Shown here: piece by piece, positions 1-64,000 of the stretch
Numbering within the stretch: the stretch's first letter is position 1
How the letters are laid out: each line of letters opens with the position of its first letter
Virus record (IMG/VR): IMGVR_UViG_3300005095_000179
Location: 410 to 64,409 of that record
Strand: one strand, 5' to 3'
DNA length: 64,000 bases
Source: a virus
The notes under the pieces: generated by a model
Databases searched by the model: none
What the model saw: the letters and a program-made list of their open reading frames with translations, nothing else
Told to the model about the DNA's origin: nothing
Made by a program: the position numbers and the translations under genes

Positions 1-219
1 AGTTGAGGGAATGAGGTCAATGAGGAACAATTTCTCCAAGCATCACCAAAGTCAGTTCCTGAACTAACATCAAGCTGAGGGAATGAGGTTAGTGATGAAC
101 AATTATACCAAGTATATCCAAAGTCAGTTCCTGAACTAACATCAAGTTGAGGGAATGAGGTCAATGAGGAACAATTTCTCCAAGCATCACCAAAGTCAGT
201 TCCTGAACTAACATCAAGC
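1..219 (-). pseudogene. Out-of-frame continuation of the repeat adhesin (partial)
   Basis: This stretch is open on the minus strand up to the window edge. It encodes three more near-perfect 24-residue units of the kind CSSLTSFPQLDVSSGTDFG, so it is the natural C-terminal continuation of the adhesin starting at 1320. It is in a different frame because of a 16-bp tandem duplication at 220-251. As sequenced it would not be translated as part of that protein. The true 3' end lies beyond base 1, so the total repeat number is unknown. Confidence 0.8.
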
Positions 220-1320
220 TGAGGGAATGAGGTTATGAGGGAATGAGGTTAATGAGGAACAACCCCACCAAGCACTACCAAAGTCAGTTCCTGAACTAAC
301 ATCAAGTTCAGGGAATGAGGTTAGTGATGAACAATACTTCCAAGCCCCACTAAAGTCAGTCCCTGAACTGACATCTAACTGAGGGAATGAGGTTAATGAG
401 TAACAACCGTGCCAAACATAACTAAAGTCAGTCACTTTACTTTCATCAGTAGAACTAACTATAAATTCTGTCATATTATTACAATTATAGAACAACTTAT
501 AATAACTCGTTCTATTTCCATACTTGATAATCTCACCTTTAGTCACTTTGGATTGATCAGTTATTGGATACACACTATCATTCGTTATTATATCTATGTA
601 ACCGTTAGTTACTGGTCTACTAACAAAATCACTCCAACCAAGTTCTTCAGTTGTGTAATATCTAACGATTCCGATACTCTCTGAAACTCTCAAAGTTCCG
701 TTGTCATTCCAAATGACTCCGTCTTCATAAGGATTTTCTGTGGGAGGTACAAACGCAAACTCACTACTCTCCAAAAAACCTTTAGTTAGTACATCACCAA
801 CATCAAGTTGAGGTACATAACCATCAACCATCTTAGTATTGATCCCGTCTGTAGTGATGAAATTATTACTATTCATCGCTTTGACTTTCTCATTATCAAC
901 ATACCATTTACTTACAACTGAACGCTCTCCAGAATTATCATAGTCAGAGTTGAACTTTGTACTTCCGTCCCTTTTCATACAATTAGAGTATTCAACCTTT
1001 GGGACAAAATTCACATTGAGATAATTCTCGTCGTACCCTTCTTTCACCATAGTCCATTCAGAAGGAGAAAACTTAAACGCCATCTGAGTGTCAAGAGATG
1101 GATCATTGATTAACCTGAACTTAGGGAAGTTTGAGTTAAAAATGATTGGTTCTTCGGTGATTTTATCAACTTGAACGATATAGTCACTGAATTTAATTGG
1201 CCTTAGTTTAAGATTATTGTCGATGAAATGATCACCAGATACTCCTAATTCACCTATTTGTGGAGGAGTTGTTCCCCAAGTTATGATATTTTCGTTTCTT
1301 AATATAATTCCAGTATTCAT
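214..1320 (-). CDS. Tail adhesin with BspA-like 24-residue repeats, frame-truncated
   Basis: A probable receptor-binding tail fibre. The N-terminal part (about residues 1-190) is specific to this copy, with tail-fibre segments such as VPQLDVGDVLTKGFLE. Then follow the segment ENPYEDGVIWNDNGTLRVS, the linker GIVRYYTTEELGWSD, and C-terminal repeats with the signature SSLTSFPQLDVSSGTDFG (about residues 285-368). The module from ENPYEDG onward is shared almost word for word with the adhesins at 1331-2446, 18693-19918 and 19929-20901. The protein ends early in LTSFPHNLIPSA because of the 16-bp duplication and lacks the Cys-rich tail (NACDNCCDE) seen in the paralogues. The start follows AAGGAGAGATAG. 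The adhesin role is inferred from repeat type and gene position. Confidence 0.75.
   Translation of the reverse strand: MNTGIILRNENIITWGTTPPQIGELGVSGDHFIDNNLKLRPIKFSDYIVQVDKITEEPIIFNSNFPKFRLINDPSLDTQMAFKFSPSEWTMVKEGYDENYLNVNFVPKVEYSNCMKRDGSTKFNSDYDNSGERSVVSKWYVDNEKVKAMNSNNFITTDGINTKMVDGYVPQLDVGDVLTKGFLESSEFAFVPPTENPYEDGVIWNDNGTLRVSESIGIVRYYTTEELGWSDFVSRPVTNGYIDIITNDSVYPITDQSKVTKGEIIKYGNRTSYYKLFYNCNNMTEFIVSSTDESKVTDFSYVWHGCYSLTSFPQLDVSSGTDFSGAWKYCSSLTSFPELDVSSGTDFGSAWWGCSSLTSFPHNLIPSA
220..251 (-). repeat. 16-bp perfect tandem duplication that breaks the reading frame
   Basis: TGAGGGAATGAGGTTA occurs at 220-235 and again, perfectly, at 236-251. Removing one copy restores the 72-bp spacing and joins the frame of the 1320 gene to the open frame at 1-219. 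With both copies present the frame shifts and meets a TGA at 214-216. Confidence 0.92.
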
Positions 1321-1330
1321 CTATCTCTCC

Positions 1331-2446
1331 TTATTCATCACAACAATTATCGCAAGCATTACCTGTGTAAGCACCATCAGGAATATTCAAGTAATTCAAT
1401 GGACATTCAGGTAGTTTGTGACAATAACCCCAAGCCCAACCAAAGTCAGTCCCTGAACTAACATCTAGTTGAGGGAATGAGGTTAATGATGAACAATTGT
1501 ACCAAGCACTACCAAAGTTAGCCCCTGAACTAACATCTAATTGAGGGAATGAAGTTAACGAGGAACAATAATACCAAGCATAATAAAAGTTAGTCACTTT
1601 ACTTTCATCTGTAGCACTTACTACAAATTCTGTCATATTAGTGCAATAACTGAACAAGTAATTATAACTTGTTCTATTCCCGTATCTTATAATCTCACCT
1701 TTGGTTACTTTATCTCGATTACTTGTTGGATAAACACTATCATTCGTAATAACATCTATGTAACCGTCAGTTACTGGTCTACTTTTTCCATCACTCCAAC
1801 CAAGTTCTTCAGTGGTGTAGTATCTAACAATACCTACATTCTCTGAAACTCTCAAAGTTCCATTATCATTCCAAATGACTCCGTCTTCATAAGGATTTTC
1901 TGTTGAAAGTGCTATTTTCATTCCTGACTTATAGACTGCGAGTTGTTTCCCATTAGATACCAAATCATGAGGTAACTTTTTACTCCCATCAGTTTTATAA
2001 AAATCACCTATTTCCTTTTCTACAAAACCACTTGTCACTACGTCCTTATCATTATATGGTGTATATGTTTCAGCCGTTTTCACGCTCCCGTCATTCCTAA
2101 TTATCATAGAAGTATTTTGAGGTTCTGGGACAACTCCAACTCTGAGATATTGTTGGTCTATGAACTCTTTCGGGATTGGTAACTCAAACTCTTTCCAACC
2201 AAAACTATACTTTTTAAACAACTTCCCAGAAGAAAGATTCATGAAGAATTCACTATCTTTACCAAAGTCTGGTTTCGGGTCTTCATCATCTTTATAAACA
2301 TAATTCGGAAGAAGTTCGTGTTTTCTCCAAATTATTTCATTCCCAGTACCAAGACCCCATTCATTAGTGTCAATAGCAAAAACTATTTCTCCTGCTTGCG
2401 CTGTTAAGAGTCGTTTTAGATTTCTCTTAAAAAGAATCCCATTCAT
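1331..2446 (-). CDS. Tail adhesin with BspA-like repeats, intact paralogue
   Basis: 371 residues. The N-terminal segment (GEIVFAIDTNEWGLG, about residues 18-32) resembles the start of phage receptor-binding proteins of the Mtd N-terminal type. A tail-fibre repeat (DKDVVTSGFVEKEIG) follows, then the shared module ENPYEDGVIWNDNGTLRVS, GIVRYYTTEELGWSDG and GYIDVITNDSVYPTSNRDK, two to three 24-residue repeats, and the Cys-rich ending CPLNYLNIPDG...NACDNCCDE. This is the only one of four paralogues whose frame is unbroken through the linker and repeats, so it is the reference for the broken ones. Tandem with the adhesin at 214-1320, 10 bp apart. The fold and surface role are inferred. Confidence 0.8.
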   Translation of the reverse strand: MNGILFKRNLKRLLTAQAGEIVFAIDTNEWGLGTGNEIIWRKHELLPNYVYKDDEDPKPDFGKDSEFFMNLSSGKLFKKYSFGWKEFELPIPKEFIDQQYLRVGVVPEPQNTSMIIRNDGSVKTAETYTPYNDKDVVTSGFVEKEIGDFYKTDGSKKLPHDLVSNGKQLAVYKSGMKIALSTENPYEDGVIWNDNGTLRVSENVGIVRYYTTEELGWSDGKSRPVTDGYIDVITNDSVYPTSNRDKVTKGEIIRYGNRTSYNYLFSYCTNMTEFVVSATDESKVTNFYYAWYYCSSLTSFPQLDVSSGANFGSAWYNCSSLTSFPQLDVSSGTDFGWAWGYCHKLPECPLNYLNIPDGAYTGNACDNCCDE

Positions 2447-2480
2447 AAATCTTCCTTCTTATTAAATTAAACATTTCTAG

Positions 2481-2499
2481 TATTTAAACTGTATTTAAA
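2481..2499 (-). promoter_or_regulatory. Possible late promoter, doubled TTTAAATA
   Basis: Two copies of TTTAAATA (minus strand; plus-strand tatttaaa at 2481-2488 and 2492-2499) lie 35-50 bp upstream of the adhesin start at 2446. This is a variant of the (A/G)TTAAATA octamer found before other transcription units. The call rests on recurrence and position. Confidence 0.4.
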
Positions 2500-2507
2500 C
2501 TTATTCT

Positions 2508-3002
2508 CTAAAGTTCAATTCCGTATTCTTCAGCAATCTCTTTAATCAATTTTGTTGCCTTTCCGCTTTTAGGATACTCAAGCGGTTTTCTTCTTGGGTA
2601 TAGAGCATCGTGGATCTTCTTCACTTTATTAAATGGTCGCTTCATCAATCTTCGCTCTTTTGGCTTTTCTGATGGGTGAATATAATTAGTAGTTGGTTTA
2701 TCCAAATAATCAGCTAAACCTCTTAGGTAATCTATGAAAGAAGTGTCTTTGTTCAACCCAGATCGCTTAAAATAACTAAGCATCCTTCCTTCAGTGGAGT
2801 TACACATAAAACAAATAACACCACGTACCATGCCAGCACCATTCTCTCCATTCTTCTCACCTTTTGTTTTGTGTTGGTGGTCTACGACAAAGTCAGATAA
2901 GTCTCTCTTATGTTTACATATAGGACAAACTAATTCTTGTTCATTAGCTAAAGTTTCTCTGAACTCTTTTAAGTCCTTTTGTTCCAATTGTACTATTTCC
3001 AT
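2508..3002 (-). CDS. Recombination endonuclease VII-like Holliday junction resolvase
   Basis: 164 residues, close in size to T4 gp49 (157). The N-terminal half carries the endonuclease VII zinc/HNH core: CPIC at 26-29, VDHQH at 40-44 and CFMCN at 64-68. In T4 endonuclease VII two CxxC pairs bind zinc and an Asp and an Asn are catalytic. D41 and N68 occupy those positions here. The C-terminal part is basic and helical. The expected role is cutting branched DNA before and during packaging. It sits among late genes between adhesins and the lysis region, with a good AAGGAG-type site not obvious (TTAATGGAGAATATAGA precedes the ATG). Confidence 0.85.
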   Translation of the reverse strand: MEIVQLEQKDLKEFRETLANEQELVCPICKHKRDLSDFVVDHQHKTKGEKNGENGAGMVRGVICFMCNSTEGRMLSYFKRSGLNKDTSFIDYLRGLADYLDKPTTNYIHPSEKPKERRLMKRPFNKVKKIHDALYPRRKPLEYPKSGKATKLIKEIAEEYGIEL

Positions 3003-3060
3003 TCTATATTCTCCATTAAGAAAACTTTAAACATCCGATTCAGGAAGTATTTTTATTTTT

Positions 3061-3090
3061 ACCTGCGAAATCAGAGGTATTTTATCTTTT
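3061..3090 (+). repeat. Dispersed 20-30 bp element, copy 1
   Basis: ACCTGCGAAATCAGAGGTAT at 3061-3080, continuing as TTTATCTTTT to 3090. The full 30 bp is identical to the copy at 45474-45503 (opposite orientation). It overlaps the last three codons of the 3082-3708 gene. The core is imperfectly self-complementary (ACCT...AGGT) and is followed by a T-rich tail. Confidence 0.8.
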
Positions 3091-3708
3091 ATTCACTATC
3101 TTAGCATCACCCTTTATTCTATACCTTTCATCCAAGTATTGCTTAGGTCTATTGTTAGCTATGAACCTGAAGAATTTATAGAAGTGCTTAGTTAGTTGAG
3201 TTTTTAAGTGTGGGTTATTGTGTTTAGGAGCTTTTGTTAAAGATTCACCTAACCAATTTATCAACTTAGGATTATCGGTTACTACTGCATCCATTTTATT
3301 CAAAGCATACGCAAAATAGTATTTGAAAGATGGGTCTGAACTGAATATCTGAATAGGTACATCATATAACCTTTTCATATTCTTCACTTTCAGAGAGTAA
3401 GGGAATTTAGCTACTAAGAGATAAGTTTCTCTATTCTTTTTCTTACCTCTTTTAACCTTCCCTTTCTTGTCTTTAACAAAATCGAAATTAGCCCCTTTCA
3501 TATAGAAATACAAATTCACAAACACTACCATTTTCCCATCAGTATCTCTATGGAAAGTGTACTTAAAACCCAAATACTTCAAAGCACCCAAATTACTTGA
3601 GCGAGTTTTGACATCAACTTGGAAAAATGGTTGTTCTGTTAATTCTATCAATTCATTAACAGTTAATTTAGACTTAGGTAGTCCATCAAAAACTTTAGAT
3701 AAATCCAC
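3082..3708 (-). CDS. Conserved-looking phage protein of unknown function
   Basis: 208 residues, basic and aromatic-rich, without membrane segments. Visible features are a lysine-rich stretch (KKGKVKRGKKKNR, about residues 81-93) and a basic C-terminus. I do not recognise a family. It starts on the last base of the upstream 85-residue ORF (shared base 3708), so the two are translationally coupled. Its final codons lie inside a copy of the dispersed 30-bp element. Confidence 0.6.
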   Translation of the reverse strand: MDLSKVFDGLPKSKLTVNELIELTEQPFFQVDVKTRSSNLGALKYLGFKYTFHRDTDGKMVVFVNLYFYMKGANFDFVKDKKGKVKRGKKKNRETYLLVAKFPYSLKVKNMKRLYDVPIQIFSSDPSFKYYFAYALNKMDAVVTDNPKLINWLGESLTKAPKHNNPHLKTQLTKHFYKFFRFIANNRPKQYLDERYRIKGDAKIVNKR

Positions 3709-3965
3709 TATTTCTCCTTTAGGAGCTTTTTCATTTCCTTCTCTTGTGAAGCATTAAAGAAAAACGGATTTCCTTGACCGTCAATGACTCCTATTAAGTT
3801 CTTATCAACATCATATAGAAGTTCCTTAACAGTACTTGGGGCACCTTTTATTTGCTTTACTAACTCTGAGATATCTTCTTTTATTAAAATCTGTTTAGGA
3901 TTAGCACTCTGAGGAGGAACATTCCCTCTTTTACTTAAACTTGGTCCTGAATCATAAATACTCAT
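3708..3965 (-). CDS. Small hypothetical protein
   Basis: 85 residues and soluble. The N-terminus is Ser/Pro/Gly-rich and is followed by a helical, lysine-rich part (LVKQIKGAPSTVKELLYDV) and a C-terminal ASQEKEMKKLLKEK. Its ATG lies two bases after the stop of the preceding 38-residue ORF (TAACCATG) with no strong ribosome binding site, suggesting re-initiation. No family recognised. Confidence 0.55.
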   Translation of the reverse strand: MSIYDSGPSLSKRGNVPPQSANPKQILIKEDISELVKQIKGAPSTVKELLYDVDKNLIGVIDGQGNPFFFNASQEKEMKKLLKEK

Positions 3966-3967
3966 GG

Positions 3968-4084
3968 TTACTCATTAATAGTCATTCTTTTTAGAGTTTC
4001 TCTGAGTTGTATTGCTGTTTCTGCGTCACCTGCTGCTTCTGCTATCCTAATAGCTTCTCTGATTTCTTGGACTGACATTCCCAT
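3968..4084 (-). CDS. Small helical ORF, 38 residues
   Basis: It encodes MGMSVQEIREAIRIAEAAGD and continues with ETAIQLRETLKRMTINE. AAGGAG lies 8 bases before the ATG at 4084, which decides this start over the ATG at 4090 that has only a 2-base spacing. The AxxIAEAAGDxETAxxLRE pattern is a short helical hairpin seen in many phage and bacterial proteins. It is coupled to the 85-residue ORF downstream. Function unknown. Confidence 0.55.
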   Translation of the reverse strand: MGMSVQEIREAIRIAEAAGDAETAIQLRETLKRMTINE

Positions 4085-4101
4085 TTTCATTTCTCCTTGA
4101 A

Positions 4102-4665
4102 TTAATTTAAACTGACTCTCTTATCTAACCACCCTCTTATAAATGTCTTGAATCTGAAAGAACCAGGAGTTTGTTTGTGGTTAAGAAGAGCATCCATTGC
4201 TTCTGTATCGTCTTCAGCTAAGAAGATATAATACATTCCTTGGAAGATATTTAATGTCTTGTAGAGGGACTTGTAGAACTTATAAGAATTGATAGTTTGT
4301 GCTGTCTTTGGACCTAAGATACCGTCTTCTAATAGTTGAATATTCTTGTTCAATAGGTTATAAGACCTTTGAAGAAATTTGACTGCGTGCTTTCCTCTTC
4401 CAGTATTTACAGTGAACTCAAATAATTCACCAGCAATCTTGGTATTTTGTATCTTATCAAACCCGTAATTTTTATAATACTTCTCTTCATATATATCTTT
4501 AGCTTCCTGCAGCGTTAGATCCATCATATCACCATAATAACCATTTTCTCTTGCAACTACCTTAGTGATTCCATATTTTGTCTCTCCGCCTAAATCTAGT
4601 TCGTGAGAAGTGTATCCTCCTTCTAGCCCGATTAAGTCTTCGAAGATTTTATTAAAATTTGCCAT
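4102..4665 (-). CDS. Endolysin, GH108-type N-acetylmuramidase
   Basis: 187 residues, the usual length for GH108 (Glyco_hydro_108) endolysins. The catalytic motif EGGYT is at residues 15-19 (E15 proposed acid), followed by GGETKYGITK. The middle matches the family pattern YYKNYGFDKI...GELFEFTVNTG. The C-terminal half (VKFLQRSYNLLN...LEDGILGPKT) is the PG_binding_3-type wall-binding domain. It should cleave the glycan backbone of peptidoglycan at lysis. There is no signal peptide, so it needs the holin. It is the second wall enzyme of the lysis region besides the M15 peptidase at 6893-7309. Confidence 0.9.
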   Translation of the reverse strand: MANFNKIFEDLIGLEGGYTSHELDLGGETKYGITKVVARENGYYGDMMDLTLQEAKDIYEEKYYKNYGFDKIQNTKIAGELFEFTVNTGRGKHAVKFLQRSYNLLNKNIQLLEDGILGPKTAQTINSYKFYKSLYKTLNIFQGMYYIFLAEDDTEAMDALLNHKQTPGSFRFKTFIRGWLDKRVSLN

Positions 4666-4732
4666 TTATTTTTCCGTTAAGTTTATTTTAATGTTAGAAT
4701 ACTATAATTAAAAATAGAAAATCTAACTATAT

Positions 4733-5482
4733 CTAAATTATTTGATATTTAATATTTTTTCTTTCCATAAATTCATATAGTTTAGTTTCCTTTATAGGAT
4801 AGTCTATATCTATGTAGTCTTTAATAACTATACTATTAATTTCTCTTATGGTACTATATATTTCTATCCTATTTATAGCAGGACAGAGAATTCCTTCTGA
4901 AGTCTCTAGTTCGCAAGATAGAATATCTAAGTTTATTATTGGTTTGTTTTCTGTATAGAAAACGATGTCCAATTCTTGAAGTACATATAAAATGTGGTGT
5001 AAAACATTAATTATCAAATCTGTTATAGCTGAGAATTTAGTAGCTAAAGAAAGTTCTTCATTTTCCAGAATATTTTTGACTATCACTTCATGGTAATCAG
5101 AAAGCGGTGACATTAATTTCAAATAGGTTAAGAAATACCTTTTGTCTAAATCAGTACATTGTTCTAAGAGAGTATTGATAACATAATCTTTTCTTTCTTC
5201 GTTCATGTCCCAAACATCATCGAATTTTACTTCATCTTGTTTAATCAATAGGTATTGTTCTATTTCACAAAGTAAATCGAAATAAACATCAAATCTAAGA
5301 AGTAGAATCTCTTTTGCGCTATAACTAAATTCATGGTATGGATTAAATGCTAATTGATTAAAGATAAAGGTTTGTGCTTCCTTGAACTTCGCCAAAGCCG
5401 CACTAGAACCTATTCTGTAATCTATATTATTCCCAACAAACTTCCTTGGGTGGAAGTATTGGTTCTTTACTACTGTTCTCAT
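4733..5482 (-). CDS. Hypothetical protein in the lysis region
   Basis: 249 residues, rich in Ile, Leu and Tyr, predicted mostly helical and soluble, with no recognisable domain. It overlaps the upstream membrane-anchored coiled-coil gene by 4 bases (ATGA), so the two are probably co-translated. A 67-bp AT-rich gap separates it from the muramidase downstream; I see nothing specific in that gap. Confidence 0.6.
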   Translation of the reverse strand: MRTVVKNQYFHPRKFVGNNIDYRIGSSAALAKFKEAQTFIFNQLAFNPYHEFSYSAKEILLLRFDVYFDLLCEIEQYLLIKQDEVKFDDVWDMNEERKDYVINTLLEQCTDLDKRYFLTYLKLMSPLSDYHEVIVKNILENEELSLATKFSAITDLIINVLHHILYVLQELDIVFYTENKPIINLDILSCELETSEGILCPAINRIEIYSTIREINSIVIKDYIDIDYPIKETKLYEFMERKNIKYQII

Positions 5483-5964
5483 TTCTGTAACCCCTTCATT
5501 CCATTAGAATAACTGTTGTACCCATAATCCATCTTAGATTGTAGTTTAGTTAATTCTATCATTATTTCTCTATGGTTCTCTTCGATTCTGTTCTTAGCAT
5601 CACCAGTCTTAGAATCAATGTTATAAGCCACGTCTCTAACCAGATTGTTTAAGATATTCACCAACTCAGTCTGAAGTGCTCTATGGTCAGTTTGAAGCTC
5701 TGAAGAAACACCTTTTGTCTCTTTAAGGACATTCTCTCCATTCTTCTCTATATCTCTTAAAATCTGGTCTATCTTTGTCATTATCCTCTTGTGGTCTTCA
5801 AATTCTTCTTCAATCACCTTCTTCATGGTGTAGAAATCCACCAAGAACGGTTTAAAGTACTTAAAATAACCGACGATCAGCAAGATGATAGTAATCATCG
5901 CATACCCACCGACTGTTCCACCAACAAGTAGTAAGTCTGCCAAACCTTTAATTATTGTTTCCAT
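5479..5964 (-). CDS. Membrane-anchored coiled-coil protein
   Basis: 161 residues. One N-terminal membrane segment (about residues 14-36, GGTVGGYAMITIILLIVGYF) is followed by a long charged, heptad-like region rich in Asn, Asp and Glu. The shape resembles inner-membrane lysis or superinfection proteins and the i-spanin next door, but no family is recognisable. It lies inside the lysis cassette. It could be a pinholin regulator or an accessory membrane protein; this is a guess. Confidence 0.6.
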   Translation of the reverse strand: METIIKGLADLLLVGGTVGGYAMITIILLIVGYFKYFKPFLVDFYTMKKVIEEEFEDHKRIMTKIDQILRDIEKNGENVLKETKGVSSELQTDHRALQTELVNILNNLVRDVAYNIDSKTGDAKNRIEENHREIMIELTKLQSKMDYGYNSYSNGMKGLQK

Positions 5965-5988
5965 GCTGTTCGCTCCGTTTGAATATTC

Positions 5989-6306
5989 CTATTTCTCGCT
6001 TTCAGAAAGTTTCTTCTTCACGAATCCATTATATGCTTCTATCTTAGCTTGACAGACATCTTCATTACTTCTCAATTTCTTTATGTGAGTTAAAATAACC
6101 TTTAAATCTTCTCCACATAAATTAGTATTATGGTTCTTATACCACAAACACCCTTTCCTAACAAAAGTATTCTCTAATTTAGGAACTTTCCTAGGAGCTG
6201 ATAGTTTAGGATAAACTGGGTCTACAAAAATGTATTCTTTGCCGCACCCTGATAAAAATAAAAGAGTTATTATATAGAGAATATATTTAAAAAAACTTTT
6301 TTTCAT
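5989..6306 (-). CDS. o-spanin-like outer-membrane lipoprotein (Rz1 analogue)
   Basis: 105 residues. A type II signal peptide with lipobox LSGC places the lipidated Cys at residue 21, and the residues after it do not include the Asp+2 retention signal. The mature part is short and begins Pro-rich (VDPVYPKLSAPRKVPK). Its ATG shares one base with the stop of the i-spanin-like gene (TAATG), the usual spanin pair layout. It should span the periplasm with that partner and fuse the membranes at lysis. This is the main evidence for a Gram-negative host. Confidence 0.8.
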   Translation of the reverse strand: MKKSFFKYILYIITLLFLSGCGKEYIFVDPVYPKLSAPRKVPKLENTFVRKGCLWYKNHNTNLCGEDLKVILTHIKKLRSNEDVCQAKIEAYNGFVKKKLSESEK

Positions 6307-6605
6307 TATAACTCCACTTTTATATCCCTTTCATCACTTTTTTCTAAAATATCATTTACCTGCGAATTCGCAAGTTCTTTTTCTATTTCACCTCTCTCGG
6401 TTATTTCGACTTGTTCTTCTTCTACAGAGCGAACTTCTTCTAATTCTGAACTTCTTGTCTTTGTTTGTTGTAGTTCTCTTTCTTTAGAACTTAAATCTTT
6501 CTTAAGAGATTTCTTCTGTTCACTGAGAACCTTCACCCAAACACCCAGTGCAGATATGATGAACGCTACTGCTCCGTAGATATACATTTTTATATTATTA
6601 AACAT
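6306..6605 (-). CDS. i-spanin-like inner-membrane protein (Rz analogue)
   Basis: 99 residues. An N-terminal membrane anchor (about residues 8-28, YIYGAVAFIISALGVWVKVL) is followed by a highly charged coiled coil (KKSLKKDLSSKERELQQTKT and onward) that would extend into the periplasm. It directly precedes and overlaps the lipoprotein gene. No sequence family is recognisable; the assignment rests on topology and on the paired lipoprotein. Confidence 0.78.
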   Translation of the reverse strand: MFNNIKMYIYGAVAFIISALGVWVKVLSEQKKSLKKDLSSKERELQQTKTRSSELEEVRSVEEEQVEITERGEIEKELANSQVNDILEKSDERDIKVEL

Positions 6606-6646
6606 TACTTTTTCTTATACCTTATATAAGTTATTCTTATACTCTT

Positions 6647-6889
6647 CTATACCTTGACTGGTTCTACCGTTATGGACCTTAAGAATATATTCATGATAGT
6701 AACGACAGTTAATACATAAGGGAAATTTTCCCCCACCATTGACTTGAATGCTTCTTCTTGAAGGATAGCACTTAGACCAGTGAAAATAGCAACCAAAAGG
6801 TTGAAAATTATGGTTCTAGATTTATACCACTTCTTAGAAGCTTGAGATTGTACTTGTTGCACTTGTTGTGTTGTTCCTTGATTTTCCAT
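6647..6889 (-). CDS. Holin-like small membrane protein
   Basis: 80 residues with a Gln/Ser-rich cytoplasmic N-terminus and two membrane segments, about 27-45 (TIIFNLLVAIFTGLSAIL) and 57-73 (YVLTVVTIMNIFLRSIT). The pattern SRTIIFN...NIFLRSITVEPV matches a widespread class of two-TM phage holin-like proteins. It sits between the M15 peptidase and the spanins. Its role would be to release the cytoplasmic endolysins. Confidence 0.72.
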   Translation of the reverse strand: MENQGTTQQVQQVQSQASKKWYKSRTIIFNLLVAIFTGLSAILQEEAFKSMVGENFPYVLTVVTIMNIFLRSITVEPVKV

Positions 6890-6892
6890 AAC

Positions 6893-7309
6893 TCACCCTT
6901 TAAAACAATCGTGTATCTTTCTTATATCATACTCAGCTTTCTTTCCAGTGAGTTGCCAATGAGGCATATCCCACTTCCATAAATCATAACCATTGTCAAT
7001 TCTTAACCCATGCGCACGTATAACTTCGTACATAGCTCTTCTTATTTCTGGAAACAACTTTTCGTCCCATTTAAGACCATACCTAGTATAAGGTACTAAG
7101 TCCACAGCTAAACCATAAATATGATAACTATCTAGTGTTCTAGACAATCCGTCTCTATAAAGTTGCCTTTGTCTTTCCATGGGCCTAACTCCCTCTGTAA
7201 CAGAAAAATCTTGTTTAGAGATTTTTATTGCTTCTGAAACAGCGAAAGTTAGTTCTGGGTGAACACCAACTAGCCTACTTAGAGACTTTCTCCCTAATTT
7301 ATACATCAC
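6893..7309 (-). CDS. M15-family L-alanyl-D-glutamate-type endopeptidase (endolysin)
   Basis: 138 residues, typical for T5-type M15 endolysins. The zinc and catalytic motifs are SYHIYGLAVD (H63, D70) and MPHWQ (H117), with SVTEGVRPMERQ upstream as in VanY-like peptidases. The final HWE of many members is HWQ here. It would cut the peptide stems of peptidoglycan and complement the GH108 glycosidase. It overlaps the preceding gene by 4 bases. It could alternatively be virion-associated, but the holin next to it favours lysis. Confidence 0.87.
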   Translation of the reverse strand: MMYKLGRKSLSRLVGVHPELTFAVSEAIKISKQDFSVTEGVRPMERQRQLYRDGLSRTLDSYHIYGLAVDLVPYTRYGLKWDEKLFPEIRRAMYEVIRAHGLRIDNGYDLWKWDMPHWQLTGKKAEYDIRKIHDCFKG

Positions 7310-7659
7310 AACACCCCTTGAGGTAAAATCTTCAATTTGTATTGTGCAACCTCAGCATTATACTGAATAGCGTCATTTTTAATCTCTATAGAAACCCAGT
7401 ACTTCTTTCCTGGTGTTAATATATTAGACTCATGAGGGAGAATCTGAAATACAAACGCTGAATTCTCAGGAGTACCGTCAGTTCCGTCATTAAGAGGCAA
7501 AGCTCTTCTAACAATAGGATTTGGGTCTTCTAAAGTTTCAGCAATAGTGTAAGTGGCTTCCCAATCACTTAAATCTTGAGCCATATCAGTACTAAACATA
7601 TAAATGTCAGAACTTGTTCCACGTACAAGATCGTCGTCTTTCATCAGTGATTTATACAT
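7306..7659 (-). CDS. Small beta-rich tail/baseplate protein
   Basis: 117 residues. The pattern LVRGTSSDIYMFSTDMAQDL, then DWEATYTI, then LTPGKKYWVSIEIKND resembles the compact beta domain of phage baseplate proteins of the BppU N-terminal kind (RGD-like strand, DLTGWT, LPxGxY). It lies just before the lysis genes and after a run of small tail genes. Structural role inferred. Confidence 0.5.
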   Translation of the reverse strand: MYKSLMKDDDLVRGTSSDIYMFSTDMAQDLSDWEATYTIAETLEDPNPIVRRALPLNDGTDGTPENSAFVFQILPHESNILTPGKKYWVSIEIKNDAIQYNAEVAQYKLKILPQGVL

Positions 7660-7661
7660 AA

Positions 7662-8330
7662 TTATCCCTTACAACTTATTTTAAATTTTCTCATTATAAC
7701 ATCAAGAGAAAAACTCAAGTTCGTATTCTTTACAGAAAACGAAAGAGGGATTACTCTCTTTTCAAATTTCAATTCTGAATTATTTAATTTAAAATTAATT
7801 TTTCTTATACTTAAACCAAACTGTCTCCGCTTTATCGTCTTTTTCCAGTCTATGTCAATTCCAACACCGACTGAACCTGAACAATACGGCACATGAATAA
7901 TATATGGACGTCCAAGAACCTCTATATACCCTAGAACATCACTTACTGGAGATGTGTAGTGAAACCCATGCCCAAGCTCTTTAAGCGTTCCTTCGTCCAA
8001 TATCTGACCGTTCTCGTCATAATGTGTATATGGATATGGTTTACTCTTTTCAGACCAAAAGAAGAATTGAAGTTTAGGTTCCCCAACCCTTAGTACGATT
8101 GGATTCCCGCAAAATAATATCAACAAATAAGAGCTATGGTCTGGAGTTACTATTTCTGTACTAAAATAATTTTGATTTAGTGGTTTAACAGTATAAGAAG
8201 GAGTTATATTACTAAGAGTTCCGTCTTCTTTAAACTCAAATACAGTTAATGATAGATTAGTTTGCGTAGATGAAGTCTTAGCAAATAACTTCACCTTTTC
8301 ATTAGGTTTCCTCAGTTGACTATGTTGCAT
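7662..8330 (-). CDS. Hypothetical tail-region protein
   Basis: 222 residues. The N-terminal half looks like a beta-sandwich (EKVKLFAKTSSTQTNLSLTV) of the kind found in small virion proteins. The C-terminal half is basic with repeated short strands (LSIRKINFKLNNSELKFEK, LSFSVKNTNLSFSLDV). It shares one base with the upstream gene (ATG/TAA at 8330). No family recognised. Confidence 0.5.
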   Translation of the reverse strand: MQHSQLRKPNEKVKLFAKTSSTQTNLSLTVFEFKEDGTLSNITPSYTVKPLNQNYFSTEIVTPDHSSYLLILFCGNPIVLRVGEPKLQFFFWSEKSKPYPYTHYDENGQILDEGTLKELGHGFHYTSPVSDVLGYIEVLGRPYIIHVPYCSGSVGVGIDIDWKKTIKRRQFGLSIRKINFKLNNSELKFEKRVIPLSFSVKNTNLSFSLDVIMRKFKISCKG

Positions 8331-8725
8331 TATATAAATCCTATTCCGATATCACAATTACCATCACTTGTTTCAAGAGAAAGTGCGTTAGAAGAAGAAA
8401 CCATGTTAATCAGTACATTTCCATCATCAGCTTGTAAGAATGGATTTAAACCACCATTAACGAACAAGTTACCAACTACTGTTAAAACATAGTCACCATC
8501 GTATGGTTTAATTCTCCACCCATTGAGAAGCTCTATATAGGCAGCAATATACTTTCCAGGCGCGATTTCTTCTCCACCGATGGATTTCATCGCAGAAGGA
8601 AATTTCAAGTTATCCCCTTCTCTAGCCCAAATCTTCCACTCTGCATATAGATCAACAACATTAACTTGTGTTGTTCCCTCTGGGACGTAAATTATTCTTT
8701 CTTCACCGACAAAATTAAAACTCAT
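8330..8725 (-). CDS. Small virion protein with a common tail beta domain
   Basis: 131 residues. The sequence VDLYAEWKIWAREGDNLKFP, then GGEEIAPGKYIAAYIELLNG, then WRIKPYDGDYVLTVVGNLFV matches a domain I know from small tail proteins of many phages (AWKEW..., GGxxLGxGxYIGxY, GWRI.P..). It probably adorns the tail tip or baseplate. It overlaps its neighbours on both sides. Confidence 0.6.
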   Translation of the reverse strand: MSFNFVGEERIIYVPEGTTQVNVVDLYAEWKIWAREGDNLKFPSAMKSIGGEEIAPGKYIAAYIELLNGWRIKPYDGDYVLTVVGNLFVNGGLNPFLQADDGNVLINMVSSSNALSLETSDGNCDIGIGFI

Positions 8726-9002
8726 TATAAACTGCCTTTACTTCTTTTCCTTCTTTGTCTTTAAAGAAGAATAGATTCCCTATCCTAAAGATTAAACACA
8801 AATCATTACTAATCTCTTTTATATCTGGGTTGTATGAAAATATATTCCCAACTATAAAATTATCTGATTTAGAACTGATTATTTCCATTTTCATCGGAGG
8901 GATTAAAATACTTTCGTTCACTACTGGAAGGAAATCCTTTATATCTTCTCCTAGGTCAAAAGCGGGAGTTACTTTCTTAGAAAATGAAAATATCGAAAAC
9001 AC
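8715..9002 (-). CDS. Small hypothetical protein, GTG start
   Basis: 95 residues. Translation begins at GTG (9002-9000), which overlaps the TAG of the upstream gene (TAGTG) and has GGGAG about 10 bases upstream. It overlaps the next gene by 11 bases. It is hydrophobic and beta-rich, with no membrane segment I would trust. Position suggests a minor tail component. Confidence 0.5.
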   Translation of the reverse strand: MFSIFSFSKKVTPAFDLGEDIKDFLPVVNESILIPPMKMEIISSKSDNFIVGNIFSYNPDIKEISNDLCLIFRIGNLFFFKDKEGKEVKAVYNEF

Positions 9003-9505
9003 TATATACTTCTCCCGTCTTTAGATTCTCTTCCCCAAGAACCATCTTTCAAGTATTTAAACCCATCGTCATTTAAAGTCCAATCATTCTTAAATATCAA
9101 ATGATTAAATTCTTCATTGTAAGTCATCGGGAAAGGCTCTCCGCTAATCATTTCAACGGTTTTCCATTCATTCTTTAGAGCATCATGAAAATCTTTAAAA
9201 GAAACTCCCTTGTTATTTCTTGTGGTATCATTTAGTTTAATAACCTTATCATTGAGAAAAATCTCATAATCCCTATTCACTAAGAATTCATTATCCTCTT
9301 GTTCTGGTTCTTCTTGTTTCTGAATGGAAAGAACCCAATCAGGATTGACTAATACTAAAATGTTTCCATTCTGAGAGATAGTAAACTTTCCTCCAAGACA
9401 GTTCACTTCCCTCCCTAAGCTCTCATCATCTATTTCATAATCGAACTCAATACCGTTCATGAATTCTTTTCCTTCTCCAATTGAAGATACAACTTTATAT
9501 TTCAT
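9002..9505 (-). CDS. Minor tail protein sharing a domain with the 464-residue tail protein
   Basis: 167 residues. The central part (GVSFKDFHDALKNEWK, then PFPMTYNEEFNHLIFKNDW) matches in order a segment of the protein at 14880-16274 (GVTIQALYSYLKEEWK, PFPMLAITPEQFEFIDSW). Such domains recur in tail proteins of large phages. Between its N-terminal segment and this domain lies a charged linker (EEPEQEDNEF). Role in the fibre network inferred. Confidence 0.55.
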   Translation of the reverse strand: MKYKVVSSIGEGKEFMNGIEFDYEIDDESLGREVNCLGGKFTISQNGNILVLVNPDWVLSIQKQEEPEQEDNEFLVNRDYEIFLNDKVIKLNDTTRNNKGVSFKDFHDALKNEWKTVEMISGEPFPMTYNEEFNHLIFKNDWTLNDDGFKYLKDGSWGRESKDGRSI

Positions 9506-9514
9506 AATTTCTCC

Positions 9515-10753
9515 TTAAACTAAACTTACTTGTTTTATTTCACCGTTAGAGTCTCTGAACTTTAATACCCCATCCGTTTTATCAACGAAAAAAGAGTTAT
9601 CAGCCAAAGGTGATTCTCCAATAGGGTCTAAGTGAACAGTTTTTTCTTTGTCTAAAATAGAATATCCACCGTTTGCAGTCACGTCCCACCAATATGTATT
9701 ATTATCAGTATCGCAGAATACCGTATATTGATCTAAACAAGAAAAATTTGTTTTTAAAGTTTTATCAACTGAACTAAAAACAGGCATGCTCCAAGTAGAT
9801 TTCATTATTCTATCTGGTAATCTATAATAATTATACTCAATAGCGACATCACCGCCAGCAGAACCGATAGAGAAACCTGCGCATCCAAGGGCATGAAAAT
9901 TCGAAGCGTACGCAATGACCCAAGCATATTTAGTCATTTCTTCAAAATCAGGGAACCCAACATACTTATCCATGTCAATCACACCAGGATCAGTTTCTGC
10001 GACAATACTAAGTCCAACTATTCTAATATTTTTAAGATACGGTAAAACATACAAAGTCAACTTCTCAAATGTATCGAACATATTAGCAACTCCGTTTTCT
10101 GAGTAAACGAAATTCTCATACATCCAATAATCATTATCATTCCTACTCAATGGTAAATTATCCGGATTATGGTCATGAAAATTAGTTCTTCTCCAATCAT
10201 CATCAGCCCATTCTGAAGGAAGTTCAGTGTCTGAGTCACAAACCATGTCCTGGATAGTCCAACAGTTCCCTATATAATTCATCCCTTTTGAATGTACATA
10301 ATTCACCAAATCTATTTGTCTTTGTCTATCTACTTCATAATCAAACCCAAATTCATCTATGAAAATCCCAGTACATTTAAGCGTTTTCCAATCATCTACA
10401 GCTTGTTGCATAGTAGCCATATCTCTATTTGAAGTAGAAACGCCAATAGGAACATATCCGAAAACTTCCACACGTAAATCAATTAATTTTTGAATTATCG
10501 ACTTAGTCGACTCATATTCTTCATGATCTGGGTCTTGGTAGTTATCACCAAAAACTACTATTTTATACTTGCTTTTTATCTCATAAACAACTTTATCAAC
10601 ATCCCAAAGTCCTTTGTAAGAAACTGGGTAACCATAATAAACAAGAATTCCTTCTACGGGAATTCCCTGAATAGTCTCTCCCAATCTAACATCATCGAAG
10701 ACTTCTTCTATTTCTTGAGCAGTGTATTTACTCCTGACATATTTCGTAGGCAT
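9515..10753 (-). CDS. Tail protein with a Spherulin4/GH114-like TIM-barrel domain
   Basis: 412 residues. After a short attachment region, residues about 35-310 read like a TIM barrel: ILVYYGYP, KIVVFGDNYQDPDH, VEVFGYVPIGVSTSNRDM, a WKTLKCTGIFIDEFGFDYE strand with a candidate acidic pair, MNYIGNCW, and a late NIRIVGLSIVAET. This order fits the spherulation-specific family 4 / GH114-type glycosidases. On a tail it could cut capsule or exopolysaccharide. The C-terminal 90 residues form a beta domain (VDKTDGVLKFRDSNGEIKQV). The enzyme family is inferred from pattern only. Confidence 0.6.
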   Translation of the reverse strand: MPTKYVRSKYTAQEIEEVFDDVRLGETIQGIPVEGILVYYGYPVSYKGLWDVDKVVYEIKSKYKIVVFGDNYQDPDHEEYESTKSIIQKLIDLRVEVFGYVPIGVSTSNRDMATMQQAVDDWKTLKCTGIFIDEFGFDYEVDRQRQIDLVNYVHSKGMNYIGNCWTIQDMVCDSDTELPSEWADDDWRRTNFHDHNPDNLPLSRNDNDYWMYENFVYSENGVANMFDTFEKLTLYVLPYLKNIRIVGLSIVAETDPGVIDMDKYVGFPDFEEMTKYAWVIAYASNFHALGCAGFSIGSAGGDVAIEYNYYRLPDRIMKSTWSMPVFSSVDKTLKTNFSCLDQYTVFCDTDNNTYWWDVTANGGYSILDKEKTVHLDPIGESPLADNSFFVDKTDGVLKFRDSNGEIKQVSLV

Positions 10754-10767
10754 ATTTTCTCCTAAAT

Positions 10768-13551
10768 TTATTGAATTATTAAATCAGAATCATCAGATGT
10801 TCTAACTTCATTGCCATCAGACCCAGTTATATTTGAATGACCGCCTTCATTTTCATACGCATAGTCATTATCCTGAACAATTTGTGCTCTTGTATCTGTC
10901 GTAGTGTCTATATTAAATTTCTGTACAATCTTTTTATCATCAGCAACAACAAAGATATCAACTAAATTCGAGTTTATCCAAAATGAAACCTCTCCTTCTG
11001 TAGTGTAATTATCTGAGTCGATAATTTCTTTCGTATTTGAATCTATAACAGTCACTGAAGAACCATCAACCATACCAGATACTACCAACTTCGTATCTCT
11101 GAAAATCTCAATTTCACCGCCATTTGGTGAGACACATTTACTTAAATCTATATTAGTGCCATCTTCAGCTTTGATAATGAGTTTTCTGCTTTCATCACCT
11201 AACCAAGACAGATGAACAGAACATCTTTCATCGAAAGAGATATTACTCAGGGAAATAGTAGTAATGTCTCCGTCTGTTCTCGGTTTTACTTTTATCGGTA
11301 ATGGTACATCTTCGTAACTCTTCCCACTTAAATTATCAGCACTATTTTGCATATTTTCATTAGTATCTGTTTCTATCACATCAGTAGGTATAGCTCCACT
11401 AACAAATAAATCAAAAATCTCTTCATCAGTCAGTAATCCACCATTAAGGCTAAGGTCTGAGAATGTGAACCAATCATTAAGCCCAGTAAGTGTTGCTCCT
11501 GGGTATTGGATATCCGTCCCACCAGTATCTAGTTTCCCTTCTGGTTTACCCCCATAAGTGATTTCACCAATGTGTCCAGAAAAATCTGAAGGAGAGATTT
11601 TATTAGGGATATCTGGGTCTAGACCAGCGTAGTTCTTAACCTTTTTTCCATCCACAAATAACTCAAATAACCCACCGCCAGTCTCCAATCGCATAACAAT
11701 GAAATAAGGTCTATGTGAAGAAAGTTTAAAGTCTGAATATCCTTGAATCTTCACTCCATTATCTGAGTCAGCCATGTTAGCAAGAATAGAGTTTCCAAAT
11801 CCAACAACGAAATAAAGGTTGTTCACCGTACCACCTTCTTCATAAATGATAGAAGGTGTCTTATAAACTTTATCCAAGTAAATCCATCCACCAAGAGTCC
11901 TTCTTAACCTTTCTACTTTATTCACATACACGGTGTTTTCAGGACTTACTCTAGAGTCTTTATCATCAATTGACCAAGAATAATCAACCCCTCTAGTAAT
12001 TGGGTTCTGTTTGAAACTCACATTCCCAGATATTTCATTACTATCAGCGTCAACAACTCCCATCTCATCCTTATAAGAATTATTAAACCTATAATAAATG
12101 TCTGGTTTTAGTCCTTTTATTTTTAGTCCATATTCATCTTCAGTATAGATGATTTTAAATCTAGACGAAACACTCCCATTATCATTAGTGACGAAAAGAT
12201 ATAGAGTTCCCTCTTCGAATTGAGACAAATCATATTCCACTTCTATTTCATTTTCAGACCAACTTATAACAGTTTGCTCAACCTTAGTTCCAGTAGAATA
12301 GTCACTTGAAGTTGAAACCTCAACTTTACCTGAACCTTGAGTTTCTTTAAAACCATATCCGTAAATTTTCTTTTCGTCTACTTTAAAAATAATGTTCTTT
12401 GTGGTATCATCTATAGAGATATCAATCAACCCACTTAAATCAACTACTTGAATTCTAGTTTCAATTGTGTTCTTATTTCTATGGACATACATTTCTAGAG
12501 TAGATTCATCTACTAATCTAGCACTAACCCATCCCCTACCATAAGCAGTACCAGTACCAGAAGTTGTTCTGGTAATTTCAACTGTTGCCCTTGAAATATC
12601 AACTAAATCACAACCACTAATATCAATGTTATACGCACCAGTGTGTGAAGTAGTGTCAGTGTACCTAAAAACGCTTATCTTTGGGTGTGTTATGGTATGT
12701 ACAAAGTGAACATTCTTTTGCCCGTCAGAGGCACTATCGACGTGGTCTGAATGGAAATTATATTTGACTTCTGAAGTATTATCTCCAGGATAATACAAGG
12801 CACTTGTATCAGCAATAGAGTCGTCTACCCCGTTTCTATCATTTGCTTTAAATTGATGATGAATGAGAGTCTTTTCCCAATTCCCTACATCACCACCGCC
12901 TGAAGTTTCTCCATCTGAGTTATCTACTAAAGTTATTACACCAGAGTCATTACTTGACTCCAATCTTCCGTGTTTAATATCCCAGTCATCTCCAATAAAC
13001 TCTACGACAGTGACCCAAACCTTAGTTAAAAGTTCATCACCCCCTCTTCTTATGTTCAAAGTAGAACTATCAGATAACCAAGCAATAGCAGTAGCAAGGT
13101 CAGCGTCGTCACCGCCAGAAGTGTTCATAATACCAGAGATGAATGGGATACATTTATCCTTATTAGTCACTCCTGAAATACTAACTGATGTAGAATTTAT
13201 TCCATCTAAATCTACCTCATAGCTTCCTATAACTTTAAACTCTGTTCCTTCACCTTGAGCACCAGTGTATTCCCAAACTTCCCAGTGAAATCTTGTACTT
13301 CCAGTTGCTACAGTAGCATTAGAGTCTCTATAGAATGTTAGTGTACTTTCATCAGTTAAAGTGATTCCACCAGAAATATCTCTAATTTCTAAGTCATCGC
13401 CTGAACCGTCTTGACCAGCACTTTGCCTCCTGTTGTTTGTATTGACAACAAATGCGTTAGATAACGAAGAAACACTTTCATCTAAAGTTACCGTGGCTCC
13501 GTCTAAAGGAACATCAGTGAATCCTCGTTGTACTTTAACAAAAAATCCCAT
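10768..13551 (-). CDS. Large tail fibre with LamG/concanavalin-like domain
   Basis: 927 residues. The N-terminal 260 residues form beta structure with attachment-like repeats. A middle section (about 415-475) looks like an IPT/Ig-like domain (FKETQGSGKVEVSTSSDYS). Then comes a laminin-G/concanavalin fold (LGGWIYLDKV, FIVMRLETGGGLFELFVDGK, IGEITYGGKP). The C-terminal about 150 residues align with the end of the protein at 13560-14774 (CSVHLSW..., GGEIEIF...). The LamG domain suggests glycan binding. It follows the TIM-barrel gene's upstream side with a normal ribosome binding site. Confidence 0.65.
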   Translation of the reverse strand: MGFFVKVQRGFTDVPLDGATVTLDESVSSLSNAFVVNTNNRRQSAGQDGSGDDLEIRDISGGITLTDESTLTFYRDSNATVATGSTRFHWEVWEYTGAQGEGTEFKVIGSYEVDLDGINSTSVSISGVTNKDKCIPFISGIMNTSGGDDADLATAIAWLSDSSTLNIRRGGDELLTKVWVTVVEFIGDDWDIKHGRLESSNDSGVITLVDNSDGETSGGGDVGNWEKTLIHHQFKANDRNGVDDSIADTSALYYPGDNTSEVKYNFHSDHVDSASDGQKNVHFVHTITHPKISVFRYTDTTSHTGAYNIDISGCDLVDISRATVEITRTTSGTGTAYGRGWVSARLVDESTLEMYVHRNKNTIETRIQVVDLSGLIDISIDDTTKNIIFKVDEKKIYGYGFKETQGSGKVEVSTSSDYSTGTKVEQTVISWSENEIEVEYDLSQFEEGTLYLFVTNDNGSVSSRFKIIYTEDEYGLKIKGLKPDIYYRFNNSYKDEMGVVDADSNEISGNVSFKQNPITRGVDYSWSIDDKDSRVSPENTVYVNKVERLRRTLGGWIYLDKVYKTPSIIYEEGGTVNNLYFVVGFGNSILANMADSDNGVKIQGYSDFKLSSHRPYFIVMRLETGGGLFELFVDGKKVKNYAGLDPDIPNKISPSDFSGHIGEITYGGKPEGKLDTGGTDIQYPGATLTGLNDWFTFSDLSLNGGLLTDEEIFDLFVSGAIPTDVIETDTNENMQNSADNLSGKSYEDVPLPIKVKPRTDGDITTISLSNISFDERCSVHLSWLGDESRKLIIKAEDGTNIDLSKCVSPNGGEIEIFRDTKLVVSGMVDGSSVTVIDSNTKEIIDSDNYTTEGEVSFWINSNLVDIFVVADDKKIVQKFNIDTTTDTRAQIVQDNDYAYENEGGHSNITGSDGNEVRTSDDSDLIIQ

Positions 13552-13559
13552 TTCAATTC

Positions 13560-14774
13560 CTAATCATTTTTATAATTTCTATCGTAGAACTGTTCTAGTT
13601 TAAATTCTTGGTCTTCTTCTATATTAACATTCTTAAATTCAATGATTCTGTAATTTAAGCTAACCACTCTAATATCATAAGTGCCTGTTTTAACTGAAGT
13701 TTCCCAAGTATCTGAAGCATTCTCTACTCCAGCTACTTCTTCTGTAGTTCCAGCGTTGAATATTCTAATTTCAGTATTATCTTTTAGGTTAATGAACTTT
13801 ACATTATGATAGTTGATAATTTCTACTTCTCCACCCCACGGTGCTCCTGAAATGGAAGCGTTAGAACCGTTAGTATTAGTCCAAGTTAATTTTCCTGGTC
13901 CAGACCATAATATATGTAAACTACACAAGTTATCGAAAACTATTCCATCAGCACTTAAATCCAAGTCGCTATCTGATACAATTTCAATACCACAAGGACA
14001 GTTTGGTATTTCTGTCCCAGCTAAATTATCTAAATCTGATTGACTTGAAATAGTATATTCTGGGAGAACTCCTTTCTCAAAGAATTCTTTTCTGATAGTT
14101 TCTGTAGTGATAGAAGAAGCTGTATCTCCTTGCCACCATCCCCAATAATTCCAAGAACCTATTGGTGAAACGATATGAATACCAAGCCCACCAACTGAGT
14201 TATCTTTTCCTCCAATTGTCGCAGGTGCTTTTACATCAGGTCGTTGAGAACCATTTGGAATATTATCGTTAGACAACAATTGAGGAACTCCGTCTAACCA
14301 ACCCTTAGTATAATTCCCATAATCATCATTTTCGTGCTGGAGTGCGAAATGATATACTCTTCCTGGATATATGGGGGTATCACCAAAAATCTGGTTACAG
14401 AATTCTCTCCCGTCCCAACTAGAGTACACTTCATAGATAACATTATTTCCGAATCCCATATGTATTGAAAGAGCATTTGCAGCGGCTCCGTCCCCTACAA
14501 TATTGGTAATTGGTTGGTCCCATATTTCAGTTTTAAACCACCCAGCAACAAATACTTGGTCAACTGCTTGGATATAATCAGAACCGTCTAAATCTAGTGC
14601 TGCTCCGACTGATTCAACTGTCATTGAATATGTGGCATCTTTTGTGATAGGAGGGTGGTCCCAGATTACATCTTCATCATCTGAACCTAGAGAATTTACT
14701 ATATCAGTACCATCTCCGTCAAGGGGAAATAAATGTTTTGGTTGTGTTGATAGTATATCATCTTTATAAGACAC
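13560..14774 (-). CDS. LamG-domain tail fibre protein
   Basis: 404 residues. The N-terminal two thirds form a laminin-G-like jelly roll (GAALDLDGSDYIQAVDQVFV, AGWFKTEIW, FALQHENDDYG, GWLDGVPQLL, ATIGGKDNS). The C-terminal part (CSLHILWSGPGKLTW, GGEVEII, TGTYDIRVV, ending DRNYKND) is homologous to the end of the 927-residue fibre and has the terminal motif of many phage structural proteins. Probably a fibre or fibre tip. It is preceded by its own promoter motif at 14823-14830 and a terminator hairpin of the upstream gene. Confidence 0.65.
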   Translation of the reverse strand: MSYKDDILSTQPKHLFPLDGDGTDIVNSLGSDDEDVIWDHPPITKDATYSMTVESVGAALDLDGSDYIQAVDQVFVAGWFKTEIWDQPITNIVGDGAAANALSIHMGFGNNVIYEVYSSWDGREFCNQIFGDTPIYPGRVYHFALQHENDDYGNYTKGWLDGVPQLLSNDNIPNGSQRPDVKAPATIGGKDNSVGGLGIHIVSPIGSWNYWGWWQGDTASSITTETIRKEFFEKGVLPEYTISSQSDLDNLAGTEIPNCPCGIEIVSDSDLDLSADGIVFDNLCSLHILWSGPGKLTWTNTNGSNASISGAPWGGEVEIINYHNVKFINLKDNTEIRIFNAGTTEEVAGVENASDTWETSVKTGTYDIRVVSLNYRIIEFKNVNIEEDQEFKLEQFYDRNYKND

Positions 14775-14822
14775 TTTCCCCTCCAGAATTTCAGTTATTT
14801 AGATTCGTTTTGAATTTTATAG

Positions 14823-14830
14823 TATTTAAT
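14823..14830 (-). promoter_or_regulatory. Candidate late promoter ATTAAATA
   Basis: Minus-strand ATTAAATA, 49 bp upstream of the gene starting at 14774 and directly after the hairpin that closes the 14880-16274 gene. It matches the octamer found in other intergenic gaps. Confidence 0.55.
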
Positions 14831-14850
14831 TTAAGGAGAGATTTAGAGGG

Positions 14851-14876
14851 TAAGAAACGTCAAAAGACGTTTCTTA
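14851..14876 (-). terminator. Hairpin terminator after the 464-residue tail protein
   Basis: Perfect 11-bp stem (TAAGAAACGTC / GACGTTTCTTA) with a 4-base loop, beginning 4 bases after the TGA at 14880. The 3' side of the stem and its tail are pyrimidine-rich but not a clean T run, so termination strength is uncertain. Confidence 0.6.
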
Positions 14877-14879
14877 AGG

Positions 14880-16274
14880 TCAGTCGTTTCTAAAGTTTCT
14901 TTCTAGAGCAGAAACGAGTGAGATTGAGTTGCTGTTCGATCTAGTGATAGTTCCGTTTGCCTTAACATACTGAGCTTTATCAGTACCAATAGCAACAACT
15001 GAAACAGGAGCGTCAGTTCCTGGGGTTCTACCGCCTTGGTCGTTACCATCATAGTCGAATGTGAATTGAACTTGAGGCCCAGTTACCTCTCCTGCAATGT
15101 CAACACCGTTTTTATCCTGTACAATAATCGCATCAGAGTCACCGAAGTTGTTCCCATTAGCGTCTGTAAAGAACATTCTGTAGATAGCAGGTCCACTGTC
15201 TTGTACGAGGTTGTCGTTGAAGTTCAGACTTCCTGCCGCAACGAATGGAAATACTCTCTTAGCACCATTGATATCGAAGAATTCAATACGGTTGATATCG
15301 ATTTCAGCGAAGTTGTCAATGAAAACTCCATCTGATGTTACCAATGTATCACCGACGAAACTTAGTAAGTCGTCTGCTGTCTTACCAATTACAGTACCAG
15401 AACCAGCATCGATGTCACTATCTTGTCTTAGTTGATATTGAACAAATTCGTAAATCTCTTCAACTGTTGGGAAATTCCCATCATCACTAACGTCAGCATC
15501 AATGATTATATCAAACTCATAATCGTCAGAACCAATAGTTCTAGTCTGAGGATCAGCGTAATAAGTGATTGACATATCAGTGTATGGAAGTTCATTAGCT
15601 ACTGTTGTATCATCGTGAGTAATTTTAAGGTCATCGCTGTTAGCTAGTGGGAAACGATATGCTTGGTAGTTAAATGTCGTAACCCCGATGTCTGACATTT
15701 GAGACTGAGCATATTGCTTTTGGTACTCACGAACGAATATCTTAAAGTAACTCTTATAATCTTCTGCACTTGAGTTATCAACACCATTACCACTACCGTC
15801 ACCAAAAACTTTAATACACTGGTTTACTGGACCAGTTAATACGACGTCTGTTGGAGAACCGTCTACTTCTTGTTGGTAATAAACTTGGTCTGTATCGCCA
15901 AGAGTACCTAGAGTAATAACTCCTACATATTCTTCAGCTGACGAACCGTCTTCGTTTTTAATAGCGAAACCACCATCCCTGAATAAGTTTACAGTATCTA
16001 CATTTTCAGGTTTCCAAGAGTCAATAAATTCGAATTGCTCTGGTGTAATCGCTAGCATAGGGAAAGGATATTTGATTAGTTCATCATCATCTTTCCATTC
16101 TTCTTTTAAGTATGAATATAACGCTTGGATAGTAACACCATCAGTCGTAAGGTCTCCGTAGATTCCAAGAGTGATAGTTTTAGTTCCAGCATCAATCCAA
16201 ATGTTCCCGTCATTTCCAAGTTCGGCTTTAGCACTTGCGCGAACAAGTAAATCTGGGTCAGTGATCTTTGCCAT
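14880..16274 (-). CDS. Tail fibre/structural protein, 464 residues
   Basis: It begins KITDPDLLVRASAKAELGN and contains TKTITLGIYGDL, LKEEWKDDDELIKYPFPM and ITPEQFEFIDSWKP, a set I know from virion proteins of several large phages annotated as tail proteins. The C-terminal end (VSALERNFRND) has the RN(F/Y)xND terminal motif seen also at 13560. The short protein at 9002-9505 shares its EEWK/PFPM domain. It is bracketed by a promoter motif (16342-16349) and a terminator (14851-14876), so it may be a single-gene unit made in quantity. Confidence 0.68.
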   Translation of the reverse strand: MAKITDPDLLVRASAKAELGNDGNIWIDAGTKTITLGIYGDLTTDGVTIQALYSYLKEEWKDDDELIKYPFPMLAITPEQFEFIDSWKPENVDTVNLFRDGGFAIKNEDGSSAEEYVGVITLGTLGDTDQVYYQQEVDGSPTDVVLTGPVNQCIKVFGDGSGNGVDNSSAEDYKSYFKIFVREYQKQYAQSQMSDIGVTTFNYQAYRFPLANSDDLKITHDDTTVANELPYTDMSITYYADPQTRTIGSDDYEFDIIIDADVSDDGNFPTVEEIYEFVQYQLRQDSDIDAGSGTVIGKTADDLLSFVGDTLVTSDGVFIDNFAEIDINRIEFFDINGAKRVFPFVAAGSLNFNDNLVQDSGPAIYRMFFTDANGNNFGDSDAIIVQDKNGVDIAGEVTGPQVQFTFDYDGNDQGGRTPGTDAPVSVVAIGTDKAQYVKANGTITRSNSNSISLVSALERNFRND

Positions 16275-16341
16275 ATGTTCCTCCTAATAGGTTACTATTT
16301 TCATTGAGGAATTTAAGTATCTTATGATACTTCATTTTATA

Positions 16342-16349
16342 TATTTAAT
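16342..16349 (-). promoter_or_regulatory. Candidate late promoter ATTAAATA
   Basis: Minus-strand ATTAAATA about 70 bp upstream of the 16274 start, placed between that gene and the terminator hairpin of the preceding gene. A small 7-bp hairpin (AAGTATC/GATACTT, 16311-16328) lies in the leader. Confidence 0.6.
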
Positions 16350-16393
16350 AGTTTGTGATTTTTTATTGAAGAGTTTAAGATAGTTTTTATAAA

Positions 16394-16418
16394 GATAGAG
16401 AGGAATTTCCTCTCTATC
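16394..16418 (-). terminator. Intrinsic terminator after the 248-residue tail fibre gene
   Basis: A near-perfect palindrome, GATAGAGAGGAA / TTCCTCTCTATC, gives a 12-bp stem starting 7 bases after the TAA at 16426. On the minus strand it is followed by CTTTATAAAAAC. It separates this gene from the promoter motif at 16342-16349. Confidence 0.7.
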
Positions 16419-16425
16419 ATGAAGA

Positions 16426-17172
16426 TTAAACGACTGTTCCTGTTGCATCGACCCAATCAGTACCATTATACCAAATTGGTTTGTTTAGGTCTGTATCAAA
16501 ATAGTTCTGATATAGTACTGGACTTGCTGGTCTTGAAGCACTATCACCTCCAGCATTAATAGTCCCCTTTACTGAAGAATAGTCTGGGTCTATTACTGTT
16601 CCAGAATCATATCCTTGAACAGTAACTCCTATATCAGAATCAGTTAGTGCTTCATCTAAATAGATATCCTGAGTTACAGAAATATAACCTAGTTTAGTCT
16701 TCTCTGAGTCAGTTACATATCTTTTATCAGTTGTGTCTGAAATATCTGAAGTACTAAGGACAACTACACCAGTCTTTCCATTCACTGAAATAACGTCTGA
16801 ACTTTCTTGAATATCAATCCAATTTGTTCCGTCATAAATATATGTTTGAGGAGTTCCGTCTCCTTTATCAGTTACCTTAACGACATCACCTTTCTGAACT
16901 GTTAAAGAATCTCTACTTGAGATATCACTTACTACATAAACATCAGTTATAGCTAAAGACGGTAAGTGTGAAGTCGGGATAAGAGAGTTAGAGTCTAAAG
17001 GACAAACTCCATTAGCTACACCGATATCACTAGGAGTAAGTGCTCCAGATAAAATATCAGAATATAAAACCTTTCTTACAGAATTCTCTCCCGTTACTTG
17101 TGCTATAAAAATATCTGTAGTTTGTAATTCATTAGTTATTAAATCTAGGTCATTTGGTAAAAATCCAGCCAT
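16426..17172 (-). CDS. Tail fibre protein
   Basis: 248 residues. Tail-fibre hallmarks include SVNGKTGVVVLSTSDISDT, SDIGVANGVCPLDSNSLIP and TSHLPSLAITDVYVVSD in the N-terminal half, and the C-terminal strand SRPASPVLYQNYFDTDLNKP with WYNGTDWVDATG. These are common in collar-type fibres of many phages. The target receptor cannot be inferred. Confidence 0.75.
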   Translation of the reverse strand: MAGFLPNDLDLITNELQTTDIFIAQVTGENSVRKVLYSDILSGALTPSDIGVANGVCPLDSNSLIPTSHLPSLAITDVYVVSDISSRDSLTVQKGDVVKVTDKGDGTPQTYIYDGTNWIDIQESSDVISVNGKTGVVVLSTSDISDTTDKRYVTDSEKTKLGYISVTQDIYLDEALTDSDIGVTVQGYDSGTVIDPDYSSVKGTINAGGDSASRPASPVLYQNYFDTDLNKPIWYNGTDWVDATGTVV

Positions 17173-17182
17173 GTGTTTCTCC

Positions 17183-18037
17183 TTAAGTTAAAAGCGTATC
17201 GCCATTTTCATTTATTAAAAGTTCTTTGTCGTCACCAACCATCAACGGTAAGTGAGGTATGAACTCGTCTTCGTGTGACCATCTTATATTATTCTCATCT
17301 AAGCAGTGATACGAAATGACTAAGTTAGTGAACTTATCTTCCAATTGAACTTCTTCACCGAAACTTAATCCGTACCAATAACTTCCGAATTTTATAGAGT
17401 GAGTGGTGTTTTTATTCTTATTACTAAAAGTTATAGTTCCATTATAACCTTTTCTTATATTCAAAGGTCTCTTTAAAGAAACCTCAACACCATTCTCATT
17501 ATCGCATTCTATCGTGAAATTTCTTTCTCTTTCAAGGTCTAGTTCGATATCAGAAAACTCAAGAGTAACAACTTTAGAGTTAGATTCTTCTACACCATGA
17601 GTATATTCTACAGTAGAGATATTTTTTCCATCTGATACTTTAAGAAGCTCTCTTGTTTGTTCAGGAGTTCTAATTTGTCCGTCTTTATAGACTTCAAATG
17701 CATTTTTTCTTTCAGAGTCTGATATTCCAATACCAATCTCTTTAATTGTATCGTTACTTTCACCTTTATTGAACACACCACTAGCGTTAGAAGCAAAGTT
17801 TTTTGCAACTGTCCCGTAACCTTCAGCGTGAGAAGCTTCTCCAGTGGCTATACAGTATTCTCCCTCAGCGTGAGAAGCTTGTCCAATTGATCCAGTATTT
17901 ATTCCTTCAGCGTGAGAAGAACGTCCTTGAGCTTGAGTTAGTTCTCCCTCTGAGTGAGAAAAATCACCCAAAGCAAGGGTGTCTTTACCTTCTCTATGGG
18001 AAGCCTTCCCTAATGCTCCTGGGATTAAATCACTCAT
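17183..18037 (-). CDS. Tail fibre with YadA-like head repeats
   Basis: 284 residues. Residues about 10-90 carry 12-16-residue repeats of the type SHSEG, SHAEG, SHAEGYGT and ASHAEG, as in the YadA/Hep_Hag trimeric adhesin head, followed by a short neck-like EIGIGISDSERKNAFEVYKD and a beta C-terminal domain. A trimeric beta-roll fibre is likely. The upstream gene (18048-18663) is frame-broken. Confidence 0.75.
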   Translation of the reverse strand: MSDLIPGALGKASHREGKDTLALGDFSHSEGELTQAQGRSSHAEGINTGSIGQASHAEGEYCIATGEASHAEGYGTVAKNFASNASGVFNKGESNDTIKEIGIGISDSERKNAFEVYKDGQIRTPEQTRELLKVSDGKNISTVEYTHGVEESNSKVVTLEFSDIELDLERERNFTIECDNENGVEVSLKRPLNIRKGYNGTITFSNKNKNTTHSIKFGSYWYGLSFGEEVQLEDKFTNLVISYHCLDENNIRWSHEDEFIPHLPLMVGDDKELLINENGDTLLT

Positions 18038-18047
18038 CTAAATCTCC

Positions 18048-18216
18048 TTAGTACCCAGATCCACTACCTGAACCAGACCCGCCACCTGAACCAGATCCAC
18101 TACCTGAGTCGTCATATCCGTCATCAGTTCCTGAACCACTATCGTCAGTTCCTGAACCACTATCGTCAGTTCCTGAACCACTATCGTCAGTTCCTGAACC
18201 ACTATCGTCAGTTCCT
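18048..18216 (-). pseudogene. Out-of-frame GSGTDDS/GSG tail of the 18663 gene
   Basis: Read in its own frame this segment encodes GTDDSGSGTDDSGSG repeats and ends in GSGSGGGSGSGSGSGY. It is the natural C-terminal continuation of the gene starting at 18663 but lies in another frame after an 8-bp loss at 18216/18217. The longer open frame extending to 18302 reads repeats in the wrong frame (TIVVQELT) and is not a separate gene. Confidence 0.7.
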
Positions 18217-18290
18217 ATCGTCAGTTCCTGAACCACTATCGTCATATCCGTCATCAGTTCCTGAACCACTATCGTCAGTTCCGCCTTCTG
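18105..18290 (-). repeat. 21-bp repeats encoding GTDDSGS, with an 8-bp deletion
   Basis: Units of GAACCACTATCGTCAGTTCC plus one base encode GTDDSGS. At 18211-18224 one unit lacks gaaccact, leaving cagttcctatcgtcag, which changes the frame. Variant units encode GTDDGYDDSGS. The tract is Asp/Gly/Ser-rich and probably a flexible or ion-binding linker. Confidence 0.85.
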
Positions 18291-18663
18291 TTGTACCATC
18301 ACTGTAAGATATAGGACTTTCCCAAACTAAATAATTCCCAGATGGTAAAGATACTCCGTTCTCATTAGAAGGATCGTACCCTTTGATTATTAGTTGAGCA
18401 ACTATTGTTCCAGAAGTTTCGTTCTTAAAGTAAAGTTTATCTACAGAGTTTAGTAAAAGAGAATTACCATTCCAAAGGAATAATGAAGTTTGCACACCTT
18501 GTCCGATTGCTTCTGTGTAAAATTCAGAATTTGGTTCAATGGTAATATCACTTGTGTATAAATAACTATAATTCTCATTCAGAGTGATAGTTGCTTGTTG
18601 GTTCTTACTTACTAATTTAATAGATGGATATCCATCTAAATTTGTCGGTTTAGTTATAGCCAT
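18208..18663 (-). CDS. Small tail protein, frame-truncated in a GTDDSGS tract
   Basis: 151 residues as sequenced. The N-terminal 125 residues form a beta domain (YPSIKLVSKNQQATITLNEN, FYTEAIGQGVQTSLFLWNGN) of unknown family. The C-terminus enters GTDDSGSGTDDGYDDSGSG repeats and stops at GTDDRN because 8 bases of a 21-bp repeat are missing. Restoring them would add about 50 residues ending in GSGSGY. The start has a clear AAGGAG. It lies between the YadA-like fibre and a repeat adhesin. Confidence 0.65.
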   Translation of the reverse strand: MAITKPTNLDGYPSIKLVSKNQQATITLNENYSYLYTSDITIEPNSEFYTEAIGQGVQTSLFLWNGNSLLLNSVDKLYFKNETSGTIVAQLIIKGYDPSNENGVSLPSGNYLVWESPISYSDGTTEGGTDDSGSGTDDGYDDSGSGTDDRN

Positions 18664-18681
18664 AAAATCTCCTTATTTTAG

Positions 18682-18689
18682 TATTTAAT
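18682..18689 (-). promoter_or_regulatory. Candidate late promoter ATTAAATA
   Basis: Minus-strand ATTAAATA, about 20 bp before the ATG at 18663 and right after the stop of the adhesin fragment at 18693. The spacing is short for a promoter plus leader, so its use is uncertain. Confidence 0.4.
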
Positions 18690-18692
18690 AAT

Positions 18693-19175
18693 TTATTCAT
18701 CACAACAATCATCACAAGCATAATCCGTATCAGCTCCACTAGGGATATTCAAGTAATTTAATGGACACTCAGGTAGTTTATGATTATGACAATCATACCA
18801 AGCCCAACCAAAGTCAGTCCCTGAACTAACATCGAGCTGAGGGAATGAGGTTAATGATGAACAATTATACCAAGCATTACCAAAGTCATTCCCTGAACTA
18901 GCATCGAGCTGAGGGAATGAGGTTAATGATGTACAATAACCCCAAGCCCAACTAAAGTCAGTCCCTGAACTAACATCAAGTTGAGGGAATGAAGTTAACG
19001 AGGAACAATATCCCCAAGCACTACTAAAGTTAGTTATCTTACTTTCATCTTCAGCACTCACAACAAATTCTGTCATATTTTTACATGAAGAAAACAAGTA
19101 ATAATAACTCGTTCTATTCCCGTATCTTATAATCTCACCTTTAGTAACTTTATCTCGATTACTTGTTGGATACAC
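18693..19175 (-). CDS. Repeat adhesin, out-of-frame C-terminal part
   Basis: Encodes YPTSNRDKVTKGEIIRYGNR, about four 24-residue repeats (SSLTSFPQLDVSSGTDF) and the Cys-rich end YACDDCCDE. It is the C-terminal part of the adhesin starting at 19918. The frames are separated by a 2-bp duplication (TGTG at 19199-19202). The nominal start is a GTG without a ribosome binding site inside a module that is internal in the intact paralogue (1331-2446). I therefore read it as a displaced fragment, expressed only if the frame is restored. Confidence 0.7.
   Translation of the reverse strand: MYPTSNRDKVTKGEIIRYGNRTSYYYLFSSCKNMTEFVVSAEDESKITNFSSAWGYCSSLTSFPQLDVSSGTDFSWAWGYCTSLTSFPQLDASSGNDFGNAWYNCSSLTSFPQLDVSSGTDFGWAWYDCHNHKLPECPLNYLNIPSGADTDYACDDCCDE
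18808..19035 (-). repeat. 72-bp repeat array of the second adhesin locus
   Basis: Landmark gtcagt/gtcatt/gttagt at 18813, 18885, 18957 and 19029, exactly 72 bp apart. Same unit as at 1-432 and 1440-1595. Confidence 0.85.
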
Positions 19176-19195
19176 GGTATCATTCGTAATAACGT

Positions 19196-19918
19196 CTATG
19201 TGTAACCGTTAGTTACTGGTCTAGTAATACCATCACTCCAACCAAGTTCTTCAGTTGTATAGTATCTTACGATTCCTTCACACTTAGATAACCTAAGTGT
19301 TCCGTTATCATTCCACAATGCGCCTTCGACACAAGGAGGATAAGAAGGTAATTTCAATAAAACTCCACTTTCTAGATAACTTTGAGTCGCAACATCCTGG
19401 TCTTCCTGAGGAGTATAATCAACTTCAAATTCCGTACTACCGTCAAGTTTAAAGTATTTATCAACTCCTGCTTCTTCTACACAGTCATCCAAATATTCTT
19501 TAGTAGCTACATCTAAATCATCCTGAGGATAATACCCATCAACCATCGAGTACGAATATTTCCCAATATAAGGGAACTTATCACTTGAGTGGAAATTAGG
19601 TTCTAAATTATCTTCCAACCATTGTTCATCAGAGACTCCCCACTTAATCTCTCTCCAAGAACCATTTTCTTTTTTGAATTCTCTTTCACCAAAAACAAAA
19701 ACGTCTCCGTCAGTTCCTATGTCATCAGTGGGTTCATCATCTCCGAAATGTACATAGTTACTTACTCTCCAAGAATCCCACTCCTGCCAATGAATTTCCC
19801 CATTAACAAGAAATCCGATTTCTTTTGTATCAGTAGCGAACACTAATTCATTTTCTTTCAGGACATTATAAGTGAAAGAAAGTTTTTCACCACTTCTAAG
19901 AATAATTCCAGTTTCCAT
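19196..19918 (-). CDS. Repeat adhesin, N-terminal part (frame-broken)
   Basis: 240 residues. The N-terminus (LKENELVFATDTKEIGFLVN, about residues 20-39) resembles the Mtd-type receptor-binding start. Two tail-fibre repeats follow (PQDDLDVATKEYLDD, PQEDQDVATQSYLES), then LWNDNGTLRLS and GIVRYYTTEELGWSDG. Translation stops at NGYT where the paralogue continues GYIDVITND: an extra TG turns TACATAG into TACACATAG, giving TAG. The repeat domain therefore lies out of frame downstream. As sequenced this would be a fibre shaft without its putative tip. Confidence 0.72.
   Translation of the reverse strand: METGIILRSGEKLSFTYNVLKENELVFATDTKEIGFLVNGEIHWQEWDSWRVSNYVHFGDDEPTDDIGTDGDVFVFGEREFKKENGSWREIKWGVSDEQWLEDNLEPNFHSSDKFPYIGKYSYSMVDGYYPQDDLDVATKEYLDDCVEEAGVDKYFKLDGSTEFEVDYTPQEDQDVATQSYLESGVLLKLPSYPPCVEGALWNDNGTLRLSKCEGIVRYYTTEELGWSDGITRPVTNGYT
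19199..19202 (-). repeat. 2-bp duplication breaking the second adhesin
   Basis: Plus strand ctatgtgtaacc here versus ctatgtaacc in the intact paralogue at about 1755. The doubled TG shifts the frame at GYID. Confidence 0.85.
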
Positions 19919-19928
19919 CTAATTTCCT

Positions 19929-20189
19929 TTATTCATCACAACAATTATCACAAGCGTTACTTGTGTCAGCACCATCAGGAATATTCAAGTAATTCAATGG
20001 ACACTCTGGGAGCTTATGACAATATCCCCAAGCACTACTAAAGTTAGTTATCTTACTTTCATCTTCAGCACTTACTACAAATTCTGTCATATTAGTACAA
20101 TAATAGAACAAGTAATTATAACTTGTTCTATTCCCGTATCTTATAATCTCACCTTTAGTAACTTTATCTCGATTACTTGTTGGATACAC
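19929..20189 (-). CDS. Repeat adhesin, out-of-frame C-terminal part with one repeat
   Basis: 86 residues: YPTSNRDKVTKGEIIRYGNR, a single repeat region (ESKITNFSSAWGYCHKLPEC) and the Cys-rich end NACDNCCDE. It belongs to the gene starting at 20901 but is out of frame because of a 7-bp duplication at 20209-20222. Compared with the paralogues, the 24-residue repeats have contracted to one. The nominal GTG start lies inside the shared module and has no ribosome binding site. Confidence 0.68.
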   Translation of the reverse strand: MYPTSNRDKVTKGEIIRYGNRTSYNYLFYYCTNMTEFVVSAEDESKITNFSSAWGYCHKLPECPLNYLNIPDGADTSNACDNCCDE

Positions 20190-20193
20190 GGTA

Positions 20194-20901
20194 TCATTCG
20201 TAATAACGTCTATGTTCTATGTAACCGTTAGTTACTGGTCTAGTAATACCATCACTCCAACCAAGTTCTTCAGTTGTATAGTATCTTACGATTCCTTCTT
20301 GTACTCCGTAATACACCAATGATCCTTCTGGAACTCCATAGTAAACTATTGATCCTTCTGGAACTCCATAGTAAACTATTGACCCTTCTGGAACACCGTA
20401 ATACATAATAGAGTCTTCTGGAATTTCATCTGTTGGTCTATCTTCACCAATTGGTCCAGTTATCAACGCTACATAAGTAGAAGTTGTGTATCCCTCACAA
20501 TAAGAAAATTCACCAATAGCGTGTGAATTAAACCCAACAGCGAAAGAATTATCCCCAGTCGCTCCTTGGTTAGTAAACCCACCATTCGTCATTGAGAAAT
20601 CTACTGCTCTTTCACCTATATTCCCGTAATAATTAGGATTTTGACCATAAATTCTCCATCCAGTCTTTCCGTTCTCTTCTATCCTTTCGAGTTCACTTTG
20701 TTTACCCAAGTAATCCCAGTGATCTTCCATATCGAAGAATTGTTCAATAGTAGTAGAGCTTGTCACATAAGAATTTTTCAACTTAGTGACTATTTTAGTC
20801 TCACCGTCGAAATCAATAACTACTATCGCACCATGGATAGGAACTTCATCTACTTGTGTAGAGAACTTATCATTAAAAACAAATATTGGTGTAGATTTCA
20901 T
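20194..20901 (-). CDS. Mosaic adhesin with YadA-like and VYYGVPEGS repeats (frame-broken)
   Basis: 235 residues. The N-terminus (VPIHGAIVVIDFDGETKIVT, about residues 19-38) is of unknown family. Then come a short YadA-like stretch (GDNSFAVGFNSHAIGEFSYC), four to five decapeptides of the type GSIVYYGVPE encoded by 30-bp tandem repeats, and the shared linker GIVRYYTTEELGWSDG. Translation ends in NGYIEHRRYYE after a 7-bp tandem duplication shifts the frame. It looks like a recombinant between a YadA-type fibre and the BspA-type adhesin family joined at the linker. Confidence 0.7.
   Translation of the reverse strand: MKSTPIFVFNDKFSTQVDEVPIHGAIVVIDFDGETKIVTKLKNSYVTSSTTIEQFFDMEDHWDYLGKQSELERIEENGKTGWRIYGQNPNYYGNIGERAVDFSMTNGGFTNQGATGDNSFAVGFNSHAIGEFSYCEGYTTSTYVALITGPIGEDRPTDEIPEDSIMYYGVPEGSIVYYGVPEGSIVYYGVPEGSLVYYGVQEGIVRYYTTEELGWSDGITRPVTNGYIEHRRYYE
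20209..20222 (-). repeat. 7-bp tandem duplication breaking the third adhesin
   Basis: TCTATGT occurs at 20209-20215 and 20216-20222. The intact paralogue has one copy. The lesion is at the same codons (GYID) as the 2-bp duplication at 19199-19202. Confidence 0.88.
20291..20410 (-). repeat. 30-bp minisatellite encoding GSIVYYGVPE
   Basis: Unit boundaries (gat/gac/gag before cttctg) at 20321, 20351, 20381 and 20411, exactly 30 bp apart, with a divergent unit at 20291. In frame, so copy-number change would lengthen or shorten the protein by 10 residues without breaking it. Confidence 0.85.
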
Positions 20902-20903
20902 TG

Positions 20904-22505
20904 CTATCCTCTTGTATAATATACTCTATTTAATTGAAGGCTGATCCAATCACCCTCATTCAGAGTGATGTTGTCTAAGAACTTAATAGCTTTCTTATTA
21001 AGCGTAACTATTTCTTCGTACTTAGTTTTCCTTACTAGAATCCCGCCTATGTACACACCAGAAATATTTGCTCTGACATCATCCCAAGGAATGTCACTAA
21101 TATAAATCCTAGTTGTGGGATTAACTACATCTAAGTCCAAGAACCAATTCTCTAAAGTTAGTCTATCCGTAACAAATTCAGAAGTTGCTAAAGAGTCCTT
21201 ATTATCATATACTTCAGTGGTACTTAGTTCAGGTGCTCTAACGATTCCACTCAGGTCAACTTCCAATCCATTTCTTCTATTATAAGAATTATCTCCTATT
21301 CCGACCTCTAGTACAACGCCAGATTTACCTATGTTGTATTGCCCTAAAGCGGTACTATTATCAGAAACAGAAAGAGTACCAAGACCAACAGCCATAGAGT
21401 TAGTACCACTAGCTATTGTTCCAGCACCTTGTGAATGAGAGTTATCTCCAGTGGCTTGAGTCCCGTATCCTTCTGCGTGAGAGGTTACGCCAGAGGCAAC
21501 ATTATCTTTACCTTCAGAGTGAGAATATGAGCCACTAGACTCATTATTATATCCTTCAGCGTGAGAAGCTAATCCAGTCGCATGTGTTCCTATACCTGAA
21601 GCTTCAGAAGCTTCCCCACTTGAAACTGTATCCTTCCCTGATGCTGAACTTGATTCCCCGTTTGCTAAAGTTCTAAACCCGAATGAAGTGCTATAATTAG
21701 AAGTCGCTTTTGTATAGCTACCAAAAGCAGTACTCCCTTCTCCACTTGCTTCATTACTAATCCCTAGTGTGTTAGAGAAATCTCCGCTTGATAAGTTATA
21801 AAACCCAGTGCTAAAAGAATTAATGCCACTTGACTCACTATGTGAACCGAATGAAACAGAAAAATCTCCGCTTGAGATACTACCTTCTCCAAATGCGAAT
21901 GAGTTATCTCCACTTGCTACAGACCCCTTTCCTTCAGCGTGTGAATTTTTACCTACAGAAAGACCACCGCCTATTGCTAGTGAATTCTCTCCTTCTGAGA
22001 TACTACCTTCTCCGAAAGAGAAAGAATTCTTCCCTGATGCTTTAGAACTTGTCCCGCCAGCAAAAGAAGCTTCACCAGAAGCAATAGAGCTATTACCAAT
22101 TGCTTCTGAATATTCTCCTGAAGCTAAGGTCTTATACCCAAATGCTTGAGAATAGTTCCCCTCTGCTGAAGCCCAAAAACCACAAGATAAAGTATTGGAA
22201 CCTTCTGAACTCGTGTCTAAACCAAATGAAACAGAATAATCACCAGAAGCTCCTCCACCGAACCTATTAAGTGAAGTACCGAAATCTAGTGAATTCTTAC
22301 CGACTTTAGCTTTACCAAAGTTCTTATTGTAATCCCTAATTTCAATCCCTTCATCTTTCTCTAGGAACTGGGCCAAATACCTTAATTCATTATAATACAG
22401 TAAAGCGTGTTTTGCGTACTCTTCTACAGTAACTATTTCCCTTGTACTTGGTGGTAAATCGGTTAAGTTCTGAAGAGTGTCTCTTCTATAAATTTTTATT
22501 GCCAT
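20904..22505 (-). CDS. Long YadA-like tail fibre
   Basis: 533 residues. After an N-terminal attachment region (about 1-75), residues about 80-385 are tandem 14-residue YadA/Hep_Hag-type head repeats (SYSEA, SFAGG, SFSFGEGS, SHAEGKGS, SHAEGYGT). They would form a long left-handed beta-roll trimer. The C-terminal part (about 400-533) holds a neck-like segment and a beta domain (ISGVYIGGILVRKTKYEEIV). The repeat tract is much longer than in the 284-residue fibre at 17183. The start lies behind AAGGTGAG. Confidence 0.8.
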   Translation of the reverse strand: MAIKIYRRDTLQNLTDLPPSTREIVTVEEYAKHALLYYNELRYLAQFLEKDEGIEIRDYNKNFGKAKVGKNSLDFGTSLNRFGGGASGDYSVSFGLDTSSEGSNTLSCGFWASAEGNYSQAFGYKTLASGEYSEAIGNSSIASGEASFAGGTSSKASGKNSFSFGEGSISEGENSLAIGGGLSVGKNSHAEGKGSVASGDNSFAFGEGSISSGDFSVSFGSHSESSGINSFSTGFYNLSSGDFSNTLGISNEASGEGSTAFGSYTKATSNYSTSFGFRTLANGESSSASGKDTVSSGEASEASGIGTHATGLASHAEGYNNESSGSYSHSEGKDNVASGVTSHAEGYGTQATGDNSHSQGAGTIASGTNSMAVGLGTLSVSDNSTALGQYNIGKSGVVLEVGIGDNSYNRRNGLEVDLSGIVRAPELSTTEVYDNKDSLATSEFVTDRLTLENWFLDLDVVNPTTRIYISDIPWDDVRANISGVYIGGILVRKTKYEEIVTLNKKAIKFLDNITLNEGDWISLQLNRVYYTRG

Positions 22506-22535
22506 AAGCTCACCTTATCTAACTTTTTAACGAAA

Positions 22536-23693
22536 TCAACATTCTGGTTCAATGTTTCCGTCAGCTAACATCTCGTTACCGTTAATGTAATAGATATTCC
22601 CATCATATGCTTCCCAAGCAACACAAGTTCCTAATAGATAGATAGCATAAAGTTTATCTTCCATAGACATTTGTTGGTCATTTACTGCTGCGAAGTACGC
22701 TCTATAAGTTTCTTTTATATATCTCATTTCTTCAGTAGGGATAGATAATAACCTATTAATATCTAAGAAGTAATTGAAATTGTTCCCGTCCCAAATCAAT
22801 GATTTTATATCAAAAGGGAATTGAATATCAGTCCTTAGTGTTTTAGAGTTGTCATCTTCTTCAATCGTACTAAGTTCTAATATAGCTAAGAGTCTTTCAA
22901 ATCTCATATACCACTGGTTGATTTCATCTTCATTATGTGCTGGTAAACCACCTTCTGGATTAAACATATCTAAATCCATAAGAGTTTGGACTCTTTTTCT
23001 ATTTAAAATTAAAGTTCCAACCAAAGTGTCGTGGATGTACAAATCAGCATGTGTGTCGTGTGAAAAATATTGTAATTGATTATTGCCGCCTAAAGTACCA
23101 GCCATATGAGGATTGTTCTCATCCCAACTTGGATTACCCTCTGCGTCTCTTACGAGTTGTTTCGTTCTATACTTGAAATCTACTCCAGGAAAGAATTGTG
23201 TATTAAACAAGAACTTAGAGTAATGAACACAATTCCCTTCTGAGTTCACCCAAATAGCGTACTTATATTCTTGATCTCTGATGACTTCTGTCATAATAGC
23301 ACTCAACTTAAATGCTTCTCCAGAGTCAATGTTCAACCAAGCATCGCCTATTTGCCATCCAACTAAATCTTCTTGTGTTGGATTTCTATGTCTGATTTTA
23401 GGTAGTCTTTGAATTTGGTCTATCTTATTCCATACATTTGCCTCAGCATCATATCTATAAATAGAACCGTCTTTAGTATAAAGAGCAACCTCATCATCTT
23501 CTCCAACAGTATTATTCATTTCTGTTTCGGTGATGAAGTATCTATCAATCCTTAACCCGTAAAGGAAATCAATCGTACCAGAGAATTCTGCGTCAAGCGT
23601 TTTGAAGAATTCTATCAGTAAATCATAACTTACATCAAAGTTGTCTTCCTTAGAAGGGAAGACCCACTTTCTAAATTTACTAGCAAAGCTCAT
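22536..23693 (-). CDS. Tail fibre-associated structural protein
   Basis: 385 residues. The N-terminus FRKWVFPSKEDNFDVSYDLL has the same layout as that of the next fibre (YRNYVFPLKDEDLESSNNLL), suggesting a shared baseplate attachment domain. The middle contains WQIGDAWLNIDSGEAFKL and a mixed alpha/beta region; the C-terminus is acidic. No family recognised. It lies between DUF4815 proteins and YadA-like fibres. Confidence 0.6.
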   Translation of the reverse strand: MSFASKFRKWVFPSKEDNFDVSYDLLIEFFKTLDAEFSGTIDFLYGLRIDRYFITETEMNNTVGEDDEVALYTKDGSIYRYDAEANVWNKIDQIQRLPKIRHRNPTQEDLVGWQIGDAWLNIDSGEAFKLSAIMTEVIRDQEYKYAIWVNSEGNCVHYSKFLFNTQFFPGVDFKYRTKQLVRDAEGNPSWDENNPHMAGTLGGNNQLQYFSHDTHADLYIHDTLVGTLILNRKRVQTLMDLDMFNPEGGLPAHNEDEINQWYMRFERLLAILELSTIEEDDNSKTLRTDIQFPFDIKSLIWDGNNFNYFLDINRLLSIPTEEMRYIKETYRAYFAAVNDQQMSMEDKLYAIYLLGTCVAWEAYDGNIYYINGNEMLADGNIEPEC

Positions 23694-23702
23694 CTCAATT
23701 CC

Positions 23703-24707
23703 TTACGCAAAGTCTAATTCAAATGTACAAAGGATATCTGTTCCAAATACTACAAAATCAATTTTATCCACCGCATCTGCTGCCGTAGATAACGTCGGAG
23801 CTGTTCCACCAGGAAACTTAAACTCAGAGCCAAATGAAGCCACTCTACTTCCCGTAGAGTCCTGTTTAATAATCAAAGAACCCCTTAACCCATCTACAAG
23901 GTTAGAACCAGTAAAATTAGCGTCTGAAGTAAGAACCACATTAAAGACCTCTGATGTAGAAAGGTCTAAATTAATATCTGTCCCTGAAGTTAGAGCAGAA
24001 TTAGAGTTGATACTAACTTTGTCAGTGATACCGAACCCAGACAATGTTGTTGGAAGACTTGAGAAATTATCCCAATCTAAGTAATAAGCTCCGTCTTCTC
24101 CGTCTAATAAATCAGCGTCTAGTCCACTCCCACTCCCGTCTTCGTTCTTCACTTTATTCAAGACATCTTCATCTGTATAAGAAGAAAGTGGAACATAGTC
24201 ACTCATATCTCCAGAAACAGCGTCAATTTCGTTCTTGATTTTAGTAGAAGACCAAATAATGTTTGTTCCTAACCCGTTGTCATCTCTTTCAGACCAATGG
24301 ATGTAATCCCCTTCAGTGAAATCTGTTAAGTCAGATTTCGTTATATTAGCACCAGAAGTTACTCTCCCTTTAGAGTCAACGGTTACTTTAGTCCAAACCC
24401 CTGGATTAGACATCACTTCTGTCAATAAAAGTTTAGTCTTCTCATTAGGATCAGTATTAACGTCACCGTTAGAGTATGTACCATATATGTCTAAGTTATT
24501 ATCGTACTCAGTAATAGCATCAGAAACCTTTTGGTCTACTTCATCAGAAGTGTAAACTTCTTCAGCGTTAGCCTTTTCTGTAAAAAGTTGATTGATGTCT
24601 CTGTCAATTGCTTCTGTGGTAATTCTCAAAAGATTATTCGAAGACTCAAGGTCTTCGTCTTTTAGAGGGAACACATAGTTCCTATATTGTGTGTTTATAG
24701 TTGACAT
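23703..24707 (-). CDS. Tail fibre protein
   Basis: 334 residues. It contains classic fibre motifs: a predicted helical start, VTVDSKGRVTSGANIT (about residues 107-122), WSSTKIKNEID, DADLLDGEDGAYYLDWDNF and LSGFGITDK. These occur in shafts of many tail fibres, including T4-like long fibres. The end is a small beta domain. It shares its N-terminal VFP motif with the 22536 protein. Confidence 0.78.
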   Translation of the reverse strand: MSTINTQYRNYVFPLKDEDLESSNNLLRITTEAIDRDINQLFTEKANAEEVYTSDEVDQKVSDAITEYDNNLDIYGTYSNGDVNTDPNEKTKLLLTEVMSNPGVWTKVTVDSKGRVTSGANITKSDLTDFTEGDYIHWSERDDNGLGTNIIWSSTKIKNEIDAVSGDMSDYVPLSSYTDEDVLNKVKNEDGSGSGLDADLLDGEDGAYYLDWDNFSSLPTTLSGFGITDKVSINSNSALTSGTDINLDLSTSEVFNVVLTSDANFTGSNLVDGLRGSLIIKQDSTGSRVASFGSEFKFPGGTAPTLSTAADAVDKIDFVVFGTDILCTFELDFA

Positions 24708-24717
24708 TTATCCTCTC

Positions 24718-27700
24718 CTATATCTTTTGAGTATTTAGTCTCAAGTTAGAAACAACTGGTCTAACAGCATCATTCGGTGTAGACATAATCAACTTAACTC
24801 TAGCTAAATCTTGAGAAGCAGGAATTACTGGAGTTCCTCCGCTTTGTAACTCAAATGTGTATCTAGTTTCTACCCAATCATTCCCTAACGGAGTTGATGT
24901 TGGGTCAATAGTCATATCTAACCAATCATAGTCTCCAGTACTTTCATTCAGTACTTGAAGTTGAGCAGCAATAGAAGTACCGCTTGGTTTATAGTTATCA
25001 ATGTAAAGTACTACTCTCTCATCATTTCTATCAATAGGGAATCCTAAAGTAGTGTAAGTTGATGTCCTATGAGAATACCCCAAAGACAACTGAATGTTAG
25101 GGTCAAGTACAGGAGTATAAAGTCCATTTGACTTAAACACTGCCGTTACTCTAACTCTTCCAGTGTACCCTTCATCAAGAGGGAACTGAGAATAAGAGTT
25201 TACTAAGAATACATTATCTAGAGAAGCACTCTCTGGTCTGTCAAGTAGTTCAACTCTATACTGGATTGAAGTACCCTCGTACACCTTAGCATTTGCTAAT
25301 ACCATCATATCAGTAATACCATTAGGGTAATCACTTGAAGTAATGGCGAAGATGTCATAAGGGACTTCATATTCTCTTACGAAATCACACCCATGAATCC
25401 AGAACCTCATATCTTCTTTTTGAAGTGGAGTCCAAGCACTGTTGTTAGAACTGTTGTAAAGAGTACCAACAGAATACGCTTGTCCTGTCAACCAAATACT
25501 TGGTAAATCCCAAGTTTTTCCACCCAATTCTGCGACTTGAACTCTACCAACAGCATCTTTACAGATGATAATAAATGCGTATTCCTTACCTTTAGTAAGA
25601 ACAATCTTATTATCAAAGATAAATGGTTGGATACTTCCTCTTGGCTCTAATTCACTAGGTGAAAGAGTCTTACTGATAAGTGCTTTGTTTTTATCAGGGA
25701 AACCTGCTGATGTTTCACAAAGAACACAAGATACGTCTGTTGTTGGTAATGTATGGAACACGACTGAAATTCTATCAATGGCAATTGTCTCTTTAATTAC
25801 AAAAGACTGAGCTACTGGGTCAGCTTCTCTCCATATGATTCCTTGTCTTCTTACTACCCATCTCCACCAGTTCGTTACAGTTGTCTGTACTGTTCTTGAA
25901 AGTGGTTCAGCTCTAAATAGAGTAGTACCAGAAATTCCTGTCTGAGCACCGACTACTTTTACTTCTTTTGACCCACTTAATATCCCAGATGGAACAACAA
26001 ATGTACTATTAAGAGTTCCTTTCTCGTCAACATTAACTGTTCTAGCTAGTTTATCATCAAAGTATATATTTACTGGCTCATTCCCATCAAACGCTTTATA
26101 ATTCGATTTAATCTTAATAGTGATGCTAGGAATAATAGTTGGTTTCCTAGCGTGTTGGATACTTGATGATCTACTCACAGAAGTCCCGAGTAATTCTCTA
26201 GTAACACTCTTAGAAACAGTTTCTCTTTCTTGGACTGTATGCCACTTATGGGTTCCGAATACTTTATATCTTGTTGTCCAAGAGTTAATCCCTCTTGTAG
26301 CTACTTGTACTTGTTTAACAAAAGTCTTATAAGATGTTTTACTCACCCATCTATAAACAGAAGGGTTAATGTAAATCTTTGCACCAGGAGGTGATTTGAA
26401 CAAGTACTCGTTGATCAATCTTGTCTTTGTGACATGTGGTTGGCTTAGAATAGCTGTCGACCTTTTAACAGAAGGCATCTCAATGGTCATTTGCTCTTCT
26501 TTCATGTCAATGTCTGGGTCTAAGTTCACATTTTCCCAGTCAATGTCCATAATCAAGTTCCCACCGATAGTCATGGCAGTATTGTCTAACCCAAGGTCTC
26601 TCATAGTATCATCTTCGAATGAGTCTACAAACTGTCCTTGTAGCCTTGCTCCTGGTTGATTCTCAGCCAAGTTAGACTGAAGAGCGATTCTAGTTAAGTT
26701 ATATTCATTTTGTTTAATACTATCTAGTAACAATTGGATGTCACTCATTTTAAACACTCTTTGTGAAGAAAGAGTAACTACTGGGTCAGCGTCTCCACTA
26801 AGAAGGATTTCAGCAATCTTTAGCGTCAAGTCTGGGTCAGTGTCAGGAACTCTTGGGTCATTTTCATCAGGCACACCTTTTACGAATCCAATCTTCCCAG
26901 TTGCGTCTATGAACATAGCGTCTATTCTCTGAAGGACAAAGTCATAATCATACTGAACATCAGTCCCATCAGCGAAACTAAACAAATACAATGACTTTAG
27001 GTCGTCAGAAATCTCACCCATAGTTTTCCCAGTTGCTGGGTCTACAGAGAAGTTTCCTTCTGTTTCAGTGTATTGATATTTGTAGTCTACATAATAGGTA
27101 GAAGAAGGAGATGGTTCATTTGCTCCGGCTACCCAAGTAACACTATCTCCAACAAGAACATAATCAGTACCTTGTATATAAACAGTACTTCCTTGGTAGA
27201 TTTTATCTATACTTCTTACTGGCTGATATTCATTCGGTAATTCATCTGAAGCACCAATGTAAGAACCGTGCTGTACTGGTTCACCCATTCTTTGTCTTTG
27301 ACCAGAAACCCTAAACACCTTTCTTATTGGGAAGTGTCTTACAGGATAGAAATTATCACCAGAGTTGAATGAAATAGGTTCATCTTGTTTAAGCTCAAAG
27401 TCGATGAGTTGGTCTAAAACAATTTCTTGTGAAACGTCAATTTCAAAGTTATAGCCGTCCACGTTAGCACTACCGTCGGCAACAGAGAACTTAAATGGCC
27501 CAAGGTTAGAAGTATTTCCGTCTTCGTCTGGAACTCTCCCTATATATGCAGTTTCATACCCGTGTACAAGGTAGTTACCGTTAGCATTTCTATCGTATTT
27601 CGCAACAATGTTGATAACGTCTTGTCTGAATGTGTTGAAACCATCTGGGTCAGAACCTTCTTCTTTATGTCTGTTAAAGATTTCACCAGCAATGATATCA

Positions 27701-28254
27701 TACTGAGGAAGGAAGGCATTATTACCAAGTTCGTTATACTCAGTAGAAATAATCATTCTACCAACCATCTTAAGCCTACCTGCTCCTGGTTGACCATAGT
27801 TCCTTGTCTCAACAGCAGGGTCAACTAACGAGATATCTTCAGAGTTAGTGATTTCTTGCCAAGTGATTTCAGCACCGACGATGAAACTTGATTCAGGCAC
27901 ATACTGAGAAGGTTGAACGACAACACTTTCTTCTATTCTAACAAACTCTCCGTTAGCGAACATAATCGCTTCTTCGAATGTAGCAGTAATGTCATATAAT
28001 TGTCTCCCTTCTGCGTCTGTTTCACCTTTATCTTCTAAAGTTACTTCAGACCTACCACCAGAAATAATTTCCCCATTTCTAAGAAATCTCCTAGCTAAAA
28101 AGTTCACGTCACGCTTGAATGTCTCTTGGATTTCGTTCATCTCAGCAGATTGGAGTGCGTCACCTGCTCTAAAAAGAAGTGATTTATAATCTTCAAATTG
28201 AGGATTATCATCATTGAAACGATTATAGTATCGTCCTAACTGTATATCTACCAT
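24718..28254 (-). CDS. Giant DUF4815-type tail protein, copy 1
   Basis: 1178 residues. The N-terminus LGRYYNRFNDDNPQFEDYKS then LLFRAGDALQSAEMNEIQET is the DUF4815 signature found on large baseplate/fibre proteins of phages. It contains EVEVYDL-type strands, a region with KTRLINEYLFKSPPGAKIYI, Ig-like and carbohydrate-binding-like domains (VVFHTLPTTDVSCVLCETSA), and ends VSNLRLNTQKI. It is a paralogue of the protein at 28324-31833 over its whole length, so a tandem duplication. Probably a baseplate-proximal fibre or arm. Confidence 0.78.
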   Translation of the reverse strand: MVDIQLGRYYNRFNDDNPQFEDYKSLLFRAGDALQSAEMNEIQETFKRDVNFLARRFLRNGEIISGGRSEVTLEDKGETDAEGRQLYDITATFEEAIMFANGEFVRIEESVVVQPSQYVPESSFIVGAEITWQEITNSEDISLVDPAVETRNYGQPGAGRLKMVGRMIISTEYNELGNNAFLPQYDIIAGEIFNRHKEEGSDPDGFNTFRQDVINIVAKYDRNANGNYLVHGYETAYIGRVPDEDGNTSNLGPFKFSVADGSANVDGYNFEIDVSQEIVLDQLIDFELKQDEPISFNSGDNFYPVRHFPIRKVFRVSGQRQRMGEPVQHGSYIGASDELPNEYQPVRSIDKIYQGSTVYIQGTDYVLVGDSVTWVAGANEPSPSSTYYVDYKYQYTETEGNFSVDPATGKTMGEISDDLKSLYLFSFADGTDVQYDYDFVLQRIDAMFIDATGKIGFVKGVPDENDPRVPDTDPDLTLKIAEILLSGDADPVVTLSSQRVFKMSDIQLLLDSIKQNEYNLTRIALQSNLAENQPGARLQGQFVDSFEDDTMRDLGLDNTAMTIGGNLIMDIDWENVNLDPDIDMKEEQMTIEMPSVKRSTAILSQPHVTKTRLINEYLFKSPPGAKIYINPSVYRWVSKTSYKTFVKQVQVATRGINSWTTRYKVFGTHKWHTVQERETVSKSVTRELLGTSVSRSSSIQHARKPTIIPSITIKIKSNYKAFDGNEPVNIYFDDKLARTVNVDEKGTLNSTFVVPSGILSGSKEVKVVGAQTGISGTTLFRAEPLSRTVQTTVTNWWRWVVRRQGIIWREADPVAQSFVIKETIAIDRISVVFHTLPTTDVSCVLCETSAGFPDKNKALISKTLSPSELEPRGSIQPFIFDNKIVLTKGKEYAFIIICKDAVGRVQVAELGGKTWDLPSIWLTGQAYSVGTLYNSSNNSAWTPLQKEDMRFWIHGCDFVREYEVPYDIFAITSSDYPNGITDMMVLANAKVYEGTSIQYRVELLDRPESASLDNVFLVNSYSQFPLDEGYTGRVRVTAVFKSNGLYTPVLDPNIQLSLGYSHRTSTYTTLGFPIDRNDERVVLYIDNYKPSGTSIAAQLQVLNESTGDYDWLDMTIDPTSTPLGNDWVETRYTFELQSGGTPVIPASQDLARVKLIMSTPNDAVRPVVSNLRLNTQKI

Positions 28255-28288
28255 TTTCTAATCCTTTATAGGGTGTTCCCTTTTCTTT

Positions 28289-28295
28289 TATTTAC
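28289..28295 (-). promoter_or_regulatory. Possible late promoter GTAAATA
   Basis: Minus-strand GTAAATA 35 bp upstream of the 28254 start. It is one base off the octamer used elsewhere, so weaker support. Confidence 0.35.
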
Positions 28296-28316
28296 TTTTA
28301 AAATGATGTGTTTACG

Positions 28317-28336
28317 GGTAGGATTAAATCCTAACC
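28317..28336 (-). terminator. Hairpin over the stop of the second DUF4815 gene
   Basis: GGTTAGGAT / ATCCTACC gives about 8 pairs with one bulge, containing the TAA of the 28324 gene. No T run follows. Possibly a weak terminator or transcript end stabiliser. Confidence 0.3.
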
Positions 28337-31300
28337 GTGTTAAATCTTAAGTTTCCACATACTGGTCTATCAAAGTCATTAGTTGTTTCCATTACTATCA
28401 TAACTCTGGTAAGTTTTTGATCTACATCAATAACTGGGTTCCCATTATCTTGTAGAGAATACTTGAACACTAACTCATCCCAACCATCTCCAAGTGGGGT
28501 AGTTTCATTGGTTCTAGGGATGTAATCCCAACTAACGACCTTTGTGGATGGGTCGACTACTTGAAGATAAGTTTTGATACTTGTCCCTGAAGGCTCATAA
28601 GCATCCAATCTAACCTCAACAGAAGCATCATGGTAATCAATGTCAATTCCAACTGATGTGTATTTAGAAACTTTCTTAGAGGTACCAACAGCTAGTTGAG
28701 CATCAACGTCAAGTACAGGAGACTTTAATCCATTTGATGTCACTGAAGCACTTACTCTAATCGCACCTGAATATGACTCTACTAAAGGAATTTGGTCGTA
28801 TGGAGTTACTTTAAACTCTGAAGGAACAGTAGTAGTTCCAGTTCTATCCAATAGTTCTATTTTATACTCAATAGAAGTCCCCTCATACACCTTAGCATTC
28901 GTGTTAAGAATCAAATCGGTAGCGTCATTCACTTGTACTGTCTTATATTCGAACACTTCTTGAGTATCGAATGAACAACTATACAACCAGAATCTCATAT
29001 CTTCTTTTTGATGAGGTGTCCAAGCACTATTGTTCGCACTTGAGAACAATACTCCAGTCTGATAAGCTGGGTCAGATAACCAAATATTAGGAGTGTCGAT
29101 TGTCTTTTCACCTAATTCAGCTACTTGAAGTTCAGCAACTGGGTCTGAGTTTACGATTATGAATGCGTATTCTTTCATTCCTGTTAATAGAACTTTCTCA
29201 TCAAATACGAACGCTTGTCTTTGTCCAGCTGGAACTAAGTCATTAACACTGATTTCTTTGGAAGCAAGTGTCTTAGTCTTATCAGGCATACCAGCAGTTG
29301 TTTCTGTTAAGATACAAGTAACGTCAGTCTCAGAAGCAACATCAAATACAACTTCTATCTTATCTAGTACAGTATCATTACCTAAAGAAAACGTCTGAGC
29401 AAGTGGATCTCTGTTAATCGGTCTTCTTGCACTCGTTTTTGTGATAGTCCAATTTCTTCTAGTGTGCCATCTCCACCATTTTGTGACAGTTGTGGTGATA
29501 ATTCTACTAAGTGGTTCTGCTTGGAATAAAGTTTCGCCTTGTACATCAGAATCTCTCCCTACAACCTCAATAAGTTTAGAACCGCTCATCATATTATTAG
29601 GAACAGTTATTGTCCCACTAATTGTACCGACACTATTCGCTTGAAGAGAACCACAAGATACGCCATCCATAGTAATATCTACAGTTTCGTTAGAGTTAAA
29701 TGCTCCGTCATTGGACTTAATCTTAATTGGTATATTAGGAATGATGGAAGGAGTCCTTTGAGAAACAATTTTCTTAGATGTACTTTTCGTACTTCCCATA
29801 GACTCTTTAGTCGTACTTGAACTAACGGAAACAGAAGTCCCGACTTTATTCAATTCCCACCAATTAACCCACTTAAAGACTTTTTTAGTTCTAGTAGAAA
29901 CTCTTGAACTACCTTGAGCAGTCCTGAAATAGTTTCTATATATAGTTTTATCTACCCATCTATACACAGAAGGAGAAATTCTAATCTTAGCCTTTGGTGC
30001 ATGAGAGAACAAATAACTATTAACCTTTCTTGTCTTTGTATAATGTGGTTGAGACAAAATAGGAGTTCCATTAGGGATAGTTCCTAAGCTGAAAGTATAT
30101 TGGTCATCTCTAACATCAACATTAGGCTCTAGATGAAGCGTAATCCAGTCAATGTCCATAACCAAGTTACCATCAATAGTAAGAGCAGTATTCTCATAAC
30201 CAGAATCTCTATAATCATCATTGATGAAATTATCAACAAACACCCCTCTAAAAGATGCTCCTGGTTGTTTTCTAATCATATCGATTTCTAACGCTAATCT
30301 TCCTACATTGTATTGGTTATCTTTAATACCATCTAGAAGCAACTGAATGTCGCTCATTTTAAAGGTTCTGTTTGTGTCCATAGTTACCACTGGGTCAGAA
30401 TCCGCACTCAGTAGAACCTCAGCTATCTTAAGAGTTTTGTCTTTATCATTATCAGGACAAGATGGTACGTCTTCAGAAGGAGTCCCCTTAACATAGTCAA
30501 GTTCCCCGTTAGAGTTAATGACAATAGCATCTACTCTCTTCAGTACAAAGTCGTAGTCATACTGAACTAAATCTCCAGAATTAAACCCTTGAAGATAAAT
30601 TTTAGACTTATCTTGTGAGATGTCACCGTTGGTAGCGTTTCCGTCTGATGTAAATCCACCTTCTGATTCAGTGTATTGATACTTGAAATCTACATAGTAA
30701 GTCGAGTTAGCAGCAGGCTCATTACCGCCAGTCAACCAATTCACACTATCATCAACTAAAGAGTAATCTACTCCTTGAATGAATGTGGTTCCACCTTGAT
30801 ATACCTTAGATATAGAAATTACTGGTTGATATTGAGAAGGAAGTTCATCAGCTGCTCCACTATAAGAACCGTGTGTAACTGCAAGCCCTTCCATCACTTT
30901 TGGGCCAGTAACTCTAAATACCTTTCTGATAGGAGAATGTCTAACGCTATACCATCCAGCACCATTAAAAGTAATAGGTTCGTTCTGTTTCAACTCAAAG
31001 TCTATTAATTCAGCTAGTTGCATATATCTTGAGTGGTCAACTTCATAATTGTACCCATCAACATTAGAAGAACCATTAGCTACAGAGAACCAAAATGGTC
31101 CAAGGTTAGTCCCAAGTGTTCCGTCATAAGGATTAGTTATCCCAATATAACTTACTTCGTGTCCAAACAGTAAGTAGTTACCATTTGAATTTCTGTCGTA
31201 CTTAGCGACTATATCAGTTACTTCTTGTCTATATTGTTCAAAACCTTCGTCTTCGTGAACTTCAGGCGTAACTATTTCTCCATTTTCTACAGAGAATAAA

Positions 31301-31833
31301 GGGAAATACTCGGTGTCAGATGAATCTTCATAAGTACTTTCTTCTATAATAGTTCCAGTTATCTTTAATCTTCCAGCACCAGCTCTTCCGTAGTTTCTAG
31401 TTTCTAATGCTGGGTCTAATAAAGTACTATCTTCTTCTTGAGTCACCTCTTGGTATTGAATCTTGGCACCAATCTTAAACTCTGATGCACCTGCGTCAAT
31501 GTCTTGATTTAACACTTGAAATAAAGAAGCATCAATTCTGACAAATTCACCATTGATAAACATCACTCCTTCAGTAGAACTTACATCTACTGTGTAAAGA
31601 CCAGAAGTTAAATCCTTAGTGATTTCAGTGTTAATTTCTACTCCAGTAACAATTCCACCGTTCGGAACAAACCTCTTAGTAAGGTCTCCGAAACTTCTCT
31701 TCAAGTGAGTCTGGAGTTCATTCACCTCAGCTGATTGAAGAGAATCTCCTGCTCTGAAAAGTACTTCTTTATAGTCTTTATGAGAAGGAAGTCCTGTTCT
31801 GTTGTAGTATCTATCTAGTGAGATATCGTACAT
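28324..31833 (-). CDS. Giant DUF4815-type tail protein, copy 2
   Basis: 1169 residues. The N-terminus LDRYYNRTGLPSHKDYKEVL then FRAGDSLQSAEVNELQTH matches DUF4815. It is collinear with the 1178-residue protein next door in all landmark segments (KTRKVNSYLFSHAPKAKIRI, DKIEVVFDVASETDVTCILT, PVCGNLRFNTVRI), though clearly diverged. Two such genes suggest hetero-oligomeric fibres or two alternative fibre bases. It follows the 160-residue baseplate gene with a 11-bp spacer and a good ribosome binding site. Confidence 0.78.
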   Translation of the reverse strand: MYDISLDRYYNRTGLPSHKDYKEVLFRAGDSLQSAEVNELQTHLKRSFGDLTKRFVPNGGIVTGVEINTEITKDLTSGLYTVDVSSTEGVMFINGEFVRIDASLFQVLNQDIDAGASEFKIGAKIQYQEVTQEEDSTLLDPALETRNYGRAGAGRLKITGTIIEESTYEDSSDTEYFPLFSVENGEIVTPEVHEDEGFEQYRQEVTDIVAKYDRNSNGNYLLFGHEVSYIGITNPYDGTLGTNLGPFWFSVANGSSNVDGYNYEVDHSRYMQLAELIDFELKQNEPITFNGAGWYSVRHSPIRKVFRVTGPKVMEGLAVTHGSYSGAADELPSQYQPVISISKVYQGGTTFIQGVDYSLVDDSVNWLTGGNEPAANSTYYVDFKYQYTESEGGFTSDGNATNGDISQDKSKIYLQGFNSGDLVQYDYDFVLKRVDAIVINSNGELDYVKGTPSEDVPSCPDNDKDKTLKIAEVLLSADSDPVVTMDTNRTFKMSDIQLLLDGIKDNQYNVGRLALEIDMIRKQPGASFRGVFVDNFINDDYRDSGYENTALTIDGNLVMDIDWITLHLEPNVDVRDDQYTFSLGTIPNGTPILSQPHYTKTRKVNSYLFSHAPKAKIRISPSVYRWVDKTIYRNYFRTAQGSSRVSTRTKKVFKWVNWWELNKVGTSVSVSSSTTKESMGSTKSTSKKIVSQRTPSIIPNIPIKIKSNDGAFNSNETVDITMDGVSCGSLQANSVGTISGTITVPNNMMSGSKLIEVVGRDSDVQGETLFQAEPLSRIITTTVTKWWRWHTRRNWTITKTSARRPINRDPLAQTFSLGNDTVLDKIEVVFDVASETDVTCILTETTAGMPDKTKTLASKEISVNDLVPAGQRQAFVFDEKVLLTGMKEYAFIIVNSDPVAELQVAELGEKTIDTPNIWLSDPAYQTGVLFSSANNSAWTPHQKEDMRFWLYSCSFDTQEVFEYKTVQVNDATDLILNTNAKVYEGTSIEYKIELLDRTGTTTVPSEFKVTPYDQIPLVESYSGAIRVSASVTSNGLKSPVLDVDAQLAVGTSKKVSKYTSVGIDIDYHDASVEVRLDAYEPSGTSIKTYLQVVDPSTKVVSWDYIPRTNETTPLGDGWDELVFKYSLQDNGNPVIDVDQKLTRVMIVMETTNDFDRPVCGNLRFNTVRI

Positions 31834-31844
31834 ACTTAGTCTCC

Positions 31845-32327
31845 TTAGAATGCAATTACATATTCAAAAATTTCTCTTGTAGCTGAGTTTCTGAATACTA
31901 CTGGTTGGTTCTCCATAAGGATTAATTTCCCTATATCATCAATGTCAGACGGTTGTAAGTAATCTTCACTTTCAGAACCAGCAACAGGAACAGTATTAGT
32001 GAAAATTCCTAGTTGATAGATACTATCTGAAGAGTTGTGAGTCTGTTCAAATACGAACTTAAGGTAAATGAACTTTGTTTCTGAAGAAGAAATAGCCCAC
32101 TTAACTCCGTCAATTTCTATAACTCCACTATCGTCTGGTAAGACATATTCCTTCACTTGAGGTTTAATTCTCCCGACTTCAGCGATTAATTCTGTGGAAT
32201 TCAAATCTTCTGGTGGAGGATTATCTGACCACCCATCACCTGAAGGAAGTGTCCCCCAAGCTAATCTAAAATCTTCGTCGAACATTTCGACAGCAAGTTT
32301 TTTGTGACCGCTTTCAACTAATATCAT
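31845..32327 (-). CDS. Small baseplate/tail protein
   Basis: 160 residues. The N-terminus MILVESGHKKLAVEMFDEDF and the central strand TKFIYLKFVFEQTHNSSDSI with IYQLGIFT resemble small virion proteins encoded between wedge and fibre genes in large myoviruses. It lies between the 543-residue baseplate protein and the DUF4815 genes, preceded by a promoter motif at 32355. It may link fibres to the wedge. Confidence 0.55.
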   Translation of the reverse strand: MILVESGHKKLAVEMFDEDFRLAWGTLPSGDGWSDNPPPEDLNSTELIAEVGRIKPQVKEYVLPDDSGVIEIDGVKWAISSSETKFIYLKFVFEQTHNSSDSIYQLGIFTNTVPVAGSESEDYLQPSDIDDIGKLILMENQPVVFRNSATREIFEYVIAF

Positions 32328-32354
32328 ACTTTATCTCCTATTTTATATTGTAAT

Positions 32355-32362
32355 TATTTAAC
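32355..32362 (-). promoter_or_regulatory. Candidate late promoter GTTAAATA
   Basis: Minus-strand GTTAAATA 28 bp upstream of the 32327 start, in the 61-bp gap after the 543-residue gene. Confidence 0.55.
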
Positions 32363-32388
32363 CTAACGAACAGTTATTGAACTGAAGA

Positions 32389-34020
32389 CTAACTCTCTTC
32401 AGAAGTTTTCTTTTCATATACAGTCTTATACACTTCTTCGTCTAGTTCTAGAGTACCAGATGATGTGTATTCGTCCCAAGCCACTGCTTCAGAACTTGTG
32501 ATGTGTTCAAACACTTTATTGTCTAATGTTGTCAATTTATAAATATCAACTCCTTCACTCCAATCTAAGTCACCCCAGATATTTACATTACTTTCATAAT
32601 GATTAGAAGTATCTTCTCTTGTGTATTTAGATTGCACTACTTTATACACGTCATTATCAAATTCTAATGTCTTAGATAAGATGAATGGATCTCCCCACAT
32701 ATTGATAACTTTCTTGTTATTTGTGAACACGAATGCGGTTTCATCATAATCTCTGGTTATCTTACTTTTTACTAAAGGCTTATAGAAAGAACGCAAAGTC
32801 AAAGGCTCAAAGCCAGTGATGAAATTACTGTCAGTGTAGTACTGAGTTCTATCACATCCTGGTTTCATGTAAGTCCAATCTTCTGGATCACCTTCCCAAC
32901 CAATCCATCTATCCCAAGTATCACCACTGTCCCAATAAAGTGGTTCTCTTTCTTTATCTAAATGGACTCTAACTAAGTTAGTGATATTAATATCACCCCA
33001 CTCAAAATGGTCTTCCCAAGTCATTCCTGAGTCCCACTTTCCAGTACCAAACATAGTAGAAGGTAATAATTGGACAAACTTCCCTTTATGGACTGAGTAC
33101 TTAGTGTTGAATATCTTATTCTCTCTCAGGTCATCAAGAATCAAATCTGAAGAAAGTTTCTTAATAACGAAATACTCAACCATTTGTTTGTGAATTCTAG
33201 TATATAGTCTCCAGATATCCTTCAATGGTTCGAAACCGTCCTTTATCAGCGTACTATTATATCTCTGGAAACAAATATGGACTCCCTCGAACTTTAGAGC
33301 AGTAATATCTGAAAGGTAGTCTGTATCTAAATAACTATGTGAAAGTATAAATCTATTAGGACAATTTGAGTCCTTGATACTGATAAGAATTGACTCAGCG
33401 TTTTTTAGCAACTTCGAACCAATGATTAGGAGTTTTGCTTTCTCCCACCCAGGAAATTCATCATATAAAAATTCATACGCATTAACAATATTATCGTTAT
33501 GATACCAATCGATTATTTCAGCTTCACTTTCTAACTTCTCTAGAAGCTTTCTTTGGATTAGGTTAGTCCCAACATAAGGTTCTAAAGTCCACTGCCAATA
33601 ATCAAACCCGTCTTCATTGAAGTCTTGTTTGTTCGCAGCACTCATCGATAACCAAATTTCTTTAGTGCTCAAAGGGTATTTTTGATAGAAATCATCACTA
33701 TCGAACCCTGCCCCAGTAGTTTGTGTGTACCAGTCGTACGGTGCTGCTTGAACCCAGTTAATTAATGAATACCAATTAAGAAGGGCTAATCCACCATCAC
33801 CAGTCCTGAAGAACTCACTCGCTTCGTGGAGATACATCCTAATTTCAGCATCAGTCCACTTCGTTTCGTAGTGGCACATAAGTTCAGAAACCTTCTTATA
33901 TAGAGGATTCTCTCTTAAGTGATTAGGGATGTATCTACTGACACAGTTAAATTCCCTTGTATCTATAACTGTGTCATTCCCGTCATAAGGAGGATGGGGA
34001 TTATTTGGTGTAAAGTTCAT
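32389..34020 (-). CDS. Baseplate-region structural protein
   Basis: 543 residues, acidic and Trp-rich. The C-terminal half has repeated WDSG/W(E/D) units (WDSGMTWEDHFEWGD, WDSGDTWDRWIGWEGD, INMWGDPFILSKT, VNIWGDLDWSEG). The N-terminal half is helical (SELMCHYETKWTDAEIRMYL). Position immediately after the gp6/J-like wedge gene suggests a wedge or tail-fibre connector such as gp7 or gpI-type, but no homology is recognisable. Confidence 0.6.
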   Translation of the reverse strand: MNFTPNNPHPPYDGNDTVIDTREFNCVSRYIPNHLRENPLYKKVSELMCHYETKWTDAEIRMYLHEASEFFRTGDGGLALLNWYSLINWVQAAPYDWYTQTTGAGFDSDDFYQKYPLSTKEIWLSMSAANKQDFNEDGFDYWQWTLEPYVGTNLIQRKLLEKLESEAEIIDWYHNDNIVNAYEFLYDEFPGWEKAKLLIIGSKLLKNAESILISIKDSNCPNRFILSHSYLDTDYLSDITALKFEGVHICFQRYNSTLIKDGFEPLKDIWRLYTRIHKQMVEYFVIKKLSSDLILDDLRENKIFNTKYSVHKGKFVQLLPSTMFGTGKWDSGMTWEDHFEWGDINITNLVRVHLDKEREPLYWDSGDTWDRWIGWEGDPEDWTYMKPGCDRTQYYTDSNFITGFEPLTLRSFYKPLVKSKITRDYDETAFVFTNNKKVINMWGDPFILSKTLEFDNDVYKVVQSKYTREDTSNHYESNVNIWGDLDWSEGVDIYKLTTLDNKVFEHITSSEAVAWDEYTSSGTLELDEEVYKTVYEKKTSEES

Positions 34021-34030
34021 TCTTCCATCC

Positions 34031-35383
34031 TTAGTTTGTTATAGCATAAGTTATACTCAATCTCTCAATACTTTGTAGAGGTTCTATATAAACTTTTTCA
34101 TCAAGAGTTGGGTAGAATTTTCCTCCTGGTGCAAGGTTAGTCAATTCTACTGCTAGGTCAGCACAAGTCAACCAATACCCACTATATCTAATTCTATTAA
34201 TCTTAGTCTTAGTGTATTCATCGATAATAGCGTTTAATTCTTCAGGGGCATCAGTACCAATGTACTGCATACTAAACACAAGTCTAAGTCTATCATCGTG
34301 GAATGGGTCAAGATAGTCGATATTGATCAAAGTTGCATTTCCCCTCTTATTATCAACAAGTTCTCTGATTTGAGCTTTGACTGTATCAGTGATATAGTCT
34401 TCTTTAGGTAGTATAGTGATGTTCTCAGCAGGATACTCATCTTTCACAATGATATCCGCAATGTACTCACCAAACTCCCTCAGAATCCCGTTCTCGTAAT
34501 CTTGAACTTGTACCCATCTTCCGTCTACGGAATTTCTAATAGCTATTTTTCTGAGTATCTCTTTATCTAAATATTTCGTTGGTTTTCTTAGTATTCTTAC
34601 ATCAAGTACTTCAGCTGTAGAAGCAAAGTTACCTAATCTAAATCTTTCAATATAAAAGTTATCAAGCAAATCTGCTCCGAAAGAGATATATCTAAATTTT
34701 AGTTCATCATTACTGAATACTCTTTTACCGATTATCCCATCTCCAAATATCAACCTAGAGAAATAATCATAAGTCAATCTAAGACAAGAGTTAGGAAGTT
34801 TATCATCATAAAGGTTAAGTTCTTCATCAATCAAAAGTATTTCGTCTCCATTAATGACAAGTTGTTGAAACTCTTCACTGAGATATTGGTGTGCTGCTTT
34901 AATATCTCTTTCTAAAAATTCTTCACCACTTAAGATAGTTTCGTTGTACTCTTCCATCTTACCTATGGTACACTTAACCGTGTTAGTGTGACCAAATAGA
35001 TACTCAGTTCTCTCTAATACGATAACATCATAGTTTTTATAAGTTCCGATTATATCACCACGCTCATACCAACCACTATCAACGCTTTTAAAATCTACTT
35101 CTAAGATATAAGACTTTGCTGGTGGCCTATACACACCTTTATTAATAGCTAATTCAGTCACTGAAGAATCTAATTTAGCATATTGTAAAGTAGACTCTCT
35201 TACTCTCATTAGATTATAGTGGTTTTTGATAGCTTGAGAACCTGCTATTAACTCAATGATAGTTCTACCAGTTCCTCCCTCAAAGTAATCTTCCCAAGAC
35301 TCTCCTTCAGGTAAAGACGAAACAGCTTCCTGTAACTCTTTAGCAATGGCAGATGGTGATAAAGCTCTTTTATCGAATTTCAT
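34031..35383 (-). CDS. Baseplate wedge protein, gp6/J-like
   Basis: 450 residues. The N-terminal segment (SWEDYFEGGTGRTIIELIAG, LMRVRESTLQYAKLDSSVTE) matches the start of gp6/Baseplate_J proteins, which pack as dimers in the wedge. The middle (SRLIFGDGIIGKRVFSNDEL) is the J-family strand xxFGDGxxG. It overlaps the gp25-like gene by 14 bases, the usual gp25-gp6 order. Confidence 0.82.
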   Translation of the reverse strand: MKFDKRALSPSAIAKELQEAVSSLPEGESWEDYFEGGTGRTIIELIAGSQAIKNHYNLMRVRESTLQYAKLDSSVTELAINKGVYRPPAKSYILEVDFKSVDSGWYERGDIIGTYKNYDVIVLERTEYLFGHTNTVKCTIGKMEEYNETILSGEEFLERDIKAAHQYLSEEFQQLVINGDEILLIDEELNLYDDKLPNSCLRLTYDYFSRLIFGDGIIGKRVFSNDELKFRYISFGADLLDNFYIERFRLGNFASTAEVLDVRILRKPTKYLDKEILRKIAIRNSVDGRWVQVQDYENGILREFGEYIADIIVKDEYPAENITILPKEDYITDTVKAQIRELVDNKRGNATLINIDYLDPFHDDRLRLVFSMQYIGTDAPEELNAIIDEYTKTKINRIRYSGYWLTCADLAVELTNLAPGGKFYPTLDEKVYIEPLQSIERLSITYAITN

Positions 35384-35765
35384 AGAACATACCCTTTTGT
35401 TTTCTTCCTATTCTTGACTGATAAAGATATTTATCAGACACTTTTCCTTTTACTGAGAATGCTATTTCAGCTTCTATTTCGTGTGGAGATAACGACCTCA
35501 CGAACGAGTGTAGGTCATCTATTTCTATTCTTGGTTCGAATGTCTCTAAAGCTTCTCTTATTTCATCATATATAGCGAACTCAGTGACATCAGTCAACGG
35601 CTCAAATAGATATTGCTCTAAATTCACTCCGAATTCAGGTAAAAATATCCTTTCTCCCTTTTCTGTATTTAATATATTATGGATTGACTGATAAATGTCT
35701 TCTAAGTCATAAATCTTATCTTGCACCAATGGGTCTTGGTGATTAACGTCGCTATAAAAGTTCAT
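35370..35765 (-). CDS. Baseplate wedge protein, gp25/gpW-like
   Basis: 131 residues, the size of T4 gp25 (132). The family signature is clear: SIHNILNTEKGERIFLPEFG, VNLEQYLFEP and IREALETFEPRIEIDDL. This protein anchors the sheath to the baseplate. It lies between the PAAR and gp6-like genes as in other contractile tails. Confidence 0.92.
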   Translation of the reverse strand: MNFYSDVNHQDPLVQDKIYDLEDIYQSIHNILNTEKGERIFLPEFGVNLEQYLFEPLTDVTEFAIYDEIREALETFEPRIEIDDLHSFVRSLSPHEIEAEIAFSVKGKVSDKYLYQSRIGRKQKGMFYEIR

Positions 35766-35774
35766 CTGTTCTCC

Positions 35775-36077
35775 TTAATGTTTTCTGGAACAAGCTGTTG
35801 TTGCCCCACAAGAAAGTTTATTCCCTGCTCTTGCAACTCTTATCCCGTTAATATAACAATTAGTATTAGCACATCCTTGAACAAGAGATGGTGTGTCATC
35901 GCAATCACTAGGAGTGTGAGGGTGAGTCGTCCAAGGAGAACCTTTCTCAATTAATTTTATCCCATTCCACTTCACTAAGTCTTGTTTACCAAGAGCAACG
36001 CTCGGTGTACAGTGAATCCCAGAAGCAACACTGACTGACCCTTGTAGCAAAATATTAATTCCGTTATGATAAACCAT
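35775..36077 (-). CDS. PAAR-type spike tip protein
   Basis: 100 residues, about the size of T4 gp5.4. The PAAR pattern with zinc-binding His/Cys candidates is spread along the chain: VASGIHCTPSVALG, WTTHPHTPSDCDDTP, GCANTNCYINGIRVARAGNK and LSCGATTACSRKH. It should cap the spike encoded just upstream in transcription. The extra Cys pairs may mean two metal sites or disulphides. Confidence 0.85.
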   Translation of the reverse strand: MVYHNGINILLQGSVSVASGIHCTPSVALGKQDLVKWNGIKLIEKGSPWTTHPHTPSDCDDTPSLVQGCANTNCYINGIRVARAGNKLSCGATTACSRKH

Positions 36078-36086
36078 AAGATCCCC

Positions 36087-36992
36087 TTATCCTAACATAT
36101 CAATAGTAGGTGCTGACATCTGAATAGCCTTTGATGCGTGACAGAATACACATCCACCAGGAGCCATAATAGCAACACCTTTCTGACCAGTGATACTAAC
36201 CTTTCCACTTGCACTGATATTAATATCTTGGGAAGAATTCATATTAATACTATTATTAGCAAATATGTTTATCTGACCTCCAGTTGAGGTGATACTAATC
36301 TCCCCATTAACAACCAAAGTATCTCTATCACTAATTTCAACGGCTCTGTATGATTTTATTGATGTTGTATCAAAAGAATCTATTGTAGTAGTTCTATGTT
36401 GTTTATAATCATAATTAGCGTATTCATTGACAGTCTTTTTATAGTACCCGTCATATTGCCATTTTGCGTAACTATAAACGTGGGTGTCTAACCAATCCTT
36501 CACTTGAATAGTCGTGCTACCAGAAGCTTCTATTTTCATCTGAGTCTTACTCGTGTGCTTGAAGATAGCTTCTTTAATCTCCATATTAAGTCTATACCCA
36601 GAGCCAGTTCTATCTTCCATCCCCCAAGTATTAGGATAGTTCTCTCTTAACCAATCAAGTTTCTCGTGCTTAGTGGTCATCAAGTGATTAGTTACTTGCC
36701 ATTGATATGGGTCATTGTCAATCATCTTCACTGACACTTTAGTACCGACCTCTGGGATAACCATATGAGAAGCTTCACCTCCAGTATTTCTTGGGGCGAT
36801 AGGATACACCAATGGTAGTAAATCATCAGGGATATTTTCCTCATCGTCAGTGAAGTGAGGTATTCTTACCCTAATTCTCCCAAGTTGGTCTGGGTCACAT
36901 TTCTTATCGTTTTGCACGACAGTAGCGGTGACTTCTTGGGACATATCTTGTAAAGTGTCATCAAATTCTCTTAAACCAAATCCACTAGCCAT
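36087..36992 (-). CDS. Central spike protein, gp5/gpV-like
   Basis: 301 residues. An N-terminal OB-fold (CDPDQLGRIRVRIPHFTDDE, MVIPEVGTKVSVKMID, YQWQVTNHL; about residues 30-108) is followed by a repetitive beta region (INIFANNSINMNSSQDINIS, ASGKVSITGQKGVAIM) that would form the trimeric spike helix. There is no lysozyme insert as in T4 gp5. The PAAR gene follows 10 bp downstream. Confidence 0.85.
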   Translation of the reverse strand: MASGFGLREFDDTLQDMSQEVTATVVQNDKKCDPDQLGRIRVRIPHFTDDEENIPDDLLPLVYPIAPRNTGGEASHMVIPEVGTKVSVKMIDNDPYQWQVTNHLMTTKHEKLDWLRENYPNTWGMEDRTGSGYRLNMEIKEAIFKHTSKTQMKIEASGSTTIQVKDWLDTHVYSYAKWQYDGYYKKTVNEYANYDYKQHRTTTIDSFDTTSIKSYRAVEISDRDTLVVNGEISITSTGGQINIFANNSINMNSSQDINISASGKVSITGQKGVAIMAPGGCVFCHASKAIQMSAPTIDMLG

Positions 36993-37004
36993 TATAACCT
37001 CCGA

Positions 37005-38315
37005 TTATCCTAAAACATTACTAACAACATTACTTACTATACCACCGACTGCTTCACTGATTACTCCAGTCCAAAGGTTTCCTTGCATGTTATTCATTCC
37101 ATCTCTGGAAATCACTATTTTAATTCCGGCTCTGTTCCCACCATAGAACCTAGAGATTTTAGTGATACAATATATCCCACTAATCTCTTCCATCTTTTTC
37201 TTCCCTAGCCTAAATGGTTGAAAATGTATTAAGTCAAATAACCTATAATCTTGCCATTGATTCTCGATATAAATCTCTATCTCCAGAGAATTCATCATAG
37301 TTGCTCTTGGGACAGAAATCAACCTCGCCTTAGAATAATTATCATGGAAATTATCAGTGTCTATCAATTTCTGATACTCGTGTTTCACTGGTTGGTCTGT
37401 CATCATATTCAATGGACCACCGACTATCATAGGAGTTAAAGGAGGAGTTTCAACCTTTTTAGCAGCACCGTCTTTCATACTATGGAGAGGGGTGACTTTC
37501 TTATGGGTAACCATGTTATTTATCAACCCAAAATCACTTAAGATTTTGATGTTGGGGTTGTAGTCAACAGTATTAAGACTTTTCTCTTCTACTCCCTTTT
37601 CTCTTATGAACCACTTTGGCATCCCACCGTCTTGGTCCATAATCATCTGAATATCAGTGATAGTGAACACTCCGTTCATTTCTATACCGTAAACAAGAGC
37701 ATTATTGTCTGACATATAACTTCTCTTCCAAGTATCAAATATAAACTTAGAAGGAGAAGTATTAGGTCTTAACCAATTCATCTCATCTTGAGGTTCGGCA
37801 CTTGTCCAGACGTCTACCTTGAAATACTTCTCAGCTACTTCTTTTATAACTGAGACAGAGTTCTTTTTCTTCCAAGCCTTTTGTTCATTATCCCTTAGGA
37901 ACTCTGGACCATTCTTAATAAGTCCCAGAACTTCTACGACCATAAACTCTGAGTCAGTTATCCTATGAGTGAATTTCTGAACAACCATATCAGCAGATTT
38001 ATAATCATTTCCCCTCACTGTGCCAGCAACAAAGTTAGAGACATAAGACCTCCAAGACTTCCCAAACACAACTGAAACATCAGCTCCTTCGTTTATCCTG
38101 TTGATAACCGAGAAATCAGTAGTTTTAAATGTCAGTGTGAATGCTGGGAGGTCTCCGCCTATTTTCTCTTCCATAACAAAGTTAGTAATCGCTCCAGCTT
38201 CCCCTAAGAAGTCACCTACACCTTCAATTTGGAATGCGAAGAAAAACTGACCATCTACCCCAGCAATAGCAGCATTACCCATAAATGCATTGACTGTCAA
38301 ACCTAATAAAGACAT
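37005..38315 (-). CDS. Baseplate hub protein, gp27/gpD-like
   Basis: 436 residues. The order of segments (FTLTFKTTDFSVINRINEGA, SDNNALVYGIEMNGVFTI, a WLRPNTSPSKFIFDTW motif, and a C-terminal barrel YRLFDLIHFQPFRLG...GIYCITKISRFYGG) fits hub proteins of contractile tails that receive the spike. It directly precedes the spike gene in transcription. Assigned by order and pattern. Confidence 0.75.
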   Translation of the reverse strand: MSLLGLTVNAFMGNAAIAGVDGQFFFAFQIEGVGDFLGEAGAITNFVMEEKIGGDLPAFTLTFKTTDFSVINRINEGADVSVVFGKSWRSYVSNFVAGTVRGNDYKSADMVVQKFTHRITDSEFMVVEVLGLIKNGPEFLRDNEQKAWKKKNSVSVIKEVAEKYFKVDVWTSAEPQDEMNWLRPNTSPSKFIFDTWKRSYMSDNNALVYGIEMNGVFTITDIQMIMDQDGGMPKWFIREKGVEEKSLNTVDYNPNIKILSDFGLINNMVTHKKVTPLHSMKDGAAKKVETPPLTPMIVGGPLNMMTDQPVKHEYQKLIDTDNFHDNYSKARLISVPRATMMNSLEIEIYIENQWQDYRLFDLIHFQPFRLGKKKMEEISGIYCITKISRFYGGNRAGIKIVISRDGMNNMQGNLWTGVISEAVGGIVSNVVSNVLG

Positions 38316-38317
38316 TC

Positions 38318-38713
38318 TTAACTCCCATTAAGAGAATTCAGGACTCTAATCTTTTCAATGTCTGCTTTATTCTGTCTCATCCTCATAGAATCTCTGAGAA
38401 CTAAAATATCATCGATATTAGGGATTTTCAATACCTCATCACTATAAACATTCCAATCTATCTTTTCATTGTATTCCATCACTAACCACCAAAAATCAGT
38501 GTCCTTTAACATCTTATAAGCTATGTTGTCGAACCTATATTCGTGTTCGTGGACTTTCATTTCTCCTGCTTGCCCAACCTCATCATTAAGTTCTCTAAGA
38601 AAAACTGAACCGAGTACATCATAAGTATCTTCATTCCACTCCATAAAATTCTGTTCTGGGAATGAATCAGTATTAGGACGAACACTTGCGTAATTATCTA
38701 TAAAGAAATCCAT
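38318..38713 (-). CDS. gp53-like baseplate wedge / LysM-type protein
   Basis: 131 residues. The stretch EYRFDNIAYKMLKDTDFWWL then VMEYNEKIDWNVY and LKIPNIDDILVLRD matches the LysM-like pattern of gp53 and tail protein X (R.D.IAY...D..WW.I...N.I......L..G..L.IP). T4 gp53 joins wedges around the hub. It ends 3 bp before the hub gene. Confidence 0.75.
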   Translation of the reverse strand: MDFFIDNYASVRPNTDSFPEQNFMEWNEDTYDVLGSVFLRELNDEVGQAGEMKVHEHEYRFDNIAYKMLKDTDFWWLVMEYNEKIDWNVYSDEVLKIPNIDDILVLRDSMRMRQNKADIEKIRVLNSLNGS

Positions 38714-38722
38714 ACTATCCTC

Positions 38723-39382
38723 CTACACCGCTTGGTCTTTAAACCAGCTCATCACTTTTTCAGCATCAAACTCTCTGTTAGGAGATAGTGTTATGCTAAT
38801 CTTACACCATAGTGGTTGGTTAGTTCCTCTAACTCTAGTTTTAGAGTACTCTACAGAAGCAGTTGTCACAACAAACGCATTATATGCTTCGAACCAAGAA
38901 CCTATTTTAAGAGATACACCATTCTTCTGAATACCCATGATATCAGTAGAGTATTCTCCTGGCGTAACCATTAGTGAACCACTTGGACCCCATTTTCCTG
39001 GTAAGACATAGTTCCAAATCTTCTTACCTTCTTTCATTACATTATCGCCTTCTTTATTCGCCATAATGATAACTTCAATCCCGACAGCTGCCAATGATGA
39101 TGAAGCCCAAGTGACAACAGTATCTCTAAATGTCTTAAGAGTTTTTGCGCTTCCTATTGAAGACATCATAGGTTTCCCCATACTTGCGATAGAACCTCCT
39201 GTATCGCTCCCTAATAAACCAGGATCGTATTGAGAAGAAGCTTGGAATGTGTGAGATGAGTCTATGAACCCAGATATAGGCTCAGTTATTGAAGCACGGC
39301 TATTGATGATAATTTTATTTTCAGGATTCTTAGTGAGTTCATTGTAGTAGAAATCTTCACTATCCTTGTATTCGTATGCCAC
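38723..39382 (-). CDS. Baseplate/tail-tube-proximal structural protein
   Basis: 219 residues. The N-terminus is disordered-looking; the rest is beta-rich (LMVTPGEYSTDIMGIQKNGV, VVTTASVEYSKTRVRG, WCKISITLSPNREFDAEKVM). The strand pattern near the end resembles tail-tube-like folds, so it could be a tube initiator (gp48/gp54-like), but this is a guess from position between tape measure and gp53-like genes. It has its own promoter motif at 39429-39436. Confidence 0.55.
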   Translation of the reverse strand: MAYEYKDSEDFYYNELTKNPENKIIINSRASITEPISGFIDSSHTFQASSQYDPGLLGSDTGGSIASMGKPMMSSIGSAKTLKTFRDTVVTWASSSLAAVGIEVIIMANKEGDNVMKEGKKIWNYVLPGKWGPSGSLMVTPGEYSTDIMGIQKNGVSLKIGSWFEAYNAFVVTTASVEYSKTRVRGTNQPLWCKISITLSPNREFDAEKVMSWFKDQAV

Positions 39383-39428
39383 AAACCTCTCCTTTTAATC
39401 TTTAAATTTTTAGAATTTGACTTTCTTA

Positions 39429-39436
39429 TATTTAAC
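39429..39436 (-). promoter_or_regulatory. Candidate late promoter GTTAAATA
   Basis: Minus-strand GTTAAATA 47 bp upstream of the 39382 start, just after the hairpin closing the tape measure gene. Confidence 0.58.
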
Positions 39437-39458
39437 TTTAGAGGTTTACTTAGAAGAA

Positions 39459-39480
39459 GCTTGGTTACTTAGAACCAAGC
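39459..39480 (-). terminator. Hairpin over the tape measure stop codon
   Basis: GCTTGGTT / AACCAAGC, 8-bp perfect stem with a 6-base loop that includes the TAA at 39465-39467. On the minus strand TTCTTCT follows. A moderate terminator, placed just before the promoter motif at 39429-39436. Confidence 0.5.
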
Positions 39481-42400
39481 AGTCCTCTAAGGATATCAAG
39501 CGATGAGTCATCTACATCACTGATATAAGGAGTAACAGCAGGAGAATTATTACTAGACTCGAACGTCTGAGCTAATTGACCAAGTCCTTGACCAATCATA
39601 CTAGGTGTGTTCATCATAGTTCTATTCATCATTCCTTGTGCTCCACTCATCTGAGACATAATATTATTAAATGGAAGAGTTTCACCTAAAGCCCCTAAGC
39701 CTTGTTGAATACTAGAGTTCAATGCACCCACACCAGTATTTTTAATTATATCAGAACCAATTCCCATAGAACTAGCTCCTTTCCCAAAGATTCCCCTAGA
39801 GACGGAGCTAAGAACGCTTCCGATAGCTCCACCAACTCCAGTTGTCCCAAATACAGAATTCACTAAAGATGAAATTGGATTATTTCTCATAGAGACATTC
39901 CCTATCATACCAGAACCTTTCAGACCAGCTGGACTTCCAATCACAGGAGAACCATTAGGAGTAGTAGCATTTCCAGCTGTACTAAGGCTATTTTGCCCTG
40001 AACTAAATGAGTTCCCGTAAGAAGGACTTGGTGCGCTTGAACTTGCGTACTGAGAAGCAGGAGCTGACATCTGCTGAGCAATCTGAGACATAGCAGCATT
40101 CTGGTTGAGTGGTTGAGCTTGGTGTCCTTGAGCTAAAATCCTAAACATATAATTAGGTCTTCTTCTAGCGAAATAGTCTTGGGCATTAACCTCAACGACA
40201 CCTTTACATCCTGGTTCATTTCCTGTCTTACACTTTGATCCACCGCTAGAGTGAATCATAGTAGTCGGGCTACTCATAATAGCAATATGCCCAACTCTTC
40301 TTCCGCTACTATGGCTTGCGAAGAAAATGATATCTCCACCTTGTAGTTGATCAGTACTTGGTATTGGTTGAACAGTTCCTTGCTGAACACCATTCAATAA
40401 CCAATCAAGTTGAGTTTCTGTACTACCAGGAAAGTCAGGAGCAATTCCAGTAGACCTAATAACCTTTTGTACAAACCCACTACAATCTAGGAACATGTCA
40501 TTGTTCTTTCCACCCCATCTATAACCAACTCTCCCCACCATAGCCCTAGCAGCATCAACTGCGTTATTTCCACTTGGTGCTGGTTGACCATAACCATTGG
40601 CACCACCGCCAGCCATAGCCGTAGGAGTTTTCATAGGAGTAGAAGCCGTTGAACTTGCCGTAGCAGCCAAAGAATAAGGATTTCCAGAACTTGCGGAAGT
40701 GTTTGTCACTCCTACTGGTCCAGTTGAGCTTACTGAACCTACTGAGCCAGTTGATCCCACTGATCCTACTGATGCACCATTCTTCTTTATAGACTGAGCT
40801 ATTTTTGCTTCATTAATCTGTTGACTTGGAGAAACTTGTGTTCCGTCAGCTTTAATGAGTTGACCGACTTTAGCTCCCTCGTGATTCGCCATTGCTTTAA
40901 CTACTGCCATCGCTTGTGCTTCAGACATCTGTCCCATAATAGTACCAGCAGGAACACCAGAAGTCTTTACCACTTGAGCTATATACGCAGAAGTATTATT
41001 TTCACTAGGTGGAGCATACCTTTGAATTGCTTGAGCTAGTGTCAGGTTTTTATAATTCTTACCCTTTGTAAGCATGTGCATTTGAGCTTTGAACCCAGCT
41101 TCCATAGAAGGGAATATAGCAAATCTTCCGTCAGTACCTATCGCCCCAAGACCTTTAGTATAGTTATTATACTCTAGATTTCCTGGGTTATTATTTCTCC
41201 AGTTTCTTGTCCCACCAGTCTTCACGTCACCATTAGGGTAATGAATTTCTCTTCCTAATTTACCCATTGTCATAGTAGCAACACCCTTTCCACCATTATG
41301 TGGAGGGAATGCTTTTACACTAACTCCCTTCGGACTACCGCCAGTATTCCCACCAGTCAATCCATTCCAAGCATTCTTAATGCTACCGATAGGATCTTTG
41401 AAGAAATTACCAACTGATGTTGCTGCTGAACTCAACATTCCACCAGCTTTCTCTTTTAGTTTTTCGAATAAAGATTTCTTCTCAGCTTCTTTCGCTTTCT
41501 CTTTTTGTTTCAGGTTAGCGATCTTATTTGCCTGAGTTTGTTTCTTAGCTCTCTCTAGACCCCTTTCAGCTTTCTCTTCAGCTTTCTCTACTCCTAAAGC
41601 TGAAGCAATCTGAGCTAATACTGAAAGTACCTTTAATTGAGTTCTTTCCCTTGCAAGTGTATTAAAGTCTGTTGCCTTTACTTCATCACTCCCCTCTATG
41701 TGTAAGTAGTTCCCTTTCTCTAACGCACCAGAGTTCTTAATAGGAAGTTTATCCAACCTTGCTTTAAATTGAGCTACTGTCTCAGACTTCTTAAACTTAT
41801 AAGCACCTTGGTCATGAGAAGAAGTATCTCTCATCCAAGAAGGAATATTAGAAGCTCTTTCAGACCTCAGCACTTCTGGCTTAAGTTCTTTCACTTTCTC
41901 GTTTTTACCGTCAGAGAACCAATCAGTAACATAAGAAAGCCCAGCGATTATTGGGAGTGCTTTACTTATTTTAGAGAGCACTGAACCAACTCCAGAAGTG
42001 GGTATCTTAGACACATCAGATTTCATTACTGGTGCTCTTGAAGACATCTTTTGGTCTCTATTCATTAACCAACCATCTACTCCTAATGAAGCAACAGTTC
42101 CTAATCCAGGAATTGTAGAGAGTGCACCACTAGCAAATTCACCGAGTGCACCACCAAAGTCTCCCTTGAATAACCTTGATGCTCCAGAAGCGATTCCAGT
42201 AACTAATCCTAATCCAGGAATTTTCTTCAAAGCACCTTTAGCGAACTTCCCAAGTCCACCAAAGAAACCTTTCCCCTTTCCTAGTATCTTACTGAAGAAA
42301 CCTTTCTTAGAAGGTTTAGAAGTAGGAGCTTGTTTCGGACCAGACTTATCTATCATGTCTCCCATTAACACATCAGTGATATCTCCGCCAAACAAACCTC

Positions 42401-44039
42401 CAAGCATCGCACCAGAAGTTAATTTCCCAAGACCACCACTAAGTTTCGGGAATTTTTTAGAGAACCACTTACCAAGCCTAGAACCCTTTAATTTATTCAA
42501 TCCATACTTTGCACCAAAGAGACCTACTAAAGTGCTTAGAATCCCTCCCTCTGACTCTCCTTTGGGTGATTTAATACTCCCGTTAGCGTTAGTTTTAATT
42601 CCATCCTTAAGAAGTTTTAATATCTCAGCGGTGTTCTTAGCAGTTTCTTCAGAAGCTTGAGTTCCTCTTTCTTGGATAGCCTTAGCCTGTTCTCTATCAA
42701 TGAAGTTATCTCTGTATTCATCTTTGGCATCTTTGGCTTGTTTTTCAGCGAACTTATTTGAGTCTTCAGTAGCTTCCTTTATATCCTTCAACGCTTCATT
42801 TGTTTCTTCTGAAGTTTCTTCTAGTTTCTTGATAGCCTTAACAGTTTCTTTAGACTGTTCTTTAGCTACCTTCTCAAAAGAAATCCCCAAACCATCTATC
42901 AACTTAGAGAATCTCTCTTTCGTCTCATCGAATTTATCTTTGGAGTTAGTATAAGTTTTAACTATATCTTCTAAGTCCTTTAAGTTATCTTGTGACAACT
43001 TCCCAGTCTCGACTAATTCTTTAAATCTTTCTTCTACATCAATGAACGCTTCTGAAACTTCCTTGATGTAGTCTTGTGCCGCTAAGTTAGACTCTCCAAG
43101 TTCTGCGATAAGTTTCTTATACCCTTCAACATCTCCTGGTTTGATCTTCTTTAGGTGTTTAATGTACTCCTTCACCATTTGTTCTGGCATCTTACCGAAC
43201 TTTTCGAAGTACACATTTCTTCTAGCGTTAATCTTCTCATCGACCATCATTGCTGCGTCGATAGCTTCTTTAGTGATCTTCTCAGGATTAAAATCAGAGT
43301 CTTTGAACAACTTCATTAATAGTCTTTCACTAGGAGTAAGATTTTTATGGTTTTTCTTAGTAAGGTCCGCCATAAGATTCTCTACTCTATCCAAGTGTTC
43401 ATTCATCTCTTCTTCTTTCTTCTCGAAAGTTTTGAAGTTAGTGTAAGCTAACTCATTCACAGCAGTGATAGTATTATCTATTTTCTTAGTGATACCTTCT
43501 ACAAGAACATCCTCAAATACTCTCTTAGTCCAAGACCTATTCTTCCTTCTTTCTTCTTCTAATCTTTTCTTTTCGGCTCTTTCTCTTCTTCTATTTTCAG
43601 CCAGTGCCTTGTTTCTGAGTCTTTCTTCCTTTTGTTCTTTAGTTTCGTTTTTAGCTAATCCTGCTTCAGTTGCTTCTAATAGTCTTTCTTGAGCATCTAA
43701 GATGGCTTGGTGTCTTTCATTCTCTATCTTTTCTCTCTTAGCCTTCTCTTTCTTATCAATTCCAACTTGCTTCTTAGCTTTTATCTTGGAAGACTTTAGT
43801 TCAGATAAATACGCTTTAGTGTATTTCTCAGTAGCAAGAGCACCCCTAGCAGCGATAAAGTTTTCTTGTGAAGCTCTCTTTCCAGTTAAGAATAGGTTAG
43901 GTTTCACTGAACGAATAGGTTTCGTACTGTCGTCCTTCATCTGCTTCTTTCTAAGATTAGTAAGTTCAGATAATGATTGGTCTGTTTGTTTTTGGTATTT
44001 CTCTAATTGCTTCACTATTTTATCGTATTCACTAGACAT
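39465..44039 (-). CDS. Tape measure protein with two wall-hydrolase domains
   Basis: 1524 residues, the longest gene. Residues 1 to about 480 are charged coiled coil. Residues about 520-720 are Gly/Ala/Lys-rich hydrophobic repeats (GKGKGFFGGLGKFAKGALKK, IPGLGLVTGIASGASRLFKG) typical of tape measures. Residues about 930-1060 carry RNWRNNNPGNLEYNNYTKGL, GTDGRFAIF and YAPPSENNT, a virion-lysozyme-like domain. A NlpC/P60 domain follows (GYRWGGKNNDMFLDCSGFVQ with the catalytic Cys, and VGHIAIM with the His). The protein sets tail length and probably helps cross peptidoglycan. Its start overlaps the preceding 36-residue ORF by 8 bases. Confidence 0.88.
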   Translation of the reverse strand: MSSEYDKIVKQLEKYQKQTDQSLSELTNLRKKQMKDDSTKPIRSVKPNLFLTGKRASQENFIAARGALATEKYTKAYLSELKSSKIKAKKQVGIDKKEKAKREKIENERHQAILDAQERLLEATEAGLAKNETKEQKEERLRNKALAENRRRERAEKKRLEEERRKNRSWTKRVFEDVLVEGITKKIDNTITAVNELAYTNFKTFEKKEEEMNEHLDRVENLMADLTKKNHKNLTPSERLLMKLFKDSDFNPEKITKEAIDAAMMVDEKINARRNVYFEKFGKMPEQMVKEYIKHLKKIKPGDVEGYKKLIAELGESNLAAQDYIKEVSEAFIDVEERFKELVETGKLSQDNLKDLEDIVKTYTNSKDKFDETKERFSKLIDGLGISFEKVAKEQSKETVKAIKKLEETSEETNEALKDIKEATEDSNKFAEKQAKDAKDEYRDNFIDREQAKAIQERGTQASEETAKNTAEILKLLKDGIKTNANGSIKSPKGESEGGILSTLVGLFGAKYGLNKLKGSRLGKWFSKKFPKLSGGLGKLTSGAMLGGLFGGDITDVLMGDMIDKSGPKQAPTSKPSKKGFFSKILGKGKGFFGGLGKFAKGALKKIPGLGLVTGIASGASRLFKGDFGGALGEFASGALSTIPGLGTVASLGVDGWLMNRDQKMSSRAPVMKSDVSKIPTSGVGSVLSKISKALPIIAGLSYVTDWFSDGKNEKVKELKPEVLRSERASNIPSWMRDTSSHDQGAYKFKKSETVAQFKARLDKLPIKNSGALEKGNYLHIEGSDEVKATDFNTLARERTQLKVLSVLAQIASALGVEKAEEKAERGLERAKKQTQANKIANLKQKEKAKEAEKKSLFEKLKEKAGGMLSSAATSVGNFFKDPIGSIKNAWNGLTGGNTGGSPKGVSVKAFPPHNGGKGVATMTMGKLGREIHYPNGDVKTGGTRNWRNNNPGNLEYNNYTKGLGAIGTDGRFAIFPSMEAGFKAQMHMLTKGKNYKNLTLAQAIQRYAPPSENNTSAYIAQVVKTSGVPAGTIMGQMSEAQAMAVVKAMANHEGAKVGQLIKADGTQVSPSQQINEAKIAQSIKKNGASVGSVGSTGSVGSVSSTGPVGVTNTSASSGNPYSLAATASSTASTPMKTPTAMAGGGANGYGQPAPSGNNAVDAARAMVGRVGYRWGGKNNDMFLDCSGFVQKVIRSTGIAPDFPGSTETQLDWLLNGVQQGTVQPIPSTDQLQGGDIIFFASHSSGRRVGHIAIMSSPTTMIHSSGGSKCKTGNEPGCKGVVEVNAQDYFARRRPNYMFRILAQGHQAQPLNQNAAMSQIAQQMSAPASQYASSSAPSPSYGNSFSSGQNSLSTAGNATTPNGSPVIGSPAGLKGSGMIGNVSMRNNPISSLVNSVFGTTGVGGAIGSVLSSVSRGIFGKGASSMGIGSDIIKNTGVGALNSSIQQGLGALGETLPFNNIMSQMSGAQGMMNRTMMNTPSMIGQGLGQLAQTFESSNNSPAVTPYISDVDDSSLDILRGLLGSK

Positions 44040-44142
44040 TATATGCCTCCATCTCTTGCTCTAAAAATTTATACAGTGATTTCTCTATTGAAATCACATC
44101 AAGGAATTCCATATCTCTAAGACTACTCGGGTTAATCCCCAT
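44032..44142 (-). CDS. 36-residue ORF between gp26-like and tape measure genes
   Basis: MGINPSSLRDMEFLDVISIE and onward to EQEMEAYNV. Its ATG overlaps the end of the gp26-like gene (ATGGGGATTAA) and its TAG overlaps the tape measure start (ATGTCTAG). No separate ribosome binding site is near the ATG (only GGAGAAAG 20-odd bases upstream). It is read either by coupled re-initiation or as a frameshift extension of gp26: the run GATGGGGATTAA would allow a +1 slip on GGG just before the stop. The longer frame up to 44274 is probably not translated on its own. Confidence 0.55.
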   Translation of the reverse strand: MGINPSSLRDMEFLDVISIEKSLYKFLEQEMEAYNV

Positions 44143-45073
44143 CTTGTATGCCAAAATGGATTCTTTCTCCGAGAGTATCTTTGGTTCTATCAGAGGTGGT
44201 AATGTACTCAATGATGTCTGGAAACGGAATGTGGTGTTCAAAACCACAAACCTCCCCGACGATAATTTGCCCATCGTCTGTCTCTTTTTTTGGTGCGTAC
44301 TTACATTTAAACTTTAAATCTTGTACGCCATGGAATAATGATACATCAATAGTATCTAATAAGTTTACATCAACTCCAACTAAAGCTTCCTTAATGATTC
44401 CTAGTCTTTCTTTCTCAGTTCCATCCACAATACAATTCGCCATGAACAAATCTAAATCATCCCTCTTCCCTCTTCTGACCATTTCTTTAAATCTACCAAT
44501 GGTAATGGGTTCGAACTCTACTTTCGTTATTTCTCGGCCATCCTCGGGACTTTTATATGGTACTCTAAGGTCAACCACAATAGGAAGGGGTACTCTAATC
44601 TCTTCGAACACAATATCTTCTAAAGTGAAAAGTGTCTGGTTTGGGTGTCCACACTTTAAACAAGTATAGTTCATAGTAAACTCTAACTCTCCAAAAGTGG
44701 CTAACTTTATCAATGTAGAGATATAATAGAAGTCGAAGTAAGTCAATTTCTCTTTAGGGAATGATGTGTGTATCTTACTTAAGAAGAAATTAATCGTCTC
44801 TGCATCACTTAATGTACTAACACTAATGAACTTCATTTCTCCAAATGTAAACGGTGAGAAATAAATCGTACTCTCTAAAGGATATGTCTTTCCACCAGAA
44901 GGTAACATCTCAGGATCAATTGAGTTAGCTGAAGGAGGTAATTCTCTATTATCTGTTGGAAGAGGGTCTCTCTTTAATTCTGGTTCAGGTATCATCGGTT
45001 GGTCGAGTTTTTCTGCATATCTCTTAGCTTCTAAACTCTCAGCATATGTCACTGGTCGCATTCTTTGTTGCAT
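44132..45073 (-). CDS. gp26-like baseplate hub / tail assembly protein
   Basis: 313 residues. LPSGGKTYPLESTIYFSPFT then FGEMKFISVSTLS, followed by LIKLATFGELEFTMNYTCLK with CGHPNQTLFTLEDIVFEE, matches the T4 gp26 baseplate family (LPSKGKxY..., CxxCGH). A second Cys pair (FKCKYAPKK, GEVCGFEHHIPF) lies near the end, so a zinc site is likely. T4 gp26 acts in hub assembly. It directly precedes the tape measure, where tail chaperones normally sit. Confidence 0.75.
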   Translation of the reverse strand: MQQRMRPVTYAESLEAKRYAEKLDQPMIPEPELKRDPLPTDNRELPPSANSIDPEMLPSGGKTYPLESTIYFSPFTFGEMKFISVSTLSDAETINFFLSKIHTSFPKEKLTYFDFYYISTLIKLATFGELEFTMNYTCLKCGHPNQTLFTLEDIVFEEIRVPLPIVVDLRVPYKSPEDGREITKVEFEPITIGRFKEMVRRGKRDDLDLFMANCIVDGTEKERLGIIKEALVGVDVNLLDTIDVSLFHGVQDLKFKCKYAPKKETDDGQIIVGEVCGFEHHIPFPDIIEYITTSDRTKDTLGERIHFGIQDGD

Positions 45074-45160
45074 AAGTTTTCCTTATAACCTTTTATTACT
45101 TTTTGTTTTGTTTACTTATTATAAAATATAATCTACTAAGATTACGATTTATAATTTTTA

Positions 45161-45180
45161 ACCTGCGAAATCGGAGGTAT
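45161..45180 (+). repeat. Dispersed element, copy 2
   Basis: ACCTGCGAAATCGGAGGTAT followed by TTTTATTTC. The core can fold as ACCTGCG/CGGAGGT with one mismatch and an AAAT loop, and looks like a plus-strand terminator, but no plus-strand gene precedes it. Confidence 0.8.
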
Positions 45181-45220
45181 TTTTATTTCATCTCTTTTGG
45201 CGATTTCAATGGATATGAAC

Positions 45221-45228
45221 TATTTAAT
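45221..45228 (-). promoter_or_regulatory. Candidate late promoter ATTAAATA
   Basis: Minus-strand ATTAAATA about 150 bp upstream of the gp26-like gene start at 45073. Confidence 0.5.
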
Positions 45229-45351
45229 TGATGGTGGAGAGCAAGCTTGGCTGGGGAAGAAATAGTAGAGTGAGGAAATGAGGATTTTATTTTTACTTCT
45301 TTTATAGATCAGATTTTTTTAAAAAAGCTGTTTATTCTAATATATCTTTAT

Positions 45352-45359
45352 TATTTATA
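45352..45359 (-). promoter_or_regulatory. T4-type late promoter TATAAATA
   Basis: Exact minus-strand TATAAATA, the T4 late promoter consensus, 279 bp upstream of the gp26-like gene in the long non-coding gap. If used, the transcript has a long leader covering the region between the element copies. Confidence 0.55.
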
Positions 45360-45473
45360 ACTTCATCATGTTAAATAGCATCCGTGACCCTCCTCCAGAC
45401 TTTCTTCCTTTCACCTTGATGAATAATTCCACTGAGCCACTCATTTAATGCTTTATAAGAAGTATCTCTCTAC

Positions 45474-45503
45474 AAAAGATAAAATACCTCTGATTTCGCA
45501 GGT
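45474..45503 (-). repeat. Dispersed element, copy 3 (inverted)
   Basis: Minus strand ACCTGCGAAATCAGAGGTAT plus TTTATCTTTT, identical over 30 bp to the copy at 3061-3090. In this orientation, downstream of the tail tube gene, it could act as a weak terminator (short stem, U-rich tail). Confidence 0.8.
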
Positions 45504-45664
45504 ATAATTTAATTATGGTAAATGATTAGTTTTTGTTTATTTTAGATATAAGTAGAACTTATAAAAAGTCATCTTAGAATTAAGACTCTTATAAAGGAGT
45601 TTTTAATAGTTATAAGTAATGATTATAAAAGTGATAGATATAACTTAAAGTTATAATTCATAGG

Positions 45665-46165
45665 TCACTGACCTCTCCATTTAAGAGAACCAGCGACTAC
45701 TATGAAGTTTACTTGATACTGAGGAATAGACCCGTCTGAGTCTCCAGTATAAGTGATATTTCCAGTAGGGATAACTTTCCCTTCCCAAACAAATTGAGTT
45801 TTGTTTCTGGAGTTAAGTTTGTGAATCGTGAAGTGTCTTGCTGCTTGTGAAATCATTAATACCTCATACCCATCAGGGGATACGCACTCTTTCATCCAAT
45901 CAGTGAAAAATTTTGTAACCTTTAAGTCTTCGGAGTCAATATAGGAGATAGTAAAAGTAGGGTATGTTCTTCCAGATATATATTCCACTCCTGAAGAACC
46001 CAACGATTCAGTCGTGACTCCAAAGAAACCTAACTCCATAGAGGTAGCAGGAACCCACCCTTTGAACTTCTCATTAAGTCCGTCCAGACTGAATTCCCAC
46101 TTATTACTTTTGTCCCATTGAATTCTTCTGAGACTCTCTACGGTTGCTTTCTTTAGAGTTGCCAC
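45665..46165 (-). CDS. Tail tube-like protein, copy 1
   Basis: 166 residues, the length of T4 gp19 (163). Beta-rich with the tube-type order: NKWEFSLDGLNEKFKGWVPA, a strand YPTFTISYIDSEDL, TKFFTDWMKECV, VWEGKVIPTGNITY and YQVNFIVVAG. It follows the sheath and the second tube-like gene. One of the two should form the tube, the other may cap or initiate it. Confidence 0.75.
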   Translation of the reverse strand: MATLKKATVESLRRIQWDKSNKWEFSLDGLNEKFKGWVPATSMELGFFGVTTESLGSSGVEYISGRTYPTFTISYIDSEDLKVTKFFTDWMKECVSPDGYEVLMISQAARHFTIHKLNSRNKTQFVWEGKVIPTGNITYTGDSDGSIPQYQVNFIVVAGSLKWRGQ

Positions 46166-46176
46166 GATTAGCTTCC

Positions 46177-46761
46177 TTAACTTCCTAAGAATCCAGTCTC
46201 AGAGTCAAGTTGGAATGGTACGTCTTCTTCCCAGAAGAAGTCATAAGATAAAGTAATACTTGGTTGGATGATATCACCAGTCTCAGTCATTTCACCAAGC
46301 TCATAGTCTTCTAGGAAAACTCCCTTAAGAACCCAAGTTGTCCCTTTAGACTCTGACATACTGTTTTGTCTGTTAAGTCTTACTAATCTGATTTCAGCTT
46401 CGATTTCAGATTTAGGGTATTGATAACCAGTGTTTGTACCGATGATATATTCTCTCCAAGACCTAATGAAGTCATGCACTGGAGACTGATGATCTGACTC
46501 AACAAGAGTAAGGGTAATTTGACCGCTGTAGTCATAATCTCCTGGTTGTTTAACCTTGTGTCCACGGATAGTAATCTCAAGAGAAGTACCAGTTCTTTTA
46601 GGTACTTCCGCAGAGATAGCTCTTAGGTTTAGTTCTTGGAAGAATGTTGAATACGCTCCCATAACTTCTGGGATTTTAACGAACTCAACAGCCCATAGGT
46701 TGGAGACCATTCCATCTCCAATGTTACTTCTAATTTGTTCTAAAGTTGGTCTTTTTGCCAT
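46177..46761 (-). CDS. Tail tube-like protein, copy 2
   Basis: 194 residues. SNLWAVEFVKIPEVMGAYST, then GTSLEITIRGHKVKQPGDYD, ITLTLVESDHQSPVHDFIRS and PSITLSYDFFWEE show the gp19-type pattern (Ig-like strands, a TxxxRGxxxxxPG strand and a hairpin). Directly downstream of the sheath, as gp19 follows gp18 in T4. The distinct C-terminal extension (VPFQLDSETGFLGS) separates it from the 166-residue copy. Confidence 0.78.
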   Translation of the reverse strand: MAKRPTLEQIRSNIGDGMVSNLWAVEFVKIPEVMGAYSTFFQELNLRAISAEVPKRTGTSLEITIRGHKVKQPGDYDYSGQITLTLVESDHQSPVHDFIRSWREYIIGTNTGYQYPKSEIEAEIRLVRLNRQNSMSESKGTTWVLKGVFLEDYELGEMTETGDIIQPSITLSYDFFWEEDVPFQLDSETGFLGS

Positions 46762-46772
46762 CTCTGATCTCC

Positions 46773-49151
46773 TTAAACGCTAAAACTTACTGTGTTGTTT
46801 TTGATCACAGTAGTAAAGTTGATATACTCGATAGAGTAAATTGGTTGAATATAAACATCTACATTCAGTGTGTTATTGATTTCATCCTGAGCAGTGTTGT
46901 TTGATCTGTCACAAACTACCTTAAAGTCTGAAATACCGTTTCTTGAGTGAATACCTACTAAGTAAGAAGTGATTGTTGCGATGATACTCGCTCTAACACT
47001 CTCAGTATTCAATTCGAATAGGAATTGCTCAAGGTACTTAGTAATTGCTGGCTTAAGTTCATTCAATAGAAGTCTAATATTAATTCTATCAAACGCTGAA
47101 GGTACTAGAGCAAGAGTTCTTTGACCCCAGATAGCAATACCTTTTCCTGGTGCAAATCTAATTTGGTTAATTCCATTATCAGCTAGGTAATCCAAGTCAG
47201 AGTCAGTGAATTTAATATGTACGTCATTAACGAATAGTCTTCCTCTCTTGAACCCTGCTGGTGGATACCAAATCTCAAAGTTAGAAGCTGAAAGGTTAAT
47301 CGCTGCGGCTGCAAATCCGTCTGGTGAAACGAAGATTTCTCTATCGTTATACTTATCAGTGATCTTAACATGTGAAGTATAGATACCTGCATAAGAAGAA
47401 TTAACATTCAAGCTGTAGTTTCTATATTCAACAATGTCAGTTGCATAAGTGACTGGATTACTTTCAATTTCATAAGGAATAGAAAGTACTGCGAATGAGT
47501 CATCTCTAAGTTCACAAATTTCAGCTAGTTTTCTTTGATAGTTAGGTGAACTCCAACCACCGTCCATGAATACTGTTAGTGGATAGTTGTTTTTGTTATT
47601 CATCTTTTCTGCAGCGAAAATCATGTTAGAGTCAGTTACTGCATCACCGTCATCACCACCAACGAATTTAATGAATGTCTTAGAAACAATATTACCTAAA
47701 GAGTCTCTTTCAACAGTTTCTCTTGGTAGTACATCTTTATCGATGATAGGGTTACTAATCGCATTGATATACTTACTAGCTTGAAGAACTGTTTCAACAA
47801 AAGTATTTCTTCCGTATCCGTCTTTAGCTTCTGGGTCTCTTGAACAAACAAAAGTTTCTACTGGTCTAACTACATCGTTCTTAGTATAAACATTAATAGT
47901 AAATGTTCCTGGTGTCTTTTGGTTCTTAGTTAGAATTTCTACTCTAACATCTTTAGACCAATCCCCTTCATTCACTGAGAATAGACTCATTACTGAATAG
48001 AACTCATCTGGGTTGAAGTTTACTAAGTCACCAACTGGTTGAGGAATAGCACCTGCGTCTTCAAATCCTTGAGCTTGAGCTTCTGTATAAGGAGCTTCAC
48101 CAGTACTTGTATCAACTAGGCTTGGGTTGTTAATTCCATCATCGAAAGTTACAGTTGCTCCGTTAGGATTAGAAACTGTAGAACTGATAGCCAAAGTTGT
48201 CCCGTCACTCATGTCTGCTAGTACTTCAAGAACTTTACCATCAAAGTCATTGATAGTAATGTAAGTAGGAGTGATGTTAGAAATAGTAAGTTCTGTCCCA
48301 CCATCTACGATATCATTTACTGTACAATTAACTTCAGGGAAACCTCTATAACCAGTTCCTACTTGGTCTGTCACTGATGGAGTATTAGTATCAACAGTGA
48401 TTGTAGAACCATTAACAGCAGTTACTGTTCTTGTGAACTTTTGTCCGTCCGCAACGAATGAGATAACTCTATTCAATAGGTCTGCTGAACTTCCGCTTGA
48501 GAAGTTAGAAACTTCAATTGTATCACTATCTCCGCCTGAACCGTAATCGGCATCGAAACTAATGAAATCGTCACTCTGAGCAATTTTACCAGTACCAGTT
48601 CCAAGGAAGTGTACAGAAGATGAGATTGGCTGGTCTAGAGTGATTTCAGCACCGTTCACATCAGTAACTGTGAACATTACTTGACCTACACCAAAGATAT
48701 TAATCTTTCTTCCTAGTAGCTCATCTGGTGTCCCACCTTGAATGTTAGAGATAGTAACTTTATCACTTGCATCTACGATATTACTAACATCAAATCTAAT
48801 CTCTTTAAGCTCAGGTGATGTTTCGTTAATATTGATATAAGTCTTTCCAGTAGTACCTTCTTGGTTTACGAATGCTCCACCGTTAAGTGCTCCGTTTGCC
48901 GCTCTGATTACCCACAAATTAGTTGTTTGTTGAAGTGCTGCTAGTGCACTATAATAACCAATATTGTAACCTACTTTAATCGTACCGTCTGGTGTGAATT
49001 TGTTTAGAAGGTCATTTTCATCTCCAACTAAAACAGGCTTGTTGATTGGACCTTTCTTAGCAGGAATAACGATAGCATTATAAACTGATCCTCTTCCTTC
49101 TACTCTTGGAACCATTGATCTTTCAAAGGTTCTTACATTTGCTGCTGGCAT
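46773..49151 (-). CDS. Tail sheath protein (gp18-like)
   Basis: 792 residues, longer than T4 gp18 (659). The N-terminus MPAANVRTFERSMVPRVEGR plus the nucleotide of the usual start (YNAIVIPAKKGPINKPVLVG, LLNKFTPDG) is typical. The C-terminal conserved part includes GIAIWGQRTL, AFDRINIRLLLNELKPAITK, LEQFLFELNT and a final NVDVYIQPIYSIEYINFTTV, matching contractile sheath subunits. The extra central residues (about 130-370) are beta-repeats likely exposed on the tail surface. AAGGAGG ribosome binding site overlaps the upstream small ORF. Confidence 0.93.
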   Translation of the reverse strand: MPAANVRTFERSMVPRVEGRGSVYNAIVIPAKKGPINKPVLVGDENDLLNKFTPDGTIKVGYNIGYYSALAALQQTTNLWVIRAANGALNGGAFVNQEGTTGKTYININETSPELKEIRFDVSNIVDASDKVTISNIQGGTPDELLGRKINIFGVGQVMFTVTDVNGAEITLDQPISSSVHFLGTGTGKIAQSDDFISFDADYGSGGDSDTIEVSNFSSGSSADLLNRVISFVADGQKFTRTVTAVNGSTITVDTNTPSVTDQVGTGYRGFPEVNCTVNDIVDGGTELTISNITPTYITINDFDGKVLEVLADMSDGTTLAISSTVSNPNGATVTFDDGINNPSLVDTSTGEAPYTEAQAQGFEDAGAIPQPVGDLVNFNPDEFYSVMSLFSVNEGDWSKDVRVEILTKNQKTPGTFTINVYTKNDVVRPVETFVCSRDPEAKDGYGRNTFVETVLQASKYINAISNPIIDKDVLPRETVERDSLGNIVSKTFIKFVGGDDGDAVTDSNMIFAAEKMNNKNNYPLTVFMDGGWSSPNYQRKLAEICELRDDSFAVLSIPYEIESNPVTYATDIVEYRNYSLNVNSSYAGIYTSHVKITDKYNDREIFVSPDGFAAAAINLSASNFEIWYPPAGFKRGRLFVNDVHIKFTDSDLDYLADNGINQIRFAPGKGIAIWGQRTLALVPSAFDRINIRLLLNELKPAITKYLEQFLFELNTESVRASIIATITSYLVGIHSRNGISDFKVVCDRSNNTAQDEINNTLNVDVYIQPIYSIEYINFTTVIKNNTVSFSV

Positions 49152-49163
49152 GTTAAGCCCTCC

Positions 49164-49316
49164 TTATCTTTTAATAAGAACCACACCAGCTGGAAGACTA
49201 GCTGGAAGAAGTTCTGGGTTTTTTATATTGATGGTTTCGTTTGGGGAAACCACGATAGTCTGACCATCGTATTTTACGGTAACTGGATAGTTCACCGTAG
49301 AAACTAATTTTGTCAT
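49164..49316 (-). CDS. Small beta protein upstream of the sheath
   Basis: 50 residues: MTKLVSTVNYPVTVKYDGQT and on to LPAGVVLIKR. AAGGAG lies upstream of the ATG at 49316, a promoter motif lies at 49342-49349, and its stop TAAGGAGG donates the sheath ribosome binding site. Small and soluble with strand-turn-strand character (YPVTVKYDGQTIVVSP). Function unknown; coupling to the sheath suggests a tail role. Confidence 0.7.
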   Translation of the reverse strand: MTKLVSTVNYPVTVKYDGQTIVVSPNETINIKNPELLPASLPAGVVLIKR

Positions 49317-49341
49317 AAAAATCTCCTTAATTGATTTTAAT

Positions 49342-49349
49342 TATTTAAT
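49342..49349 (-). promoter_or_regulatory. Candidate late promoter ATTAAATA
   Basis: Minus-strand ATTAAATA 26 bp upstream of the 50-residue ORF that leads into the sheath and tube genes. Confidence 0.6.
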
Positions 49350-49390
49350 ACCACTGTTACTCTCGTAGAGTTATTAACCTTAAAGATAAC

Positions 49391-50077
49391 TTATTCAGTT
49401 TCTTCTGAGATGATCTCTTCTATGGAATTCTCTTCTATGAGAACTGGATTTTCTAAACTAACCCAAAGTCTTTCATTTATATTTTCTATAACAGGAGCTA
49501 ATTCAAAGTCTAGTACTACTGGGAAGTTCAGGTTCACGGTTAATCCAACAGCGATAACTGGGCCAAGTTCATTCATATCTTCCTTTTCGAAAGTCGTAGT
49601 CCTTGAAGGTTGAGCTGAACATCTTACTAAACCTATATCTCCATAGTCTGCTTCAAAGTCAATCATTTCTCCAGACTTAACATAGAAGTATTCTTCTAGT
49701 CTTTCAGCTATATTGATATTATTTGTTGTCATTTTTATTTCGACGTCTATAGAAGCTAATCTTGTCAGTGCAGTTGAGTTTGGGTAATCTTCTTCATCTA
49801 AAGAAGTTAAGTTATCAAATCTAGCCGTAACAGCATATGGTCTATTATTGTAATTACTATCATTGATAGAACTTCTATTCCAAATGAGTAAAATCCAGTC
49901 TTTAGGAGTTTCACCTTCAGCACGTTGGAATATTCCAGTTCTACTTATATATTGAGATGCTCTTCCTCTGAAGTCAAGGTTTTCATCATAGATAAAAGTG
50001 TCTACTACTTCAAATTTCTGTAATAGGTCATCTTTAATGAAGTCTAATAAACCTAATATAGCAGATGATACATTCAT
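49391..50077 (-). CDS. Tail completion/terminator-like protein
   Basis: 228 residues. The N-terminal helix (SSAILGLLDFIKDDLLQKFE) and following strands (DWILLIWNRSSIN, YAVTARFDNLTSLDE, RLASIDVEIKMTTNNINIAE) fit tail terminator proteins in outline. Order places it between connector genes and the sheath, where T4 has gp15. The acidic C-terminus (SIEEIISEETE) is extra. No direct homology claimed. Confidence 0.55.
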   Translation of the reverse strand: MNVSSAILGLLDFIKDDLLQKFEVVDTFIYDENLDFRGRASQYISRTGIFQRAEGETPKDWILLIWNRSSINDSNYNNRPYAVTARFDNLTSLDEEDYPNSTALTRLASIDVEIKMTTNNINIAERLEEYFYVKSGEMIDFEADYGDIGLVRCSAQPSRTTTFEKEDMNELGPVIAVGLTVNLNFPVVLDFELAPVIENINERLWVSLENPVLIEENSIEEIISEETE

Positions 50078-50087
50078 TCATTTCTCC

Positions 50088-50513
50088 TTATGCAACAGGA
50101 ACCATTGAGTGGATACCATAAAGTGGGTCTCCATCAACGCCATTAACAATCATAGTATCTTGTGTTCTGAATACTTTCATACTTCCCCTAAAGAAAACTT
50201 CCACTTTAGAGTTCCTAGGGATTTCTAATTGTTCTCCGATAGTATATATTTTTGCCTCGTCATCGTTGAATGTAGCGTATCCCTCAAGTTCTAATCCCGT
50301 AAGTTCCTGTAGACCAAATATACCAGTTACTAAGTATCTACCGTCCTCGTCAGGTACTTCATTATATTTATATAGTTGAGAACTATCATTATACAGAGCA
50401 GGGGTTTCTATTGGGTAGTATATATTACAAGGAAGTCCTTGTAAATAAAGCATGTGTTTAATAGCTTTGTAGTTTAGTTTCGTTTGTAGTTCAAAAGAGA
50501 TTTCTGTTATCAT
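50088..50513 (-). CDS. Neck/head-closure-like protein
   Basis: 141 residues, beta-rich (CNIYYPIETPALYND, FGLQELTGLELEGYATFNDD, KVEVFFRGSMKVFRTQDTMI). Small beta proteins of this size between capsid and tail genes are often head-closure or stopper proteins. The assignment is by position. Confidence 0.5.
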   Translation of the reverse strand: MITEISFELQTKLNYKAIKHMLYLQGLPCNIYYPIETPALYNDSSQLYKYNEVPDEDGRYLVTGIFGLQELTGLELEGYATFNDDEAKIYTIGEQLEIPRNSKVEVFFRGSMKVFRTQDTMIVNGVDGDPLYGIHSMVPVA

Positions 50514-50519
50514 GGTAAC

Positions 50520-50903
50520 CTACTTTGAAGAATCATTCACAAAATTTTGTATATCTTTTATCCAAGAGATAAATGAGTCTAGTGTAGTCTTTTTTACTCT
50601 TAGAGTCAAGAAAGTTTTATTGGCTAACCATTCCCATCTAAAATAGACTAAATTCCCACTAACAGAAACTTTCATGTTAGTTTTGAAGGTCTTAAAGATT
50701 ACATCAATAAGTCCCTCATTCACTTCAGACCCATTAGATTCTTCAGAAAAACTTTTACCTGCGAAATCGGAGGTATCACTATTCGACGAAGCTTGGTCTT
50801 CTTTGATTTTTATACCTGCGAAATCGGAGGTATTACTGCCTTTTTGTTCAAAATGTTCTTCTTCGCCAGTAGTATAGTATTCGAAAAAATCTAATGGTTT
50901 CAT
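50520..50903 (-). CDS. Small neck-region protein with two TSDFAG insertions
   Basis: 127 residues. The C-terminal half (about 65-127) is a small helix/strand domain (IDVIFKTFKTNMKVSVSGNL, FRWEWLANKTFLTLRVKKTT). The N-terminal half holds two copies of the dispersed DNA element read in frame as NTSDFAG and DTSDFAG, separated by a Ser/Asp/Glu-rich stretch. The elements appear to have been inserted into or to have grown the disordered N-terminal region. No family recognised. Confidence 0.6.
   Translation of the reverse strand: MKPLDFFEYYTTGEEEHFEQKGSNTSDFAGIKIKEDQASSNSDTSDFAGKSFSEESNGSEVNEGLIDVIFKTFKTNMKVSVSGNLVYFRWEWLANKTFLTLRVKKTTLDSFISWIKDIQNFVNDSSK
50757..50776 (+). repeat. Dispersed element, copy 4 (in a gene)
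   Basis: ACCTGCGAAATCGGAGGTAT, identical to the copy at 45161-45180. On the minus strand it is read in frame as DTSDFAG. Confidence 0.85.
50814..50833 (+). repeat. Dispersed element, copy 5 (in a gene)
   Basis: ACCTGCGAAATCGGAGGTAT again, 57 bp from the previous copy and in the same gene and frame (NTSDFAG). Confidence 0.85.
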
Positions 50904-50912
50904 TATTTCCCC

Positions 50913-51494
50913 TTATAATATAGAAAGATACCAATTATCTTGTTCTGTTTTCAATTGCTCTAGAGTATTTTCCCACAACTCTTTCCCGTCTGAGTAAATC
51001 TCCTGTCCGTCATTTTCAAATGGTTGGTCTCCAAAATTAAAAGACTTCCTACTTGAACCTATATACATCATATATAAAGCCAATACCATTTCTAAAAACT
51101 CTGGATGAGAATTATCTATATCTTCTAAAGACATTTGAACTAATGTCTCAGCAATATAAGTTCCGGTTATCTCTATCCTTAATTGCCCATTATCTTTATT
51201 ATAGTCCCAGTCCCAATCAATCTTACCATCTTGTCCAGCTAAAATTGGTTCGAAGAAATATAAATCTACTATATTTAAAATCCTTCTTCCTTCGGAATCA
51301 GTTTTAACATAAGTAACATAGTCAGTTATTTCTAATTGAGTTTGAGAATGAAGCGGACGCCAATTCGAGTAGACAACTAAGGCTCGTTCGACGAGACCTT
51401 TTAATACTTCATCGGTGACTTCTATATCGTCCGCTCCGATGAAGTATTGAAGAGAGTTGATTAGGAGGTAGTCTTTTATTCCATCTAATGTCAT
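50913..51494 (-). CDS. Neck/connector-like protein
   Basis: 193 residues. Helical at both ends with a central beta region (QTQLEITDYVTYVKTDSEGR, ILNIVDLYFFEPI). DGKELWENTLEQLKTEQDNWY at the end is amphipathic helix. In order from capsid to tail this is where T4 gp13/gp14-type neck proteins or head-tail connectors lie. Function by position. Confidence 0.5.
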   Translation of the reverse strand: MTLDGIKDYLLINSLQYFIGADDIEVTDEVLKGLVERALVVYSNWRPLHSQTQLEITDYVTYVKTDSEGRRILNIVDLYFFEPILAGQDGKIDWDWDYNKDNGQLRIEITGTYIAETLVQMSLEDIDNSHPEFLEMVLALYMMYIGSSRKSFNFGDQPFENDGQEIYSDGKELWENTLEQLKTEQDNWYLSIL

Positions 51495-51515
51495 GTCTGA
51501 CCTCCTATATCATTA

Positions 51516-52061
51516 TTAATTTGCTAGAGACTCCAAGAATGATTTCTTCTCAGCTTTTTCTGCTTTTTCAGGTGCTGGGCCGTCAATTAGGCTTTCTAGG
51601 AAAGATTCTTTAGTTTCTTTTTTGACAACTACTTCACCATCTTTCTCACCATCTTTCTCACCATCTTCACCATCTTTCTCACCATCTTCACCATCTTTCT
51701 CACCATCTTCACCGTCTTCGCCTTCAGACTTTTTCTTACAAGCTTCTTCTACTTTTTCAGCGACAATTGCTTCTAGTTCTTCGTCGATAGCATCTAGCAT
51801 TTCTTCGTCAAGAATTTGGAAACCTTCTTCTTTTAGAGACTCGATAACTTTTTCTTTCATAGCTTCTTCAACAGCTTCAACTTGGTCAGCTTCGATTACA
51901 AGTGCTCCACTTTCAGTAAGTTGTTTAACTACTTGAGACTCATCGATTTCAATTTCACCGCCTTCTTCTACGACGATAAATCCTTTACTTTCAAGAAGTT
52001 CTTTAGCTTCTTCCACTTTTAATAGTTCTTCGTTTTGTTTTCTTAGGTCTTTAATTGCCAT
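51516..52061 (-). CDS. Acidic head-region protein with GEDGEKD repeats
   Basis: 181 residues, very acidic. Residues about 1-105 are helical (IKDLRKQNEELLKVEEAKEL, with KLES/GFIVVEEGG repeated as GFQILDEEM). Residues about 113-145 are GEDGEKD repeats. The C-terminus carries SFLESL twice (KESFLESLIDG, KKSFLESLAN), a motif similar to the end of the protease-scaffold protein (KFLENLVR). It may be a capsid-inside or decoration protein using a short docking peptide. Unknown family. Confidence 0.6.
   Translation of the reverse strand: MAIKDLRKQNEELLKVEEAKELLESKGFIVVEEGGEIEIDESQVVKQLTESGALVIEADQVEAVEEAMKEKVIESLKEEGFQILDEEMLDAIDEELEAIVAEKVEEACKKKSEGEDGEDGEKDGEDGEKDGEDGEKDGEKDGEVVVKKETKESFLESLIDGPAPEKAEKAEKKSFLESLAN
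51635..51720 (-). repeat. 21-bp repeats encoding GEDGEKD
   Basis: Near-perfect units of ACCATCTTTCTCACCATCTT plus one base, encoding alternating GEDGEKD and GEKDGEKD. In frame; copy number could vary. Confidence 0.8.
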
Positions 52062-52062
52062 A

Positions 52063-52794
52063 TTATTCTCCTACAGTGACAAGAATGTCATTATTTGTGA
52101 TTTCGATATCTAAGTTTTCGTACATAGAATCTATTTTTTCAGCGATTTCTGTTTTGTTGTCGCACTCAATTCTTAATCCGTCTTCGTGGATTTCGATTTC
52201 GATTCCATCTTCATCAATAGCTTGTGCTATTTTTAGAAAATCTACTTCTTCTACTTCTTTATTCTCTTTAAGAGACTCATCTTTAACAGAATTGAAAATT
52301 TCTTCCCAATCTACTTTTTTGAAGTTAATTTTATCTTCATCTACAAAAGAGTCTTTAACATCTAACATGATTTTTTCTAAATCTTTAGCACTCTTAGCTT
52401 CTAGTGCTAAATTGTAAAGAAATTCATCATGATTGATGTTTAGTTCAGCTAAATCAGTATCATCACTTGACTCTCTAACTCCTTCTTTTGCTTTAGGAGA
52501 AGCAGTAACTTGGTAATCTCCTGTCACTTTAAAGTCGTATTCAGCACCAAAAACACTCATCAAAAGCATCATGAATGATTGCCCACTAAACTCAGTAGTG
52601 TCAATTACATATCCGTTCCCTTTTGGAGTAATATTTGGTTCTTTTTCGTACACTTTCACGAAATTCACTAAGTCAGCTGGAATAACTTTTCCTTCATCTA
52701 CCTTTTCTTTGATAAGTAACCCCTCATCAGTAGAGATAATCTCTAGGTGATTATTTGACTTAAGGATTTCAGCCAGTTCGTTTAATCTAATCAT
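52063..52794 (-). CDS. Acidic hypothetical head-region protein
   Basis: 243 residues. The two ends look like related small domains: NNHLEIISTDEGLLIKEKVD near the N-terminus and GIEIEIHEDGLRIECDNKTE near the C-terminus. The middle is helical and charged. One base separates its stop from the ATG of the acidic protein downstream. Probably a capsid accessory protein; family unknown. Confidence 0.55.
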   Translation of the reverse strand: MIRLNELAEILKSNNHLEIISTDEGLLIKEKVDEGKVIPADLVNFVKVYEKEPNITPKGNGYVIDTTEFSGQSFMMLLMSVFGAEYDFKVTGDYQVTASPKAKEGVRESSDDTDLAELNINHDEFLYNLALEAKSAKDLEKIMLDVKDSFVDEDKINFKKVDWEEIFNSVKDESLKENKEVEEVDFLKIAQAIDEDGIEIEIHEDGLRIECDNKTEIAEKIDSMYENLDIEITNNDILVTVGE

Positions 52795-52806
52795 AAATGA
52801 CTCTCC

Positions 52807-53268
52807 TTATTTTTCTTCAGTTTCGATCTTAACTGATGGTTTTCTCCCACCTCTTCTGGTTGGAGTTTTCTTTTCAGTTGAGTCTTTTCCCTTAGTCTCT
52901 TTCTTTACCACTTCTTTTGGTGTAGATTCAGACTTTGGTTCAGTTTTCTTAGTTTCAGTTTTTTTCACTTCAGGTTTTTTAGTCTCAGTTTTAGCTTCGG
53001 TCTTCTTTGCTTCAACCTTTTTTGTATCAACCTTCTTTGCTTCAACCTTCGGTGTTTCCTTGACTTCTTTCTTAGAAGATTTAGTTAAGTCTCCATCCCC
53101 TTTAAAAGTAAGTGTCATGAAAGATTTAGGGTAAACTACCTTTGTTCTTTCACTTTTGATGAAAACATCTAGATCGCTTCCCTTCCTGATAGTGAACGGT
53201 TGCCCATCAACTCTGAACATAACTGTCCCTTCATTGATTACACTAGCGGTATAAGTACCTTTTTTCAT
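52807..53268 (-). CDS. Head-region protein with lysine-rich tail
   Basis: 153 residues. The N-terminal about 60 residues form a small beta domain (TYTASVINEGTVMFRVDGQP, FTIRKGSDLDVFI) like decoration proteins. The rest is Lys/Glu/Thr low-complexity (VEAKKVDTKKVEAKKTEAK), ending in a basic GGRKPSVKIE. It could be a decoration or DNA-contacting internal protein. It has its own promoter motif right after the capsid terminator. Confidence 0.55.
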   Translation of the reverse strand: MKKGTYTASVINEGTVMFRVDGQPFTIRKGSDLDVFIKSERTKVVYPKSFMTLTFKGDGDLTKSSKKEVKETPKVEAKKVDTKKVEAKKTEAKTETKKPEVKKTETKKTEPKSESTPKEVVKKETKGKDSTEKKTPTRRGGRKPSVKIETEEK

Positions 53269-53301
53269 ATAAGTCTCCTTTAATTTTGTTGAGCTTACGA
53301 A

Positions 53302-53309
53302 TATTTAAT
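53302..53309 (-). promoter_or_regulatory. Candidate late promoter ATTAAATA
   Basis: Minus-strand ATTAAATA 34 bp upstream of the 53268 start and about 40 bp after the major capsid terminator: a clear terminator-promoter pair. Confidence 0.65.
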
Positions 53310-53349
53310 TTATGTAAAATCAACAAAAATAAAATTCCATTTAAATGAA

Positions 53350-53382
53350 AAATCCCCCGACTAATATTTAGCCAGAGGATTT
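53350..53382 (-). terminator. Intrinsic terminator of the major capsid gene
   Basis: On the minus strand AAATCCTCTGGCTAA / TTAGTCGGGGGATTT forms a 15-bp stem (three G-U pairs) with an ATA loop, followed by TTCATTT after the terminal TTT. It starts 17 bases after the TAA at 53399. A smaller 7-bp hairpin (ACCCGTA/TACGGGT, 53391-53406) covers the stop itself. Confidence 0.85.
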
Positions 53383-53398
53383 AATGAAACACCCGTAG

Positions 53399-54799
53399 TT
53401 ACGGGTTGTTTACGATAGTGATCTTAGTGATCAGTGTTGGTACTGGAGCTGCCATACCTGCTTGTAGAGCCACACCTTTTTGTGACTTAAGTGGGTTATG
53501 GTCAATACCATCTGTCATACTTGTCACGAACAGAGGTAGATACGGAGCATATACAACTGAAGTGTCAAACATAGAAGTTCCTTTAGAAACCATTAGGATT
53601 TCGTTAGCTGGAACTACACTTGATCTTAGAACTGGTTTACCATCTAGTGTACCGAAGAAGTGAGTACCAAGTACTGCATTCAAGTCACCAGCTGGTTTAA
53701 ATCCTGGAAGAGTTCTGATTAGAGCAGATGCTTCGTGACCAGCGATAAGCGCAGAAGCACCACCAGATCTACCAGCATTTGTTAGAATCATAGACTCTGC
53801 GTAGCTCAATGCGTCGAAGAATGTCAGTTTGTGTTCTGTGAAAGAGATTCCATCTGGAGTCGCTTTATTCCACTCTGTATTTCCTGTCGCGTTTACATAC
53901 GCTTCCATAACGACGTTAGAAGCAACTTCAGTAGTAAGTTCTTGAGTCAAGTCCTTAGCCATAGTTTCTTCAACATTGATACCAAATCTTTTACCCAAAG
54001 AGTAAGATTTGAATAGACCAACATCACTTCTAAGTGCATAAGTTTTAGCTCTAACTGGCATACTATCGAATTCACTTCTGATAGTAGGAATCTCTGTTAG
54101 TGATTCGAAGTTAGTAGCATAGTTCATAGTGATTTTAGTAGTATCGTCTGGAGCAGTCAAGAATGTAACAGATACATCACCTGTTTCATAATCTACTGTA
54201 CCATAACCACCAACACCGATGATATTACCTTGGCCATCGTCGATTAGTTTGCTCGGAACTCCGCTTACTACAAAGTGAACTTCGAATTCTCTTTTTCTTA
54301 CAGGAGCGTATTGTACTGTGCCAGCGAATGGTCCTGTGTTACTTCCGTCACCGATAGCTAGTTCTTCACCTTTAATTTCTTCACCAGCGAACTGAGAAGG
54401 TCTATTAACTCTTCCATGAATTGGGTCAATAAGTTTTGTGTCTTCAGATACTCCACCTCTTGAAGTTACTGCTACGACATTCTTAAAGTAAATTGTCCCT
54501 TGTTGTTCTTGAAGCGGCTGGATGCTCGCGAACAATGGAATAGGTGATTGTGCAGAAGAAGCCGTAATAACGTCTAGTGCGATATTAGGAAGTACACCAA
54601 GGTCTCCGTACCCACCATTTGACTCAGAAAATTCTTGGAATGCATCATATTGTTCCAATTGAGTACCAAGTGCGTAAAGGTCTTCGTTAGTCACTCCTCT
54701 TGTCTTAGCAACTGTTGATTTACTTTCGTAAAACTCCATATAATCTTTGTACTTATCAAAGTACTGTTCAACTTTTTCGTGTAGTTTTAAGTTTTCCAC
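53399..54799 (-). CDS. Major capsid protein (HK97-fold, gp23-like)
   Basis: 466 residues. Order and content fit: just after the protease-scaffold gene, with a long N-terminal region likely removed at maturation, segments FKNVVAVTSRGGVSEDTKLI, YAPVRKREFEVHFVVSG, PVRAKTYALRSDVGLFKSYS and an A-domain-like ALIAGHEASALIRTLPGFKP and PVLRSSVVPANEILMVSKGT. The last pattern (transport to PVxxSxxVP) is common in major capsid proteins. AGGAGG ribosome binding site, dedicated promoter motif and strong terminator all fit a highly expressed gene. Confidence 0.88.
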   Translation of the reverse strand: MENLKLHEKVEQYFDKYKDYMEFYESKSTVAKTRGVTNEDLYALGTQLEQYDAFQEFSESNGGYGDLGVLPNIALDVITASSAQSPIPLFASIQPLQEQQGTIYFKNVVAVTSRGGVSEDTKLIDPIHGRVNRPSQFAGEEIKGEELAIGDGSNTGPFAGTVQYAPVRKREFEVHFVVSGVPSKLIDDGQGNIIGVGGYGTVDYETGDVSVTFLTAPDDTTKITMNYATNFESLTEIPTIRSEFDSMPVRAKTYALRSDVGLFKSYSLGKRFGINVEETMAKDLTQELTTEVASNVVMEAYVNATGNTEWNKATPDGISFTEHKLTFFDALSYAESMILTNAGRSGGASALIAGHEASALIRTLPGFKPAGDLNAVLGTHFFGTLDGKPVLRSSVVPANEILMVSKGTSMFDTSVVYAPYLPLFVTSMTDGIDHNPLKSQKGVALQAGMAAPVPTLITKITIVNNP

Positions 54800-54883
54800 G
54801 ATTTCCTCCTGGGATATTTTATTAGATTTAAAATTTCTCAGGCATTCTTTGCTACCTAAAGTATCTTAATCTAAACTTATAGT

Positions 54884-54891
54884 TATTTAAT
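54884..54891 (-). promoter_or_regulatory. Candidate late promoter of the major capsid gene
   Basis: Minus-strand ATTAAATA 85 bp upstream of the capsid start at 54799, in the 121-bp gap after the protease-scaffold gene. Confidence 0.6.
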
Positions 54892-54920
54892 ATCTAATTA
54901 TGTAAGAATATATCCTTAGA

Positions 54921-56855
54921 TTATCTTACTAGATTCTCTAAGAATTTTGTTTTCTTCTCTGAGTCACTTGACCTTCTAGGGTTGTACTCAGGTATCTCTA
55001 TGTGTTCTTTCATAGGAGCACTTCTTTTTACTCTTTTTTCTTCAGTCTTTAGTGCTTCTTGTAGCTCTTCTTCTTTATCATATAGTTCCATCATCTTTTC
55101 AACTATTGGGAGTTCCACTTTATAGAACATAGAATAATACTTAGCTTTAGTCTCATGTAATTCTTCACTGATATGAGTTCTTTCTTCTTTTAAATTCTCT
55201 AGTGTCTCTTTGATTTTTTCTTTTTGACTTTGTACTTCTTCTAAGTTTTCTTCTAATTGACTGATTTCAGAATCTTTATCCTCTAGAATTTCTTTAAAGA
55301 TAGCTTTATCACTTTCTTCTTTTTCTTTAAATTCTTTCTCAATTATTTCTAATCTTTCTTGAAGTTCATCTTTCATTTTAAGAGTCTCAGATAGTGTTTC
55401 GATAGTTTCAGCTAAGATAGTTTCCTTTTCAGAAAGTTCTTCTTTTAACTCATCTTTCTCTTGCTTTTCTCTTGAAATAGTTTCATGGATATCTTCTGGT
55501 ACTTTATATTCTATCTTAGTTTCAGTAACAACTTCTGGTTCTTTGTTCAGAGCTTCTTCTAGTTGTTTTGTAAGGTTTTTTGTTGCTTCTTTTAATACAG
55601 AAACTTGTCCCATTAACTCCTCTATTTTAGAGGTATCTTCCTTTTCTACAACCTTTTCTACCACAACTTCTTTAGTTTTTAGTTCTAAGATGAAATCGAT
55701 AAATGACTCTTCTGCTTTTATTTCATGTGAATTATCTTCTTCAGAAGGTTCTTCTTTATTTTCTTCTCCGGAAATTTCTTCACCGTTATAATTAATTTTC
55801 TTCTCTAGTTCCTTTATCTTCTCGCAAGTTTTTTCGATTGACTCATCTATATCTTTTTCTTTTAGAATTTCGTCGCAAATTTGAGATAAAGATTCCATAT
55901 CTTTAGTAGTAAGTTTAGAGTCTTTATCTAGGAATTCTATGAGGGTGTCATAGTATTTTTCATATTCGACATTATATCTCACTAACTTTGTTAAAAGTTC
56001 AACATATGCTATATAGTTAGACATTAATTTAGCAGATACTCTAATATCCCCATCTTCCTCTTCTATTTTATTTGTTTTCTCATTTGAAGATTCAGATAGA
56101 ATTTTGTTTTCCTTTACCACATTCTCTAACATTGAAATAATTTCTTCTTTAGATAGTGACTCTAATAGTTCCTTATCGATACTTTCTTCCTTTTTATTTT
56201 CATTGATTGCCTCTCCTAACTCTAACCCACATAAACCGTCTTCACAAATAATGTTGTGTTTATCTTCCTTAAGTGCTTCTATGTCTTCCTTAATGGACTC
56301 AACTAATTGCGGGTCTGTCTCTAAAAATCCAGGTTGTATAACGAAATCTATACTTTCAATGACAAAGTTCTTATCATCCAATACCTTATATTTTCTTCCA
56401 TCTTTCGTTTTTGTTTCATTCGTGAAACCGCCAAATGCTCTTGTGCTGACATACATCTTAGAGCCAGACTTAAGGACTGTATTTAGAATTCTCCCACTTG
56501 GTGTGTCTAAGATTTCATATTCTGCAATCCCTTGTCCAGTCTTTTTATCAATATAAATGTCTGTTACTTTATGACTGACTTTCCCAGACTCTAATAGTTC
56601 GTCTAAAGTATAATCCTTTGGGTGACCTATACACCCAAACATTAAACCACGTTCCAGAGTTTGTTTTGTTTCTGGGTTTTTTAATGCATTTTCCCAAAGA
56701 GTTTTTGGATAGAATCTACCATTTCTAGAATATCCATCTAGGAAGAACGATGGTCCTTTTACCTTAGACAATACTCCTTCTTGAAGACTTTCTTTAGAAG
56801 CTTCTGTTATTTCTAATCCATTGACTTCAAAATTTTCGTAAATATATTGACTCAT
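54921..56855 (-). CDS. Prohead protease fused to scaffold
   Basis: 644 residues from the ATG at 56855; GGAAG five bases before it decides this start over an upstream GTG at 56861. The N-terminal about 200 residues are a gp21-type prohead protease: FLDGYSRNGRFYPKTLWENA, the GHPKDY His at 78, and MYVSTRAFGG with the Ser at 137. The rest is Glu/Lys-rich coiled coil, a scaffold. In T4 these are separate genes (21 and 22). The fusion would be self-processed during capsid maturation. The C-terminus ends KFLENLVR. Confidence 0.82.
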   Translation of the reverse strand: MSQYIYENFEVNGLEITEASKESLQEGVLSKVKGPSFFLDGYSRNGRFYPKTLWENALKNPETKQTLERGLMFGCIGHPKDYTLDELLESGKVSHKVTDIYIDKKTGQGIAEYEILDTPSGRILNTVLKSGSKMYVSTRAFGGFTNETKTKDGRKYKVLDDKNFVIESIDFVIQPGFLETDPQLVESIKEDIEALKEDKHNIICEDGLCGLELGEAINENKKEESIDKELLESLSKEEIISMLENVVKENKILSESSNEKTNKIEEEDGDIRVSAKLMSNYIAYVELLTKLVRYNVEYEKYYDTLIEFLDKDSKLTTKDMESLSQICDEILKEKDIDESIEKTCEKIKELEKKINYNGEEISGEENKEEPSEEDNSHEIKAEESFIDFILELKTKEVVVEKVVEKEDTSKIEELMGQVSVLKEATKNLTKQLEEALNKEPEVVTETKIEYKVPEDIHETISREKQEKDELKEELSEKETILAETIETLSETLKMKDELQERLEIIEKEFKEKEESDKAIFKEILEDKDSEISQLEENLEEVQSQKEKIKETLENLKEERTHISEELHETKAKYYSMFYKVELPIVEKMMELYDKEEELQEALKTEEKRVKRSAPMKEHIEIPEYNPRRSSDSEKKTKFLENLVR

Positions 56856-56879
56856 AATCACTTCCTGTATAACTTTAGA

Positions 56880-57587
56880 TTATTTAATAAAGAGTCTATC
56901 TAGCTCTTCGTATGTTTCATTGCTTGCTTTTAGTATGTCTATATTAGATGCCGCTTGTAATAACGCTCTGAATGTTTCATCATCTTGAGCATCATTACTT
57001 TCTCCTGCTAAGTCTCTTTTAGCATAAATGTACATTTTAGGGTCTTGGAAGAATTGGACGATATCTGTAAGTAGTTGATATGAGTTTTCTTCTAATCTAC
57101 CGTAAACATATGCTTCAAGTAGTTCTGTTTTTAACACACTTGAATCTTCCACAAATGCGTAAAGTAGCTCTAAGAACTGAGCCATTGCTTCTGGGTCTGC
57201 TTCATAATACTGAAGTTCAAGATATAGATGAGTTTCTATACTACTAAGACCGAGTAAAGCATCATTCACTTGTTCCATAGATAACTCTACATAATTTAGA
57301 CCAGGAGTGAGTTCTTGGTTATAATAAGAAACGGTTTCTCTCAAAGCATTGAATCTTCCTAGTGCTCTATGGAATCTTTTCCCAGCAGTACTTTTATGCC
57401 ATTTCTTAATTCCTTTTTGGATATGATGTTTGTTTCTTCTCCAACTATTTTTCATACTTCTTTGTTTAGAACGGTCTTTAGCTCTGATGTCGCTCTTCTT
57501 CACTATTTGGAGTCTTTTTCTCACTTCAGCTTCATTTAACCCAAGGAGGTCGTATTGTACTTCATCTATCTTTGATTTAAACTTCAT
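56880..57587 (-). CDS. Probable prohead core protein
   Basis: 235 residues. The N-terminal third is strongly basic (KKSDIRAKDRSKQRSMKNSW, RRNKHHIQKGIKKWHKSTAG), the rest is helical and acidic (FLELLYAFVEDSSVLKTELL). It lies between portal and protease-scaffold genes, where T4 has the core genes 67 and 68. The basic region could bind DNA or the portal. Two bases separate it from the portal stop. Confidence 0.55.
   Translation of the reverse strand: MKFKSKIDEVQYDLLGLNEAEVRKRLQIVKKSDIRAKDRSKQRSMKNSWRRNKHHIQKGIKKWHKSTAGKRFHRALGRFNALRETVSYYNQELTPGLNYVELSMEQVNDALLGLSSIETHLYLELQYYEADPEAMAQFLELLYAFVEDSSVLKTELLEAYVYGRLEENSYQLLTDIVQFFQDPKMYIYAKRDLAGESNDAQDDETFRALLQAASNIDILKASNETYEELDRLFIK
56881..56888 (-). 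promoter_or_regulatory. Candidate late promoter ATTAAATA
   Basis: Minus-strand ATTAAATA about 26 bp before the 56855 start, overlapping the end of the upstream gene. The short distance makes a leader of a few bases. Confidence 0.45.
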
Positions 57588-57589
57588 CT

Positions 57590-59065
57590 CTATTCCTCTT
57601 CTTCATCTACATTTTCTTTATAATACAGGATATCAAATCCAGACATCGTACTAAATTGTTTGTTTAGGAATTTAACATATTCTTCCATGTTAATGCCTAT
57701 TTCGTCGTGATCTTCAAAATCACTTACGAATGATTTAAAATTGTCTACCATAGAAACCGTTAAATCTAAAAATTCAAGTTTTTCTAAGTCATCTGTATTT
57801 AAAATATTCAGAAATACGATATCAATACTTTCTTTTAGGAAGTTATTGAACCCTAAGTTAGTTAAGTGAACTATTAGTAATCGTTGAAGACCTTCTTTCA
57901 AAGCAAATTGAATAGATTTCAGTTTCTTAGTGTATCTGATATGGTCTTTTATCACATCAGCTTTTATTCCCTCTTCATCTATGATAGAAGCAGGTATCCC
58001 TATGGTACTTAGAGCCATTTTCCTGATATCAGTGATTTTGTCGTGCATTTCATCGTAGTTGTTCTCACTATTGAAATCTTCTGCTTGTAGTTCACCCTTA
58101 TCACCGAAATTTGGGATTACCTTTACTTCACCGACTCTTGCGCCAATAGTCGATAAAATTTCTTCATCTGTTTTATTAGCAGTCCCGACTCTTAGAGTCT
58201 TATTTATCATTTTTTCAAAAGTTTGAGCTATTTTCTGAGCTTCTGCAGGTTTCGTGCTGGAAGGCACTGATACTGAAACGAGTTTGGTTGCTAAAGCATC
58301 ATTAATGAATCCAAGTGGGACTAAGTGTTCTAGGAACTTTAACTCCTTCAGAAGCCCGTATATTGGGTACAATACAGATTTCCCCATTCTTAGATATAGC
58401 ACTTTATCATTTAATCCATCAACCTTTACCCTAATCCTAGAAGATGGAAGAGAAAAATAGATTACTTCTGTTGGTTGAACAGTCTCTATTTTCTTTTCTC
58501 CAAGTTTAAGGATATAACTAACATCTGAATCTCTAAATACTGGAAGAGTAGTCGTCATGTCAACATCATCGTGAATAGCTACTATTCCTTTTTTAGAGAA
58601 GTTTTCATCTCCAAATCCATTGACATCTAGTCTTAGGAAATACTCCCCATAGAATAATAGGTCTGAAGCGATATCTACTATCATTTTTTGGATATTGAAT
58701 TCTTCTATAAATTCATTAGCTATTTTAGATGCTGCTTCGTCGACTTCACCAATAGAGTTTTTCACCCTAACATCAAATAATTTATGTTCATTCCCAGTCG
58801 GGTTCAAGGCATCATCCAATATCCTGTCAACTATCATCTGACTGAAATAGAAATCTTTGATAGTGTCTATGTCATCTATAATCCCTCTTTTAGTGTCACT
58901 GATTTCTAGGAACTTTGTTAGTAGAACATTATTTACTGAAGGCTCTACTGAACCTTGAGCAAATGCTTGTTGGGCAGCAATAGCAGGGTCAAGTGCCATC
59001 TGCCATCCAAATAATTTATTGGTTAATGAGCTAAAATTATCTGATAAATTTTTAAAAATTGCCAT
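57590..59065 (-). CDS. Portal protein (gp20-like)
   Basis: 491 residues. Features of T4-type portals: IVDRILDDALNPTGNEHKLF near the N-terminus, DLLFYGEYFLRLDVNGFG, VIYFSLPSSRIRVK, SVLYPIYGLLKELKFLEHLV and a helical wing, then NLGFNNFLKESIDIVFLNI. AAGGAG precedes the ATG. The position directly after the terminase matches the usual order. It forms the DNA entry ring. Confidence 0.88.
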   Translation of the reverse strand: MAIFKNLSDNFSSLTNKLFGWQMALDPAIAAQQAFAQGSVEPSVNNVLLTKFLEISDTKRGIIDDIDTIKDFYFSQMIVDRILDDALNPTGNEHKLFDVRVKNSIGEVDEAASKIANEFIEEFNIQKMIVDIASDLLFYGEYFLRLDVNGFGDENFSKKGIVAIHDDVDMTTTLPVFRDSDVSYILKLGEKKIETVQPTEVIYFSLPSSRIRVKVDGLNDKVLYLRMGKSVLYPIYGLLKELKFLEHLVPLGFINDALATKLVSVSVPSSTKPAEAQKIAQTFEKMINKTLRVGTANKTDEEILSTIGARVGEVKVIPNFGDKGELQAEDFNSENNYDEMHDKITDIRKMALSTIGIPASIIDEEGIKADVIKDHIRYTKKLKSIQFALKEGLQRLLIVHLTNLGFNNFLKESIDIVFLNILNTDDLEKLEFLDLTVSMVDNFKSFVSDFEDHDEIGINMEEYVKFLNKQFSTMSGFDILYYKENVDEEEE

Positions 59066-59087
59066 TAATAAATCTCCTTTATAATCC

Positions 59088-59095
59088 TATTTAAC
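59088..59095 (-). promoter_or_regulatory. Candidate late promoter GTTAAATA
   Basis: Minus-strand GTTAAATA 23 bp upstream of the portal start, directly after the terminase stop at 59096. Confidence 0.5.
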
Positions 59096-61069
59096 TTAGT
59101 TCACGAACTGCCCAGTTACTCCCTCTCCAAAAATGTCGGAGAATGGTTCAGCTTCATCATACCAGTCATTACCAACTACTTCATCTAATTCTTCGATAAA
59201 ATCTTTATCTAAGTATGGTTTGTAATCAACCTTAGTTCCTAGTATCCATATAGAGTTCGTTACTGCGTCAGCTATATCTTTACTCCCTGGAGTTCCGTCT
59301 TGGTTATGTTCTGGGTGATCTACCTTTTTATCGTCTTCTTTTAAGAAAACAAGTTCTCTATAAAGAATTTGATTATTCGGACCCTTTATTCTTTCGTCTA
59401 TAATGGCATTTCTTAAACCAACATATGGGTCTTTCTTCCTATCTACAGAATTCATGATAGTTTTTATCCCGCCCTTCTCAAGAAGTTGTAGAGTATCAGT
59501 ACTTTGGTAAGAATCCGAAACGACGTATTCTATGTTTATCCCTAATCTCTGAAGTTCGAATATGAATTCCCTTATCTTATAAAGTTTTAGCTGTTCTCCT
59601 TTCGGTGGTCTAATACCAACAGCAAAGTCAACCCAATAAGAGAACTCTTTTAGTTCTCCTTCTCCAACAGTATCGTGAATATGAGACATACATAATCCAT
59701 ACCTATCCCCACTTACTGCTATGTCCAGACCGATTACTTTTTGACTTCCTGGTTTAAACATATCTATTTTATCTACATCGAAGAAATCTATTAGGTTATC
59801 ATTCTCGCCTAATATAATCTCATCCAGCTCACAAGCACCGTGTAATACTAAAGCGTTTTTTATCTTCTCTTTGAAAGGAATAAAAGTCCTTACATCAGAA
59901 ACAGCCATACCGAGTACGTCTCTGATACCAGCATAAATATCATCAAATTCGCCTCTGTATTCTATCGGTACATCAAATATCTTTGTTGGGTCAAATCGTT
60001 TTGCTCTTTCTAAGTCTTTATCATTTTCGATGAAGAATGGATCTGACTGATAGTCACCGATGAATACCTTGAAAGTTTCTCCTGAGTATTTTATCTTATG
60101 CTTAAGAACCTCAAATCTAGGAGCTGAGATAACTAAGATATCTGATTGAGAGAATTCAGAGTCTTTCTTCCCTTCAGCTTCTGATTTTTCTTTAGCATTA
60201 TCTATCATTGTCTGTATAAGAGACCCTTCAGTTGTCGCAGAAGATATCATAGTATAGTGTCCAGCCCATTTGTTTCCTTTTAGTAGGAAACGGGAGTTGA
60301 TCCTATTATACATTTCTGTGATAATATTCTTAGAACCACCCTTTTGGATTTCTTGGTTTACCTCATCAGAAGAAGCCGCATACACGTTTTTACCAACAAG
60401 TGAGTGCTTTCTAGACACCATATTAATATCAATGTTATTGATAAATAGAGATGACCTAGATTTTGTGTTGTCGAATTTAGACCTAAAAAACGGGCTTTCT
60501 CTAACTAGAGACATTATTGGGTCATAGTTCACCTGCTCAATATTTTCCATAGTTGAGTTTGTTAGGGTGAAATATATCTTTGCTGATTTAGGAAGTTTGA
60601 ATCTCAACTGAGGTTCATCCATACAAAGGAGTCTTGCTAAGTCGTAAAGGAAAATAATTGAAGCCACTGTTGTGTTGTGGTGAATGGAACCATCTGGCGT
60701 AGTATAAAGGTGTGGAGCATCTATCCCAAAATCATAGACTACTTCGTCTTCTTTTTCTTTATAACTTTTTATTATCTTATAAGATTTTCCATCTTTATTA
60801 TCTATAGATTTTGCTTCTGAAATTAAAGTTTCTTCTCCGCCAGAAATAACTTTGTGTTTATCTGAAGTTTCTAACCTTTCTCCATTTTCAAGTTCATAAG
60901 TATAAATATCAGATTTTTTCGTAACAAAGAAATTTATCTTAGATAAAGTTTCTTCAGGAGTTTTCACATAAACATCACAAGGAGTTGAGTGCGTTTCTTC
61001 TCTTTCCCCATTGTGTTTGATACCAAGTCGTTTATATAGTTCTCCTATTGGAATTCTTATTTTCTTCAT
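59096..61069 (-). CDS. Terminase large subunit, C-terminal half, with split-intein C fragment
   Basis: 657 residues. Residues 1-132 are the C fragment of an intein: MKKIRIPIGELYKRL, a block-B-like LETSDKHKVI (residues 67-76), and a block F/G end VVYDFGIDAPHLYTTPDG then SIHHN with the terminal Asn at 132. The extein starts TTVASIIFLYDLA, fitting the residues right after Walker A (GK/TT). It continues with Walker B (YAASSDEVN, D235/E236) and the nuclease motifs VIGLDIAVSGDR, VVSDSY and KVDHPE...GSKDIADAV near 598. Walker A itself and the first ATPase strands are missing. They must come from a separate N-terminal polypeptide joined by trans-splicing. Confidence 0.88.
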   Translation of the reverse strand: MKKIRIPIGELYKRLGIKHNGEREETHSTPCDVYVKTPEETLSKINFFVTKKSDIYTYELENGERLETSDKHKVISGGEETLISEAKSIDNKDGKSYKIIKSYKEKEDEVVYDFGIDAPHLYTTPDGSIHHNTTVASIIFLYDLARLLCMDEPQLRFKLPKSAKIYFTLTNSTMENIEQVNYDPIMSLVRESPFFRSKFDNTKSRSSLFINNIDINMVSRKHSLVGKNVYAASSDEVNQEIQKGGSKNIITEMYNRINSRFLLKGNKWAGHYTMISSATTEGSLIQTMIDNAKEKSEAEGKKDSEFSQSDILVISAPRFEVLKHKIKYSGETFKVFIGDYQSDPFFIENDKDLERAKRFDPTKIFDVPIEYRGEFDDIYAGIRDVLGMAVSDVRTFIPFKEKIKNALVLHGACELDEIILGENDNLIDFFDVDKIDMFKPGSQKVIGLDIAVSGDRYGLCMSHIHDTVGEGELKEFSYWVDFAVGIRPPKGEQLKLYKIREFIFELQRLGINIEYVVSDSYQSTDTLQLLEKGGIKTIMNSVDRKKDPYVGLRNAIIDERIKGPNNQILYRELVFLKEDDKKVDHPEHNQDGTPGSKDIADAVTNSIWILGTKVDYKPYLDKDFIEELDEVVGNDWYDEAEPFSDIFGEGVTGQFVN

Positions 61070-61096
61070 TTATCACCATTCACATTTGTTTTAAAC

Positions 61097-61104
61097 TATT
61101 TAAG
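61097..61104 (-). promoter_or_regulatory. Candidate late promoter CTTAAATA
   Basis: Minus-strand CTTAAATA 28 bp upstream of the start of the terminase C half. If active it would give this half its own transcript. Confidence 0.45.
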
Positions 61105-61145
61105 TTGATGGTTTAAATGTTTAAGGGGAGTTTCAAGAGTCGTGA

Positions 61146-61424
61146 CTAAGAGTATTTCTCTAGGTGAAGTTCAGTGGCTCTAAGTAGTTTTGCGTTTCCT
61201 CTTCCTAGAACACTTGGGTTTGTTAGCACTTCTTTCTTTTTAAATCTTTCTTTTTGAGAATTATCAAACATTATTTTATCGAAAAAATGAGAAAGTATTT
61301 GTTCTGTATCTGTTGATTTTTTATTACTAAACGAGTCATAGACATTAGGAGAAAAGAACTCTGAACTAGAGGTTTTTCTTGCTAATTTAGAGAGGTTGCT
61401 TTTTAGACTATTTGATATCGTCAT
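61146..61424 (-). CDS. Small hypothetical protein before the terminase C half
   Basis: 92 residues, basic, Ser/Lys-rich and helical (NSLKSNLSKLARKTSSSEFF, GNAKLLRATELHLEKYS at the end). The ribosome binding site is weak (AAAAGA). No family recognised; it is not an intein N fragment and has no Walker A. It could be a small terminase or a bystander in the inter-fragment region. Confidence 0.5.
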   Translation of the reverse strand: MTISNSLKSNLSKLARKTSSSEFFSPNVYDSFSNKKSTDTEQILSHFFDKIMFDNSQKERFKKKEVLTNPSVLGRGNAKLLRATELHLEKYS

Positions 61425-61490
61425 TTTAAATCTTTTGGTTTTTAAATACTTAAGTGATACTCTCTAAATATAAAGTAATTTTATCTTTAT

Positions 61491-61518
61491 CTTGGCTTGA
61501 ACAAGTGTTCAAGCCAAG
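61491..61518 (-). terminator. 13-bp hairpin after the BspA-like gene
   Basis: CTTGGCTTGAACA / TGTTCAAGCCAAG, a perfect 13-bp stem with a 2-base loop, 41 bp after the TGA at 61559. On the minus strand ATAAAGATAAAATT follows, AT-rich but not a T run, so it may be a transcript end or processing site rather than a classic terminator. Confidence 0.5.
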
Positions 61519-61558
61519 AGTTCCTAATTCATCGACCTTTGTTATAAAGAAGTCAACT

Positions 61559-62365
61559 TCAACAGTCAAATTTACCTGAAACACATCCTTCGATGTACCA
61601 CTCTGGTTCGTTTCCTTCTAATGGAGAATTCTTAAACATGTCTTTAATATAGTTTAAGTTTTTAGGTTCCCACTTAGAGATATCTCCGTTGAATTCTGAT
61701 TCTTCAAACATACAACACGTACTGGTAACATTCCCGACATTCCACTTAGAGATATCTCCGTTGAAAGAAGATTGTCTGAACATGGTACCCATATCATTTA
61801 CATTACTTACATCCCATTTAGAGATATCTCCGTTAAAAGAAGACCCATCAAACATCCCATACATACTCCTAACATTCCCAACATTCCAATTAGAAATGTC
61901 TCCATTAAATTTAGAATCATAAAACAAATCTTCCATATCAGTGATTCTAGATACGTCTATGTCATTTAGGTCAGCGTCATCACCTCTTTTTTCTATTAAT
62001 TCATTTATTAAAGATTCCAATTCTTCTTCATTTTTAGGAAAGAACTGATAAACTTTTCCACTAGGTTTTCTCGGTGGATTAGAACCTAAACTTCTTCCTA
62101 AGAACTTTTTCATGTCTCGTACTTTAGAAAGGTCTTTAATTGACTTTAGTTTTCTTGAAACTGAGAAATACTCATCACCTTCTTTGAATCCAACCAAGTA
62201 CCCTTCAGTGTTGAAGACTAAAGTCATATTGTCGTATTCTACTTCTAACCTATCCGGATATGTTTCGATGTTGATGGTTTTTGAACCTATGTAGTCCTTA
62301 ATTAAAAACAAATACTTATCTGATTGGGATCCGATTTTTAATTCTTGGATAATTTCTCTTATCAT
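61559..62365 (-). CDS. BspA/DUF285-type repeat protein
   Basis: 268 residues. Residues about 135-260 are five repeats of the 26-residue DUF285 type: FNGDISNWNVGNVRSMYGMF, FNGDISKWDVSNVNDMGTMF and so on. The N-terminal 120 residues (IIQELKIGSQSDKYLFLIKD, LEVEYDNMTLVFNTEGYLVG) form a separate domain with a basic linker. No signal peptide. Such repeats are common on bacterial surface proteins. In a phage, and inside the fractured terminase locus, the role is unknown. AAGGAG start and promoter motif at 62393. Confidence 0.8.
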   Translation of the reverse strand: MIREIIQELKIGSQSDKYLFLIKDYIGSKTINIETYPDRLEVEYDNMTLVFNTEGYLVGFKEGDEYFSVSRKLKSIKDLSKVRDMKKFLGRSLGSNPPRKPSGKVYQFFPKNEEELESLINELIEKRGDDADLNDIDVSRITDMEDLFYDSKFNGDISNWNVGNVRSMYGMFDGSSFNGDISKWDVSNVNDMGTMFRQSSFNGDISKWNVGNVTSTCCMFEESEFNGDISKWEPKNLNYIKDMFKNSPLEGNEPEWYIEGCVSGKFDC

Positions 62366-62392
62366 TTTTGCTCCTTATGAAAATTCTAAAGT

Positions 62393-62400
62393 TATTTAAT
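62393..62400 (-). promoter_or_regulatory. Candidate late promoter ATTAAATA
   Basis: Minus-strand ATTAAATA 28 bp upstream of the 62365 start, overlapping the stop of the 53-residue ORF. Confidence 0.5.
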
Positions 62401-62557
62401 CTTCCATGTATTCACTTAATTCATATTTTTCGATATCTTCGTCACTCATACTGTAAACTATCTTTAGAATCCCATTCACTGATTTTGATATAGGTTGTTG
62501 AAGTTTATCTATCACTTCTTTCTCGAAATTTATTCTTACTTGTATGAATTTTCCCAT
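62396..62557 (-). CDS. Small ORF overlapping the endonuclease end
   Basis: 53 residues: MGKFIQVRINFEKEVIDKLQ, then PISKSVNGILKIVYSMSDED and IEKYELSEYMED. AAGGAA lies 5-6 bases before the ATG. The first 53 bases overlap the endonuclease gene in another frame. Acidic C-terminus, no recognised family. The strong ribosome binding site is the main support. Confidence 0.5.
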   Translation of the reverse strand: MGKFIQVRINFEKEVIDKLQQPISKSVNGILKIVYSMSDEDIEKYELSEYMED

Positions 62558-64000
62558 AATTTTTCCTTATTCTATATTTATAGTTTCCGCAATCATGAAA
62601 TATCCTATATCCATTTATCATTAAATTTTCATTCGCTGTGAGGTGTTCGTTGAAATTTTCTAGTAAGTTCTTTAGTTTATGTTTTTGATACTTCATCCTA
62701 TTCTCTAATTTAAATGTTTTAGGATTCAAAACGAACATGTTTGGCTTTGTGATTGATAACATTTTAGAAAACTTGGAATACACATTTTCCTTAAATGTCC
62801 ACCTTCTATTCCCATATGAAATGATTTCTTCTACATTATTGTATTTGAAATATTCATTCAACAACTTAGAGTATCCTCCAATGACAATGGTGTTTCTCAG
62901 TGAAGCAAATCTATGAAGTTCGTATTCGTCCTTAAATCTAGACTTTCCGAATGTCATAACTGAAACTAATTCTCCATCTATCTCTAAACCAAAGTTTTCC
63001 TTCGCAGCAGTACTTCCTTGGAGATGATTTAAATCTAAAAATTTAGAAGCTTCTTTATGAGAAATTCTTCTTACTTTAGTTTTTCTAGCTGGTATTTTAT
63101 CAGCTTTCCCAAGTTTTAGGAGAATTTTACTTTTCCAAATTTCTTTTTTAATTGGGTCTAACCACTCATCTTCGTTTATATGAAATAAGTGAATATCTCT
63201 TTCTTCACACAATTCAGTTTTATTCAGGTGATAGTTCTTGTCCATAATCTTATTGAACTTTTCGTATTTAGAAATTCCAGAGGTGTGATACATTAATCCG
63301 TTGAATTCTATCGCAAAGTTCAGTTCTGGGATAAAAATGTCTAATTCAAGAGGAGTAATGGTTCTCCTGTCATTCTTTCTTACTTCACCATTATAGTTTT
63401 CTTTTATGAAGTCATATATCTCAAATTCTAAACTTTCTCTTCTGAAGAATTTGTCATCAAATCCCATATCTCCCAATATTGGAATTAAGTATGCTCTAGA
63501 AACATTATAGTACTCTTCCATTTCTTTTAAGGAAACCTTATCTCCTTTAAGAAATTTATCTTCCACCACTTTCTTAGAAAGTTCTAAATCTGAATTAAAA
63601 TCTTTGAAGTAGTAATGTCTAACTCCATATTTCTCAATGAAAGTAGCTTCCAATGAATTATACCATTTTCTATTTCTTTCTTCAAAAATCTTTAAGCCAA
63701 GTTCTTCTCCGTACTTTTCTATACATATTTCTTTACTGAACCGTTTTTGAATTTCACTGATTTTCTTTCTAGCTTCTTCCTCACTAAGTCCTCTTTTGGT
63801 CCAATACAGTACTTGTGTATAAGTGACCCTTTTACTTGAATTATCTGAATCCCAGAATGTTTTAGCTAAATCACTTTGGTACTTTGACACCAATTCTTTC
63901 GCTTCTTTTTGTGAGAATCCTTGAGATATATGCCTTTCTTCTCTATTTGGAAGATTTCTAGTTCTTTTCTTTATAAGTTCTTTTCGTTTTTGTTCATAAT
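62505..64000 (-). CDS. EDxHD/Vsr-like homing endonuclease (partial at window edge)
   Basis: The frame stays open to the window end, so the TTG at 63893 is not the true start. The N-terminal visible part has repeated DNA-binding-like segments (HISQGFSQKEAKELVSKYQS, RGLSEEEARKKISEIQKRFS). The catalytic region is Vsr-like: TPLELDIFIPELNFAIEFNG then LMYHTSG, and a LCEERDIHLFHINEDEWLDP segment with KKEIWKSKI after it. This fits the EDxHD homing endonucleases known from phage introns and from fractured split-intein genes. It lies on the side where the terminase N half should be. Confidence 0.83.
   Translation of the reverse strand, partial: YEQKRKELIKKRTRNLPNREERHISQGFSQKEAKELVSKYQSDLAKTFWDSDNSSKRVTYTQVLYWTKRGLSEEEARKKISEIQKRFSKEICIEKYGEELGLKIFEERNRKWYNSLEATFIEKYGVRHYYFKDFNSDLELSKKVVEDKFLKGDKVSLKEMEEYYNVSRAYLIPILGDMGFDDKFFRRESLEFEIYDFIKENYNGEVRKNDRRTITPLELDIFIPELNFAIEFNGLMYHTSGISKYEKFNKIMDKNYHLNKTELCEERDIHLFHINEDEWLDPIKKEIWKSKILLKLGKADKIPARKTKVRRISHKEASKFLDLNHLQGSTAAKENFGLEIDGELVSVMTFGKSRFKDEYELHRFASLRNTIVIGGYSKLLNEYFKYNNVEEIISYGNRRWTFKENVYSKFSKMLSITKPNMFVLNPKTFKLENRMKYQKHKLKNLLENFNEHLTANENLMINGYRIFHDCGNYKYRIRKNYGKIHTSKNKFRERSDR

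What the first reader, a model, noticed from the sequence alone, without database searches (positions are those of the whole stretch)
59096..61069. Fractured terminase: C half carries an unusually long split-intein C fragment
Seen: the ORF starts MKKIRIPIGELYKRL, contains a block-B-like TSDKH and ends the intein with VYDFGIDAPHLYTTPDG...HHN followed by TTVASII, with no Walker A anywhere in it. The intein part is 132 residues, and it begins at the ELYKRL-type segment that normally follows the first dozen residues of an intein. The missing N fragment should therefore be very short (about 12-25 residues: Cys1, a GDT-like motif). That is the atypical split class described for metagenomic TerL inteins such as AceL-TerL. 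The insertion point inside Walker A (GK/T) means packaging ATPase activity would depend on trans-splicing.
Basis: partly seen in the sequence, partly recalled or inferred. Interest (0 to 1): 0.9.

Follow-up and report, generated by a model that had tools for sequence, protein, structure and literature searches.

The report
Phage DNA-packaging motor gene in halves
This virus of bacteria keeps the gene for its DNA-packaging motor in two separate pieces, each carrying part of a self-removing protein splice element (a split intein), so that a working motor should exist only after the two proteins join; relatives with the same gene whole, split, and split with an added DNA-cutting gene show how such an element comes and goes.

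Summary
The window lies in a 77,137-base virus contig; 0.5-0.8 kb past its end is a 120-aa ORF: 93 aa of terminase (TerL) N-terminus ending SGATGIGK, then a 27-aa Cys-starting intein N fragment. ORF 59096-61069 carries a 132-aa intein C fragment and continues TTVASI, so joining rebuilds Walker A (GIGK|TT). A 628-aa Hef-like homing endonuclease, a DUF285 gene and a small conserved ORF (orfX) lie between the halves. Fourteen viral loci (window included) carry one or both halves at this codon; ten have a whole TerL there, one 98.65% identical in DNA to an occupied locus over 4.9 kb. C fragments in TerLs only 34% identical are 60% identical, so the element has moved between lineages. In three loci direct repeats of the N fragment's 3' region flank the endonuclease gene. 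Splicing and homing are inferred, not assayed. Verdict: a real new variant of the known 'fractured gene' arrangement.

The parts
60674..61069 (-). IntC: 132-aa split-intein C fragment (MKKIRIPIGELYKRL...TSDKH...VYDFGIDAPHLYTTPDGSIHHN)
59096..60673 (-). TerL C-extein (525 aa) from Walker A residue T+1 (TTVASI) to the end of the protein
62505..64000 (-). Homing endonuclease gene, 628 aa, Hef-like (phrog_3339, E=1e-93); true extent 62505-64391, its 5' end runs past the window. The TerL N half (93 aa TerL + 27-aa IntN) follows outside the window at what would be 64455-64817 (G000:C1:64864-65226)
62387..62443 (-). Displaced direct-repeat copy of the IntN 3' end, just after the endonuclease gene (other copy at what would be 64448-64499); it forms the C-terminus of a 53-aa ORF, 62396-62557, probably not an independent gene
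   Evidence: 0 of 500 shuffles reach the score
61559..62365 (-). DUF285 / PARCEL-repeat gene, 268 aa, lodged in the gap; only DUF285 match place in the contig
61146..61424 (-). orfX, 92 aa, conserved directly upstream of IntC in the four C-half loci of this TerL clade whose upstream DNA is held, and in no empty-site locus held

Best explanation
The large terminase gene of a T4-like phage is broken inside the Walker A codons by a split mini-intein. Two separate proteins are made: TerL 1-93 + IntN (27 aa), and IntC (132 aa) + TerL 94-618. Shown by sequence: both halves, the class 1 intein residues at the junctions (Cys1, block B TxxH, C-terminal HN, Thr+1), one insertion codon in many relatives, purifying selection, empty alleles, and much closer kinship of the inteins than of the TerLs that carry them. 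Inferred: the acidic IntN tail docks on the basic N-terminus of IntC, the two fragments fold into one HINT domain, and trans-splicing joins GIGK to TTVAS and restores the P-loop, so that packaging ATPase depends on splicing. Also inferred: the endonuclease between the halves cuts uninterrupted terL alleles near the P-loop and spreads the whole block by homing, while direct repeats of the IntN 3' region let the endonuclease gene enter or leave without harming IntN.
For: The N half ends SGATGIGK|C and the C half starts HHN|TTVAS; joined, they align end to end with whole TerLs. Nine loci (window included) have both halves and five more have one half, all at the same codon. Ten uninterrupted TerLs of the same families have GK|S/T at that codon. 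Occupied L057 and empty L059 are 98.65% identical over 4,891 bp starting at the junction; occupied L012 and empty L013 (same metagenome number) are 94% identical in TerL. IntC of window and L012 are 60% identical against 34% for the flanking TerL; occupied/empty changes at least 6 times on the TerL tree. dN/dS: IntC 0.12-0.22, N half with IntN 0.03, endonuclease 0.07. IntN tails have net charge -1 to -6 and IntC N-termini +1 to +4 in every TerL locus. The endonuclease is flanked by direct repeats in window, L042 and L063, while L063's sister L062 has a single copy and no endonuclease. No Rfam intron in the region. IntC has an intein fold.
Against: No splicing or cleavage assay. Block A is unusual (no D-T after Cys1). 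orfX and the DUF285 gene have no assigned role, so the gap holds more than intein and endonuclease. Intein-only trees are too weak to settle transfer: the window clade is unresolved (support 52/30) and p-AU is 0.124 for the other TerL group. Direct repeats are missing around the endonucleases of L060, L061 and L012. L055 has a frameshift in its N half, an error or decay.
Confidence: 0.88

Rival explanations
1. The fracture is due to a self-splicing intron (group I or II) or to an assembly break, and the HINT-like residues are incidental.
For: Homing endonucleases of this kind also sit in introns, and a terL intron plus intein has been reported for Campylobacter phage IBB_35 (PMC3322345).
Against: No Rfam intron family in the region even at E=0.1; each half has its own start and stop; Cys1, HN and +1 residues fall exactly at the junction; nine loci have both halves, one with a gap of only 106 bases.
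Confidence: 0.03
2. The intein fragments are relics: the two halves work as a two-subunit terminase without splicing, as in genes-in-pieces enzymes.
For: Split enzymes that work unspliced are known (T4-like nrdA in pieces, established knowledge).
Against: Both intein fragments keep catalytic residues and are under purifying selection; a P-loop cut between K and T is unlikely to work unless the residues are joined.
Confidence: 0.04
3. Trans-splicing is real, but the endonuclease, DUF285 gene and orfX are unrelated later insertions and the block is not a mobile unit; occupied and empty alleles reflect old loss.
For: L043, L062 and L071 have no endonuclease in the gap; gap contents differ between clades; loss by recombination is possible.
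Against: IntC is more conserved across distant TerLs than TerL itself; occupied and empty alleles 98.65% identical point to recent gain or loss; homologous endonucleases recur next to IntN in window, L042, L060, L061 and L063.
Confidence: 0.2

Closest known systems
AceL-TerL and GOS-TerL (naturally split TerL inteins with short N fragments)
   Same: Host gene TerL, metagenomic origin, short N fragment (25 and 37 aa) and long C fragment (104 and 115 aa) (PMC11766414).
   Different: Those are cut after helix alpha-1 (S2, PMC13014065) and use Cys+1 (PMC11766414); here the cut is before alpha-1, +1 is Thr, and the site is the P-loop GK|T.
VidaL and PolB16 OarG (S1-split inteins, N fragments of 16 and 15 aa)
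   Same: Cut after beta-2 and before alpha-1, by alignment and model; VidaL also depends on cysteine (PMC13014065). VidaL structure 6vgv is among the fold matches (rank 49).
   Different: N fragment here is 26-32 aa because of a conserved acidic tail; sequence similarity to VidaL is not significant (E=0.1).
Fractured genes with split intein and homing endonuclease (Dassa et al. 2009, as cited in PMC13014065; paper itself not held)
   Same: Split gene, split intein, free-standing endonuclease gene in the gap.
   Different: Endonuclease here is Hef-like (phrog_3339); relatives show the same split with and without it, and direct repeats flank it in three loci.
Split gp41 helicase of cultured Vibrio phage vB_VmeM-32 (KU160494; C half not annotated)
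   Same: IntN of 27 aa, endonuclease in the gap, IntC starting just before alpha-1, P-loop site, HHN|TGKS.
   Different: Different host gene; joined intein about 30% identical; tail only weakly acidic.
Contiguous mini-intein in a clamp-loader P-loop of huge phage LR756508
   Same: PGTGK|C...CHN|TS; the joined intein of relative L012 aligns with it over its whole length (E=5e-13).
   Different: Not split, lacks the acidic tail.

Membership tests
Class 1 split intein | Cys or Ser at intein position 1 after the N-extein | tested here: met
   GIGK|C in the window's N half, GK|C in all N halves found
Class 1 split intein | Block B TxxH, C-terminal HN, Ser/Thr/Cys at +1 | tested here: met
   TSDKH, HHN, T+1 in the window; His72 and His131-Asn132 invariant in 10 loci
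Class 1 split intein | HINT fold | tested here: met
   Model of IntC, pLDDT 82.5; all 50 listed PDB matches are inteins or intein-like, best E=4.5e-5
Class 1 split intein | Two fragments encoded by separate genes that splice in trans | tested here: inconclusive
   Two separate ORFs shown; splicing itself needs an assay
AceL-TerL type (S2 split) | Break after helix alpha-1 | tested here: not met
   Alpha-1 is residues 8-14 of IntC
S1-split inteins (VidaL, PolB16) | Break after beta-2, before alpha-1 | tested here: met
   By alignment with the contiguous relative in L008 and the IntC model; position only, not close kinship
Fractured gene | Homing endonuclease gene between the two halves | tested here: met
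   628-aa ORF, phrog_3339 E=1e-93; absent in L043, L062, L071
Homing element | Endonuclease cleaves the empty allele and the block is copied in | not testable with these tools
   Near-identical empty and occupied alleles are only suggestive
Large terminase (TerL) | Walker A and the conserved TerL regions when the halves are joined | tested here: met
   Joined halves align with whole TerLs over their length
Group I/II intron | Catalytic RNA core between the halves | tested here: not met
   No Rfam match up to E=0.1

The most novel reading that the evidence does not exclude
A distinct natural class of S1-split P-loop inteins in which the N fragment carries a conserved acidic docking tail, and in which the endonuclease gene travels with its own copy of the IntN 3' region, so that it can be gained or lost through direct repeats without ever breaking the intein: a modular, self-restoring homing unit caught in its empty, split, and split-plus-endonuclease states.
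Probability: 0.35. Interest if true: 0.75.

Novelty: new variant of a known kind. Interest (0 to 1): 0.62.

Why it matters
Only a handful of naturally split inteins with short N fragments are known (15-37 aa, PMC13014065), and they are wanted for protein labelling; this family adds about nine pairs with a conserved tail and a defined empty site. It also gives close allele pairs with and without the element, and with and without the endonuclease gene, which makes the question of how fractured genes arise and spread directly testable. And it is an essential motor whose P-loop should exist only after two proteins are joined.

Tried and rejected
Single-protein search of viral contigs with the whole 657-aa ORF found nothing, because it builds patterns from one sequence; alignments worked. 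No relatives of IntC in the genome-contig collection of bacterial and archaeal genomes. orfX has no credible hit in phages or PHROGs, and its model is unreliable (pLDDT 57), so no function is claimed. The 53-aa ORF was first taken for a gene; its tail matches the IntN tail and lies in a direct repeat, so it is read as a displaced IntN end. Direct repeats were not found around the endonucleases of L060, L061 and L012, so that feature is not universal. Tree tests on IntC alone were too weak to prove transfer; the claim rests on identities. The primary papers on GOS-TerL and fractured genes are not held; their features are taken from PMC11766414 and PMC13014065.

Full report
Observation. ORF 59096-61069 (-) is as described: 657 aa, MKKIRIPIGELYKRL, TSDKH, 132 residues to HHN, then TTVASII, no Walker A. 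Neighbours fit a T4-like head module: a portal-sized ORF, a prohead protease (Pfam Peptidase_S77, E=1.5e-4, below its cut-off) and a Gp23-type major capsid protein (E=6e-18). The part after HHN matches TerLs in 346 phage records and aligns with four of them at 30-33% identity.

Finding the N half. The window is bases 410-64409 of a 77,137-base viral record. Reading on gives, on the same strand, a 120-aa ORF at contig 64864-65226: 93 residues that match TerL N-termini (for example YYLGGSLDGGKAVF against YLGGVLDGGKAVY of Thermus phage phiLo) and end SGATGIGK, followed by CLSEKQEMEFYLSEEDIEKYNLEEFVD and a stop. Joined across the intein the motif is GATGIGK|TTVAS.

What lies between. In order of transcription: N half; a 628-aa ORF (window 62505-64391, cut by the window end) of the Hef-like homing endonuclease family (phrog_3339 E=1e-93, phrog_559 E=3e-59; 410 phage records); a 53-aa ORF; a DUF285/PARCEL-repeat gene; orfX (92 aa); the C half. 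No intron family was found.

Relatives. Scans of viral contigs gave loci in several states. Whole TerL at the same codon: L048, L011, L045, L046, L051, L054, L058, L059, L013, L014. Split with no protein gene in the gap: L071 (106 bases). Split with only a small gene: L043 (orfX, 275-base gap), L062 (214-aa gene); L055 has a 76-aa ORF and a frameshift in its N half. Split with endonuclease: window, L060, L061, L063, L042 (N half), and L012 with a shorter endonuclease that shares only the N-terminal part. L009, L010, L049 and L057 show C halves only, near contig ends. L042 and L010 may be two ends of one phage population, since both carry the same kind of repeat gene at the contig end (inference).

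Mobility. L057 (occupied) and L059 (empty) are 98.65% identical over 4,891 bases beginning at the junction. L012 (occupied) and L013 (empty) are 94% identical in TerL. IntC of the window and of L012 are 60% identical while the TerLs are 34% identical; within the window's own TerL clade the relation is reversed (IntC 56% against TerL 77% for L043). At least six changes between occupied and empty are needed on the TerL tree. The intein-only tree is weak and does not by itself prove transfer.

Function kept. For L062/L063 and L060/L061, dN/dS is 0.03 for the N half with IntN (one pair), 0.12 and 0.22 for IntC, 0.07 for the endonuclease (one pair), against 0.04-0.05 for the TerL C part. The catalytic junction residues are kept in ten C fragments.

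Split type. Known natural short-N split inteins are cut after beta-2 (S1: VidaL 16 aa, PolB16 15 aa) or after alpha-1 (S2: AceL-TerL 25 aa, GOS-TerL 37 aa) (PMC13014065, PMC11766414). The IntC model has alpha-1 at residues 8-14, and alignment with the contiguous intein of huge phage LR756508 places the break just before its RELRLPVGRLF. So the break is S1-like. N fragments have a tail of the type MSEEDIKKYxLEEY; a regular expression for it hits only N fragments and the 53-aa ORF in six frames of all loci held at that call. Tails are acidic and IntC N-termini basic in every TerL locus. A docking role is inference.

The 53-aa ORF and the direct repeats. Its last 16 residues match the IntN tail, and at DNA level the IntN 3' end (what would be 64448-64499) recurs just after the endonuclease gene (62387-62443); 0 of 500 shuffles reach the score. 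The same holds for L042 (66 columns, IntN tail) and L063 (99 columns, sequence just after IntN; single copy in the endonuclease-free sister L062), but not for L060, L061, L012. The simplest reading is that the endonuclease gene came in together with a copy of the IntN 3' region, leaving the old end downstream, and can be lost by recombination between the copies. The direction of change is not proven.

orfX. A profile from the three other loci finds the window's copy at E=1.9e-9, and no copy was found in any empty-site locus held, nor in the 155-kb empty-site record searched whole. Its role is unknown.

Wider occurrence. The cultured Vibrio phage vB_VmeM-32 has the same kind of split in its gp41 helicase P-loop, with IntN of 27 aa, endonuclease and IntC; the C half is not annotated in the record. 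This offers a laboratory system.

Judgement. A split-intein, fractured terL is established by sequence; trans-splicing is highly likely; homing is likely; endonuclease turnover through repeats and the docking tail are hypotheses. Kind: new variant of fractured genes with atypically split inteins.

Noticed in passing
L076 (KU160494.1 61410-71712): Cultured Vibrio phage vB_VmeM-32 seems to have two fractured genes: UvsX with a canonical split intein around a SegG-like gene, and gp41 helicase with an atypical split whose C half (locus 4953-6119) is not annotated.
   Followed up: partly
L026 and L027 (TerL frames of 992 and 757 aa): Other TerLs of this superfamily carry contiguous inteins of different kinds at or next to the P-loop: one large with an endonuclease-like insert before the P-loop, one that seems to start with Ser after GK. 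The TerL P-loop looks like a hot spot for several intein types.
   Followed up: no
window 61146-61424: orfX, a 92-aa gene found only next to IntC in split loci of this clade; in L043 its start overlaps the IntN stop (TAATG).
   Followed up: partly
L060:3893-4660, L061:1790-2548, L062:8406-9038, L063:8408-9040: A different gene (260 aa; 214 aa) takes the place next to IntC in the other TerL clades; the two look distantly alike by eye, not tested.
   Followed up: no
window 61559-62365; L042 11642-12291; L010 1-222: Repeat-protein genes (DUF285-type in the window; QTPEICLEAVK repeats in L042/L010) sit inside the terL gap, as if the gap collects cargo genes.
   Followed up: no
L012:7668-8639: A shorter endonuclease gene shares the N-terminal part of the Hef-like proteins (about 30%) but has a different C-terminal part, suggesting swapped nuclease domains at one target.
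   Followed up: partly
L055:1645-2000: The terL N half has a frameshift just before the P-loop, either a sequencing error or decay.
   Followed up: no
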